From Gymnopus androsaceus JB14 (taxonomy: Eukaryota > Basidiomycota > Agaricomycetes > Agaricales > Omphalotaceae): a stretch of DNA of 64,000 nt. The notes below the pieces were generated by a model that saw only the letters and a program-made list of their open reading frames with translations, did no database searches and was not told the origin of the DNA. Every line of letters begins with the position of its first letter. The first letter of the stretch is position 1. Shown here in pieces: positions 1-64,000 of the stretch. A program made the position numbers and the translations under genes. Where the stretch lies: NCBI GenBank assembly GCA_009733575.1, contig ML769438.1:62001-126000 (forward strand), given 5' to 3'.

Positions 1-1350
1 CTAGCTGATCTTCTCTATTCTTATTTCCGACATCTCCGCCGATCAATCGAACGACATTGCGATCAATTTGCGATCGACTTGCGGCTGTGCGTCCGCTCCG
101 CTCCGCCCTTCTTTCACTCCTTCCCTCTGGGACACATTACAGTGTGTTAAGGGTGTTGCTAATAGCTTCACCAAGTCCCGTTACTTCAAAGGTCCAACCC
201 GGATCATCGATTGATTGACATCGGTCAATTCCCACAATTGATTTGCGATCAATTTACCGCCGCTTCGATCTGGGCTGCACAGGCTTAACAGAATGCGACT
301 ATCGCAGACTTGGCAATAACCTGAGAGATCATGAGTAGAATACCTCTAAATTAAGGATGACGCTTACACGATATGACTTGGCCACCATGGGGTGTAAGTT
401 GAGGCTGGAAATTGTGAGAGCCCCATGCGGCGGCAGGGTGAGGATTGGTATGGGGCTCTTGGCGCGCATGTCAGGTGGGAATATGTCTGCTGCTGGAGTC
501 AAGGGAGAACCAGGCATGGACAAGTTTCCAGACAACAATGAATCCACCTGGGTTGTTTGTAGTGGAGTGGGGTGCCTGGTCTGAAGATAAGGATGAACAA
601 GAGGTTTTGACTGAAGTTCCCTGTGGATGGCCAAACTCTGAGGATGACATCGTGATACCGTTGTGGAGTATAGTGGTATCACTCTGGGATGCGGAGCAGT
701 CTTCAGCAAGGAAAAGGTATCAATCACAGTAGTTTTGGGAGATGGTATAGTAGACATTGATGACTGTGCCAGGCAGAGGATAGTGGGGAGGAAGGATGAG
801 AAGACCTTGATACCTGTAAGACCGGGGTCGACAGTCTTGGGGAAAGGTACTAGAAGTAGCTTTGTGGCCTTAGTATAAAAGGTGGACGAGATCCGTGATT
901 GAATATGTGTGCGGGTGAGCTAGTTGAAGACTAGTAGTGACAAGTGGGTGGATTGGGAATGCCAAAGCTCCCGGATATGAGTTATGAGTCTAGTTGTGTG
1001 AGCCGACGTTGATTGGTTGACAGCAGCGAGTCTGGTTGTTGTATGAGCTTGCTGGTAGTCAGGTTGACGCGTAAGTCAAAAAATGGAAGCCAGAACAAGC
1101 ATATATTGGATATAGAAAATAGACAGAGTATAAGAGAATAGAGAAATAAGAGATACAGGAGTAAAACAAGTTAATATCAAGACGAGGGATCCCGAAAGGG
1201 GAACAACCGGTTATATACATGCGGGATGCTGAGTTGGTGAGTAGTGAGTATGTACGGAAGTAGATGGGACCGCTGTGTGGCTTAGCGGGCGGTTATCGGA
1301 CCAGTAGAGTGAGCTATGGGTATGATTGGGTGGTTCTGGTAGATAAAGAG
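1..1350. other. Repeat-like sequence without an assignable gene
   Basis: No recognisable protein domain was found on either strand. The longest open stretch (minus strand, 329-757) is Pro/Ser/Leu/Thr-rich and matches nothing I know. The tract about 1080-1220 is purine-rich with a TATA-like stretch near 1211-1217, so it could be part of a retroelement LTR, but no paired end or target duplication was found. Confidence 0.4.
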
Positions 1351-3676
1351 AATGGGATTGGTGGTACAGGGCATGACATTACCCCCCCCCCCCCCCCATC
1401 TAGGGCCCCTAGCATTTAGATTGGACTTGCAGCTCGTTTTGGCAGGCCATGGGTCAATATTGATGCTTTGGATGTTGAGTGGTGTGAAGTTGCCAAATGA
1501 CTATACCGGTGTGCTCATTGCGAATGGAAGGGGGACTGCGAGTGGCACCGATTTGGTCTGCGATGCCTGCCAGTGGGCCCATAAGGGTTGCTCGGTCGGC
1601 ATTGCCTATTGTTATTGTTTGTTTGCTAAGTGAGTGACCCGTTTTCTGGTCTGGACTTGCTTCTAACTCGGATTCCCTTTCAGTCGATTCCATGCTCCGC
1701 TCAACTGGGCTAGGCAGGAGTTTGAGTCTCGAATGCCTCAATTAAACCCCCGTTTGTACAACTCATATCACCAGTCCCCTCCGTTCTTCACCAGTCTTGA
1801 AGAGGCCATCTGATACATTACTCAATTCACTGGTCCCCCTCCTTCCTCTACGGGGCATGTTGGTCCTCCAGGTTGTGGTTGTATTGTTAGATTGCCGGCC
1901 CATCCCTCCTCTCCTTCACACTCCCATCTTCCTGTTAGCCCTCGCGGTTTCCTTGTTGAGCCTTGTGCTCCGGGTTCTCGAAGCTCCCCTCATAAGCTCG
2001 GTCATACAGGTAAAGATTCTCAGCCCTCTGTTCCTCCCCCTCCTCCTCCTCCTAGGGTACGAGTGGTTCATGGCCCCACCATTCGAATTCCTCCTCCTGC
2101 ACAACCCCTTGCTCCTCCTGCTTGTTTGCCAGCCCCTTCTATTCCTCTGCAGGTCGGCGACATAGTTATCCCTCCTGGGTCAGATTTGGCCCATGAATTG
2201 AAGGTTTATGAGGCTACAGAGGCTCAAGCTGCTGCTGCAAGCCAGGCCATGTTATTGAAGGAGTGGGAGGCTGCTCATCTTGCTGCGGCTGCAACCAAGC
2301 GTTGTCTGGAAGCAGAGCAGCGGCATAAAGATCAGTGGGCAGTCAAGGAGCATTGGAAGGAGGGTGTGTAGGAGGAAGAGCAGGGTGAGAAGGTTGCTCA
2401 TTGTCAGCGAAGGGCTGCGGGAGTGCAGCATCAGCAATCACAACACTCTGAGTCGTCAACAACCCGTAGTCTGACTTCTCGAGTGGCTCAGTCCCGTTTG
2501 GGAATGCGTGTCACTCCTCCTACATTGGTTGTTGCCCCTCCCGAGTTTCCAAGTGGTGCTCCCACAACACTGTCTCCCCTCACCGCATTGCTCCCAGTCT
2601 GTCTCATGCTGTTGATCCCACTCCCGTTTCCCCACCTAATCTGTCACCTGTTCCTTTGGTGCACTTCCCCAACTTCACTCCCCTAGATGAGCCCTCTTCT
2701 ACTATTCCTTCCCATTGGTCCCCTATCCCTCTTTAGCCTTGGTCTCCTCCCTGGTTCCTTGAGCATCCTGGTCTGGATGGAGCTGCTTATCATAGAGCTC
2801 ACGCCAACATTGCTTCCAGTTGTGACCCTGCCGTTAACAATCTTCGGGAGGCTTACGGTGACAGCCATCATCTGGCCCTTCCCCATCTGGTCTGTTGGGA
2901 GCCTTTGGTGAAAGCCTATAAGGCATTAGTGGTTCCTGGATACCCTGTACGTTCCTTCTCTGATTTTTCTTCTAGCTATTATGCTAACCTTTTTACAAAG
3001 TCCAGCCGGCCCAAGCAGGGGTATGGTGAGGCCGTTGATCGTGCCATCTGTTGCAAGGTTGAGATTGGGAACACCTCCCAGCTCATACACAACTTGTTGG
3101 GCACTTGCGAACTGCTTCATCAACGAGCCTGTTCTGCAGAAGATTCTGCCAGTTCTTTGCACAAAAGTAACTTGGATCTTGTCGCAGCTGGGTGGTTCAT
3201 ACTCTCTGGACGGTGCTTCCAAGACTAATGCCCTCCTTTGTGTCAAGGTGGAACACTATTGTCAGGAGCTTTCTCAGCTCTCCAATGCCTTCCAACGCCT
3301 TGAGTCCGCCCGCCCCACCTCCTTTCTGGCTGAGGTTGTCCTCCATGTGGAATTCCTGGTTTAGGAGATTTGTTCCTCTCTACTCCATGGTTGTGCAGAT
3401 CCTCAGACTTATGAACACGCTGAGGAAGCTAGTGAGCAACTTTGCCTGCACCTGAGGGAGTGTCTCTCCCGGATGGAGCAATCCATTACCTTCCTCCTTT
3501 GGGTGGCAGGGCAATACCGTGAAGGGGTGGCGCCCCTGGTTGAGCAGTATAGTACTGTTGTCCCCGATTCCTTGTTGAGTTTGGCGGAATTTGTGGGTCT
3601 GGTGCCCCCCCCCCCTCATCATGGTACCCATCTTCCCCTCTACCCCCTTCTGCCCTTCAATACCTCACAACCCTTG

Positions 3677-5056
3677 TGTTAGAACCATGCTAGTTTGATA
3701 TACCAGATACTATAAGTAGTACTTATAGTAGTTGAAATAAATGTATTGGATTGTCTATTCATTTAATAGACAATGTTGAGGGTGTACCGTCGTGTGCAGA
3801 CCTCAAATGGTAATGTTGTTGAGCTTATATAGAGCTCGGAGATTAAATAATAAGTGATTATTATTGTAATGGATACAACAATAGTCAATATATGCGCCTA
3901 TATGCGGTTGCAAAAGGTATGATTGGCGTTAACGGAATGTATTGTTGAGTTTCGGTCACATGCCGAGGTATTTCACGCAATGAAATGGCTTACACATGCT
4001 GGTATGTGTTGTTGAAGGTAAATAAAAGAGTTACCAACAATATTTAGTAGTTATAAGTATTACAGGAATATAATGGGGTCGCGGGTATGAGTATCGAGGA
4101 GGTTAGCGACGGCGTAGGGGACGGTATTACGGGCAAAAGGGGACATCGGGACGATGTCCTTAATGGGCCTTATTCATGAGGCTGGATTAGTATTGAACTA
4201 ATCTCGTAAGGTACATTAATTATGGGTTGCCGTAATTACATGAGATGTTGACGGATTCGCGATGAGACAGTTAGTTGTCGTTTAGTGGTACTGAGGACGA
4301 GGTATCATCTGTAGGTTGCTTGGTGGCAACGTTGAGAGTAATGGCAAGTAGGGGAGTTGTTGGGACAATGTTCAAGCCCAACGGTATGGAGTGGGTTGGA
4401 TTAACGTTGACTAATGTTGTTAATTATATATTGCCGTAATTATAAAATATGGTAACGGTTAACAACGAGACGATTTTTTGTCTACTAGTCGTGCTGAGGA
4501 CAATGAGTCGTCAATAGGTTGCGTGAACACAACGTTGAAAGTACTTGCAAGCACTGGAGTCATTGAGACAATGTCCAAATCTAACAGTATAAACCAAGTT
4601 AGATTATTGTTACGGTAATAGGCACGTTGATCGCGGGACGCGATCAAGATCGGATTTAAGGATCAATTGGCTGTATTGATTAATGTCAAAGCGTAGTTAC
4701 AGAGCGTCTTTGACGCTCTACGTGTAAGTAAACGAGAAGTAAAGAAATAAACGAGACAGTAGCGAGACAGTAGGTAGGCAAAATAGTAGAACTGGGGTCC
4801 GAGCGCCCAGTTCCAGCTGCTTTTATAGCAGTTCGGATTTCTAAATACGGAAGTAGTTACGGTATATTTGAGAACATTCCGTTAGCCTTAGTTATGGCTA
4901 AACGGCATAGGTAATTACGGTATCGACACATGGTAATAGTGTTTTGGTGCGTTGTACTGGTGCTTTGACGTGTTATACCGCGTTTTGTGGACTATCCACG
5001 TGTTAGTAGTAGTAGTAGGTATGAAATAAGAAAAATAACGGGGCCGGGTTGTAACA
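3677..5056. mobile_element. Solo LTR (1,380 bp) with 5-bp target site duplication
   Basis: The element begins TGTTAGAACC and ends GGTTGTAACA, the usual TG...CA ends of an LTR with a short terminal inverted match (TGTTA/TAACA). It is flanked by CCTTG at 3672-3676 and CCTTG at 5057-5061, a perfect 5-bp target duplication. Protein-like sequence of the surrounding broken gene continues directly on the other side. No coding domain lies inside, so it is a solo LTR left by recombination rather than a full element. A TATA-like TTTTATAGCA lies near 4820. The internal-region family (copia or gypsy) cannot be told from the LTR alone. Confidence 0.85.
4250..4645. repeat. Diverged tandem duplication inside the solo LTR
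   Basis: Two roughly 190-bp stretches (about 4250-4440 and 4450-4645) align end to end. Shared landmarks are GCTGAGGACRA/ACTGAGGACGA, TAGGTTGC, CAACGTTGARAGTA, GGGACAATGT/GAGACAATGT and a TTAGATT/TTGGATT block. They differ at many positions, so the duplication is old and probably belongs to the LTR family itself. Confidence 0.6.
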
Positions 5057-5819
5057 CCTTGGGTTGTGCCCCTCCCTCCGATTCTTTCCGCCACATCCCC
5101 TTCCTCCCTCTCCTGTCCCATATGCGTGTGGACGCTCGTGACCTTCTTCGGGTGCAGCTTCAAACCTGCATTGAGGATAACGAGTACTGGGAGTCTTGTG
5201 CAGCATCCCTTATGCATTTGGAAGGGCAGTTGGCGGATCTTTGTCCTCCTCCCACTCCAGCCAGTCCCAATGAACCCGTATATTCTCTTGATGATGCTGA
5301 TGACATTTATACAGATGACTTGGACAACACGGAGTGGGGTGGCATCCCTGGAGTGGTGTATGATGGTCATGTCGACATGGGTGGTGACGGAGAGGATGGT
5401 GATGCGGATGAGCCTACAATGGTTCCTGTGTCTGTTACCCCTGGTCCCACTACTACTACTCCCCCCCCTGCTCCGGAATCCAACGTCCTTTTCCCACCCC
5501 ACTCCTGCTAAACCAGCCGCTTCCTTTCTGCTGACCGTTGTTGTTCTTTCCCCCTTTCGGTTCCGCTACTTGTTTCAACTTTGTCTTGTTTCCATACGTA
5601 TTCTAGAATAGTTCGAATTTGAAAATTTCTTGTTGTTAGTCCAGTGAAATAAGTGAAATAATCTGTATTTGAATGGTTAGAAGCAATTGAAAGAGCCTGT
5701 ATTGTACATTCGGTGTTTGAAGGTGAAAGATGTCCTCCTACTGATTGAGAAAATTGACACTGCAAGTGCAGGATGTAATACTTGAAATGGAAAGTCAAAT
5801 GGTGGGACTTAATGTTGTT

Positions 5820-7308
5820 AGGTGTCCCTTTGCTCCTCCTCCTCCTCCCAATCTTCCCCCTGTTCTTCCGCCATCTTTTGTCACTGTTCCAGGAGCTCCC
5901 TCCGTAGCTTCCTCTTCTTTGGGTGGGCCTTCTCCCACTTCTCAATCAGCTCAATGCCGCCTGCCATGCTTTGTCATGGAGCCCACTCGTTGTATTCCTC
6001 CCCGTAATCCTTCCACTTCACCAAATACTGGATTTCGTTGCTTCTGCCTTTCAGTGGTTGGGAGTCCAGGACATTCTCTATGAAGTATGCTGCGTTTCCG
6101 TCAATAAAGACTGGCGGGGGTGGTTCTCGCTTGCATTTGAACACATCCTCGTGATGAATCTTCAGGCGGTCAACATGGAAGACATTGTGAATTTTTTTGA
6201 GGTCGCCCGGGAGGTCTAGTTGGTATGTGTGGCTCCCGATTTTCCCCAGGATTTGGTAGGGACCTGTGAATTTGTGGTTGAGTTTCTTTGTCGGACAATG
6301 TGTTTTGATGTTCTTCATATCCAGCCATACCAAGTCCCCCTCCCACCACTCTGGGCTTTCCTCCCGCTTCTTGTTTGCATACTTCTCGTAATTCTTGTTT
6401 GCGACCTTCAGCTCCCCCTTCAAGTACTCATGGAGTTCATGCAGTTGGGATGCGTAAGCGTTGGCATCTGTGTTGGACACTTTTTCCAGTTCGATTGTGA
6501 GTTTTGGGTGGTATCCTTTATTTGCGAAGAAGGGTGAAACTCCTGTTGCACTGTGGGGTGAGTTGTTGTACACAAACTCAGCCATTGGAAGGTGTTTGTG
6601 CCAGTTGTCCTGGTCGTAGGCACAGTAAATTCGTAAATACACTTCCAATGATTGGTTGACCCGCTCCATTTGTCCATCTGTCTGTGGGTGGTATGCCATA
6701 GATAGACGCGCTTCAATATGAAGGGCCATGCACAGTTCGGTCCAAAATTCGCTGATGAAAAGTGAACCTCTGTCCGATATGATGTTTGATGGAAGCCCGT
6801 GTTTTGCGAATACATGGGTAATGAATAAGTCCACAAAGTCCTTGGCTTTATTGGTTGTGTAACATGGGATGTAAATTGCTTTTTTTGTTAAGTGACAAAC
6901 CACTACCAGGACAGCATCAAATGTTTTCTCTCCCTGGGTCTTGGGAAGTTGGACAATGTGATTGAAAGATATGGAATCCCAGGGTCGTTCCCCTATCGGG
7001 AGGGGTTTTAATAGTCCAAAGGGTTTGTGCCATCGTGATTTTGCTCTGGCACAGTTGTGGCAACCCCTAACGTAGTTTCAGACATCATCCGACATACCCC
7101 TCCAGTAGAACAGTTGAGATACCAGTTTCCTGGTATTCTGTTTACCCGGATGACCTCGTAGCGGGTGGTCATGGTAAGCCAGAATGATGTCCACCCGAAG
7201 TCTCCCCACTTGAGGCACATAAATCCTCCCCCCCCTTCTCAAAAGCCCTTTGTCTGCCACTACCTCCAACTCTTGTCTGTCCTTCAATTCCTTCATCTTT
7301 TCCTTCAT
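5820..7308 (-). pseudogene. Gypsy second H2C2 module, integrase core and chromodomain
   Basis: After the foldback insertion the polyprotein resumes with RRGGRIYVPQVG, HDHPLRGHPG, FYWRGMSDD and CHNCARAK, a full H2C2 zinc-binding motif. The integrase core has SDRGSLFISEFW (second catalytic Asp) and YHPQTDGQMERVNQSLE (catalytic Glu). The first catalytic Asp appears lost: codon 6963-6961 reads Asn in WDSISFNHIVQLP, whereas copy 2 has Asp. The C-terminal part has KFTGPYQILGKIG, FHVDRLKIHH and the chromodomain YLVKWKDYGEEYNEW. A stop at 5973-5975 follows APs of the chromodomain where Trp is expected (TGG to TGA). Chromodomains target integration to histone-marked chromatin in chromoviruses. Confidence 0.88.
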
Positions 7309-7316
7309 GTAAGTGT

Positions 7317-8718
7317 CACTTCAGTCACCTACTAAAAGATACCTACTTAGGCTCAACTTTTGCCTTCCAAGTTGGCCCTAAGTAGGGGTAAATGCCTGGC
7401 ATATTCCACCATGGTATTGCCATGGTGGTATTACCATGGTACTACCATGATGGTATTACCATGATATTATCATGGTGGTAATACCATGGTAATACCATGG
7501 GTGGTAATACCATGAGTGGTATTCTTCAAACATGGTATATTGATTTGTCTATTGTTACCCATCTAACCTTTAACCCTAACCCCTAATCCTAACACCCAAG
7601 TCCTAATTTCTAAATCTCAATTCCTGACTTTTTTTTGAGGACCCATCAGTGCTGATAGATGTAGTTACATGTATATAAGTAATGTCATACTTTACTAGTA
7701 CTGGTATTAGGACCACTACATATTGTACTAAGTCACACTAGTAGCTCTTAGTTGGTATCACCAATAATTTGTACTAGTAACTAATCTAATGGTTATAATA
7801 GTACCAATAAGTAGTACTAGTAACTAATCTAATAGTTGTACTAGTATAACAACTTATTAGGTTTGCTAAGCATTACATTAGTTACTGGTGTACCAGCTTA
7901 TAAGTACTACTAACCATTAGTTACTAGTATAACAATCAGATTAACTACTAGTGCAATAACTTATCAGTACTAACCATTAGATTAGCTACTAGTACAATGA
8001 ATTATTAGTACTACTCACTATTACATTAGTTACTAGTATACCAACTTATTAGTACTAGTATAACCATGAGGTTAGTTACCATCAGCAAAACCTGTATTGA
8101 CTGGGACCCTCTGGGAGTGCTGGCCAGCGCTTGCCAGTACTGGACAGGACTCAGCAGTGCTGGCAAACGCCTGCCAGCGCTCCCAGAGGGTCCCAGTCAA
8201 TACAGGTTTTGCTGATGACTAGTACAAATTATTGGTGATACCAACTGAGTGCTACTAGTATGACTTAGTACTATATGTACTGGTCCTAATACCAGTACTA
8301 GTAAAGTATGACATTATTATATACATGTAACTACATCTATCAGCACTGATGGGTGCTTATTTTACCAAAAAAAAAGTCAGGAATTGAGATTTATAAATTA
8401 GGACTTAGGGGTTGGGATTAGGGGTTAGGGTTAAAGGTTAGATGGGTAACAATAGACAAATCAATATACCATGTTTGAAGAATACCACTCATGGTAGTAC
8501 CATGGTAATACCACCATGGCAATACCACCATGGTAATACCACCCTGGCAATACTACCATGGTAATACCATCATGGTAGTACCATGGTAATACCACCATGG
8601 CAATACCACCAAGGCAATACCACCATGGTGGAATATGCCAGGCATTTACCCCTACTTAGGTCCAACTTGGAAGGCAAAAGTTAAGCCTAAGTAGGTATCT
8701 TTTAGTAGGTGACTGAAG
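7317..8718. mobile_element. Foldback (long-palindrome) DNA element, about 1.4 kb
   Basis: The left arm starts CACTTCAGTCACCTACTAAA at 7317. The right arm ends with its reverse complement near 8718. The arms pair over hundreds of bases, including GCCTAAGTAGG..., CCATGGTGGTATTACCATGG-type repeats and a CTAACCCCTAA-type tract. TGTAAGTGT is present at 7308-7316 and again at 8719-8727 (8- or 9-bp target duplication). Removing the element and one copy restores the gypsy frame, and gypsy copy 2 shows the uninterrupted site at about 31190-31205. The duplication size and long arms suggest a Mutator- or hAT-related non-autonomous element. No transposase is encoded. Confidence 0.85.
8080..8217. mobile_element. 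138-bp MITE nested in the foldback loop (CATCAGCAAAA family, member A)
   Basis: Begins CATCAGCAAAACCTG and ends CAGGTTTTGCTGATG. The inverted repeats are perfect for at least 38 bp (8080-8117 against 8180-8217), so the element is almost one palindrome. It is flanked by AC on both sides (8078-8079 and 8218-8219), a possible 2-bp target duplication. It shares its outer 15 bp with members B (60593-61265) and partly C (25821-26795). Confidence 0.75.
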
Positions 8719-9745
8719 TGTAAGTGTTGGGTCGAGCTTCCCTCACCTGCTCTATCAGGGATGCCTTGTTGAGGGGAACCACTGCTGCAAGGTGTTCACT
8801 GGGTTGGGTTTGCTCCTCTTTCAAGCTTGTTACCCGACTCATCCTCTTTTCACACTCCTTGCAGTCTCTTACATGTTGTTGTATGTCCCTGGCCATTCCT
8901 GGCCAGTAGTATTGCTGCATGACTAGTCCTAATGTGCTTCTGCGGTTTGGGTGGAATGTGTTTTTGAGGTTGTGGAATTTTGTGATGATTTCCGGATGGA
9001 AGGATTCCATGGAGGGTACATATATCTTTTCCCCTCTCCTGACCACACCGTCTGTCCACTTTTCCCCTTCCACTTTCCCTTCTGACCCTCCTGATCTGAT
9101 TCTTTCGATGTGGTTGTCGGGTACTGCGTTTCGTATTCTGGCTAGAGTCACATCTTCCATTGCCAGATTGGTGATTCCTTGTTGAACTGGGGATATGACT
9201 GATGCATTTAGACGGTCAGGCGGAATAAGAATTCCTTTGTTGACCAATTTAGCATGAGCCAGTTCTGCTCCCCGTTTTGGATATACATCCGCTCTGCGAG
9301 TTAATGCATCTGGTTTTGCTCCAAGTGTCCCTGGCCGATAGTTGATGGTATAGTCGTAGGCTGAGAGGGTTTCGGACCAATGTGCCTGCCTTCTTGTGAG
9401 TACCTTTGTCATAGTGAAGTACTGCAAGTTGTTGTGATCTGAGTATACTTGTATTTGGAAGTGGGATCCCTCGCAGTATGCCCTCCACTGCTTGAACCCT
9501 TCTATGATGGCTAAGAGTTCTTTATCGTAGATGTTGTAATTGAGTTCAGCATCAATCATTCCTTGTGCAAAAAAAGCTATCAGGTGGATCTCCCCCGATC
9601 CTGGGTCCAACTGCGAGAGGATTCCTGCTATTGCCCAGTCTGATGTGTCACATTCCATTATAATTGAGAGGTCAGGGTTGAAGTGTGCAACGATAGGAGC
9701 TTCTGCAAATGCGCCCTTTAGTACATCGAAGACACATTGGAACTC
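8719..9745 (-). pseudogene. Gypsy RNase H and first integrase zinc-binding (H2C2-like) module
   Basis: The RNase H part begins IMECDTSDWAIAGILSQLDP and continues through YDKELLAIIEGFKQWRAY and VYSDHNNLQYFTMTKVLTRR to RPGTLGAKPDALTRR, as in Ty3/gypsy RT-RNase H. Downstream comes RRGEKIYVP, LGLVMQQYYWPGMARD and QHVRDCKECEK, an H2C2-like integrase zinc-binding module with C-x-x-C. A second such module follows after the foldback insertion, which is unusual. The reading frame runs into the foldback element at 8718 and stops there. Confidence 0.85.
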
Positions 9746-10730
9746 CTACATCCACTTCCAGTAGTTTCCCTTTTTGAGGAGGCGGGTGAGAACCTTTGTG
9801 ATGCTGGAATAGTTGTCGATGAACTGCCTATAGAAGTTTGCAAACCCTAGGAATCCTTGTAGTTCCTTTATATTTTTAGGTGCAGGCCATGAAAGGATTG
9901 TGTCGACCTTCTTGGGGTCCATGGCCACTCCATCAGGCGATATCATGACTCCCAGGTACTCCACTACACGTGTATGGAAGTCGCACTTTTCCAGTTTTGC
10001 ATGCAAATTGTTCTCCCGCAGCCTTTTCCTCACATGTTGAGTATGTGATTCCTCGTCCATTGAGTAGATAAGGATATTGTCTAGGTATACCACGACACAA
10101 ATATCCACCATATTGTGGAAAATGTTGTTCATGAAGAACTGGAAGGTGGACGGGTGTTTGTCAATCCAAATGGCATGACTAGGTACTTGTACAATCCATA
10201 GCAAGTTCTAAAGGCTGTCTTCCATTTGTGACCTTCCACTATTCACACGTTATTGTATCCCACCCGTAAGTTGATCTTTGTGAAGATCTTTGCCTTCCAC
10301 AACTGGTCCACCAGTGTTCCAATGAGTGGTAAGGGATACCTGTTCTTTTGGGTGAGTTTGTTGCATGCTCGTTAGTCTACACAAAGTCGCAGAGTTCCGT
10401 CTTTTCTCTTTGTGAATAGGACTGGAGCGCAGGTGAATTCAAGGATCGGGTAAACCCTTTTCCCAACATGTTGTTAAGGTAGTCTTTGAGTGCTTTCAAC
10501 TTCACCTCTGACATATTGTAGAGCTTTCCTATGTTGGGAAGGGCGTCACCCTCCATCTCAATTTTGATGTCGTAAGGGTGGTGAGGAGGCAACTCCTTAG
10601 CCATTCCTGGGGAGAATACGTCCAGGAAGTCCTGGTACTGTAGAGGGATGTGCTTCTTTAGTTCCTCCGTTTCCTCTTTCTTCCTTTCCTCCTTCTCTTC
10701 TCTTTCTCCTCTGTCGATCTCATCCGCCAT
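9746..10730 (-). pseudogene. Gypsy reverse transcriptase domain (frameshifted)
   Basis: The N-terminal part (10377-10730) has LPPHHPYDIKIEMEGDALPN and YNMSEVKLKALKDYL. The core (9746-10204) has [42 protein letters not shown] and [17 protein letters not shown]. The catalytic YxDD box reads YLDN. Between the two parts the frame is lost, and reading needs at least two frameshifts plus a stop. The RT would copy element RNA into cDNA, but this copy cannot do so. Confidence 0.85.
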
Positions 10731-11445
10731 CTGCTTGTCTTCCTGCTTGGGTAATGTAGCATATACGCAGGTGTTCTGTCTGGCAATAATTGACTCATAG
10801 CGGCTGCCCCAATTAGGCTAATGGGTTTCCCTTTGATGTTTGGGTTGGATGTTTGTGACACTGGGTTTTGGCTCTTTTGCAAGAAATGGACCTTCCGCAT
10901 TGACCCTCTCGGCGTCCACCCGGCTCTAGATGGGATTTTGTTGATTGACTCTTGTACTGGATGTATTGTTCTAGGGGGAGGTTTGTAATGCTGGTACTTC
11001 CACCTCCTTTGTTGCTTGCGTGCGGGCCAGTTAGATGTCCATTCCTCCCATTGAGATTCTCATTCCCTAAATCTCTGTTCAAATGCTGATTCCCCCAATT
11101 CAATTTTCACAGATTCCACAGTTGTGGGTGAGTTGGGCGATAGTGATGGTGATGGATTGGCTGTGTTTTTGGGTGGGTTTATGGAGTCTCCTGCTTGTTC
11201 TTCTACCTCCCCTTCTTCCTCCCACCCTCTCCTACGTCTCAACTCATCCTCTCTTTGCAGCCATTCATTAATATCCATGAGGAGGGGATCTCCTGAGCCC
11301 AGTCTTTCCTCAGGATGTATCCCTCCCTTGAATGCCACCCACTCTTTGTCCTCCTTGTCCTCTTCTTCTAATTCCACAGTACGTTAACATTCCTTGGATC
11401 GTTTTGCTGCGTCCCCTGCTTCCTCCTCCTCTCCTTCTTCAGTCT

Positions 11446-11919
11446 CTATCTCCTCCTGGGTGGGGATTTGTAGTTCCCCACATAATGCAGCTGATATGTG
11501 TATGCATTTGTTAAGTGGAAGCCCAGGCTCAGGTCAGTCCAGATGATATCTGGATTGTGTTCCTGTAGCCAGGGCAGTCCCAGCACTATTGGTGCTGTTG
11601 AGTGTAGCCAAGTCACAAAGAACTTGATGGTGTGGAGAGTCCCATCCACAAAGCTCACAACGTCTGTAAAAGTGAAGGTTATTGCTCCCGCTGAGGTTGG
11701 TTTTCTGTTAAATAGTTCAAGAGGGACTGGCGTTAGCAGTTTCTTCATGTTTTGAGGGAAAGCATTAGCGATGGACCAATCAACAAAAGATTGTGTAGCA
11801 CCGGAATCTATTAATGTGTTATAATTTACATCCGTGTCTGTATTTGAAAATGGTAGTTTTGTTGTGACGATAAAGGAGTTATGGGGCCTTGAGGATAGTC
11901 GAGCTGGTGTTGCCCCCAT
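11446..11919 (-). pseudogene. Gypsy aspartic protease domain
   Basis: The motif NTLIDSGATQSFVD carries the D-S/T-G active site of a retropepsin, near residues 33-46 of the open stretch. It is followed by FVTWLHSTAPIVLGLPWL, matching the hydrophobic I/V-L-G-x-x-W-L element at the end of the fold. The protease would release the gag and pol products. The domain is uninterrupted, but it sits in a polyprotein that is broken on both sides. Confidence 0.8.
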
Positions 11920-12500
11920 GTGCGCTGCTCAACCTATGATGGGTGAAACGGGGCCCCAAGATTCCTCTAGAGCCCCTGCTCCATTTCCCAAGTCCAAACT
12001 GAAAGGAAGGACCTCCTCGTCTTCAATGAGCTTCCAGTCATTCTGTGACTCTTCTCTATCCTTGACAGAGAACACTGCCCACAGTATGCCCATTCCAGGA
12101 CTTGTTGGGTCAGTGGTTCCATCTGGAGAGAACACTGCACGCATGATATCCTTATTTGGGTGAGTTGAATCACCCTTGTTGCCACCCTCCTTCGGTGGCA
12201 ATTTAGATTCAGGATTTTTGCAGCTTGCCTGATAATGGCCCTGGCCCCCAACTGTAGGCAGAGGTTTTGCACCCTCCAACGATTCATTTCCACCTGCTCT
12301 TGCAGGGTCCAGGGTACTCTGGCTGCTCTGAGCAAAACTCCTGTGAAGTCTCCCCCATCTTGACAAGCACAAACATGTTCTGGTGAAGAAGAGTGTCCGT
12401 GTCCATGGCCCGGCGTGTTGTTAACCTCTTCCAAGTGTGCTTGTGGGTGACTGTTGGGCAAGTTTCCTGGGTTTCTTTCCCAGGCGGCAGCTCCTCTTTG

Positions 12501-13560
12501 TCAATTTCTCCAGTTCTGAGCTTGTGATGCTGTCATCTGCGGTGTGGTTACAGAGTTTGCCTCAATGCGTGCTACAGGCCAATATTGGGGTTGAACCGGA
12601 ACAGCCTGAGCATATGGGATTGCGGGCAAGGGTTGGTACACGATTTGGGGTTTGACCCAAGTTGCTCCAGAGGAACAACGAGGAAGCCACTCTCGGTATC
12701 CCCTTACCGGTCCGTCGAGTTGCATCATCCTCCTTGTCTATCCAACATACGTATTGGGTGGGTTGGGTTGACTTGCAATGGAAAGAACTAACCACTTGTG
12801 TACTGCAGACAACAGGTTGTGAATCAGGGCATTGTTGTTGTACCCTGTTTGGAAGGCGTATTCTTTGAACCGAATGATGAAATTGGCGAAGGATTTGTAG
12901 GGTTGTTGGGATATCCAGGAGAGTTTGGATTGTGCATCCAATTTTCTTGTTCGGAAGACTGAATATCTTGCTAAAGACTTGCACGAAGTCATCCCACACA
13001 TGAAGAGCGGTATTCTGTACTCCACTCATAATCTCTCTGTCCAGGAGATTCTGATAGTGGATTGCAGCTGCTTCTCTGAGGAAACTGACTGTGTACGCCA
13101 CCTTGGTTGAGCCCTCTTCATGGATTGTGGGTTTTGCTGTGAATACTCGTAGGATCTGTGATATCCATGGGCGGAAGAGTTGACGGTCTTTTCCTGTGAA
13201 GTTATCAGGTTTCCTGACATCGATTTTTGATTCTGCATTGATCCTGTCCTTCCGCTCGAAGTCTCCATTCTCCCTTCCAGGTGGTCCCTGTTCACCTCTT
13301 TCACCCTGGGGTCCCAGGATCGCCATCCAACGTATTCCATCCCACCATTGAGGATAGCCTGTTGGGGGTGGAGGTGCTCCAGGTGGTCCAGGTGGCGGCC
13401 CACCATAAGGTCCCTCTGGTGGTCCTCCCCCTTCCATCAGTCCCAATTGTCCCCATGGTCTGAGTGGTGGTCCAGTAGGTGGTCCCACAGGTGGCACTCC
13501 CCATCCGCCTGGGGCACTGATCCCAAGGATTGGATGTCAGAGTTTATTTTCTCTGGTCAT
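12501..13560 (-). pseudogene. Gypsy gag (capsid-like) region, frameshifted
   Basis: The first part is rich in Gly/Pro and includes GPQGERGEQGPPG. A capsid-like block follows (KPDNFTGKDRQLFRPWISQ, then RVFTAKP, REAAAIHYQNLL and WDDFVQVFSKIFSLP). This is the usual retrotransposon gag arrangement in mushroom Ty3/gypsy elements. The frame shifts near 12900: the continuation (FANFIIRFKEYAFQTGYNNN) is read in another frame at 12738-13025. The later zinc-knuckle segment at about 12200-12280 (GQGHYQASCKNP) is degenerate, with the first Cys pair not in frame. Confidence 0.75.
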
Positions 13561-13739
13561 TGACCTGCTGGTTACTTCCCTGATCCTAATAGCGTTGGCA
13601 AAGAGAGAAGTCAAGAAGAAGAGGATGGAGTACAGCGGCTAACTCAAACGCTCCTCGAGCGCAGCTGTACTGGGAGGGGTATTGGATATGAGGAATTGGA
13701 GGATCCAGGTGCTGAATTAACACATCAAGCAACTTCTTT

Positions 13740-14318
13740 TTGACAGGCAGAAGCTGCAATGGATCTAGGACACCTTGTGGATGACTCAGAACAGGACAAA
13801 GTAGTGGAAGAGAGTAATGTGAGGCCTGAGGTACAGGGAAGCGCTCCCGGCCAGGGATGCATCAAAGTATAGGAGACCGTCCCTTCAGCCAACCAAACCC
13901 ATGCTCTACAAAAATGCACATGCGTGAGAGCTGCTTGTTCCACTTTTTGCGTTGGCTCCCTTCAGTGGGATTGGAGGTGAGGTCATAGTCATTGAAGGGG
14001 CGGATGGTGAACTTCGTAAGAGGATAGCCTACAAGATATCAGCAATGGTACAAAGTAGAAAATATGATAATGCACCTTTATCACTAATATAAACTCATGC
14101 ACTCGAAAGTACCGGTTGCGATACAACCACAAATGAGAATTTTGAAAGACTCGACTGTTGTTCACAGAACCCGGCCATCCAAGCTCATGAGATGTGAAGA
14201 CTGCACGATGGTCAACCGTTGCTTGCATGATAAGCTGCAAAAAGGTTAGACAGATGCCCATAGAGTTTCTGACAATTACTTGCCGCATAAAATTTCTTTC
14301 AATACCAATATCCATCAT
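13740..14318 (-). pseudogene. Harbinger-like transposase remnant (DDE_Tnp_4 type)
   Basis: Minus-strand pieces read ATVDHRAVFTSHELGWPGSV, then NSRVFQNSHLW. After a probable intron (GTGCAT...TTGTAG, about 14041-14087) comes KGYPLTKFTIRPFNDYD and RMCIFVEHGFGWLKGR. These are the hallmarks of the PIF/Harbinger DDE nuclease, which cuts and joins transposon ends. Two positions that are normally Asp read Asn (in GSVNNSRVF) and Ile (in FILVIKGYP), and a stop follows shortly after LKGR, so the enzyme is dead. The Glu-bearing VEHxFGxLKGR motif is retained. No complete element ends were found around it. Confidence 0.75.
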
Positions 14319-14344
14319 TCCAGGCTACCACAATTTATATCATG

Positions 14345-14941
14345 TTAGATAGGCCAAAGTGTAACAATCCAGTATCTAATATGAAGTAAATCCACAGGAT
14401 ATCCAGGGCCATGGATTCCAGGGCACCAGGACCTCTGGCACCTCTGGATTCCAGATGCCTGGATTCCATGTCTCCTTAGTATTGGTGACCAAATAGGTAT
14501 TGATAGCAATAGTGATGACAGTCTCATCTAGTCATCTGACAACCTATCTCTACTGATCCCATCAACAGTCATGCGACACTGTCATGCAGTACAAATTAAA
14601 ATTTTTGAAATAGTGATTGATAGTTACAGTGATGACTTTCTCATCTACACCAAGCAACCTAGCTCTGCTGATCCCATTAGCGCTCATGTGACACTGTCAC
14701 ACAAATTATGAATTAAACTTTTGATTACTACGAGGATATATTCCAGAAGGAGACCTAGGAAAATGTATACTGTAAAAGTAGTGTGACAGTGTCACATGTG
14801 TCACATGAGAAAAGTCAGGCATAAGGTGCCATAATTAGTGGAAAAATCATGAAAAATGATGAAAATATTCATAGGATGGATTTGCAGCCCGTACATCACT
14901 TTTAAAGGAATGGTAGAGTAGTCTACAGAATCTATGAGCTA
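14345..14941. repeat. Repeat-derived stretch with short palindromes
   Basis: No gene is seen. The stretch 14362-14455 (AATCCAGTATCTAATA... and GGACCTCTGGCA) matches the reverse complement of about 57825-57905, so both are ends of one repeat family. Further right, GTGACACTGTCAC-type palindromes occur at about 14690, 14785 and 14800, again with relatives at about 57630-57745. Confidence 0.5.
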
Positions 14942-15158
14942 AGGTAGAGAGCAGGCAAGTCCTGCCAACGTCACATGCCTTTGGTAACACCGGTGTCACA
15001 ATGCCAAATGCGGGCAAATTCTCTTTGAAAATACTGTAGAAAATGTCCCACTCATGTTGTGGCTTAACCGCTCCATGGATCTCTTGAAATACTACTCAGA
15101 TGGCTGGAAGTAAAATCTGGAAGGGATTGATTAAGTATTACTGGTATTGAGGCAAGAA

Positions 15159-15357
15159 TGTAACGCCCCCGATCCCTGATTGGCAGGACCTCAGTCTCTA
15201 CAGGTGGCGGCGCGTTCCCGTGCCTGCCAATATTCTATATTATAATAATTATATTGTAGATGAACCTTAGCTTTAAACCATCACCTCGCAAGTATACCTG
15301 AAATAAATCCAGTAGTACTTGTTGGCATGATACTAAGGCTCTAGGCTCCATTTAGGA
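15159..15357 (+). repeat. Left LTR (about 199 bp, right end missing)
   Basis: Aligns to 19730-19928 with about ten differences in 199 bp, nearly all transitions. The last 9 bp present in the right LTR (GCCGTTACA) are missing and a GGAA microsatellite (AGGAAGGAAGGAAG) follows instead. No primer-binding site could therefore be read. Confidence 0.8.
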
Positions 15358-16217
15358 AGGAAGGAAGGAAGATTTTATTACATGGCATGGTCCAAGATCT
15401 GAACGCCGGAGGGTCCAAGACGTATCCCGATGCGGCACTAGCATCATCGGTCTTGGGACATTCACTCGAGAACAGACGACGAGCTCATAGCTGACAAAGT
15501 CGCTGCTGTAGATCACTGCCCCCTGAGAATGCCGTTACTATATCTACTGTACAGGCATATTTACTTCTATCTAATTTCAGTTAGGATTTTGAGCATGTCC
15601 AACTTCAAGAGCAGGGCCGTAACCAGGTCTCCAAGCTCACTGGCCAATGTCTGGCAACTAGAATACATGTAGCATGAAGAGCAGGTGTTGAAGTGCTTAT
15701 ATTCAAGCTCATCATTGAATCACCAGCAGAGCGTACATAGTAAACAGTTTCAGCCTGAGCTTCAGCAGTAGATATACATATTACTCGTGGATTTAACCAC
15801 CGTGCCAAGTTTCGGAGGGCCCGGGTAGATCGGTTCTGCAGAACCGGCGGGCAAAAACCCGGACCAAAAGCACCGAAGAAGAAGAAAAGAGAAAGTCGAG
15901 CTTGTCATCGAAAACGATGCTGGCCACAAATCAAAATTAATTGCCACCAGATCCAAGTGTCAAGCAAAAACTTCTATCAGGATATGATACACCCAATCCT
16001 GGAAGGTTTGTACAGGAACAATCGGCTGGATTGACCAATGAGATTGGGATGGAGTTCCAAATTCAATGTCCCGAGCTCGAGTTTTAGTTCAAGTTCCTGT
16101 TCCCATTGGGTTCCAACCAACAGCAGGGCACTATGCTGCAATACTATTCTCTATTTGCTCTGGAAAGAATTCAGATTCAATCCTATGCACAACAAGCTAG
16201 CCAGTGAGTTTTAACGC

Positions 16218-19200
16218 TTGTTAGATGATGGTAGCCGTTACACTTTTTTGAGTACCTGTGTACTCTTCAGCGATCCACGCGAGATGCCGAGTCGTTACGA
16301 CGACTCAGGTTATGGTGACGTGGTAAACGTCGCCAATAACCATTATTGGAATTGCTACGGCAATTCCAGCAACGACGATGTTTTTAACATCGTCAACCGT
16401 TCAAAAAAGATTCACAGCAGTGAATCTTACAACAGTGACCGTTTTTGCATCACTGGTGCCAGCGCATGTGCGGGCACAAATGATTTTAAGCCCGACTCGT
16501 GTTGGGCTGGAAATAATAATGTTCAGTTTGAACGTTCAAATGTGGCCTCGACCATGCTTGAATCACCGATTGGGTCATCCCAATCCAGTGATTTCTTTCA
16601 ATTATGTGCAACAGCACAGTCCACGAGCCAAAAGGCTCTCCGTGAGATTTCGAAGCTCAGGGAAATGTTAGCAAACGCTAACATAACACGGTCCACTCCT
16701 CCGGGAGATGTTCCATACCGGAACGTTAGAGATATTGATGGCAATTGGCAGCCCAGCTACAGCTGCACAGGCACAAAGGCTTGCAGTCATCCCCGCACAC
16801 CTGGGGGTGAATATTCACCTCCAGGTGACTCTCTGACACCTCTGGTGTTCTTGTCTCCCACTCCCGCTCCTCTTCCTCATCTCCCTTTGTCTCCCACACC
16901 TTCCCCTCGTGTCCAAGAAATTGGAAATACCCAAGTTCCCTGACCAGGGAATTAAAAATTGGGCTGGAAACAATGTCAATGTTTATAACATTGTCAAACC
17001 AAGTCATTTTCATGACTCGATGCCCCAGGATGCGTCCTGCATCATACCCCAGTTTGACTCTAGTCAAGCTGAACGTCCATACGTTCATTCCGAACGTTTT
17101 GGCGCAGCTCCCATTGCGCCTTATTCCCAAATTGGATTAAAAACCCAATTTGGGAAGACACCAAGTCATTTTCATGACTCGGTGCCCCATAATGCATCTT
17201 GCATTGTGGAAAACACACCCCAGCTCAACTGCAGTCGAGCTGACACTCGAAACGTTCATGCTGAACGTTTTGGCGTGACTCCGGTTATGCCTAATTCCCA
17301 AATTGGATTAAAGCCCCAATTTGGGAATTCTTCTCAATCATGTGCTTCTGCACATGAAACGAGCCTTCATGATGTGAGGAACATCATGAAGAACTCGTCC
17401 CAGCTCAACAGGAGTTGAGCTGAACATCCTCACGTTCCCCCGGAACGTTCTGGCGTGGTTCTAGCCCTGCCAAATTCCTGGATTGGAGTAAAAACCCAAT
17501 TTGGGAATTTTTCTCGATCATGTGGTTCTGCACACGATTTGAGCCCCCATGATGTACCCCGCATCATGAAAAGCTCACCCCAGCTTGATCCTAGTCGAGG
17601 TGATTGTCGATACATTCAAATTGAACGTTTTGGTGCAGCTCCGGCTACACCAAATTCCCAAATTGGGTCAAATACTCAATTTGGGAAGTCACCAAGCCAT
17701 GAAAACGATTCGGTGACCCACAATGCTCCCCGCATTGTGCAAAACCAAGTTCAGCTTGACTATAGCCAAGCTGGACCCTTCTATGTTCTTACGGAACATG
17801 TAGGTGTTGCTCCGGCTGCACCCAATTCCCAAATTGGGCTAATACCTCAATTTGGGAATTCTAGTGCCAGCATACACACTGGCACAAACGAGCTGCAACC
17901 CAATTTACGTTGGGCTAATGGCAATGCTATTCGCATTGCCAAACCAAGCAACTCGGCACTTCAATCACTGATCAGGTCATCCCAATTTGATGATTTCTTT
18001 GAAGCATGTGCAAAAGCACAGGTTGCAAGCCAAAAGGCTCTCCGTGAACTTTCAGAGTTCATGGAAAATTTTCAGCTCAACCCACATCAGGCCAATGGCA
18101 ATGTTTGTTACATTGCCAAACCGAGTCGTTTTCACGACTCAGTGTTTAGTAAGGCCAAGGACACTGTCCCAGGCATGGCTCAGCTTGACTCTGGTCAGGC
18201 TGAACATCATAGTGTTCCATGCGAACATCTTAGTGTGGCTAGTGCCATGCTCACGCACAGCTTTCAGCTTGACTCTGGTCAAGCTGAGTATCCAAATGTT
18301 CTACCTGAACGTTTTAGTGTGGCTAACGCCACACTCAAATCACCATTTGGGTTACCCCAAAACGCGTTTACTGACCAAGTCCATCCTAGGATTGACTTGG
18401 GAGGACAAACTCATCAAGGAGAAGACCCACACGGGAACGTCAGAGATACTGACGGAGACCGATGGGCTGACATTGCTCAGACAGGCCTAAGGCCTTCCTG
18501 TCATCCCCGCTCATCTGATGGTGAAATTTCACCGCCAGATGTCTCTCTGACACTTCCCGTGTCCTCATCTCCCCCTCCCACCCCGGTTCCTCCCCCTTGC
18601 GTCGATCCGCATCCCGAATCAATTCAAGAGGAGAGGTTCACCCCTCGGAAGGCCATGCCTTCCAAATTGACGGTGGTACATGGTACCACTGTAAATCCAT
18701 GTTTTGGCACAACCAGGCCCTTGAAAAGGGATTGGATGGACCGAGTCGCTGTCCAGCGACTCCGTGACCAAGATCTCCAAGAAATTGGAGATTCACAATT
18801 CCCTGACCAGGGAATTCTTTTTAATATCAATGGGTACCCTGTTGATAGAATCCTGGACAGTGGGAAAGACCCACCGTCCAGAAATTGTGGGAGGCAAATC
18901 TGTCGTAAACTACGACGGATTTCTGAAACTCACGGAGCAAGCTCAAAATGTGTACAATGTTCACAAGAAAGCTTCTTTTCTCTTCGAGAGGGGGAGGGCC
19001 AGTGTAGAAATACACTAGCTCACTCTACATCTCAAGTACGTGGGATTAAAAATCCCTCAAAACACAATTCGTCAGAGGATTGGGTACGGTACATCCAGAT
19101 GTACCCCAACCAATGTCCTACTGGCATAAAGTATGAACACAATGATCATACTCTTACCCGTAATGTACATGGATGGTTACTAGTAAGTAACCATGCCCCA

Positions 19201-19536
19201 GTTATAGCAGCGGGGACTTCCAAGGTGAAGCAGCATTGCTTCACCTTACGAACAGCGGAGTTGTTCACAACTCCAGGACTTTATGCATCCATTACCGGAT
19301 GTGATGAGACAAATATTGTCTCGAATATTTCAACATCACCATATACTGGTGACATTGATAATGCTACGTTGTATGATGTAGCCTTGTTTTACACCTCCCA
19401 AGGCATTACCATTGAAATGGGAAAAGACATAACCGTCTTTGCCCTTCAGTGGTTGACTATGTTCCGTACAACGGACCCTAGTCTTGGATGTGAGTTACGT
19501 GCAACACGTGACCGTGTTCTTCACTCCCATTTCTGA
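16218..19536 (+). pseudogene. Long reading frame of unknown family inside the LTR element
   Basis: About 1,100 codons stay open apart from two lesions: a 1-nt shift near 16930 and a TGA at 17416-17418. The N-terminal third is Asn/Ser-rich. A block FFxxCAxAQxxSQKALREx(S/L) occurs twice (about 16590-16670 and 17990-18060), each followed by a Pro/Ser-rich stretch and a QEIG(N/D)xQxP motif, so the protein contains an old internal duplication. The middle is a tandem repeat of about 58-60 residues. The C-terminal 250 residues are less repetitive and include RKLRRISETHG, VHGWLLVSNHAPVIAAG and TPGLYASITGCDETN. No transmembrane segment, catalytic motif or known domain was recognised. Coding sequence and hairpin array overlap throughout. 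Confidence 0.55.
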
Positions 19537-19700
19537 ATACATGGCACGCTACCATGCATTCAAAATCCCAGGACATATTCACAACACGCTATCATGAATA
19601 TGTTCCCGACTTCAACTATCAAGTTGAAGTTCTCACAAGTATGCTCCAGCTGGGTTGACACGCTATCAAACCAGTTGGGGGCCCCTTTCCTTTTTGATTG
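16285..19700. repeat. Dense array of short hairpins (inverted repeats)
   Basis: Perfect or near-perfect short inverted repeats with 3-13-nt loops occur every 20-40 bp. Examples: GAGTCGT/ACGACTC (16289-16306), TGGAATTG/CAATTCCA (16347-16368), GACGATG/CATCGTC (16374-16394), AAGATTCAC/GTGAATCTT (16407-16428), AAGGTGAAGCA/TGCTTCACCTT (about 19222-19247) and GAATACATGG/CCATGCATTC (19535-19561). The stems have different sequences, so this is not a tandem repeat. The pattern continues past the stop codon at 19536, so it is not a by-product of coding. Confidence 0.8.
16960..17870 (+). repeat. About five tandem units of roughly 175-180 bp in the broken frame
   Basis: Each unit contains AATTCCCAAATTGG then a short loop then CCAATTTGGGAATT (near 17125, 17298, 17472, 17653 and 17827) and encodes NSQIGxxxQFGxS. 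Other shared words are FHDSxPxxA and ERFGxxPxxP. Units have diverged but keep the ability to fold into a long stem. Confidence 0.7.
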
Positions 19701-19729
19701 AACTGTAGGCTCAATCTGGCTGGGGAGGG

Positions 19730-19937
19730 TGTAACGCCCCCGATCCCTGATTGGCAGGACCTCAGTCTCTACAGGTGGTGGCGCGTTCCCATGCCTGCCA
19801 ATATTCTATATTATAATTATTATATTGTAGACGAACCTTAGCTTTAAACCATCACCTTGTGAGTATACCTGAAATAAATCCAGTAGTACTCGTTGGTGTG
19901 ATACTAAGGCTCTAGGCTCCATTTAGGAGCCGTTACA
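19730..19937 (+). repeat. Right LTR (208 bp)
   Basis: Starts TGTAACGCCC and ends GCCGTTACA, directly preceded by the purine tract GGGGAGGG and directly followed by the target duplication AAGAA. Confidence 0.85.
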
Positions 19938-20317
19938 AAGAAATAGTGAGAATACTATGTACAATACTGTAATATACTACTTTTTAGCTTCTCTAAACCT
20001 CGCTTCAAACTAACCTTAAAGTTTTCGGCACAATTTCGGAGGTGCGCCCGCTTTTGTGGCATGATAGCAGAGGGACGTGACTGAATAAGATGTGCGGATC
20101 ACTATTTTTGGTCATAACTCTCCCAAATCTTCGAATCTGGCAAAACAGTTTGTTCTAGATCATTCTATACTTATTTTGCATGAATGCATGGAGCGGATTT
20201 GCCAGATATGTACAAGGTAATTCTTGAGCTATTTTCTTAAATCATTTCACCTTATTTAGATCGTCACGCTTAGTGCACGTGATGTTGGCGGGACTTGCCT
20301 GCTCTCTACCTTAGTAA

Positions 20318-20441
20318 ATGCACTAGTTCGTGGGAATGTACTAGTCCATGGAATCCATGAACTAGTGAATGTACTAGTCCGTGGAATCCATGAACTAATG
20401 AATGTACTAGTTCATGGAATCCATGAACTAATGAGTGTACT
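20318..20441. repeat. 33-bp minisatellite
   Basis: About three and a half copies of a 33-bp unit containing GTACTAGTCCRTGGAATCC and ATGAACTAATGAAT, directly to the right of X copy 1. Confidence 0.75.
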
Positions 20442-22379
20442 GTAAGGGCTATGGCTCAGGTACTTCCTACTTGCACATGTCATGAAATGAAAAATAAAAC
20501 AAAGCACAATTTATTTACTAAGTGTATATTACAATGTACTACTAATTTCAAGAAGAGTACCTACAACATACATGTTATATTCCAAGAAATCAATACAAGC
20601 AGTACAATAAGTGAATACAGTAGATACAAATTAAAAATACATATATATACTTATCCACTGAGCTTCTGCTTTTTCTTTGCAGTCTTCCTGATTTTTCCCT
20701 TACCAGGAGGGCCCATTTTTGGAGGCTCTGCCACTGGTGAAAGTGACTTGCGAGATGAAGCAGGCTGCACTTTCCTCTTCCTCTTCTTGTGCCTTTGACC
20801 AACTGCACCATCTTTGCTGTCTCCTTCCCCCTTGCGCTCACTATGGTTTGGAGATGATGACTCTGAACCACACTCAGCTTCCCAATCTTCCAACATCTTC
20901 CTTTGTTTTTTTGCCTTTCCTTTTGTTTCACTGTCCCCATCCTGTTTGCGTTTACGATCCATTTTGTCAACTGCCCTGGGCAAAGGTGCCTCTGAGTCAC
21001 TGGTAACATTGAGGTCTTTTAACCTCCGGCTGTGTTGTGCAACCTTTCTGTGGCTCACATCATCAATTACATGTGGATGGCCCTGGTTCGCATTTGCCAC
21101 AAGAGGATTTTTGCAGGCCTCCTGCCATGAAGCAACATCCTTGACAGTTACCACAGTCTTGCCTTTGTGGTTGATCACCAATGGAATATCCCCCCACTCC
21201 CCATAAGTCAATTTCCGATCCTCTGTCAAATTTGTTTCATTAGCTTTGCTCCCTTAACTTAATCCAATGAATTCATTTTACTTACTTTCAGCCCACCACT
21301 GTAGGCCATAGACAGTCTCCTTGGAAGTAGGCTCTCAGGGTTGACCTTACCAATGAGATCATTGTGCGCCCTCTGGAGTGCTTGCCACCGAGGCGCCAAC
21401 ACAAGCCATGTAGCATCCATAGACATGGCTTTCTGACTTGACCAATTGTATTTTGGGAACTCCTCCACAGGGCAGTTTGTGATGCAGATTTCTTGCTTCC
21501 ATGCCACATCAAGAAAATTATTCAAAGTGATTTTCTCCCCCACCTCATCTCCAAAAGTCTCAACTATATACACCGGTCAGCCTACACAATCACGATTACA
21601 CACAGAAAACTCACCTATATCATACTTAAATACACTACCAAGAGCACACCGTTTCCAGTCAGCATTCTGATTATTCCCCACTTTAGAGAGAGATGTCCAG
21701 AGCTTTGCTAAATCAGCATCCAGCCCACGGACCTCTATCTCCTGCGAACCCAACATTGCCTCCAGATCATGACACTGTGTATCAATTTTTGCACCAAAAT
21801 GCTGTTTAAGCATGTGACCACCATCTGTACCTGCTCAAAAAGCAGAATTGCCTCGCCCGGAGGAGTCACACTGTGTATTCACAATGAATCCCAGGAGATG
21901 GCTGCCATAGCTCTCATATATACGCCGAGCCTAATATAGTGAACCACCACCTATTAGATAGGCACATAATTAATCCCAAATAAAAACTCACCAGCTTCAA
22001 CATGGGCTTCAAAATTTTCTTCACAGAAGCTTTAACTTTGCCCTTACTCTCTGCAACCTGGATGAACTGATCAACTTGCCCTTTGTACCACTCCAGCTCT
22101 GGGGCCATTGCATGTTTTTGTTTTTCAGGATCATTCAGATCCTCCTCGGACAATCGCTCCACCAATGTATCGTGATACAGATGTTGTAAATGTTCATTGG
22201 TTTCCGTCATTATTGCTAGCAAAGGAATATCTATCAATAAAATATTCATTGAAGTCAAAAACTCACAAACCATTTTCGAGTTTCTCCATCTGATGATCAG
22301 CACCTGAATAGTATACTTTGAAGGCATTCCAGACATTTATGCGTCGTGTGGCTTTTGGTACTGCATCATCCTCCAGGTA

Positions 22380-23125
22380 AGGTAGAGAGCAGGCAAATCC
22401 TGCCAACGTCACATGCACTAAGCGTGATGATCTAAATAAGGTAAAATGATTTAAGAAAATAGCTCCAGAATTCCCTTGTACATATCTGGCAGATCCACTC
22501 CATGCGTTCATGTAAAATAAGTATAGAATGATCTAGAACAAACCGTTTTGCCAGATTCGAAGATTTGGGAGAGTTATGACCAAAAATAGTGATCCGCACA
22601 TCTTATTCAGTTGCGTCCCTCTGCTATCATGCCACAAAGCGGACGCACCTCCAAAATCATGCCGAAAATATCAAGGGTAGTTTGAAGTGAGGTTTAGAGA
22701 AGCTAAAGGATGTATGTTTGCCACAAAAAAAGAAGTGAAAAGAAGTAGAAATCGTATGCATGTTATATTACTGCTATCAACTCATTGTATACTTCCCAAT
22801 TCTCTTATGGATGATCTAGAGAAGGCTAATATATTGTAGATATGCATTCAAAAACCTACATTGTATAAAAGTAGTATATTACAGTATTGTACATAATATT
22901 CTCACTATTTCTTGCCTCACCACCAGTAATACTTAATCAATCCCTTCCAGATTTTACTTCCAGCCATCTGAGTAGTATTTCAAGAGATCCATGGAGCGGT
23001 TAAGCCACAATGTGAGTGAAACATTTTCTACAGTATTTTCAAAGAGAATTTGCCTGCATTTGGCATTGTGACACCGGTGTTACCAAAGGCATGTGATGTT
23101 GGCGGGACTTGCCTGCTCTCTACCT
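22380..23125. mobile_element. TIR element 'X', copy 2 (746 bp, no LTR insertion)
   Basis: Starts AGGTAGAGAGCAGGCAA, ends with the reverse complement, and is flanked by TA at 22378-22379 and 23126-23127. Removing it with one TA rejoins the exon of the surrounding gene in frame (...VQVCFA then YLEDDAVPK). Its body is the reverse complement of the flanks of the LTR element in copy 1, plus about 160 bp that copy 1 lacks. Confidence 0.88.
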
Positions 23126-25820
23126 TATGCAAAACAAACTTGCACATCCTTACCATGCTTCTTTGCAATGGCTTCCACAGAGTGTTTGTACTTGGCCTCA
23201 GCTGCCATCAGCTCATCCCGGACCTCTTTACCCAAACAAGCAGACTGTGCCATTCCCCTTTCCCCCTCCTCCTTCTCTTCATCATCATCCTCTTCATCTT
23301 CATCAACATCTTCATCAACATCTTCTACTTTATCATCCATTGCAAAATTTGTTGCAAAACAAAGTCACACAGGGGATGGTCTCACTGGACTGCTTTTGTA
23401 GCTGACCAGAGGGTGTTTCAGCTGCTCCTTCCCTGACTTCAGAACTTTCAATTTTGTCTTTGCGGGTTCCATGGACCCCACACCAACCAGGTTTTCCACT
23501 GGGGGTTTGTGATTGCCTTGCTTGTTCCCCGACTTGTCCACTACACTCTTCTTTGCAGGTGACTGCATCCCTGGTACACCTTTTTCTTCCAGATGGGGAT
23601 CCTGATTGCTGTTTTTCAGACATTCTTGCCTGGCTTCCAGATAGGTGCCGTAGGGTTTAAAGTACTGCTTGAGATTAGCAGGAATGGGAGGCAGGGGCGC
23701 TTTGACTGAGATGGCCCAATATTGTTCATTATAATGCTGCACTACTGCCAATTTGGTCTGCATCCATTGTACCCTCTGTTCAGCTTCTGCAGGCTTCTCT
23801 CCAAGACCAGATATATCTACACAGGATTTGACACTTGCAGCCACTTGATCATTGACATCAGAAGCCTTCTGAAGCAGTTTTTGTTTGGAAATTTTGCGAC
23901 ACTGAGTCTTGATATGATTGTACTCCACCTGCAGCACCCAGTCGGTCATCAATTCATTCAAAGCATCGGCAAAGTTCTCGTGGATGCGGGTGTATTCATT
24001 GAAGCTGGACAGAAAAGCCCAAGCACGCAGCTCTAAATTATACTCCATGGGAAAAGCGTCTTTGGCAATATCATTACCCAAATGCAATTGGGCCAAGGTA
24101 TGAAAAGATGCCCCAAGCCTCCAAACCGCAGCTTGTACTTCCTGTGGATTCCCTACACATTGATTGCACATGTCCTCATCCTCTGCCACATCCTCTTGAA
24201 CCACAGTGGTTGCGATACTCTCCCAGTGATCCCGTGCACCCCCCTGCAATTCATTGTACTGATACCTGTCCACCCAGCGCAGATACTGGCGTGCATTAAA
24301 GCTTTTGCAATCCACATCAGGCTCCTATGCCTGACATGACATGAACATCCTCCGCTCAAGCTCCAAGCTCACAAGATGCGCCAAGCATGGGTTAACAGAT
24401 GCAGCTCGCATCATTGCCTGTTTATCCGCCTCTCAATGCCATTCACACTCCTTATCATCTGGCTCGCCCTCATTGTCCTCATCATCCGAGAACTGGGGTA
24501 ACTGCTTGCCCGCCGCTTTGTATTGTACATCTGGTGCTCCTACTGGCACCTCCGCTTTCGCATCTTGTCCTACTGGTGCCTCCGCTTCTGCTTTATCTCC
24601 CCCCCGACTCAGAACCTGCTCAAAGGCCATCTGGGCCTGCACTCTCGCACTCTGATATTCTGTCAATGAGGCCTTTCTTGCTAGCAAGTGCTGCAAGTCA
24701 TGAGTATCCTCTGGAAGGGCAGGCCCACTGTATTTCTTTCCAAGTCTTTCAAAATCGACTACCAGTTTATCCTGGATTTGAAAAGCAGAAGATGTGTCAA
24801 TGTCAAAGACCCTGCGATATAATGCATGGTCTTCTTTCAATTCTTTTCTGAGATTCTCCATGATTTCAGCCTCTGTCACTACGTTTCGCCATGCAACAGT
24901 CGCAGTGTGACAGGAATCCTTGTAAAATTCCAAGTTTCAATGGCGTACCAAGACACGGGCATCATATATGTTCAAAGCCTCCCCTGTGAACTCTCAACAT
25001 TTTGAGATTATGCCATCATCAGAAGTATCTAAAGCTGACGTCGCCACCACTGCATTGTATATATTTGCCTGGTTGATTACTTTCCAATTTTCCTCTCTTT
25101 CCGATTCACATAATAAATTGATCTCTCAATCAGCTTTGTGGGCCTCGCGTAGCAGCTTTTGAATCATAGTAAGTTCTGTTTCAGGAAGTAATGGTGGCAA
25201 TACCGAGGGCACAGTAATGCAGCTAAAGGTGGGTGGTCACCCAATGAGGTGAGAGTCTTGAAGGGCAACAGATTCCCTTCATCATGCACAGGCAAAGACG
25301 CAACACGGTGATTGGGCAAACCAGTAGTCTGTTTAGTGCGCACTAAGGCTGCAGGAGGAGACATAACTTGGCAATTGGGCAAACCAATAGTCCGTTTATT
25401 ACGCAATAGAGCTGTGGGATGACGAGGAACACCAGACATTTTGTTTTTCATGGAAGGAGTTGTGATCTCTACATAGGGAATCACGTTGCGAGCCTTGACC
25501 AATGGCGAACTAACAGGTAGAGCTCTCTTCTTCATTGGACTGGGAGGTTGTGATGCACTATCTGATACCGTGGAACTCCGGAGATCCAAGCCACCCGCAT
25601 CCTGTTCTTGTTCCTGCTCATCCGCCTCAACATCTACCACCTCAACATCTATCTTTCTCTTCCGCCCCGCTTTCATCTCCTGCTGATGTTGGGCCTCTGA
25701 CAACAAAGGAATCAAAACTGCAATCTTGTTGCTACGGGTGATGCGAGTTGTCTTTACCCAGCATGGTCCTGTTTTTACACTAGAGCACATTTTGACCTTT
25801 GGTTTGCTTGGTTTCTTTTT

Positions 25821-26795
25821 CATCAGCAAAAATGCTCTGGGCCTGAGATAGCCTAGGTAGCCTGGGTGACCTGAGATTACCCTAGAGATCAACCTCAGGT
25901 AGCCTGGGCAACCTGGGTGACCAGGGCAACTCAGGTTAATGGAGACTACCCTCTAGGGTACCCTGAAGTCACCCCATAGGGCTAACCTGGGTGAACCTGA
26001 GGAAGCCTGAGGAAACCTGAGCAACCTGAGGCAACCTGAGACAGTCTGAAACTTGGTTTAATTTTATACAACCTAAAGAGCCTAAATAACTTCGGGTTTT
26101 AAGCTATTAAATATATAGATGTTCTGTAATCAAAAGCAGACATTCCACTTGCTTGATAAATCATCTATAGATCAAAGTTGTAAGTAATTGCGCGAAATAA
26201 GCGCTTAAATAAGCGCCGAACCGCGTGGGCGCCTGTGAACTGCATACAATCAAAAACCTGTTGATGGGGTCAAATCATATTCATCAAGAATATAACAGAT
26301 TACCTCCTAAGCTTGCTACACTTAAACATGAGTCTGAATAACTTCAGTGAGCTGTTCCGAGATGTAAGTTAAGGTCAATAAGATATTAAGAAGCTTCTTC
26401 TAATAAGAATACATTAAGTGAGTCCAATAAGAACAATGAAATAGTATAAGTTGAGCAACATTGAGTGATAAGACTAAGTATAAAGACAGGTGAATAATGA
26501 GATAACTAAGATGTTTTTTAGATACCACTACTTATGATAGGCACCCTCAGGCTACCTCAGGTTACCTCAGGTTGCTCAGGCAGCCTCAGGTTTACTCAGG
26601 TTCACTCAGGGTAGCTCAGGGTAGCTCAGGCTACCTCAGGTTGACATAGGTTACCTATAACCACCTGAAAAGGCCAAGGAAAAAGGGATAAACCTGGATG
26701 ACCTGGGCAGCCTAGGTGACCTAGGCTTCCTAGGTAGCCTAGGCACCCAAAGGAAAGCCTTTGATAACCCAGGGCCCAGACCATTTTTGCTGATG
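25821..26795. mobile_element. CATCAGCAAAA-type TIR element, member C (975 bp)
   Basis: Starts CATCAGCAAAAATGCTCTGG and ends with the near reverse complement (CCAGACCATTTTTGCTGATG). TT flanks both ends (25819-25820, 26796-26797). The interior has many CCTGAGGTAACCTGAGG-like words near both ends in inverted orientation and an AT-rich centre. No transposase was found. Excision with one TT rejoins the reading frame of the host gene. Confidence 0.85.
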
Positions 26796-26812
26796 TTAGT
26801 CTTCCCTGTCAT

Positions 26813-27339
26813 CTGTATTAACATGATGTTAGTTACTGTTCTCATCAATTGCAAGAGAAAATGACAATAAATAAATAAATCAAAGTCCCTCGCCACTGCT
26901 TCTTAGATACTGCGGCCTTGGGCCTTGCCAGCGCGTTCAGAGACTCAGATTCATTGCTTCGCATAGTGCTAAACCTACATTAAGAGTGAAAAAAAACTTA
27001 CAGTTGACCTGAATGAACATTGAGAGTAAGGCAAAAAATATCATATGCTCAGGCATACATACAGGATGCAGCGGTCGAGCTGCTGAGCACTAATGTTACG
27101 CGCTTAAACTAGTTTAATGTTGTTGCAGACGCATTACAATGGGTGTGTTGAACGCGTTTTATATCAAAATAATGTATATACAGTGTAATATTTACAAAAT
27201 TAAAACTAAGATCTAATTTCTACAACATCTACAAGATCAATTCTACAATCTGACAAGAAATGAGTTTTACAGTATAAATAAAATACATTGTTTGAAAAGA
27301 GATACAGCACGCCCTACCAATATACAATGTCCAAGATAA
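26813..27339. other. No gene seen (about 530 bp)
   Basis: AT-rich sequence between the degraded gene and the KOW-type pseudogene. It would hold the former's promoter and the latter's 3' flank. No domain, tandem repeat or paired inverted repeat was found. Confidence 0.4.
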
Positions 27340-28515
27340 CTAACTGTAATCCAGGGCTTGTAAACCCTTCACCAAATTTTGTCCTTGCTTTTTCTGTTTG
27401 TCCGTGATCGCAATAACCAGAAGATTTTTTCTGTCGACATAAAACACCGCCTTTTCAGAGTCATTGAATGTCTCAATCCACATATTACTCACGCAATTTT
27501 TGTCCTTGGTCAATGAGATAGCGCGGACAACAAAATTGTAATCATTAGAGTCATGCGCAGCCGTTCATTTACATCCTACTTGGTGGAAATTTTACCTAGA
27601 TATGGCCCCCGAGCAACCACAAATAGATATTGGCTGGAGTGCAGGTCGCCGACGTCCCATGTGCACCTTTCCATTGAAATTTCAGATGGATCAAGGTTTC
27701 TCCCATATTCTCTTTTATTGAAAGCCATCGAGACTTCTCTGATGACAACACCACCATCGGTGGTGTAGATTTGAACCCGCTCATCAATTCCTCTGACAGT
27801 CGCAATTTTAACATCTTTACCCGCGAGGCTTACCCAAAGCTGGGTGTTGGCAAACCAATACCCAGAGGAATACAAATTCCATGCAACCCCGCCCAGTCTA
27901 AGCTCATCATGCTCCTCACGCATCCAGGCAGGAGTAGAGCCTGGTATTCCATTGATGGAAGGCAATGGAGACGGTTCATGAGGTTCAGAAGGTGGCAAAG
28001 GAGGTCCCATCACAGGTTCAACCGTAGGTATAAATCCGAACTCCCTCTTCGTGCAGGGTGTAAGTGGGTACATAGCCAAGCTTGAAGTTATAGTACGAAT
28101 TAATACCAGGGGGCAGCCAGATAATAGGCTCATGCATCCCGGCAGTTGGGGCAAGATCATGAATGAATCGATGACTATCAACTCGACGGATATCATTGTA
28201 GTCGTATTCAGTGTCTTGGGTAGCCACGCCTTGCACTATATCCAATTGTACTCTTACACCCAGACCACTTTTATACTTGGGGTCTGCATGCATGGACAGG
28301 ATTGTGGCTCGCTGTCCTCTCAGCGCATTGGATCCGAGAACGAGGACATTCAACCCTTTGTATGGCGTTTCCCCAGTGAACATCTGATTCCCAAATTCTG
28401 TGTGATTAGCCACACTGGAGACCACCTGCAGAGCCAACTCATTGACGATTCCAAATTGATCCCGCCACCTCACTGTTGTAGGTAACTCTCTGGGAAGCAG
28501 GCTCATCTGGGACAC
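27340..28515 (-). pseudogene. C-terminal part of a KOW-motif (Spt5-like) multi-copy protein
   Basis: The N-terminal part visible is PRELPTTVRWRDQFGIVN. A KOW-like stretch follows (KGLNVLVLGSNALRGQRATI, then KSGLGVRVQLD). The C-terminal part has WVSLAGKDVKIATVRG, TTDGGVVIREVSMAFNKREY and ARGPYLGK. The last exon (VVRAISLTKDKNC, VFYVDRKNLLVIAITDKQKK) ends at TAG 27342-27340. KOW motifs bind nucleic acid or the transcription machinery in Spt5. The role of these mushroom paralogues is unknown to me. After PYLGK the frame is lost by one nucleotide, and a TGA follows where CGA is likely. The 5' part is missing beyond about 28530. It resembles families that are often multi-copy and TE-associated. Confidence 0.55.
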
Positions 28516-29117
28516 ATACTGTGGCGGTGAAAATTAACCGAACACGCAAAATGTCACCTTGTAACGGCCATAGCGGGGCGAATGGTACATATTAGAATTT
28601 GTGTTTGGGGGCAATATTGTAGCCCTTTCGAATCCGCAGATGGTCCACTTTTTACGTTTGAGAAATATTTACAAATGGTAGAGTTATAGGTCAATATGTA
28701 CAAAGCATCAAATTTTATGATGTAATTTTTGTGAATTTTGACTCTAATGAGCTTTTTTCAATGTGTTCCTAAGCTTTTCTTGTGATTATTTTTGTACAGG
28801 ACTACTATTGGGACCATAAGGCTCTTATATTATGGCTTAAACCCAGAAGGAACATGCCATATTGATACATCAATTGAGGATGTTTATTTTTACCTGAAAT
28901 TACAATAGCAGATGAATGAGGGCAAATCATGGGAAGGATTAGTGGGTGATTCTATAGCATTTTGAGTCCTAAATTGATCCCAATTCACAGAATTAAATAA
29001 TATAGGAAATTCATTGAATTATAGCTTAAGAAACTTCAAGTAGCAATTTTTCCGGGGTAATTTCAAATTTAATGGCCTTAATTTGAATGTTTTTGAACCT
29101 TTTCTGCTGATGTTTTT
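28516..29117. other. AT-rich stretch between pseudogene and gypsy copy 2
   Basis: No gene. It starts near a TGTAACGG at 28559 that resembles an LTR start, but no matching end or target duplication was found. Homology to gypsy copy 1 begins only at about 29118. Confidence 0.35.
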
Positions 29118-31712
29118 TTTCATCCGATCCTCAAATTCACCCGCGGGAGCACCGGTCCTATTTGCAAAGAAGAAGGACAGAACTCTGCAACTTTGTGTAG
29201 ATTATTGGGCACTCAACAAACTCACCCGAAAGAACAGGTATCCCTTACCACTCATCGGTACACTAGTTGACCAATTGCGGAAGGCAAAAATCTTCACAAA
29301 GATCGACTTGCAGGCGGGATACAATAATGTGCGAATAGCGGAAAGTCACGAATGGAAGACAGCCTTTAGAACTCGTTATGGATCATACGAGTACTTGGTC
29401 ATGCCATTTGGATTGACAAACACTCCGTCCGCCTTCCAATTCTTCATGAACAACATCTTCCATGATATGGTGGATATTTGCGCCATGGTATACCTAGACA
29501 ATATCCTTATCTACTCAATGGACAAGGAATCACATACTCAACATGTGAGGAAAGTACTTGAAAGGCTGCGGGAGAACAATTTGCATGCAAAACCAGAAAA
29601 GTGCAACTTCCATACACGCATAGTGGAATACCTGGGAGTCATAATATTGCCCAACGGAGTGGCCATGGACCCCAAGAAGGTCGACACAATCCTCTCGTGG
29701 CCCACACCTAAGAACATAAAGGAGCTGCAAGGATTCCTGGGGTTTGCAAACTTCTATAGATGATTCATCGATAACTACTCTGGCATCACAAAAGTCCTCA
29801 CCCGCCTCCTTAAAAAGGGAAACTATTGGAAATGGACACAAGAGTGCCAACGTGTCTTCGACGTACTGAAGGGGGCATTTGTGGAAGCTCCCATACTTGC
29901 GCTTGCGCACTTCAACCCCGACCTCCCAATTATAATGGAATGTGACACGTCAGATTGGGCAATAGCGGGAATCCTGTCGCAATTGGACCCAAAGTCGGGA
30001 GAGATCCACCCAATAGCGTTCTTTGCACGAGGGATGATTGACGCTGAGCTCAACTACAACATCTACGACAAAGAGCTCTTAGCCATTGTGGAGGGGTTTA
30101 AACAGTGGAGAGCGTACTGCAAGGGATCCCGCTTCCGAATACAAGTATACTCGGATCACAACAACTTGCAATACTTCACCATGACAAAGGTACTTACAAG
30201 AAGACAAGCACGTTGGTCCGAAACCCTCTCAGCCTACGACTATACTATCAACTATCAGCCAGGGACGCTTGGGGCGAAACCGGATGCCCTAACTCGCAGA
30301 GCGGACGTATATCCAAAATGAGGAGCAGAACTGGCTCACGCTAAATTGGTTAACAAAGAAATTCTTATTCCACCCGACCGCTTAAACGCTTCAGTCATAA
30401 ACCCAACGCAACAAGGATTCACCAGTCTGGCAATGGAAGATGTGACTCTAGCCAGATTACGAAACGCACCATCTGACAATCACATCAAAAAATTCAGATC
30501 AGGAGGTTCAGAAGGAAAAGTGGAAGGGGAAAAGTGGGCGGATGGTGTGGTGAGGAGAGGGGAAAATATATACGTACCCTTGATGGAATTGTTTCATCCG
30601 GAAATCATCAAGAAGTTCCATAACCTTAAAAACAGATTCTACCCAAACCGCAGAAACACATTGGGGCTAGTCATGCAGCAATATTACTGGCCAGGAATGG
30701 CCAGGGACGTACGACTAAGGATGGACAGGGGTAGGGGTCAACCCGGGGTTTTTGACCCAAGGGTATAGAGGGTAAGGGTAGGGGTTGAAGCCTTCAAAAC
30801 CCTCCCTTTTTAAATTGATGATATACACATCTCATGATGTCCTATGATCTTCAACTCATCCATAAGGATGTTTTCAAGTGTTATTATATCTATTTTACCC
30901 AAAGCCTCATGAGTGGTACATCATTCTGTCCAAAACCCTTAGAAAAACTGGAGGTTTGAAGGGTAAGGGTATGGAGGGTAAGGGTGAGGTTAGGGCCATT
31001 CCAACCCAGGGGTTCACCCCTGTCCATCCTTACGTACGACAACATGTACGAGACTGCAAGGAGTGCAAAAGGGGGAGGAGTTGGGCAATGAGCTTGAAAG
31101 AAGAGCAAACCCAACCCAGCGAACGTCTCGCAGCAGTAGTCCCGCTCAACGAGGCTTCACTGATAGAGTGGGTGAGGGAAGCTTGTTCCGACACCTACAT
31201 GAAGGAAAAGGCCAAGGAGATAAGAGACAGATGAGAGCTGGAAGTAGTGGTAGACAAAGGGCTTCTAAGAAGGGGGGGGAGGATCTATGTACCCCAGGTG
31301 GGGAGACTTCGGGCGGACATCATTCAGGCATACCATGACCATCCGCTACGAGGTCATCCGGGTGAACAGAAAACCAGGAAACTGGTATCTCAACTGCTCT
31401 ACTGAAGGGGTATGTCGGACGATGTCCAAAACTACGTTACGGGTTGCCACAACTGCGCCAGAGCAAAATCACAACGGCACAAACCCTTTGGACTATTAAA
31501 ACCCCTCCCGATAGGGGAACGACCCTGGGACTCCATATCTTTCGATCACATCGTCCAACTTCCGAAGACCCAGGGAGAGGAAGCATTCGACGCCGTCCTG
31601 GTAGTGGTTTGCCGCTTAACAAAACAAGCAATTTACATCCCGTGTTACATGACCGATAAAGCTAAGGACTTCGCGGACTTATTCATTACCCACGTATTCG
31701 CGAAACACGGGC
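29118..31712 (+). mobile_element. Ty3/gypsy fragment, copy 2 (RT to integrase start)
   Basis: Contains the RT core ([45 protein letters not shown]), RNase H (MECDTSDWAIAGILSQLDP, KELLAIVEGFKQWRAY) and both H2C2-like modules (CKEC and CHNC). The integrase start is WDSISFDHIVQLP, with the first catalytic Asp intact. It is truncated left at about 29118 and right at about 31712, within the integrase. In-frame stops occur at 29761-29763, 30319-30321 and 31232-31234. The first two replace codons where Gln/Arg stands in copy 1. A 317-bp MITE splits the first zinc-binding module. Confidence 0.88.
30716..31032. mobile_element. hAT-like MITE (317 bp) in gypsy copy 2
   Basis: Starts TAAGGATGGACAGGGGT and ends ACCCCTGTCCATCCTTA. 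It is flanked by CGTACGAC at 30708-30715 and 31033-31040, a perfect 8-bp target duplication. 8-bp duplications and TA/CA-rich G-containing ends fit hAT elements. Gypsy copy 1 (reverse complement near 8885) shows the empty site, with no such insertion between MARD and QHVRDCKEC. No coding capacity. Confidence 0.88.
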
Positions 31713-32463
31713 TGTACCTATCGCACCAGGGACAATTGATGTACAGTATATAAGATTAACTTCAATACCTCGAAAGCGGATCGACTCCTTGGGATCCAAT
31801 ACCGCACAAAGGAGGAGACACTGAAGGATACTTTTGCTGATTACGAGGCACGTGGATGGTAATACTCCAAGTAGAATGTTTTTTAGTTGGATGAATCAAC
31901 CCGCAATTTCCTCGTTACATGCCACCATTAGTCGTTCTCGTGGGGGAAGCCATAGAGTAGTCTCGATCCAACATGCGCGCTGGATTTAGAAGTTCTATAA
32001 CAGGCTAGTGTACAGGGTAATAGTGACAAAGTAAGTGTTTACAATTAACATATCTCGAGTCAATACTAATGAATAACAACAGCTACTGCAGGCGGGCTCG
32101 TTGTCTTCGTCCTTCTCCTTCTCATCCTCCCCACCCTCTTCTTCAAGGTTGCATTATTAGTGCCCTTGCGCCAGGTTTCGTAGCGCCATCTACCTATGGT
32201 TCTCCATTAAATACAGCATGGCTCTGGAGACACCTCCATCCGCATTCCGAATGGCCTTTAACAAAAGCACCAATCCTGGCTTCATAAATACGCTCGGGAT
32301 CCACTGCCGTAGGGATATCGTTACTGTCTTTCTCCTTAACCCAATCTAGATCAAGTAATCAAAGCACAGCACTTTAGGTCAGTCTTTTTATCGAAGAAGA
32401 AATAAACAACTAGTTCTAAAGACAAAGCAACGATTCTTTGCAGCAGAGAATGTTCACCATATT
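31713..32463 (-). other. Mostly non-coding, with a short unassigned coding-like tract (32240-32353)
   Basis: Sequence after gypsy copy 2 shows no TE domain. On the minus strand 32353-32240 reads LDWVKEKDSNDIPTAVDPER then IYEARIGAFVK. A shift of one frame gives AIRNADGGVSRAMLYLMENH before a stop. This looks like the last exon of a real but broken gene. I do not recognise the family. Confidence 0.35.
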
Positions 32464-33180
32464 TCAAACCTTGGCAGCTATAATGTCGAGCTTGACGAGG
32501 TCTGGAGCTCCAATCAACAGCTCTTCCGCTGATCCAAAAAGGGCTGCAGCGACCGTTCCAGCGACGTGCGCATTCCTGCCAGCGTCATCGGGGAAGAAGT
32601 CGACAATACCAAACATATTGGTTCCAGGGAACTCAACAGCATACCAGTACGGCGTCGCAGGCTCAGCTTCAATAAGTGGGACAGCGTTCTTAATCCAAAA
32701 TCAAGGTCAGAATTGTCAAATAATACCAATGTTTTGACATACCTTTAGGAAATCTCTGACAGCATCTACCTTCTCGGGCTTCGCTTGGATCAAGAGCCTT
32801 AATCCTTTCGTTACACCGGCCGTGTTGCCCGCACCCCTGATGGGCCTCACAACACTGACCAAGATATCGAGTTTCCCAATCTGCGGGCTAACCCCCAGGC
32901 AATTCTGGTGCATTCTCCATCAACCTCTTGGCAATCTCTCCAGTAAGATGAGCTTGGCGTCCTTCTTCGCCGGCAAAGGTATCAAAGATGGCGTAAATGG
33001 GTGCCAGGTGGATTACTGTCCTCATAGCTAACAGAAAACCATTCTCGGGTGAGGGGCTCGGATGGCACCAAAGAATATCCGGTGAGAAGAAAGTCGGATA
33101 CCGCTTTGGTTTTTTATTCTTTCGCTACGAGAGGCACGAGAAGACCGACGGTGGATGCTTGAAAGCGTAAAAGAGACTTT
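32464..33180 (-). pseudogene. Tandem ABM-domain (antibiotic biosynthesis monooxygenase-like) protein, broken
   Basis: Two ABM-like repeats can be read. The first has GLLVPLVAKE, AVSDFLLTGYSLVPSEPLTR, EWFSVSYEDSNPPGT, AIFDTFAGEEGRQAHLTGEI and NAPELPG. The second has LLIQAKPEKVDAVRDFLK, then after a 54-nt intron (32689-32742, branch-like CTGAC) NAVPLIEAEP, YWYAVEFPG, FGIVDFFPDDAGRNAHVAG and PDLVKLDIIAAK-V-stop. ABM domains are small heme- or cofactor-free oxygenase folds also found in stress proteins. Lesions are a TAA after LVAKE and 1-nt shifts before AIFDTF and after PELPG. The start codon was not determined. Identification is confident from the repeat pattern, but function in this organism is unknown. 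Confidence 0.65.
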
Positions 33181-33477
33181 AGTAAGTGGTCAAGATGCAA
33201 AGTCCGACTACAAATACACATCTTCTTCACTGCTCAGGTTGATAAATCTCACGAATTATTCTGCCCTATCAGGAGTTTAGATGGTAATGCACGCTCAATG
33301 CTACTGTAGCCGAAGGTCGAAGAGACGGAGACGAACAGGTCATTTCCGCTGAAGATAGAATGTTTCAGTGTGAAATTCCATGTATGAGATATAATTACAA
33401 TTGTTTTGAGTATTAGCTGTGTGTAATGTACGACCGACCGACCCATTGTCCCAATGTAGAGAAAAAAAAGCTATAAC

Positions 33478-34537
33478 CTATTGCGATGTAAGCTCAACGT
33501 CGTTCAGGAATTCAGACCACATATCATCCTCGGTTGGCAGCCTGTGATACGCGAACATGGCCCATACCACTGAAACAGCCAGGAGCGCCAATGTATAGAT
33601 GAGTCCGAATACCAGCGCGAAGATAAAGCCGCTGGGGGATAGGGAGCTGTGTCCGTTTCCATGAGCAGACACGGATGTGAATATGGGGATCATAGAGAAT
33701 TTGAGAAAAGAAATTAAAGCGATCAGAGAGCAGTGGATGAAGGCGCAGAACGCGCGATTGTATAAGACGTCGTGGGTGATGATAGGTGCTTCGACTCGAC
33801 CGATTGGTGCTTCAACATCAGCACTGGCCCGAAGTGCATGGCCTGAAGAATATACTGATTGAAGTACTCGCGAAAAGACGTCCTCGGCGTCGCTGATGCA
33901 GTCAACCTGAGCTGAAAATCCTCGTACTTCCCCGCTTCCGATGGCTATATCCAATTTCAGCGGATCCAATATCGCCTGTGTGCAGACCCGAGCGCATGCG
34001 CCGATGCGACGTTTGAGAGTTCGGGTGAAGAAAGCTAAAAGAACGACGAGAGGAGGAAAGATGCAGAATTCTAGTTTGAACTGGGTGAAAATGAGCCAAG
34101 GAATTTGGAAGAGCTGAAAAGTGATGTGGGAGTTGGCAGCAGGTCCTACTGGTTTCCAAGTCGAAAGAAGCTGGCATAGGTCACTGAAGAACAATTAGCG
34201 TGAATAAATTCGGTACGGCGAGATATTCGCCTGAACGAGTAGGATTCGAAGAGATACAGCCATAACATCTCGCCTGCTAGACAAAGCACCGGATGGATGA
34301 GCAACAACAGCAGAATCGTCTATGGAGATTTCATTAATGAAAGGAAAGGAAAGGTAGCGTAGAAGCACTCACTCGAAGCCATACAGAGCTAAGCTTCTTA
34401 ACCCAACGCTTCTTGGTATTCTGAGTTAACGCTAACCATATTTCATATCCCTGAGCTTCCTCAATCCCTTCTTCGAGATCCCGCGCAGAAGCGATGTCGG
34501 CATAAGGATGAAGGGCACGAACAGAAGCAAGTTCCAT
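33478..34537 (-). CDS. Multi-pass membrane protein of unknown function (3 exons)
   Basis: Proposed exons on the minus strand are 34537-34373, 34319-34237 and 34183-33478, joined by GTGAGT...ATAG and GTTCAG...CAG introns of about 53 nt. This gives 317 residues. The N-terminus (MELASVRALHPYADIASARD) is soluble. Exon 2 is strongly hydrophobic (TILLLLLIHPVLCLAGEM). Exon 3 has a membrane segment around FCIFPPLVVLLAFF, a soluble middle, and two C-terminal segments (FCAFIHCSLIALISFLKF and FIFALVFGLIYTLALLAVS) before a short acidic tail (TEDDMWSEFLNDVE). Both junctions keep the frame, so the gene may be intact. I do not recognise the family. The start is the first in-frame ATG of exon 1. Confidence 0.6.
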
Positions 34538-35346
34538 TCCTTCGTGATTGGATTCTGAAGAGCGTTGAATCTAAAGAGCGAAGTGTTAATAACATACTGC
34601 AGCGTTTACCAGATCACTTGCCATGTATGTCGCAGCCTACTTGGTCCACAAAATTAAAAAAGATAATTATTCGACTGTGGAAGATGAGGAAAGAAGAGGA
34701 AACGAGAGTGAGCGGAGATCCTACTCCAGTTTCATGAATGGTAGAGAATAAGGGGCTCTACATTATCACTGTTCCGCGCGCGCGCTATTTGGGTATAATT
34801 CAATACCACGTGAGCTCATATTACGCGCTTTGTAGCGCACTCGAGAACGGCATGGTTCATTTTTTGATTTCCGATGGCTGTAAACGTAATGTCTGATGTC
34901 AAAATGATGTCCATTCGGTTTATGCCGAAATACCGATATGGGCGCTTAGTGACAATCATGTGCAAAGTATTTATGTTGTAGGGTGTGGGCTCTATTAGGC
35001 TCTATTGCTAAGCTAAGAGGTGACTATGATAGACTTGTACAACATTTATAAGTATGATTCCAAATATATGTATGGGTCTGTTAATGTTTGACTAAGGTAT
35101 TGCAGTTTTCTTTTGGTTCCTTATGAGACAGCTTGAAGATATCATAGTCTGCCATATGTCCCTTGGCCTTGGAGCATGCCATCTTCTGAGTTGATTACAG
35201 GACAGGTGCTATACCATACAGATGGATAGATAGAATATATATATATACATGGTGTGACCTCAGGATGTTGAACCTGAGAGAGGAACCATACAGGTTACCC
35301 TGCATCATAAGATTGGACTTTTGTAGCCATAAACTTTTACTGCTGC

Positions 35347-37734
35347 TTAGTCCTCCTCACCCTCCAAGTCCTTGCTGCTCTCATCCTCATCACCATCTTT
35401 ATCTGAGGCTGCAAATCCCATTGCTTCACAGCGGTCAACACAGACATGGGCACCAATATAGTTATCAATACCATCCTGACCATGGTCTCCAGCTCCACTT
35501 TTTCTAAAGTAATATATTGTGAGAATATGTTAAGTTGGACTTATCTTGAAGAACGTACCCATTATTTGTATGGAACATCATGTCAAAGAGAACATGTTTG
35601 CTACCAACCACAGAGGCTAAAGTATCAATTTCAGCTGGGGCCTTTGAACGAGAGGGATAATCACATACTTTGCACATCTGCCAATACAACTGTCTTCTTG
35701 CTGTACAAATATACAAAATGGCCAAAGCAGGTAAGAACACTTCCAACCATGTTGTTGGTGTAAGATGGATGTTCACAAGTACCAGTCCATTTCTTGAACT
35801 GTTTTTGGCGTCTGGGCTCCAACAGCCAAGCCACAGTAGTGTAATTTGTGGTCCCTGGATACTGGAGGTCATACAAATCCAGGCCAGAAGCAGGTGAGGG
35901 ATTGTGCCCAGTTCCAACAATTTCAAATGCAAGAAGAAAATTAGTGACCTTGAGCTCTGTGGATGATATTTGAGTACTGTGCATGAAATATATCAAAGAA
36001 CAAATACCATCACCAATATCCACACCATGGTCTTCAGCAAGAGTTTGGAAACATTTGTAAAAATACCCAGTTTGAGCCAGGCGAATGGATTCCTTTTCAA
36101 GTTCATCCTTGTTTGTATTAATATCCACACTGTCCGGACCTTTCCCAACATTGAAAAATCGCTTTGCTACCATTTGTTGACCCCTAAATGTAAGCTGAAA
36201 ATATCAAGCTTGTCAGACACATTTTTAACCTGAAATGTAATTTGAACTTACTGTATAGACCTTTTGGGTCTTGCCTTGAGCAAAAACTTCATCAGAAAGG
36301 CTGCCTTGCTCAAACTTCAATTGGGCTATGTCTGAAATCAAATTTGTTGGCCATTCAATTGCAACCTTTCCTGTGACCTCATCTACTTGAATAGAAGCAA
36401 TGACAAAGTTGACCATTGTAATGCCTGATGGTGCAAATGTTGACTTCAATGGTACACTGGTGGACAGGGCTAAGAGTAGGTCAGATGAAGTTGAAATCAA
36501 CCATACTGAATCTGTACAAACCTTTTGTTCTTGGGATTTTTGAGGAAGGGAAAGAGCTACTAAGATGAGCCTGATCAGCATCTCTTTTTTTCATGCGGCG
36601 GGTTTGTTCAGCTGTTCCAAGAGCAAATAGTGGCGCTTCGCATTTGTAGTGTGCCTCAAACTACATTGATAAGTCAGCTCATTATGTCAAAAGATTGAAC
36701 AGATTGGTTTACCTCCTCCACTATAATTACTGCCTCCAAAAAGATAAAAGGAGGCTTGATTATGATATTGCCAGGTGTTCTTTTGCGTGGATCAGGAAGG
36801 TATGGCTCATTCAATGTATAGAACTGCTTGAGTGTTCCACCATCACTATCCACAACAATATTCCGGGAGCCAAAAAATTTAATGGAGATGAAGTCACTTG
36901 GAGGAGTCACAAGAAATTTAATTTCATGAGCCACAAACAAAGAAGTACACCAGCTCACCGAGTTAATGGATATTGGCACCATGTTTTCCATCCAAGATTT
37001 AAGCTTTGCAAACAGTCATCAATGACATCTGGTAAGATAGTTAAAGAATGTCAGCATTACAATATAAGTTGTATCTGAAAAGATTTAACAAACCATAGAA
37101 CATCATTGTCTCTGGATAGTCCTTATTGGCAAAGCCAAGCTTTTCCTTGGTGCGCTTATTTTCTGTGATAGGCCAAAGGTAGACAGGATATTGTTTAACA
37201 TTGGCAGCAGCAGCCATGGACTCCTTTCTGACAGAATCAGTTTTTTCACCCGGTTTCTGCCGGTTAGGCCCAATCATTCCCCGTGCAGCCATGCCTACCC
37301 GGCGCTCATCCTCTTTAAGTTGCTGTGCTTGTGCACATTTGGCTGCCAGATCATCACTCATACCATCTTCTGTCAGAAAATATTAGTGATATGGAAAATA
37401 AACAAAGATATTATTTAAAAAACTCACTCAGCTGTTTCTGGTGGCAACCACCACAGGTTGAACGATCTTTGGGAAGATAGAGTGAAACAGCACCACAGTC
37501 CACACACTGTGGCCAAGTCTTGATGGCAAGTCAACAATGTGAGCGCAAGAAATGAAGAGAGAAAAAACACATCCTAACCTCCTTAACAGCTCTATCTGCT
37601 TCATCTTTGGCTTTTGAAAGAAGAAGACACCTAGCACAAGGTCCTGGGTGGTCTTTGTTTATGAATGAGGCATTGCAAGCAAGATGTGGTTCCTCAGGAT
37701 GAGTGCAAAGGTTGTGATTTTCAGTGTCAGACAT
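35347..37734 (-). CDS. Alpha-kinase (atypical protein kinase) carried in the transposon
   Basis: The start MSDTENHNLCTHPEEPHLAC is followed by CARC, a second Cys cluster (WPQCVDCGAVSLYLP, CGGCHQ) and a Lys/Arg-rich segment (RQKPGEKTDSVRKES). The C-terminal alpha-kinase domain begins MVAKRFFNVGKG, with the Lys of the ATP site, and continues with NPSPASGLDLYD, VAWLLEPRR, FGHFVYLYSKKTVVLADVQ, SGAGDHGQDGIDNYIGAHVC and VDRCEAMGF. The last parts give the Gly-rich loop and the zinc-binding His/Cys residues of the MHCK/EF2-kinase family. About nine short introns join in frame. First exons are 37734-37579 and 37518-37428. The stop is TAA 35349-35347 after an acidic tail. The product would phosphorylate proteins on Ser/Thr; the substrate is unknown. 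Alpha-kinases are expanded in mushrooms (from memory). Being inside transposon ends is the unusual point. Confidence 0.75.
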
Positions 37735-37830
37735 TGCAATAAGAGCAGGAAGTTGCCAGAAATTGTAGAACTGATATCAGATGCTCACCACACATTTCCT
37801 CTCCTTTATATCTCCCAGGATAAAGAACTT

Positions 37831-37844
37831 TAGACATTAGACAT

Positions 37845-37878
<34 letters not shown>

Positions 37879-37922
37879 TTAGACATTAGACATCAGACAT
37901 TAGACATTAGACATTAGACATT
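37831..37922. repeat. Heptamer microsatellite TAGACA(T/G), 13 copies
   Basis: Thirteen consecutive 7-bp units (TAGACAT or TAGACAG, one CAGACAT) lie between the kinase start (37734) and the transposase start (37999). It is thus in the shared divergent promoter region of the transposon. Confidence 0.9.
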
Positions 37923-37998
37923 ACAGTCTTATTTAAGAATACTGAGTGTGGTCAGTATATTGGCATTGTTCCCTCTCTCAATATTTTTCCAAAGTCAT

Positions 37999-39602
37999 AT
38001 GCCAAACCCCACTGGCAAGAATGGAAATGACAATGGCACATGTATGTTTTTGACAATTTTCATACTCTCAGATTTCACTCATTTTACTTAGGCCCTCCAG
38101 ATGATGTCCTAAAGAAAGCACTACATGATTATGCCATCAAAGGATTTCCACTAGCTGATCGACTAGATTGGCTCAGTAAGGAATTTGGATATCACATAAA
38201 GTAGGCTGTGTGTTAATTCTGAGGCTCTTATTAATGTGTTGATTTTGCTTGATGTACCAGAGAACGCAAACTGAGACAGCTAAATGCCAAATTTGGTGTA
38301 CCATCAGTCCGGAAACCACCTCCACTTCCAATTGCAACAACAATTGTTGCACAGTACTCTGCTGAAAATCTTTCATCTCGCAATGGACCAGCAACAATTC
38401 AGAAAAAAATTGCGCAACTTGAGAAAATACTAATTCCCCGGTATGTTTTTCATTTAGTTCAGAAAGCACAACAATCTGCTCAAAGTGTTGCTTGCATAGG
38501 GACATGGTCCGTCAGATCATGCTGATGAATGATCCGGATGGGTTTGATATTCGCAATCCAAGTCGCAAACCAGTTGCACGACGTAAAGGCCACCTTACAG
38601 GTGCTGGTACCTTTCAAGAGATTCATTGTGATGGTCATGAGAAACTTTCCTCCAAAGCATTGCAACTTGGAGCTGTAGGAATTGACATTTACGGAATGAG
38701 ATGTCATAGTAGTGGCTTAATTGTGTCAGAGCAGGTTGTCCCAAACTCAAGGTGTGAGTATACCATTGCACACCGCTACTTAGATATGGTGGAAGAGTAT
38801 GGAGGCAAGTGATATACTTGCATACTGTTTAAAGCTGACTTTTTTATATAGAAATACCATTGCAGTTGACTGTTGATGGTGGCACTGAGACTGGCCAGAT
38901 GCGTGCATGCCATATTGCATTCCGGTATGCTCTTCTGTCAGATTGTTTTATGTATGCTTTCTAACTGTTCTGGTCTGTAGACAGATCTATACACCAGATT
39001 TGCCACTTGATCAAGTGCCTGCATTTGTTGCCCTGAAGAGTTCTGACAATGTCCCTATTGAATCCTCTTGGAGTAATATGAGAGACTATAATGGTCGGGA
39101 CTTAAAAGCTGCAATTCTGCTTACAAAAGATGCAGACAAGCGATACTTTAACCCATTGGACCCATTGCATGTGTATGTTTCTTTGCAATTATTTAAATAC
39201 CTGTACTTTACTTACCATTCAAAATTCAGAAATCTTTTCAACTGGGTGTGGCCAAAAATTGCTCAACAATCTGTTCTGGAGTTCAAGGAGTACTGGAACC
39301 ATCACAGACCACGCCGACAGCATGATAAGATATTGCCAAGTGGTGAATTTCCTATCAAAGTATTCAAATTTCCAAAAAATTATGGACTGAAGCACTGTGG
39401 AGTAAAAGTTGACATGGAGGTTGTACAACACTTGCGGGGAACATTGGAAAAGACAAAAGAGGACTGTTTTAGATGGGTATCTGATGAGTTTGATATTCAA
39501 GCTCAAGCTGCTTATGAAGAGCTTAGGAGGCCTGAGTTGAAAATTGTCTCTGGATGGAGTGTATTTTGCTCTATGCTTACCATACTCAGAGACATGGATT
39601 AA
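37999..39602 (+). CDS. Integrase-core (DDE) transposase, 7 exons
   Basis: Exons 37999-38041, 38092-38200, 38261-38440, 38500-38804, 38852-38924, 38981-39172 and 39230-39602 give 424 residues with every junction in frame. The intron after 38804 uses a GC donor (GCAAGT). The start MPNPTGKNGND is followed by CPPDDVLKKALHDYAIKGF and LRQLNAKFGVPSVRKPPP (helical DNA-binding-like region). The catalytic core has EIHCDGHEKL (Asp155), LQLTVDGGTETG (Asp221) and SSDNVPIESSWS (Glu264), a D-65-D-42-E arrangement as in retroviral-type integrase folds. The C-terminus has PRRQHDKILPSGEFP. It matches, from memory, an Agaricomycete multi-copy 'integrase core domain' family. No lesion is visible, so it could be active. 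It would cut and join the 34832/41128 ends. Confidence 0.8.
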
Positions 39603-39963
39603 CTAGAGTATTTTAAGAATGATTATCTAGAAAAAAAGTTTGGTTACAAGGCTTTAAGGGCTCTCAGTCTGCCATTCTGGTGCTGAATGCTCCTTAGTCT
39701 GAATATCACTTCCTCTAGACTGAAGGATAGTCAGAACAGCAATATTGATTCATTGTTTTAACTTTGAATGGGTATTAAAGCCAGCCACTTCATACCACTG
39801 TAGCACAAAAATCTTGCAAAACTATATACTTGGAAAGTAATTAACTATAAGCTGTACCATATGAGAGGCCATTTGATAATAATGAGTGTAGTACTTGAAT
39901 TAAATGTGGAATTCTATGCCTAACATGAATGTATGAGTCAAAGTAATTAGGTTTTAATTGCAG

Positions 39964-40959
39964 TCACAATCTCACCTTGGTTGCCCTGTCAAATTTTGCC
40001 CAGGTTGCATTTGTGTGAGCTCCCATGTCAATGTAATGCCGAAGGAGCAGGGAAGACTGATATTTCTTGAATGTGACATATGCCTTGTCCACTGTTGACT
40101 TCTTATATGGAACTCCAAAAAAAGCTTCCTCAAACTGAACTTTCCTTCCACATCCTGGAGGCCGCTTTCCATCTCCACCACGGATAGTATCCATGGTCAT
40201 GAAGCCATTCACAATTTCCAAAGTATAATAAGCCCCAGGCCATTTGCGAGCTTTTATAGCAATTAGTATAGATGGTAAGTATAAAACATAAATTTCACCT
40301 TGTCGGACTGAATTACTGTTTGGAATTGATTGCAGTGCCACTGGGATTTTTCATGAATGAACTGTCTGGATATGAAAAGAATCAAAAACTTACAGGCTCC
40401 CAGACTGGTACTTGAAGTACTTTCTGCACTTGCAGAAACCAATGCATTAGTTGTAGTGGGGTCCAGGCCAGCTTGAGCATTTGATTTACAGGCTGTCATT
40501 CAAACAAGAAACACTAAATCACTTACTGAAGGCAGTCATGCTGTTAGTTACTTGAACTTGTGCTGTGTCAAGTGCTCCATAATCCACAGTGTTAGTGTTG
40601 GTGCTGGTTTCAGTGGCTAAGGATATATCAGCCTCTATATGGAGAGATGGGAAGGCAGCAGTAATTTACGGAACCAAGTAGCCATTAAAAGGTTGATATC
40701 AATGGAACCAGTCTCCATGGGATGCTCTGGAATCAAACTGGGCAAATCCACTAAGTAGGACAGCATATTAGTTAATAATTGGCTTGAAATGAAAGGAACA
40801 GTCAAACGTACATGTGATAGTATCATCTACCATTGTCCAATCCCATTGCGTGTGAATAGACTGGTCCAAAGGTCCAAGTAAAGCGGAAAGATCAAAAGAA
40901 TGTGTATCAATATCATAGCTGTCAAAAGAATGGCTATTTTCGTAGCCGTCCGACTGCAT
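39964..40959 (-). CDS. Third transposon gene, function unknown
   Basis: On the minus strand the protein starts MQSDGYENSHSFDSYDID. After short introns it passes through LPSLIPEHPMETGSIDIN, ADISLATETSTNTNTVDYGA and a Ser/Thr-rich linker (ALVSASAESTSSTS). It ends in a conserved-looking C-terminal block: KWPGAYYTLEIVNGFMTMD, CGRKVQFEEAFFGVPYKKST, FKKYQSSLLLRHYIDMGAHT, then NATWAKF. The block with W-P near its start and FGVPYKKST looks like a small helical, DNA-binding-like domain; this is a guess. The stop at 39966-39964 may be overridden by a splice donor (GTGAGA) just before it. Its place inside the transposon ends suggests a role in transposition or its control. Exon borders are my inference. 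Confidence 0.55.
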
Positions 40960-40998
40960 TAGTAGCAAAGATCCCGAGTCAGTCAGTGGAAGAGAGAA

Positions 40999-41042
40999 GA
41001 CGTGGCGATATGGCGACGTGGCGATATGGCGACGTGGCGACA
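40999..41042. repeat. 16-bp subterminal tandem repeat of the transposon
   Basis: Unit GACGTGGCGATATGGC is present nearly three times (40999-41014, 41015-41030, then partial), about 85 bp inside the right end of the 6.3-kb transposon. Repeats in this position often bind transposases. Confidence 0.75.
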
Positions 41043-41269
41043 TGTGGAGCCATGTGATCGCGAGCGGTAAATGAGATCCCGGCCCGCGGAAATTCAAAAA
41101 GGAACCATGCCGTTCTCGAGTGCGCTACGCTTTGGCAGCGCCTGTTCTGTGTTCAGTACAAGCCCACTGAATGCCAGCACCAGGCAGTTACTCAGAGGCT
41201 TAAAGAATGCCAGCAATAGCAGCATCGTGCTCCCCTGAGATCCGCTGACTGAGGAACTTCCCTAGCAGG

Positions 41270-42148
41270 ACATCTGGATGGCGGTTTAGACGATCACAGT
41301 TTCTTTTGCTTGTTGGGAGCTAGCACGAAACCCTGAAAAGCAAACTCGTCTGCAAGCAGAGCTGATTAACCCTAGATTAAGCGGAGATCCAGCTTACCAC
41401 GAATTGCAATATCAAGCTATCTACAATCCGTGCTGCAGGAAATGTAAGCCTTTCTTCAGCTTCATGTTCACTCGTTTACACTTGAACTTGCTTAGGCTTT
41501 GAATGTATCCTCAGCTTGCATATATGGAACGCACTTCCGTAGAACAGGACGTAATTCCTCTTCGCAGGCCTGTCCAATTAGCAGATGGTGGATTAATGAA
41601 CGAGTCATCATATCTCCCGGCCAGGTTTGTGATGTCCCCTACATAATAATTCCCAATACTGACGCGATGACCAGGCCGTTTTAATTCCAATCATTGCTAT
41701 TCAGCGTGATAATGATGTGTGGACTAATGAGGACGAATTCAGGCCTGAACGATGGGTGGACGGTGAGGGGAACTTCCTTCCCCAGAGCAGCTATTTGGAG
41801 GATGGTCTGGCCTGCTTTCTTTTAGTGATGGTCCCAGAAGTTGTATTGGCTCGGTACTCGGTAAGTTCTTAGTTCCTTCAAAGTTTGGGCTATAACTGAC
41901 CCCTGTTACTTGCAGCTACTTACAACTACAAGGTCAGTGGTCATACCGTCTAAAGCTTAGAGTCGCCGTTAAGTATGAGCTCTCATCTAGGCAGATTATA
42001 TCACAATGCCTTGGAGGCGGCATCTGGTATTGACCACATGTCATTGAAGATATCTTCCAGTATAAACCCATTCGTGCATCGAAATGCTAATAATCCCAGT
42101 GAAAATCGACTTCCAATCATTTTGGTACCTCTTGCTAGAGAGCAGTAA
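41270..42148 (+). pseudogene. Cytochrome P450 pseudogene (3' half)
   Basis: Motifs appear in order but in shifting frames: I-helix end and J-helix (SFACWELARNPEKQTRLQAE); K-helix YLQSVLQEM then L-stop-MYP, where the Arg of E-x-x-R has become TGA; then YMERTSVEQDVIPLRRPVQL. Next are AIQRDNDVWTNEDEF and RPERWVDGEGNF (PERF-like), and the heme-binding FSDGPRSCIG (about 41819-41848). The C-terminus is LKISSSINPFV and ENRLPIILVPLAREQ with stop at 42146-42148. Introns are still visible (GTAAGC...CTTAG, GTAAGT...TGCAG). P450s oxidise small molecules at the ER membrane. Upstream exons are missing; the 6.3-kb transposon ends about 140 bp away. Confidence 0.75.
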
Positions 42149-42731
42149 AATCATGACAAGTTGAAGAGATTTTTCTGTGTTAAGATTTTTTGGTGATGCA
42201 ACTTGCCAGCTGGAATGAGCGAGAGGCTTCGGGAACGGAATAACTCGGTACCGTATAGTTTGGAAAATATTCTTTGGCATTCAACGCGATACTTGCAGAT
42301 TATTGTAGAACATGGTCTAGAATACTTTGTACGCAGTATATAAACATGGAGATGTATCGGACTGGGCATGCATTTGCGAAGCTTGCCTAAACCCCTTGAT
42401 CAAACACACTCATTATTCTAACCCTCCTATAAGACTATCGTATTCACGCGCACCTCGAAATCCAATACTGATTCGGTTTCTTTACTGTAGTTCAATTGTA
42501 CATATTTTCTTGAATAGGATTGCGCTTGTGATTTAGACTCTTAGAGGCTAGATCTAGAACGATACAAAACTGATATCTTACAGTATTTGAATCTGGAATT
42601 GGTGCTGATAATTTGGTTACAAAATTAATTATAACCACTGGACAGTTTAGAGTCGACGGCGAAATTTGATTCGACATTCATTCAGGCTATTTATCACGGA
42701 AAGTGGGTACTGTAACTAACGAGTATCTAGT
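42149..42731. other. No gene seen (about 580 bp)
   Basis: Spacer between the converging P450 pseudogene and the UbiA gene; it should contain both 3' ends. AT-rich, with no repeat or domain noticed. Confidence 0.4.
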
Positions 42732-43817
42732 TCACCACTGCAAAGCTCTTGTACGAAGGTTAAATGGAAGTATATGGGCGATAACGAGCCATACCTGCAG
42801 AGTAACAGTCTTTGAATCGGAGTCAAAAAGGAAGTAGGAAAATGGATTACATTGTAAAGCATATAGCGGTGCTGATCTGACTGGACATCTCGAAATTGGA
42901 AAAATTGAGTACCTATAAAGGATCCCCGAGCAATGAAAACGGAGCCAGAAATGGATCCCAGTCTCCAGAAGAATGCAAGTATCACAGACCATGCGCTGAG
43001 TGCCATCAAGATATAATAGTGCAAACCAACTGGTGCCACGATAGGGAGTATGCGTCGTCCAGATAGCGCATCACCTTCCACATCTGCAAAATCCTGTCAG
43101 GTGTGAGCGTCTCCCCATTCCACAATCCCGAATAAATGTACATACTTGGGCTGAAATTGTGGTTAAAATCAGCGAACCACTGCAAATAATGACCAGTATC
43201 GTTGTTCTGTTCAAGTTCTCCCTGGAGTCTATGTAACCATTGTGTTAAAGGATTAGAAGAAGAAAGGCAAAGTGACGTACTCATCCATCCATAAGCACCC
43301 AGTTCGAATGTGATGTATCCTCCGACATTACACACATTCTCCAATACTGCTGAGAGTCTGAGACCAATATCGTCGTGCACAAACTCAACCAATGTGAGTG
43401 ATAGACTGGAAAGAAGCACCAATGGACCTGCATAGATCGAGAAAAGTAAACAAAGCACGGTAAGATTCCATCGAAGGACCCTCGCTTTTGCTGGAGTGAT
43501 TCGCCCAGATGGGAGAGGCCTCCAGGGTTTATTGATAATATCTTCATTGGCGCCTGATTTGAGACATTGGCTTGTAGAAGATGAAGCCAAATCCCTAACA
43601 TTGTGCTCAACAGAGAACGGCATGTTAGAAATTCGGACAGGGAAATGGAGAAGATGAGCTGTAGATGTGGGATCAGAAACAGTACTAGTGGGAAAAACAC
43701 GCTCTGAGGGCTACGAACAATAGGAAAAAACCTAGTTTTGTAGTCCGACTTGGTGAAGAGAAAAACTGTCTTCAGGTGGTAATGAAGACGGATTATCGTA
43801 CTAGAGACCGGATACAT
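42732..43817 (-). pseudogene. UbiA-family prenyltransferase with one frameshift
   Basis: The minus strand reads HLKTVFLFTKSDYKTRFFP, LGIWLHLLQANVSNQ, EDIINKPWRPLPSGRITPAK and ARVLRWNLTVLCLLFSIY, then NVGGY-ITFELGA. Spliced exons follow: TTILVIICSGSLILTTISAQ, DFADVEGDALSGRRILPIVA, SGSVFIARGSFIG, RDVQSDQHRYMLYN and VWLVIAHILPFN. Introns are clear, e.g. 43094-43145. The first Asp-rich region (N-Q-x-x-ED-x-x-NKPWRP) and the second (DFADVEGD) are the two Mg-pyrophosphate sites of the UbiA fold, with hydrophobic helices between. The enzyme would attach or cyclise prenyl chains in membranes, often in terpenoid pathways. One nucleotide is missing between VSNQ and EDIIN (about 43545-43560), which is either a real lesion or an assembly indel. 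Otherwise complete to the stop at 42734-42732. Confidence 0.78.
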
Positions 43818-43839
43818 TTTGATAAATGCAATAAACATC

Positions 43840-44706
43840 CCGGTCTCAGAATGGGAGCCAATTTATTCCTGCATCCAAGGGATGTTCGAAACGGGTATAT
43901 GCCATGAGGAGATGAGCGCATGCCTATCCATCCATACTGTCCGCTCTTCCTTCCGTACTCGCTAGGTGTGGGCAGGAGTCCTGACGGTCGGCTGTCGTTC
44001 AGATAGATTTTGAACATCGAGCATAGTGCATGGACGAAATTGGCAAAAGGCCTACTACCGCAGAAACAAATGGCTAACTTGCATGGCATTCTTCTCGTCT
44101 ATGATTAAATCCGCTCGAGGGTTGAAGTTTTCTTCCAAATTTTTGATTTCTCCGGGTTCAGCGATGGATTTCAGGTGTAGATTCTGCGAAGGCAACGCCT
44201 ATGTTGACAGGCCAGATACACCGATCTTGCACCGATCTCATTCAAAATTTCTTGCGATAAGGCTCATGGATTGATGGGCGCCACTATTCTATGGAATGTA
44301 AATCATCCGTACCTAGCTAATAGGCTCAGTTTTCATCAGTGACAAGCAAGAGTAATCGGAAGAAAGGAAAGACGGAAGTCCAGCGCTTAGGTTGCGGCCC
44401 GCTACACCGTCCATGATTTAGGCGCCTTGAACAATCTTGCGTTTGTACATCACTGCCTATTCAATTTCGAGTTGCAACCTTTACCTTTTTTCAACTTGGG
44501 GATCTTGACCAAAGGATCTGAAACTATTCCTCGGGTAGTATTTCGCATGGTCTACTCGCTTTTTACAGAAGCTTTGTCGTTCATTTTTACAGGCCCGGGA
44601 CTGCGTCGCATATGCCAGGGACCGGAGCTTCCTTCCTTCCTTCCTCCTTGAACAAGAACAGTGGGAACAAGCTCTGTCATTACAGCCACTCCCATTATTT
44701 CTCCAA
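43840..44706. other. No gene seen (promoter region between UbiA and SDR fragment)
   Basis: Divergent spacer of about 870 bp. No domain on either strand. A CTTCCTTCCTTCCTTCCTCC microsatellite-like run lies at about 44628-44647. Confidence 0.4.
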
Positions 44707-44906
44707 ATGCCCACCATACTCTCTGGCAGCAAAGTACTCATTACTGGTGCCAACGGATACATTGCTTCATGGATTTTAAGACTCTATTGGACAGAGGTTA
44801 CAGCGTTCGAGGTGCTGTCCGATCCGCAGAGAAAGGAACACGGATGAGAGAGATTTTCAAGATATAAACTCGAGTTCGTTGTTGTACCAGATATTACAAA
44901 GGTTGT
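44707..44906 (+). pseudogene. NAD-dependent epimerase/ketoreductase (extended SDR) fragment
   Basis: Starts MPTILSGSKVLITGANGYIA, which carries the Rossmann TGANGYIA nucleotide-binding motif. After a frameshift near 44772 it continues TLLDRGYSVRGAVRSAEKGT, RMREIFK, then a stop, with LEFVVVPDITK in the next frame. This is the N-terminal 70 residues or so of a Gre2/dihydroflavonol-reductase-like SDR. The rest of the gene is absent; the 5' flank of the SET gene follows. Related enzymes reduce carbonyls with NAD(P)H. Confidence 0.7.
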
Positions 44907-45134
44907 TTGAATATACGTCTTTCTATCCTTTATCTTATGCTTGAAGGAACGAAAACTAACGAAGAACTACCTATCTCTTCCTCCCCTTCATTTCCTTCCA
45001 GTATTTCGCTTTCGCTGGCCCTTCGATGATCTAGAAGACCAGCGCCAAGTTCCCAACTCAAAACCCATTCGATTTCTCCTACCACCGAACGCTTGAACTG
45101 ACAAAAGAACGAAGGATAGGATCCTACATCGAGG

Positions 45135-48100
45135 ATGATGAACGTGAACGCAATAGCGAGCGAAGAATTCTTTGGAATGAGACGGAGATCCTCTATATCT
45201 AATACGAATACGGCGACATCGACGAAGCAGCAGCAACAGCGTGGTAATTCTCCAGCCCTCTCTACAAAACAGCAACAGCAGCGTCTTCCACTGACGCCCT
45301 CGAGGGATATTTCTGCAGGACAAGCGTCTGGAAGCACTGCTGTACGGCTGGTAAATGGTCGTGGGCACGAGATAGACGGAAATGGAACGCTGCTTTTGTC
45401 TCCAGCCGCAGTGCTCGAAGCGAATGGCAGGAAGATTTCAGGCTCAGGCTCAGGCTCAGTCTCGGTCAATGAGCATGACGCTGGATCTGTTGGAGGGGCT
45501 AGCGGAAAGAGCAAATCGAGCGCTAGATGGAAAAGCTTGGGAGGGAGAAGCGCCTCTCCTGTAGCCTCTGCTACGTCTTCTGGTCGACAAACAGCGCCAC
45601 ATTCCTCTGCCTCTGCTTCTTCGTCAGCAGGTCCTTCAACTTCGACGATTCCAGCCGAACGAAAACAACCTCCTTCCAGTGCTTCTCCCACTGTACCCTC
45701 TGCCTCGAATTCGAACACCAATGACGACCCTGATACGATTCGCTGCATCTGCGGGTACACAAACGACGATGGATGGTCTATCGGATGCGACGGCTGCGGC
45801 AGATGGGTCGTTTTGGAATCGAGATGAAGGGCAAGGAAAACTTACCTGATAGATGGTGGTGTTGGGAATGCAATCCATCCTTGTTTTCCTCTTCTGGTCC
45901 CGGAGGCTGGGATTCGACGAATCTTATCCAGAAGATATCATACCGCAGAAAGAAACTCGGGACCGTCTACAAAGACAAGCTGCAGAATGGAGGGTGTATC
46001 TGCTATTTGCACATCTCCTTTTTTGTCTACTGAAAAGACGAACCCGCCTCCCCCAGGCTGGCCGTATTTCAATTGTACGCCCATTCGACTACCTTCTGCG
46101 CCTGCTCCTCATCCCCAAGCACCAGTTTCCTTACGTCCACTCAACGCACCAGGTCCCTCTCCATCAACTATCCTGCCACCAATATACGCTCTACACGCAA
46201 CTCAACCTCTCGCACTCTTTCGTGGCTCCTTTCCCCTCCGTTATCACGCCCTCTTCCGAATACCTGAAAGATCCACTCAATGAATATGCAGTACTAGGCA
46301 TGCCGAAACCAAAAGTACATTTGATGGGTCCTCCGTTGGACGTTTGCTTGGATGCGAGGGGGATGGGTATGGGTGGAATTAACGAGGAGTTTGGAGAAGA
46401 AGGGGAGGATGCACAGGGCAAAGGCAAGGAGATGGGCAATGGGTACGAAGTGGTTGTTGGCCTAATGCTGTTTTGAGGCCTGTTCTTTGCGATTCGACGA
46501 AAGCGAAGAGAAAGCATGGGAAGCGGAAGGGGAAGAAGACCAGGAAAGCAAGTGGGAATAGGGCTAGTGAAGTTGAAGCATCGGCGTCAAGGTCCAGCAA
46601 TCATGGTCCGGGTGCACAGTCAGACGGAGACACAGAAGGAGACTCGGATTCCGATTCTGATCCGCAAACACTCTCATTCGCGATCTTTGCGTTGAGGGAT
46701 TTAAAGGCTGATGAGGAGGTTGTCCTGGGTGGGTATCGTGTGTTGTCGATTTAAAACTGTTTACTAACGTATGTTTTTGTATCGTAGGCTGGGAATGGAA
46801 CGATGCTAACGTAGTCCATCTATTGCCGGCGTTGGTTGAAGGCAAGGGCGTGTTTCCGTGAGTGTTTCCTGCCTTACCTGCTTTTTCGGGATTTTGTTGT
46901 GCTTCTCAACTTTTCATTTTCGCTTAGAGATGGTGGAATGTTGTTCCGAGATTCGAGATATGGTTCCTCGTTTGTTTCGTTTTTGCGTTTTTTCAACCGA
47001 GGGAATTTTACTTGCTTTTTCCATCATTTCTTTTTTCGCCCATTCTTTGGTCTTCCGCATCTCCCTTGAATAAAGCTAACCTGTTTTCTATATCTCCAGT
47101 CCCACCCAACTTTCCTCCTACAAGCTCCAAATGGCGAACATCCTTCATTCTCTGGGCGCCACATTCCCTACCTGTGCGTGTGGGAGGCGTTAGGTGCTTC
47201 CGCCTCCGCCTCCTCTTCCTCTAGTGTAAGTGCCGGTTCAAAGGTCTGGGTGGAGAAGGGGTAGAGAACGAGCAAGGTGCTGTGTGCTGAGGAGGATGAA
47301 GAAGTTTGTGCATGGCGTGTATGATTCTGTGGATGGGAATGGGGTGGAGAAGGAGAAGGAACGGGAACTGGTGCGGGAGCAGGAAAGGGAAAGAGCGCGT
47401 GTGGATGTTCATGAGCCGAAGGACGACCTTGCTCTTAGCGACGCTCGTAAACCGGGACCGGAACTTATTCTCATTGGGAAGCCAGAACAACTGGAGCGAA
47501 AACGTCAAGATGTAGATGTGGAGATGACCGACCCTAACCTCAGGCATAGGCGTTCTTCTTCACCGAGACCAGTGGCTACACGCAGACTTTCTCCTCGATC
47601 CGAGTCACCAGCAGCACCTGTACCGTCACCGAGTTCCCCTTCAGCTTCACCGTTACCGCTATCTCCATCTTCGAACCTGAATTCGAATTATCATCAAAAC
47701 TCGAAATCGACCACTCCGCCTACTCACGACCTCGCCCCCCCTGATCGGCGTCCCTCGCGGCTTTAGGACTCGTGAGAGGGTGCCTGGGACCGGAGGCTGT
47801 GGTGGAGTTGAGATGGATTTAGAGTTTGAGGGCGTGTTAGGTCCTAGACCTCAAGCTCAACCCAAACTGAAGGACCGGGAGCATGCGGAGTCGCTGCCTT
47901 TCCCTCCGCACATGTTTCCTCAATACCTTCCGCATCCCTCATTTGCTTTCGGATATGCATACCCTCCGCCTCATGTAGGAATTCCAGGCTTTCCTGCTCC
48001 CATCGCCCTTTCTGTCCCCGTTCCCATCCGCTCACTCATACCCGTATTCTCATCCCTATGGGCTTCAGCCTAATCCTTCCCCGGGCGTCAACCAAAGTTT

Positions 48101-50316
48101 TATCTCGCGCACAGATGGGAATGTGGATCTGTATTGGGGAACACGGCCTGCTCGAGCGGCGGAGGATATTGATGAAGATGGAGAAGTGGAGCTCGACATT
48201 GAGGGTGATGAGGAAGGGAATATAAGAGGTGGATATCGATATTGAGGGTGATGGTGATAAGGACGGTAAGTGATTTTGCGCCGTCCGTCCTTGCATTCGA
48301 TTCTTTTTTTCTGAATTAACTCAACTATTTCGCTTTCTATTGTCTTATTCTGTGGTTGCCTATGTTCATCTCCCTTTCACAGATCCATTACCCCTCAATG
48401 ACATCGGCGAAAATGTTCGATTCATCATCGGAGGAAATTGTCTACCTCTGCATGGATGGACGATCCAGCCACGCAGGAACATGGGCTCGATGAGGTTGAA
48501 GAGATGGAGGTCCCGCCAAAAATGAAGCGGAGGTCGACGCATCGCAAAAAGAAGCTGCATATCGCGGACAGAACAGTCTCCGCCGCCACGTCTATGGAAG
48601 TTGACCAAGATCATCACGATATTGTTCGGGCTCAGAATGGTATGTTTTCTCTTATTGAATTTTCTGTGTATTGATTCGAATTCTTTTTATAAAGTGACAC
48701 CGAGTCCTGCAGTACCACCGTCATCATCATCTTCTATTCCTATCCCTACAATATCCATGACTGCGCCGTCCTCTCCTCCACAAATCTCTCTTCCTCCATC
48801 ATCTCGTCCCATCCTCGACGTTGAAACTGCAACAACATCCCCGCTCATGTCACTGGCCAATCTGTCCCTTTTATCACCTGCAATTCCTATCCCTGCGTCT
48901 ACGTCTGGACGCTCATTCCCGTTTTCGGAATCAACTGTGCAGGGGCGCAAGGCAAGATCAAAGCCTTTGACCAAGGATCTTTGGTGCGACACAACTACGT
49001 CTGCATCTGGGTCTTTCGGATTTGCCCCTCACGAACAGGAACGAGAACGCTCAAGATCTCCGACGGTGGCACCAAGGGCATTACCAGTTGACCCACTTGC
49101 TGCCTTGGCCGCTGCAGCTGCAGCTGCTAGGCCTATCTCGCCTCTGCCCAATAGGAAGGCTATGCAAGTACGGGATGAACAGTAAGAACGGTGGAGGTCC
49201 CGATCCCAGTCACGGTCGCCTTCTCAGAGACGACCGAATACGGCAATGCTCTCTGCCCGTTCTATCTCTAGCTCCAAATCCCCAGGACATGATGAGCGTT
49301 TACAGAACGACGGGTTTCCTCCTTCTCATCCTCATTCCGATGGCCGAGATGAACGATATCAATCTCGCGAGCCATCTGTGCATACCCACGACGCTGTCCT
49401 TGGCCCAGGAGGAATCCGCGTTCTCAGCTCTCCAGAGCACGCATCGATTCCATTGAGGAGGGGTATTAGTGTTTCTTCATCGTCTGGTGCGGTGTATGAT
49501 TCTCAAGATGGGGACAATGTTGGTTCTGCTATGACTAGGGATGAGAGTTCTGGTCCTTCCTCTGCTCATATGGCGGTGGATGGATTTGATAATGGGAACC
49601 ATAATGGGAACCATAATGGGAAGACGAGTTTGGAGGTAAAGCTAGAGATGATTGAGGAAGCGGCTTGGTTTGCTTCAGGTCCGGGTTCAAATGGGAGTCG
49701 TGAGGTGGTAATTGATCTGATTTCCAGTCCGACCCGCAGGGATACTATGGATGCGGATTCGATGCAAATTGACGACTCCAGTATCCCTGCCGCTGCAAAC
49801 TACCAACGGCATTCACATTCGCCTTCCCCTAACACTCACACCCACCGAAATTCGAACCCACTCTCACCCTCGGCGACAAATACAGACTCATACGTGGCTC
49901 CTCTTACCCCACTTTCACCACCTCCACAAAACTTAGACGACATTCCGCCGTGGCCCGCATCTCCTTCGCCTTCGCGTTCTTCAGCTTCACTACGACGTGG
50001 TTCTCCGATGTCTGCTGCAGGGGAGACTGCGTCTCCTGGAAATCCAGTAAACGAGAGACGTAAGAGTGCCTCTCCTTCAGATGCTGTTCACGTGCATTCG
50101 ATGCCCTCACCGATGAGTGCGCTGTCATCAGTTGGATCATCACCCGCATTCAATCATAAGGTGGCTTTGGATGAGCACTTGGGACTGCGAGATGCTGCAG
50201 ACGCTGCAGGTGATGTGACGGTGACGATGATGAAGACTGCTGTGTCTTTTGCGTTTTTATTTCTCTCTCTTCCTCATTCAATTCTTTCCTTCTCGCTGCT
50301 TTCGTGTCTGCTCTAG
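45135..50316 (+). pseudogene. SET3-like PHD finger-SET domain gene with several frameshifts
   Basis: The first exon is Ser/Gln/Gly-rich and leads to a PHD finger: IRCICGYTNDDGWSIGCDGC then GRW, with WWCWECNP downstream. About 10 nt are missing between GRW (about 45809) and FGIE, removing the expected His-x-x-Cys ligands and shifting frame. The SET part has YTLYTQLNLSHSFVAPFPS, LNEYAVLGMPKPKVHLMGPP, LDVCLDARG, RSGCWPNAVLRPVLCDS, FAIFALRDLKADEEVVLG, QMANILHSLGATFPTCACGR. This fits yeast Set3/animal MLL5-type proteins, which sit in histone-deacetylase complexes and lack the canonical SET Asn-His. The long C-terminus is Ser/Pro/Arg-rich with SRSQSRSPSQRRPN. At least five frame changes lie between 45,800 and 46,500. 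Either decayed, or the assembly has indels; the conserved order suggests the latter is possible. Confidence 0.7.
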
Positions 50317-53001
50317 GTTATCTATCGAATAATCAAAGCTTTGTACATACCGAACAAGAAAAATCGGGACATACCAATCAAATACTGTAGGCGACTTCGA
50401 TGCAAATAACGTAGGAATGAATTTTTCGTAGTTTTTCCGACGTCCTCTTTCTTTTCCAACAAATGAACGAAACGAATTACGCCTATTGTAGTAGTTCGCC
50501 TCCAAGTTCCTCACTGACACATTTCGGGCTCCCAGCAACCCACGTCTCGATTCTTGTTGGATCCATGCAGTAATTAGCAGGCTGTGAACATAAGCGAGCG
50601 GGTCCTTGGAATTCGGAATCTGAAATAATCCCTGTCCACACTCGGAACTTCAAGGTTTCCGAGTCCTTCATGATGTTTGGTAGGAGCAAAGGTTAAATGA
50701 GGAAGCAAATTAATGAACAGTGCATATTGTAGGACTTTTCCCAACTTCTGCTTCTACATTGAGACATTCTTCAAGTGATTTGTAAATCTTACACTTTGTT
50801 TCAAGCTTCAAGTAGACTGTTGTCCGTCTCTGTGGTGTTGCCTTGCATCATACCCCCATTAATTAGTGACATGGTTTCTCGTTCTTGAGCGCATTTCCAG
50901 TATCGAGTATCACCGGCAACACCTGCCTTTTGATGTGCATATTTAGCTTGATATAGATAGTATCAAGTTTGCTTGACGTGGCCTTGACGTGGCCAATAAA
51001 CCCTCTGCCCTTGATAGCACCTAAAAGACCAAGTGGAACATAGAGCCACAGAGCCACAGAGCCGGTACTACCACCAACCTGCAGAGCAGTCAGTTCAGTG
51101 CTATCATCATTGTGAGACTTGGAATGGAATTTAGATTCAGAAGTGACGATTTCAGTTTCCATGTGAAGTCAAGTTTTGAAGAAGACAATCCGATTCCTAG
51201 CAATCCTTTATCCACGCTTAATTTTTTTTCAGAACCGCAATGTGGCGATCACTTTGAAGGGCCAGTTGTTGAGATACTCGGGTATGGCGTCACTCGAGAA
51301 AGGGCAGTGTCAAACAATATATGTGGGGTTAGGGGTTAGGGGTTAGGTGGTTATGATTAGGGATGAGGATAAAATTGGGGGTCTGGGGGCTTGCCCCTCA
51401 CTGTTTAAATATACAGTGACGGCGAAATCAAATCCACACCCCCAATTTGGAAACTGCATACGTCATGGGCGCTTACCACACAAATCATCGCACCTCTCCG
51501 CAAAAATTAGCCATTTTCTAGTATACATAGTCTGTATTAACACCAAGAGTAGTGTAGAATACAGTACATAGTCATGATATTATAGTATTGCCCAAAAAAA
51601 GTGGTAAAAAACAGTTCAAAAAACTTTAGCGCCTGGTGACATATGCAGCTTCCAAATCAGGGGTGTGGATTTGATTTTGCTGTCACTGTAGGAGAGGCAT
51701 TCATACAGGGTTAGGGTTAAGCCACTTTGCTTAAGTAAGCATATAGTCAGCTATAGATCAACAAACCGGGGCAGGGGGGGTGTCAGTTTTTTCCCACAAT
51801 GCCTTGTTCAGCCTGCTGTACAGAAATCATTATTTTGGCCCAGCATGGTTGTTTAACCTTGTTTAATTCATGTTGGATGGAATTTCATTTGTTTAGACAA
51901 AACTGGCATTTTTATAGATGCAATTAACCCTATAATGGAAGTACTGGTGACACAAATCAGTGTTGTTATCAATGCCGTCCAGATGGCATCTGTCAAACTA
52001 AGTCCGTCCACATCTGATGAAGTCAAAGTCAGTCTATAGCCGTCTATAGCCAGCTATAGCAGTAAATCAACTCTGTATGCTGTATTGCATATACTACCAT
52101 ACTTTAACAATGATATTTCAAGAATAAAGGCTATTTAGTGATACTCTAGAATGACTCCGAAGGTCCTGGCTCGAGTTCACTTTTTTAGCAGTGAAATTGC
52201 ACTACAAGAATTAGGCGCTTGGATCAGGTAGGCGCTAGAGGCATGTTTGCATGCACATGGATGCAATATGCACATGCATAGACACATTTGGACTTCCGTC
52301 AGTCAATGCAAGTGTCTGGAACTGATCACATGAACTGATTCTGTGAAAAAAATAGTGGGACCAGTATCCGATATTTTTATTGGTAGTGTATGTCGCAGCC
52401 GTTCAACTCTTTGCTTCAACACACCGGAGCCAATAAGAAGACATGTCAAACTGAATACCTCAATTCAGCACTGTGGAGTTGACAAGAACGAGATCCTGTT
52501 GGTTGCCTACAGAAGTGGGGAGTGAGTAGTTTGCAGTAGGAGGCTCAACGCAGGAGCGCCATGCCAGCCAAGTTTGTGGTGAAGCCAATGCTGCCACCAG
52601 GTCAGGGATAGCATCAGGCATGAGCAAGACATGATTAGGTTCTTACTCTGATGGAGTCATGTTTTACCTTGAAATTGTAGTTTTAGATATTCAAAACTCA
52701 ATTGGGATTCTTGCAAAATTCAAGCCCAACGTACTGATCAACAAACTCATTCAGTATATTCTTATCCCAACAAGTTTGAGGTAATGTGGACAGTGCTCAA
52801 TAACAATGTTTGTGATTCGGACTCTCTAGAATCTTGAATTCTGTCTTGTACATGCTGTCCTCAACCAAGACTTTTCTACTGTTTTCTGACCTGAAGTTTG
52901 AATTTTATCTCATCACATACCCACAAAACAATATCGCTGTCTGTTTGACCAACAGCATTGAAGAACAGAAAACCAAGAACAAAAACAATTAAGATGATAT
53001 C
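50317..53001. other. Non-coding spacer with repeat debris
   Basis: No gene was recognised over about 2.7 kb apart from the MITE at 51414-51688. A GGGGTTAGG run lies at 51325-51345. Short CTATAGCC/GCTATAG words lie at about 52030-52060. Several polypurine/polypyrimidine stretches occur. Confidence 0.45.
51414..51688. mobile_element. Tc1/mariner-like MITE (275 bp)
   Basis: Starts CAGTGACGGCGAAATC and ends GATTTTGCTGTCACTG, with inverted repeats of about 47 bp differing at a few positions (also AATCCACACCCC/GGGGTGTGGATT). TA flanks both ends (51412-51413, 51689-51690). No coding sequence. Confidence 0.8.
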
Positions 53002-54690
53002 TCACAACTCGTCGTGCTTCATACTGCCCTCCTTTGGCAACTTGTATCCACCCCTCCAGAGCTTCTCAAAAGTCCCCGATGAATCATACTTCCTCTGGAT
53101 ATCCTGCATCTTATCCAAGTCCTCGGGAGTGACAGACCGTTCATACACGCGCTGTAGCTCATTTGCATAGTTGAAATATACAAACTCATCTAGCAGGCCC
53201 CGGCTCCGAGCCTCAGCTTCACCCCAAGCACCAAGGGCATTGGTGGCTTCTTTCAAGGTGGCATCATCTGCAGAATCCTTCCAGGTGACTATAATGAGAA
53301 TACCTTGTAGCCAGTTAGTATACATACCGAAACGGACTGGAGGAATGAGTCACTCACAAACAAGATCATCATTTGACCTTTTCAAAGCATTGTATATTGG
53401 ACTGTAAGCCGTTGCTTCAATGTGGCTCTTCTGTATTGGTTGGAAGCCCAACATTGCTGTCAGACCCTTCCGATCCTTCAACGGCTCAAAGATCTTCTCC
53501 TTCATTGCGTGGAAGTCCATAAAGAAATCTGCCCCAAATTTCGTAGTCAATGTGAACCAACTTGTCCGAGCGGTAGAATCTAGCGCATGTGCCAGAACCT
53601 CATCCACAACATCATGAGTGGTGCCTACACCCTCCAAGTGCATGACAGGTGAAGCGGAAGATATGTTGGCAAGCTGAACCGAGTCCAGATTGGCCTGAAT
53701 TGAGACAACAAACTCCATACCAATATCACCATTGTACTTGAGAGCCACAGATTTAAAATCTTTCCTGTTCTTTTCGTCATGGAGGTAGTTCTCAAAGTCC
53801 ACAAGGAGTTCTGATGTGGTTGGCTCAGTGAAAGGGTAAACGGATACACCTGCCCAGATTGAAGAACAAGGATAAGTGTGCATGTCGAAACGGGTAACAA
53901 TACCGTAGTTTGAGCCGGCAAGCTTCAGTGCCCAGAATAAATCTGAGTTGTTTTCTCTGTTTGCGTCGACTATGCGTCCGTCTGAAAGCACAACCTCGTA
54001 GTTGAAGACACTGTCTGCGCCATAACCTTTTTCAACCGATGCCAAAGCTATACCACCTTTACTGTGGGATTAGAGGGAAGACAGTACTTATGAGGGCGCG
54101 AGAACTCACCTCCCAAAAGGAAACCGCCAACCCCGACGGCATTAATTCTTCCCCCCGCAGTCGAAACATTGTATCCAGCCATTACTTTGTACACTTCTTG
54201 CCAAAGCGAACCGGGGCCCAACTGGACCATCTGATCCTTTGGTGAGACGTCAATCTGGGTCATCCTTCTGAGATCGATGACGAATCCTCCGTGAATGTTG
54301 GACGATCCCTTCCAGGACATATGACCACCAGAAGCGACGGCGAATGGACACTGGCTGGCCTTTGCAAGCTTCACAATATGTGAAACCTCGGAGGCAGAGC
54401 TAGGCCGGACTATGCACATCGGAGATAGCATCTGCTGCTGGAGGGAGTAATATGTTGCCTGGCGAATAGTGTATTCGGGAGTACCACGGTCAAAGAATAT
54501 AGATGGTAGCTCGTCACGGAGAGCATTGCACTTTGGTCATTAAATCAGCAACTAAGAGGATGTTGAGAGTTCCCTGGATACTTGCACATTTGGACCCCAA
54601 ACTTGACTCAACAAGAAAAGCTTGATCTTGAGCTGATACCGCGACGTAGAAAGAAGGCACCAGCAATGACAGAAGTCTGAGGGACAACAT
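53002..54690 (-). CDS. Secreted FAD-binding oxidoreductase (BBE-like family)
   Basis: The start MLSLRLLSLLVPSFYVAVSA is a good signal peptide. Mature parts read CNALRDELPSIFFDRGTPEY, MLSPMCIVRPSSASEVSHIV and FAVASGGHMSWKGSS; the SGGH His is the usual covalent FAD site. Next are GFVIDLRRMTQIDVSP, GPGSLWQEVYKVMAGY and GGRINAVGVGGFLLGG. Further exons have IALASVEKGYGADSVFNYEV, DLFWALKLAGSNYGIVTRFD and YSPIYNALKRSNDDL. The C-terminal BBE-like part (FVYFNYANELQRVYERSVTP, RKYDSSGTFEKLWRGGYKLP) closes the domain. Introns near 54071-54116 and 53296-53350 keep frame. The first junction (about 54530-54590) is one nucleotide off in my reading. Such enzymes oxidise alcohols, sugars or alkaloid-like substrates outside the cell; the substrate here is unknown. 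Confidence 0.78.
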
Positions 54691-57600
54691 ATTGGGAAAG
54701 AGGAAGGTTGGACACCGCTTCGATGTTCTCGCTAGTCTTAAGTAAGAACATAGGCGGCAGAAGGACGGCTGCTGAAAACCTTGATGTGACGGCGATCATG
54801 TTTCCGCGGATTGCGCACTTCAAAATACGTAAATGAATAAATGGTCTCGACCATCCGTTTCTATTTGAAAGTATGGCACAGCGACCTTGAAAGATCCGCA
54901 GACGTTTCTGAGAAACTCCTCTATTCAAAGAGTCCGCGGAACCAGGACTCCGGGCTCCAGGGCGCTTAATGCTTTCGTACCTACTGCTTCGATGCTTACC
55001 GTTGAGGACGTCGCTCGCGCTCTCAGGGAGTCAGAAAACACTCGTTTAATTACATTAACTCAGCTTACCCTCTGTATTGACCAAAATTGAAGACAATATT
55101 CTTGTGGTTTATTCAGCCATTACTTAAGCAAGGCTCCGCTGTTACTTCCTCTTGAAAAAAAAAAGCTTACTGCACCATGGATGCCCCTCTATTTTGGTTA
55201 CCGTTGTTTCGTACAACCTGATACTGCACCCAACTGGTGCCTCGAGGGAGCCCCGCCCGGCCCTACCCATCAGTGGCCATCACTAGAACTGTGTTAACTG
55301 GTATCCAATCTTTGGCACTGATGCAAGGCCGGTAGTGTAAAACCTGCTCCCTTGGGTCCCCGGTCTAGGAGCAATCATAGTCTGTACATTTGTGGCTGGT
55401 CTTTCCCTGGGCGGAATGGTAAGCTCGTGTTCCATATGTTCATGCGATTTGATTAAACTTCAGATATGTGGGGCCCAGGTTTGCTGTACCTTTCATTATC
55501 TTCTCTTCAGCAAGGGGTTCCGGGCCGGGAAATCACATACCAGGGGTAGGTAGGGTGGGTCCATTGTGAGGCCCAAAAAATATTTTTTGACTGACCCTCA
55601 AAATGCATTTTTGTAATGTCCAAATGAGTCAAATAAGCCCAAGAAGTGCCTGAAAAGTATATTTGGGCCAGCTACATTGTGTAGAGTGAGTATATACCTT
55701 TTTATTGCCTTTTTAGGTCATTTCATGAGTGCTTATAGTTCTTGACCTTGACTAATATATTTTGAGATACTGTATAGTTTCGAATTTAAGTTCACTAGAT
55801 GTGATGCATTACGCCTTGGACCTATTCAGTTCATAGCTCAACCACCATCAGGCAGTGTTACATTTGCAAATTTAGTTCAGTTGAGTTCATATTTATAGTG
55901 GCCAGCATAGCCAGCTGCCAAATTTGGCCTATAAGCGCCGAAAAATCGAGTGAGGAGGCTAATGTTATGCATTACGAAGATGGAAATTACACTAGTTCAG
56001 CACCCCATGTTACGCATGACTGAACTTAAATTCAAAACAGTACAGTATATGGCATCCAGAGTGAGGTGAAGAGTTACAAAGGCTAATTAGTTATGTAGAG
56101 CATGTACAAAGGGCAAAAGACCAGCACAGTAAGATGACATGGTGATCAGTGTCTCATAGTTGCCTTATTGGGTAATCACATGACCCAAAGATCATGTGAA
56201 AGGAGGGAGGGTCTAGCACTGAGGCTGAAAAAAAAATTTTCCAACCCCTGGTACAAAAATTATTTTTTCAGACCCCCTTGCTCTTCAGTATGAGAATGCT
56301 CTATTGGTATGTTTGAATTTATTATTTTTAGTTCTATATGCATGGTCCTGTAGGTCAAGAAGTATCTGTCCTGGGAGTGGATCAAGTTCTTGATCCAGCT
56401 CATCTTAGGAGGTGCCATCCAGTTATTGCACTTTTCTTCATCTCGGACACGAGAAGCACGGTGCTCCTGGGCCGGGAAATGAAGCATAAGCCAAAGACCT
56501 GTGACCAGCATGACTATGGACCAGGATATTGAAGAGAGACTGACAGATATTCAAGACCAAGGAGCATGGTGAGCTATACCTGTGAACATTTCTGCCCTTT
56601 CATCCTGTGTGCTTTAGTCACTGTTTTCTCAAGAACAACTCAATAACCAATTTTTCATTGCCTCAGTGTCTTCAGTGGGTTCAGCAATAGATGGCAGTCT
56701 CATACTTTGTTCTTTTGACATTGTTTGATGATTACTCTCAGTGAAAAAGCCTTGTGGTCCTTTGACCAAAGACACCCCAAAGACATGCCAACAACTTCAA
56801 CCAACAGCTTTAGTGATTTACAGGGTTGGGCCAGGCTGAAAGGCCTGGGGTCGGGCTGGGCTATTGAGGGTTTTGGTTCACCAAAATCAAAGCCTGAGCC
56901 TTGAGCCCTCAAAGCCCAAGCCCAGCCCTAGCCCTTGGGCTTAAGCCCGGCATCAGCAAATTGGGAAAATTATGGCACGTATGATGCTTATGATGATATC
57001 AGATCCATATGGACCATATGATCAGTTTCAGAAAATTTCTATACACAGCTGAAATTATCTGTACATAGATACACATCTTCCGCCTCCATCCTGTCTATAA
57101 CTGTCATGATGGGCTGTTTAGTCACTAAGTAGTACAGCTTCTATACATACACATTGGTTTGACTGCAAGTCAACTTTGAGTCAACTCATAGTATATCCTC
57201 TGAGTCCAAGCCTTGATACTTCAAGTTGATGCTTATACAATCCTAGCTGACTTAATTTACTTCTATAGTACTAATCTCAGTACTAGTCCAAGTTATAGGT
57301 ACTTCTCATGTACTAATAAGTACAAGTACTAGGCCCACTTATAAAGGGGGCCTCTAAAATCATGAAAAATATTGAAATATTATGGGGGCCCTTATGGATT
57401 CCATATTGTGTAATAGTTTGTAGTCAATTTGTAGTATATGGATTCCATATTGTATAATAGTTTATAGTGTATGGATTCCATACTGTGTAATAATTTGTAG
57501 AATATAGATTCTATTCATTGTAATACTTTCCATGCACTGGATGCAGCATTGCTTCCTAAATATTTTCGGTATTTTTATGATTTTTTCAGTAATTATGGGT

Positions 57601-58319
57601 TCAGATCACTGAGTTTAATTTTTTTCATCACACATGTCACATATGTCACACCTTTTCCCTACGGCTCTCTGTATTTTTAATGATTTTTTCAGTCATTATG
57701 GAATCAGATGACCAGTTTAATTTTTCCTCACAGGTGTCATAGCCTCATGCTCCCCAACCATCCAATATGGTCCTACATATCTATAAATAGGTCCTTAGAA
57801 TTCACTGTCAAGCTACACAATAGTGGCACTGGAATCCATTGGCAAGGAGTGCCAGAGGTCCTAGCCCTTGGAATTCCATAGGATTTCAATCTTATTAGAT
57901 ACTGGATTTAGTGATCACCACGGGGCTCCCGCAGCATCTCGGAATTGGTCCTGCACCCGTCCCGCGGCGGGCCTAATCCCGTAGCCACGGGTCATGGGTT
58001 CACCATGGGCTTATGGGCACGGGTTACCCACTGCCATTCATAGTGAGGAAAGCATGTAGAAGGCAGCAGATAACAATAATAAGACTGCATTAGTGGATTT
58101 ACATTGTTGATAAGTTATTGCTCACTTTGTACAGCAATTACACTTACAATTCTAAGTGGTAACCACTATCCTGAATACATTAATTATAATTTGACATGCA
58201 ATCATTGAGAGTGCACCTTTGGAATATTCCAATGCTCGTACTTCAATAGTTGAATTAGAATAAAAGTTGTGACATGTTCATTCAAACCTGGGCCAGTTGG
58301 GCACTTAAGTCATGTGCTT
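54691..58319. other. Non-coding, repeat-derived stretch
   Basis: No gene was identified over 3.6 kb. A candidate element lies between TACCAGGGGTAGG (55538) and CCAACCCCTGGTA (56253) with CA on both sides, but its inverted repeats are only 13 bp. A GGGCT/AGCCC-rich palindromic tract lies at 56820-56960. The minus-strand stretch 56511-56260 (VRDEEKCNNWMAPPKMSWIK) is open but unassigned. Confidence 0.45.
57590..57910. repeat. Second copy of the repeat family at 14345-14850
   Basis: The reverse complement of 57825-57905 (AATCCAGTATCTAATA... GGACCTCTGGCA) matches 14362-14455. The CACATGTCACATATGTCACA and GATTTTTTCAGTMATTATGG words at 57600-57740 match 14700-14860. No complete ends were seen. Confidence 0.5.
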
Positions 58320-59037
58320 GTGCTAACAAGCAGGTGACATGAGTTTAAGAAGTGCTTTGGTTGAGTTGCGATTCTTGGTTTCGAGGTTTTGTAGAATCTT
58401 GTGATTACACCCATAAGCAGCACATGTAAATTTACAATGTTTCTGGCCTTTTTTGACAATGACCTTGATGTCTCCCTTGTGGAAAGCGTATACGGTGCTG
58501 GTCCATGACTTTCGAAGTCGCACTAGAAATGTGTCAGCAGATTATCATTACAGTGAGTTTGCAATGTACCAAGTTTCTCGGCATTGGTCTCAGCAGCTGG
58601 TTCTACCTCTGATGCACCTTCTCCTTCTTGTGACAGGTCAATTAAATCCAGGTGGTTGCTGGATTCAGAAGGGGCTATGGATTTGGCGTCATCTAATTGG
58701 AACAAGCCTAAGTAAAATGGTAAGCTCGAGCCCATCTTGGTCAACCCGTAGTACTCACTAGCAGCCAACTGTGCACTCCTCGTGGATAAGTTTGATGTAA
58801 TTGAACTTGAGGAAGATTGGCATGATAAGGTTGGTCCTTTTGCTCAATTCCGATTAGGGGTGTCGCTGATAGAGCCATGAACTTGATTCTTTTTTGGTGT
58901 AGCAAAATTGACAAGCTTCTAGAGCTTTGAAGCATGACTGGAGAAGAAGGTGGAGAGGAAGATGGAGGTGAGGTGACTGGGGCATGATTGTGATCCCCTG
59001 GAGAAGCAGCTCGGCGTTGTTTGCAAGAGAACATCAA
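58320..59037 (-). pseudogene. hAT transposase N-terminal remnant (BED-type zinc finger)
   Basis: The minus strand has a Pro/Ser-rich start (SPPSSSPPSSPVMLQ), an acidic/Ser-rich linker, then KSWTSTVYAFHKGDIKVIV and HCKFTCAAYGCNHKI with NSTKALLKLMSPAC. The W-TS-VYAF...H-x-x-C-x-x-x-G-C...ST-x-x-L pattern is the BED-like DNA-binding region at the start of many fungal hAT transposases (from memory). No catalytic or dimerisation domain follows, so it is only a fragment in at least two frames. Confidence 0.5.
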
Positions 59038-60592
59038 GAAGGAGGAATAATTTTCGGGTTTTGTAGGACATTTTACAGGTTTATAAAGGCTTCAAGGACT
59101 GTAGGAGTAGAGAAAATCTGCACCTCCTGAGTTGACGAATATGATATTTGAAATTCCGTGCTGCAGTAGGATACTAGATCGGACAACTGACAGTCAAAAA
59201 TTTGGATTGAGGACCAAAGCATTAGTTTTGGATTGGATAAAGTTTGCAAGCTTTGAGCACTGGGGCTGGGATTGCTTGTACTGATAATGCATATACAAAA
59301 ATTGGAATGAGATACCAGATCATTACACACAGAGTCACTGAGTGGTGTGGAAATGGGACCAAATGTATTTAGAAGATTCATCAGCAGAACCTGTACCATC
59401 ACAATACATTTCTTTCATCTCTGGAGCAAGGATAGTAATTCCAGAGATCTCCAGAGACCTCCAGAGACGTCTGGAGGAGTTTGACAGCTTTTTGACAGCT
59501 GTCAGAGCTCTGGAGATCTCTGGAGACCAACCAGGTTTTGCAGATATTTTTGACACTATTAATTGAGGCAACTGATCAAGATGTTGCACTCCACAGAGTA
59601 AATTAGCGCTCGGAGGCCGGATGGATCTTGGATGGGCCACAGGTTGCAAATGTATACCCGGGCCTGTCCCGCCAGTGCCCGTGCCCAGACCCTGGGGCGG
59701 GTCTCCCATCCTGTGGTGATAACTAACTGGATTGTTACATTTTGGACTATCTAACTTGTTAGATTTTAAGGCAGCCTGGAATGACTCCCTTCCTTCCTCC
59801 ACCACGACCTCCATCCTTCCCAAAAATTCTTTTCAAAAAATCAGTAGTCTTCACTGCTCCTCTTCTCTCTTACCCAATGATACCTCTTATAACTTGCTGA
59901 TCTGCTTTTGATAACTGAATGTTCAATGATCCAGTGACCTTTGCAAGCTTGACATCCTTAGCTTTGACAGGTAATATATATGGTCTTTGGTGAGTTTTCA
60001 TTCAATTATCAAGGATCATTCTATTTGACAACCCCCTTGCTTGACAACAACCCCCCTTAATGGACAACCCTCTTGAAGTGTTATTTAGCAACCCTGTCAC
60101 ACATATTAAAGTGTGACTCTGCTTTTTTTCAAATATTTATGTCCTTGTGTAATTTTTGAAAAGTGACAATTACTGCTGCTCAGTGCTTACTTGCATTTTG
60201 CTACTGCTACTGTGGTACTAGATGGCATTAGGTACCTAAGCTCTTACATGATACATATTATTTGTATCTCAATCTTGGTGATGATAAAAATTCAATAAAT
60301 AAATATAATTCTAAACAAGGAATCCAATAGAAATTGCCTTGGTGTGGCTGCAACTCAATAGTGAATGCTCCTTGCATGCCCTCCACTGAAAACAGTATCA
60401 CAGCGTAGACTATCAAAATCCAACTGTAAAGTTATGTATATTAGATACTAAGTGCTTCTCAGCATGCTAGTACATAACAAGGTTACCAGGATGACTACTT
60501 GTCTAGGTCAAGGGTAGGATAGTCAGTATTTTGTACTTGCTCACTGTGCTGGGCAACATCCAGCACAGTAAACAACAGCCCCCAGAATACAA
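59038..60592. other. Non-coding, with a small palindrome
   Basis: No gene. An inverted repeat TCCAGAGATCTCCAGAG/CTCTGGAGATCTCTGGA (59441-59457 with 59512-59528) encloses about 55 bp. A GC-rich CGGGCCTGTCCCGCC...GGGGCGGG tract lies at 59659-59703. The minus-strand open stretch 59823-59335 has no recognised domain. Confidence 0.45.
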
Positions 60593-61265
60593 CATCAGCA
60601 AAACCTGGGTGTGCTGCACAGAACTGGACAGTTCTGTGCAGCACTCATAGCAGCCATAGCAACCATAGCAAGGTACCCATCTGTCCAGAACTATGGATTG
60701 CTATGGACTGCTATGGGTTGCTATGGAATGCACCGGTTTCGAGGCATTTGATCGTGGAATGGCTCTATTCAATAAAAATATATTAATCTTTTGAATTGCT
60801 TCGTTACACTTCGCGAGACGAAAAATAGATGAAAATAATCATAAAATCATATTATATTGCTGTAGTCATAGTAGGAAGAGCGAAACTAGTAGAACTACTA
60901 ATATAACTACATATCTGTAATAAAACTAGTATACTATATCATAGGTGGTAACGAGACATTGCTTGAATGCAACTACATACCATAGTCCGAACCAAAGTGG
61001 CTCAGGATTGACTTGGGGGGAAAGAAACAGAGCTCGTCGAAGTCCCAGTTACGACGATGCATTATATAGTGGTGGCGGGAGAAACTGACAGCTGTCAAGC
61101 AGCGACACTGATGCCGAAATGCGCTGACAGTTTTGTGATCCTGTAGAAACTCATAGCAAGCCATAGGAACCCATAGCAGTTCATAGTTCTGTGCAGGACT
61201 ATGGCTGCTATGACCCGCTATGGCTTGCTATGGCTCCTATGACCATCTCCCAGGTTTTGCTGATG
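60593..61265. mobile_element. CATCAGCAAAA-type TIR element, member B (673 bp)
   Basis: Starts CATCAGCAAAACCTGGG and ends CCCAGGTTTTGCTGATG, with AA on both sides (60591-60592, 61266-61267). Subterminal parts hold many ATAGCA/TGCTAT words in inverted orientation (GGATTGCTATGGACTGCTAT near 60696; CATAGCAAGCCATAGGAACC near 61151). No transposase. Confidence 0.82.
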
Positions 61266-63025
61266 AAGGCTGACTTGGTGGTTGTCTGACAGCAGGAAGA
61301 TTGTTTCCCTTTGTAGAATTTTATTTATTCATTGAATTATTGCAATCACCAAGATTGATTTGAAGGTTTCCCAAAAATGCTGTAATATTTTGCACTCACA
61401 AACCAGTCCATTGTTTAGGTACTTAACACCCCGGTGGGATGAGTGATTATCACATGAAATCTTTAGGAAATTTGTGGGATAAAAGATAACATTTTTCATT
61501 GAGAATTTCTTCTGAAAAAGGACATCTTTTGCACTGGAAAAAATTGAAAGATAAGATATGTATTGCAGCTGTAATCTATGTTCTTTTTCATTCAAGATTG
61601 CTTAGCTTTCAGTCATCCTTTGGGATATTTTCATTGACCTGCAGGTACCTGTGGATCTGGCATCAATAAAAATTTTACTACTCAAGCACTGTAACTATTG
61701 AGTAATTTCATTAAAGTTTGACTGATATGAGTACATTCATACTGAAGAAGTTATTAACGCTACTATTTGACTAATACCAGTCAATACAGACTAAGTTACA
61801 GCTTAGAATCAGGTACTGTGTACTGGTAATAGCTATTACTTACTATAACTTTGCTACTAGTAAGTGTAATGCCAAGAGGTGCTCGCAAAAATTTTATATA
61901 TATCATCTTAAATTTTGCTGTTAAAATTGAAGGACCCCCCCCCCCCCCTCCCCCCCCCCCTAGCTTCCAAAATGAGAAGGAAGTTCCCATGATATGTAAG
62001 CAGTTTGTGGCAAGTATTGCCCTGCATCAGCCCAGCATCATTCCTCACATCCCAATCCCCTCTCAATGTCTGACTTTCAAGCCCATTGCTCAAAGAATTT
62101 AGGGGAATTGAAAGAGAATCAATGTAACTTTAATTTTTCTTATGATTTGGAGCATTCATTTACAAGCTATATGATACTATTATAATAGTGAGTACTTATC
62201 CATCATATCTCAAAGTAAAGTAGCCCACCTTCATATCACATCCAGGACATGAACAGGACAAAAATGTGGTAGTGTCTAGTCAAAGCAAGCTTGGACTTGA
62301 CTTGGACCCTAATCTTGAGCTCCAATGCCTCCCAAAGCCAATCTGAAACCCTCTAAAAAGCTTTATTAAACACTATACCAAGTATTCCAGGGTATCCTGC
62401 ACAGTAATCCATCTTTATACATTTTGGTCCTAAGCCCTCTCAACCCCCCACCCCCCCTCCCCTCCCTACCCTATATGGGTGCTTAAATTTTTGAACACCT
62501 CTTGTGTAATGCTAGAACTAAGGGATGGTGCTTGACAGATGTAGTAGACTACAAAATATAATTAATGTTACCTTTATGATATTATTATGTGGTTTTAAAA
62601 TGCAGGTACTCACAGGTATACCTGCAGGTATGTGTATTCAAGTTTCTGGTCAGTCCAGGTACCTGTTTCCCATGGATCTGGGGCAGGTCACAGGTCAGCC
62701 TTTTGAGGGCACAGATACCTGGATCTGGACTTGTGTCCATCACTAAGATTCTGATTCACCCGTAAATTAGAAGCAAAATGGGTGTGTATATCCATGTCCT
62801 ACCACCATCAAAGGTCCTTGTTGTGTCCAGAGCTTGAGGGTCAGGCTTGGGCCGGGCTCAGGGGTTGAGCAAAATGGGTGTGTATATCCATGTCCTACCA
62901 CCAATCAAAGGTCCTTGTTGTGTCCAGAGCTTGAGGGTCAGGCTTGGGCCGGGCTCAGGAGTTGAAAAATCCAAGCCTTGCCCTAGGCCCTCTGAAGCCC
63001 TGGGGGAGGGCTGGGCTTTGGAGGG
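61266..63025. other. Non-coding stretch
   Basis: No gene. It contains a poly-C tract (about 61936-61961) and C-rich runs at about 62446-62470, plus the tandem duplication at 62773-62963 listed separately. Confidence 0.45.
62773..62963. repeat. Tandem duplication of about 96 bp
   Basis: Two copies (62773-62868 and 62869-62963) both start GCAAAATGGGTGTGTATATC and end in GGGCCGGGCTCAGG. They differ by about two changes and one indel, so the duplication is recent. Confidence 0.85.
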
Positions 63026-63387
63026 TGTTGGAATATCAAAGGTAAATATATCTTATCAAACTATACATGGAACACTTTCTCGTAGTAACCACTTGTTTGT
63101 ATCACCATCCCATGCTCTCCACTGTTATTGTCTTGCAGACTCCACATAGTCTCTCGCCGTATCCACTTGCTCTCTTGTAGTACCCACTTTGCCATATGCA
63201 TAGTAGCCACAAGTGTTCACGCAGTAGCCACTTGCCTGATATATTGTTTGTACATAGGACTGTATATAAAGCCTAGTACCATACCCTGTAATACCACCGT
63301 CGTCCCCCATTGATCTGTGTGACCGTACTACTAAGTCCTGTGTGGACTTACTGCTGCTACTTCCTGTTTAGGAATATAACTCTAATA
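63026..63387. mobile_element. Probable solo LTR (about 362 bp)
   Basis: Starts TGTTGGAATATC, has a TATA box (TATATAAA at 63263-63270) in the position expected for an LTR promoter, and ends near AATATAACTCTAATA. GAGGG occurs at 63021-63025 and 63388-63392, a candidate 5-bp target duplication. The right end is not the canonical CA, so the border is less sure than for the first solo LTR. Confidence 0.6.
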
Positions 63388-64000
63388 GAGGGTAGGGTTG
63401 GACGGGGTAGGGCCGGGTTTAGGGGCTTAAGCCCAGTCCTGCAAATCACTAAGCAGCTTACTCTCTATGATGGGCTACTTTTTTTACAAAAATGGTTGCT
63501 TTAATGCATGGGCCCATATGCTGGAAATATTCAATCTTTCAGTGATTTTCAAGTGATTTTATGAACATGCATAATATACTATTAGGTGCCCAGTAGTGGG
63601 CCACCTAAGTATGTTTTCTGTTATTCCATGACACAGTTTGACTGCCTTCATTCATTATGATGTAACATTGTGCGCAGACATTCTACAAAGAAACTGAGCA
63701 TAATTTTGAAGGGATTGAAGGTGAACTTGATCCGATATAAATATTTTATGGCAGTGGGTCCAAAACAGGGTAACAACTGGGAACCAGGCCATTTCTCCAA
63801 AACATGCCCGCAATACATCATCTCGACGTTGGCATCAATTACGAGGCTCAGAAAGGCTTGTTACATGCTCAATCAACCTTAAATATAAGTTTGTTGCTAT
63901 AGTAAGTCTATCTGAGACCAAATTACATTAAAAATACCCCAAAAGTTGACAATCAGCTCGGATGACTGGGAAAGGCGAACAATGATGAAGTTCAAGGTAG
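63388..64000. other. No gene seen at window end
   Basis: A GGGCCGGG/AAGCCC repeat-like tract lies at 63393-63435, then AT-rich sequence. The plus-strand open stretch 63670-63882 has no recognised domain. Confidence 0.4.

Follow-up and report, generated by a model that had tools for sequence, protein, structure and literature searches.

We report a complete DNA transposon of 6.3 kb in the genome of Gymnopus androsaceus JB14, located in a stretch of 64,000 nucleotides (the window) and containing three intact spliced genes within its terminal inverted repeats (TIRs). The best explanation is a cut-and-paste element of the IS3EU/GingerRoot type with an alpha-kinase as second core gene, to which as a whole we assign a probability of roughly 85%. 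On the sequence evidence presented here, the identity of the element and the co-mobility of its kinase seem very likely. Many DNA transposons encode little beyond a transposase. Since several related elements of the genome carry the same pair of genes, the kinase seems to be a functional component of the transposon and not an accidental passenger. It has remained beside the transposase while the family diverged deeply and has kept an intact active site, which suggests a role of phosphorylation in the life of the element.

The perfect 27 bp TIRs named in the first-pass annotation are present at 34832-34858 and 41102-41128. Approximately 1e-7 such pairs are expected in 64 kb of random sequence, and extended to 47 bp the arms are 89% complementary; no further copy of the TIR was found in the 64 kb window with up to seven substitutions allowed. 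A target duplication of five bases, GCTTT, had also been claimed. The duplication itself is supported by an empty site, as the copy of a repeat on contig C133 runs uninterrupted through ACGCGCTTTGGCAGCG with a single duplication copy, whereas its length is better taken as seven bases. The same bases can be read as GCTTT followed by an end in GTAGC or as CGCTTTG followed by an end in TAGC, and the C133 site is compatible with both. We favor the longer reading because six sister elements have TA or TG ends and duplications of 6-8 bp. The target duplication is therefore best read as CGCTTTG (34826..34832 and 41128..41134, the inner 5 bp being GCTTT; 5-7 bp ambiguous) and the element as 34833-41127, with a left TIR of 26 bp on the forward strand (34833..34858, TAGCGCACTCGAGAACGGCATGGTTC; 27 bp counting the preceding G) and a right TIR on the reverse strand (41102..41127).

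Manual exon models of 424, 613 and 254 residues without internal stops agree with the earlier reading of three spliced genes free of nonsense lesions. The first encodes a DDE integrase-type transposase (37999..39602, forward strand, 7 exons, 424 residues) whose intron 4 is of the GC-AG type. Spliced alignment of an independent Favolaschia protein (P0008) returned an identical seven-exon structure, with the last exon followed to 39587 of 39602. The proposed catalytic residues are invariant wherever the aligned proteins cover them (D155 in 14/14, D221 in 13/13, E264 in 15/15). The window transposase matches the Pfam model rva_4 with an E-value of 0.0015, which is below the cut-off of the model. 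For the homologues tested, 30 of the 120 listed, rva_4 was matched by 27 out of 30 (E up to 0.01, some below its cut-off), while at E up to 0.1 the NCBIfam IS3 model was matched by six (best 0.017) and the IS481 model by five (best 6.5e-6). The predicted fold of the homologue P0001 has TnsB, MuA and retroviral integrases as top matches, with low TM-scores. An HHCC motif upstream of the DDE core is absent; before D155 the model contains only Cys15 and Cys154.

The window element thus fits the IS3EU/GingerRoot superfamily, judged by its sequence features. The relevant passages of PMC10045372 describe this superfamily by TA..TA or TG..CA ends, a DDE transposase related to IS3/IS481 and the lack of an HHCC motif, and the window element resembles it in its TAGCGC..GCGCTA termini, its DDE transposase and the absent HHCC motif. 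The duplications usually comprise 6 bp according to these passages but 7 bp in the window and 6-8 bp among its relatives. The main text of PMC10045372 does not contain the word kinase.

The second gene (35347..37734, reverse strand, 11 exons, 613 residues) had been annotated as an alpha-kinase with catalytic and zinc-binding parts, and both parts were recovered. Residues 370-587 match Pfam PF02816 (E 5.6e-21, 75.9 bits at a cut-off of 21.3), and the closest solved structure by sequence is a weak match (E 0.018). Across the aligned set K389 is conserved in 12/12 and H520, D534, Q536, D554, H581, C583 and C587 in 15/15. The kinase has its catalytic Lys, the DxQ motif, an Asp, a glycine-rich loop and an HxCxxxC zinc site in common with the PF02816 kinases myosin heavy chain kinase A, TRPM7 and eEF2K. 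Unlike them it possesses two cysteine modules near its N-terminus (residues 10-36 and 57-77), for which a Pfam search returned no family above cut-off. The first module occurs in five out of five kinases of this genome with models extending there, by a pattern composed after viewing these sequences. Kinase and transposase are divergent and head-to-head with 264 bp between their start codons, and this region contains an array of 13.4 copies of TTAGACA (37830..37923).

The third gene (39964..40959, reverse strand, 6 exons, 254 residues) has no Pfam family above cut-off. Its C-terminal domain is conserved from approximately residue 160, and the predicted structure of this domain is poor (pLDDT 51). 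The genome search found the gene only in the window element and in one decayed relative, and it is not a regular component of these elements. It is probably a later, clade-specific addition.

To describe related elements of the same genome we clustered exon matches of a genome search by place, which gave 14 transposase loci; this count leaves out 13 contigs with partial or weak matches to two other queries. An alpha-kinase lies within about 4 kb at 10 out of 14 loci, and TIRs with perfect duplications of 6-8 bp enclose seven of these ten transposase-kinase units (C56, C281, C42, the first pair of C288, C22, C254 and C47). For the other three no ends were recovered: no TIR pair was found around C110 (10 kb) and C411 (9.5 kb), and no TIR in the 4.25 kb inspected for the second C288 pair, which lies at a contig end. 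Precise empty sites are present for three of the seven closed units. The element at C281:23095-29108 is a second, decayed copy in which all three genes survive in part. Its duplication comprises 8 bp; its empty counterpart on C845 agrees in 205/205 bases, and the two contigs are 98.5% identical up to the end of the compared stretch. The empty site of the C47 element is found on C190 (213/220). A further match to this site, at 73%, lies on C176. The ends of six relatives read TAGCG, TAACG/TAGCG, TAACG, TACGG, TGACG and TGACG, and the duplications of the six comprise 6, 6, 7, 7, 7 and 8 bp. Transposase and kinase are oppositely oriented in the window and in eight out of nine other pairs, the exception being C22 with both in the same orientation.

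At four of the 14 loci no kinase was found within the part covered, namely C248 at 37 kb (34600-36900 and 37665-41294), C548 and C48 (about 1.5 kb either side each) and C699 (contig-wide kinase searches without match). The transposase matches of C248 and C548 contain stops, which may fall in introns. Several copies are decayed by stops, frameshifts or missing N-termini, and their spliced models are approximate. A search with a 14-base end pattern on both strands gave 14 matches compared to 14 for the reversed control, so that these matches are mostly due to chance. Two end-like sequences were rejected as copies: C93 (L018) is a lone sequence with no partner end or matching genes in about 1.5 kb on each side, and C346 (L007/L008) likewise has neither.

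The first-pass annotation had proposed to look between such ends for the kinase and the third gene, and at their borders for 5 bp duplications and empty sites. The kinase recurs in the seven closed units and the third gene only, in decayed form, at C281; empty sites exist, and the duplications are of 6-8 bp and not of 5. Seen from the kinase, 15 alpha-kinase loci were found, of which 10 adjoin a transposase, three resemble the element kinases but showed no transposase nearby (C655, C248 at 25 kb, and C387, judged from search matches only) and two are of another type. The idea that transposons multiplied alpha-kinases fits these counts, which cover this genome alone. Under uniform placement, finding a transposase no more than 4 kb away at 9 out of 13 Pfam kinase loci has a probability of approximately 5e-23, and chance adjacency was rejected on this ground.

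A further argument arises from the joint history of the two genes. Among 13 pairs kinase and transposase distances correlate with r = 0.88, and among 15 pairs with r = 0.87 (permutation p = 1e-4), in a test that ignores shared tree structure. Nearest kinase and nearest transposase are concordant for 14 out of 15 pairs, with C411 discordant, and the two trees disagree within the clade of L066, L067, L068 and Lentinula. In other mushrooms, using the 120 listed of 132 transposase matches, 5 out of 13 kinase matches paired with a transposase match of the same species whose longest contig was exactly equal in size; one pairing is a Lentinula contig of 9,214 bases. For the two pairs that could be estimated, dN/dS is 0.163 (0.12-0.21) and 0.232 (0.17-0.31) for the kinase and 0.098 and 0.193 for the transposase. 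From the closed units, correlated distances, invariant residues and these low ratios we conclude that the kinase is mobilized as part of the element, as the annotation had supposed, and has been kept by selection. These comparisons show a transposase and a kinase inserted whole within one TIR-bounded unit and inherited jointly while the family diverged deeply, as well as past purifying selection on the kinase with its predicted catalytic and zinc residues fixed. Such selection is a sign of past kinase function and is silent on which function.

Transposons capture host genes, and a kinase captured once and dragged along as a neutral passenger would agree with the decayed kinases of some copies. 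We consider this very improbable, as the dN/dS intervals of both estimable pairs are well under 1 and the catalytic and zinc residues are invariant in 15 kinases despite an identity of 21-48% between non-sister pairs (13 kinases). Had different transposons of the group each captured an alpha-kinase gene of their own, this could explain why the C47 kinase has just 21-29% identity with the other 12 and why C411 is mismatched in the nearest-neighbor test, but the matching relationships of all other pairs, and the recurrence of the first cysteine module under its post hoc pattern, make such captures unlikely. Similarly unlikely is a cargo that benefits the fungus and is kept by host selection. Alpha-kinases elsewhere are signalling enzymes, which would suit such a role. 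The family is also termed highly expanded in rusts in a passage of PMC4469406. Against this stands the close co-inheritance of kinase and transposase, and the copies are diverse and often decayed, which together with the empty counterpart of the C281 element looks like selection at the level of the element and not of the host.

The predicted activity of the kinase would rather probably serve the element. The kinase may be produced jointly with the transposase from the divergent shared upstream region and be guided by the cysteine modules of its N-terminus. Its target would be the transposase itself or else a host protein of chromatin or repair, and phosphorylation of this target would allow the element to move or persist; this specific licensing mechanism is proposed tentatively, at slightly less than even odds. 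Alternatively, the kinase might counter host defence by phosphorylating silencing, heterochromatin or checkpoint proteins instead of the transposase. Retention beside the transposase is compatible with either substrate, and in the passage on TET-carrying IS3EU families in Kojima 2025 (PMC12730594) a TET/JBP gene sits between transposase and alpha-kinase, the TET/JBP genes of other fungal transposons being thought to counter DNA methylation. The present genome, however, contains no TET/JBP match above cut-off, its sole PF12851 match (C425) being below it, and we regard the anti-defence role as possible but somewhat doubtful. For the superfamily as a whole it is about an even bet that the kinase is a conserved functional partner of the transposase, with an activity that transposition depends on or is regulated by, and that alpha-kinase expansions in mushrooms and rusts largely reflect element copy number and not the evolution of host signalling. 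Many of the alpha-kinases counted in mushroom and rust genomes may be transposon genes, which changes the reading of such counts.

In the open-access papers searched, we found no link between alpha-kinases and transposons beyond PMC12730594, where one main-text passage reports alpha-kinase genes in IS3EU families also carrying TET/JBP, from rusts and one truffle. Compared to this passage, the TET-less mushroom form, the long co-inheritance, the selection on the kinase and the clade-specific third gene appear to be new. The rust families are described there with TIRs over 30 bp, 6 bp duplications and TAYGG..CCRTA ends. The window element resembles them in being TIR-bounded with oppositely oriented transposase and alpha-kinase, and differs in its 7 bp duplication, head-to-head genes, extra third gene and mushroom host, and in having no TET/JBP in the short interval between the start codons. 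Ends of the rust type occur only in C47 (TACGG, 6 bp) among seven resolved elements, the window having TAGCG. Kyakuja, Dileera, Zisupton and Plavaka, as treated in PMC12730594, are likewise fungal DNA transposons with an added enzyme gene, but their transposases and their added enzyme (TET/JBP) differ from those of the window element.

In Gymnopus androsaceus (Omphalotaceae, Agaricales) the window element (34833-41127, or 34832-41128) contains an alpha-kinase gene on the minus strand, a transposase gene on the plus strand and a third gene on the minus strand. The first-pass annotation had described three spliced genes without a visible nonsense lesion, and the gene models agree, as all are spliced, free of lesions and without internal stops. 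Kinase and transposase are divergent, standing head-to-head with 264 bp between them, and spliced alignment with a Favolaschia transposase recovered the transposase exon structure including a GC-AG intron. The terminal inverted repeats (TIRs) are perfect over the claimed 27 bp, or over 26 bp if the start is TAGCGC, and the similarity of the arms extends to 47 bp. Between the start codons of kinase and transposase a 7-bp unit, TTAGACA, is repeated 13.4 times (37830-37923). As the element's left end holds an inverted match to this array at 34886-34903, the array is a candidate for protein binding. A 16-bp repeat, GACGTGGCGATATGGC, is present in 2.9 copies immediately internal to the right TIR (40999-41044).

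The assembly searched comprises 83.3 Mb in 934 contigs (C-numbers), the window being C56:62001-126000. Seven elements were resolved, each bounded by TA or TG ends and a perfect duplication: the window element (CGCTTTG), C281:23095-29108 (GTGCGCAA), C42:105144-111349 (CTAGACC), C288:30690-37787 (AGCGTAT), C22:273206-278404 (CAGATC), C254:96767-99504 (GTCAGTG) and C47:286975-292299 (GCAGAG). The first-pass annotation had proposed a look for duplications and empty sites in other copies, and had read a 5-bp duplication, GCTTT, in the window. This duplication exists, but because of the sister elements we favour the 7-bp reading from the sequence; both readings predict an identical empty site. Empty sites were identified for three of the seven elements, each with the duplication present once and exactly at the junction. 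For the window element it is a repeat copy on C133 with 80% identity across the 240-base query; the flanks of the element (34720-34832 and 41128-41261) are parts of a repeated sequence of which C133 holds a further copy. The empty site of the C47 element lies on C190 (213/220 bases). The counterpart of the C281 element, on C845, matches its flanks in 205/205 bases at the junction and with 98.5% identity as far as the retrieved sequence extends, and is therefore perhaps a second allele assembled as its own contig. If so, this decayed kinase-bearing copy would still be polymorphic.

A Pfam scan of the genome gives at least 13 alpha-kinase loci, and with those on C411 and C387, added via other queries, at least 15. 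Transposase loci number 14 when exon hits are clustered by place; 13 further contigs, where two other transposase queries matched partially or weakly, are outside this count. Ten loci contain both genes, so that the kinase recurs with the transposase as regular cargo beyond the window element, as had been supposed; seven of these pairs are head-to-head, two convergent (C47 and the second C288 pair) and one in the same direction (C22). Kinase and transposase are oriented to each other in one way at locus L069 and in another at L070, two closely related elements, which points to a putative internal inversion in one of them. Element-type kinases on C655, C387 and C248 (at 25 kb) had no transposase found alongside, one lying 12 kb from the last, and transposases on C248 (at 37 kb), C548, C48 and C699 had no kinase found alongside. 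The alpha-kinases on C198 and C66 are of a different type, without significant match to the element kinases, and no transposase was found near them.

The copies vary in condition. Neither stops nor frameshifts interrupt the aligned part of the models for C22, C110 and the first C288 pair. Kinase or transposase carry such lesions in C42, C254, C47, C411 and the second C288 pair. In C281 the N-terminal parts of both proteins are missing, the kinase and the third gene have one stop each, and there are internal insertions of ~1.0 and ~0.7 kb.

Kinase and transposase have moved together, have been inherited together and have been under past selection. Their distances correlate at 0.88 (13 pairs) and 0.87 (15 pairs; permutation p = 1e-4), five of the pairs coming from other species and being paired solely because their contigs are equally long. 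Nearest neighbours match in 14 of 15 pairs, the exception being C411. Five two-member clades appear in the maximum-likelihood trees of both proteins, as does one clade of four, within which the branching conflicts. By NG86, dN/dS between window and C281 is 0.163 for the kinase and 0.098 for the transposase, and between C42 and C288 0.232 and 0.193; synonymous sites are close to or at saturation for C22 against C254 and C288 against C110. The catalytic and zinc positions of the kinase show no variation where the alignment covers them. A first N-terminal cysteine module occurs in all five of the genome's own kinases (of 10) whose model reaches it and a second in three of these five, compared to 5 and 4 of 13 database kinases, the patterns having been drawn up after the sequences were seen and several database models being N-terminally short.

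The TA..TA ends, IS481/IS3 profile matches in some transposase homologues, a predicted integrase-type fold, and the C47 relative, which resembles published IS3EU in its TAYGG ends and 6-bp duplication, together point to the IS3EU/GingerRoot superfamily. Kinase cargo is already known there and is not novel in itself, since a passage of Kojima 2025 (PMC12730594) places TET/JBP between oppositely oriented transposase and alpha-kinase genes in every TET+ IS3EU family. The open-access literature searched yielded no mushroom form of the kinase-bearing element and no analysis of its kinase. The alpha-kinase family is described in a passage of PMC4469406 as highly expanded in rusts, and two table columns taken to be rusts list 79 and 39; this expansion would fit transposon amplification.

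With regard to function, kinase and transposase may be expressed together, and the cysteine modules could target the kinase, whose substrate might be the transposase or a chromatin or repair factor of the host. It could thereby license the transposase or act against host defence, and the data do not separate these two roles.

The C-terminal domain of the third gene has a dN/dS of 0.41 (0.21-0.72). Its public protein model (P0134, BT96DRAFT_937411, G. androsaceus JB14) equals the window gene except for one skipped exon and a differing N-terminus; the latter (40959-41225) extends across the right TIR into the flanking DNA that the window itself has on this side. The match places the window in this strain or in another that shares the insertion. 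As the model begins in flanking DNA and crosses the TIR, its 5' end is probably mis-annotated. We further report a lone IS3EU-like end on C346, within a longer imperfect inverted repeat of ~3.8 kb with arms of >140 bp.
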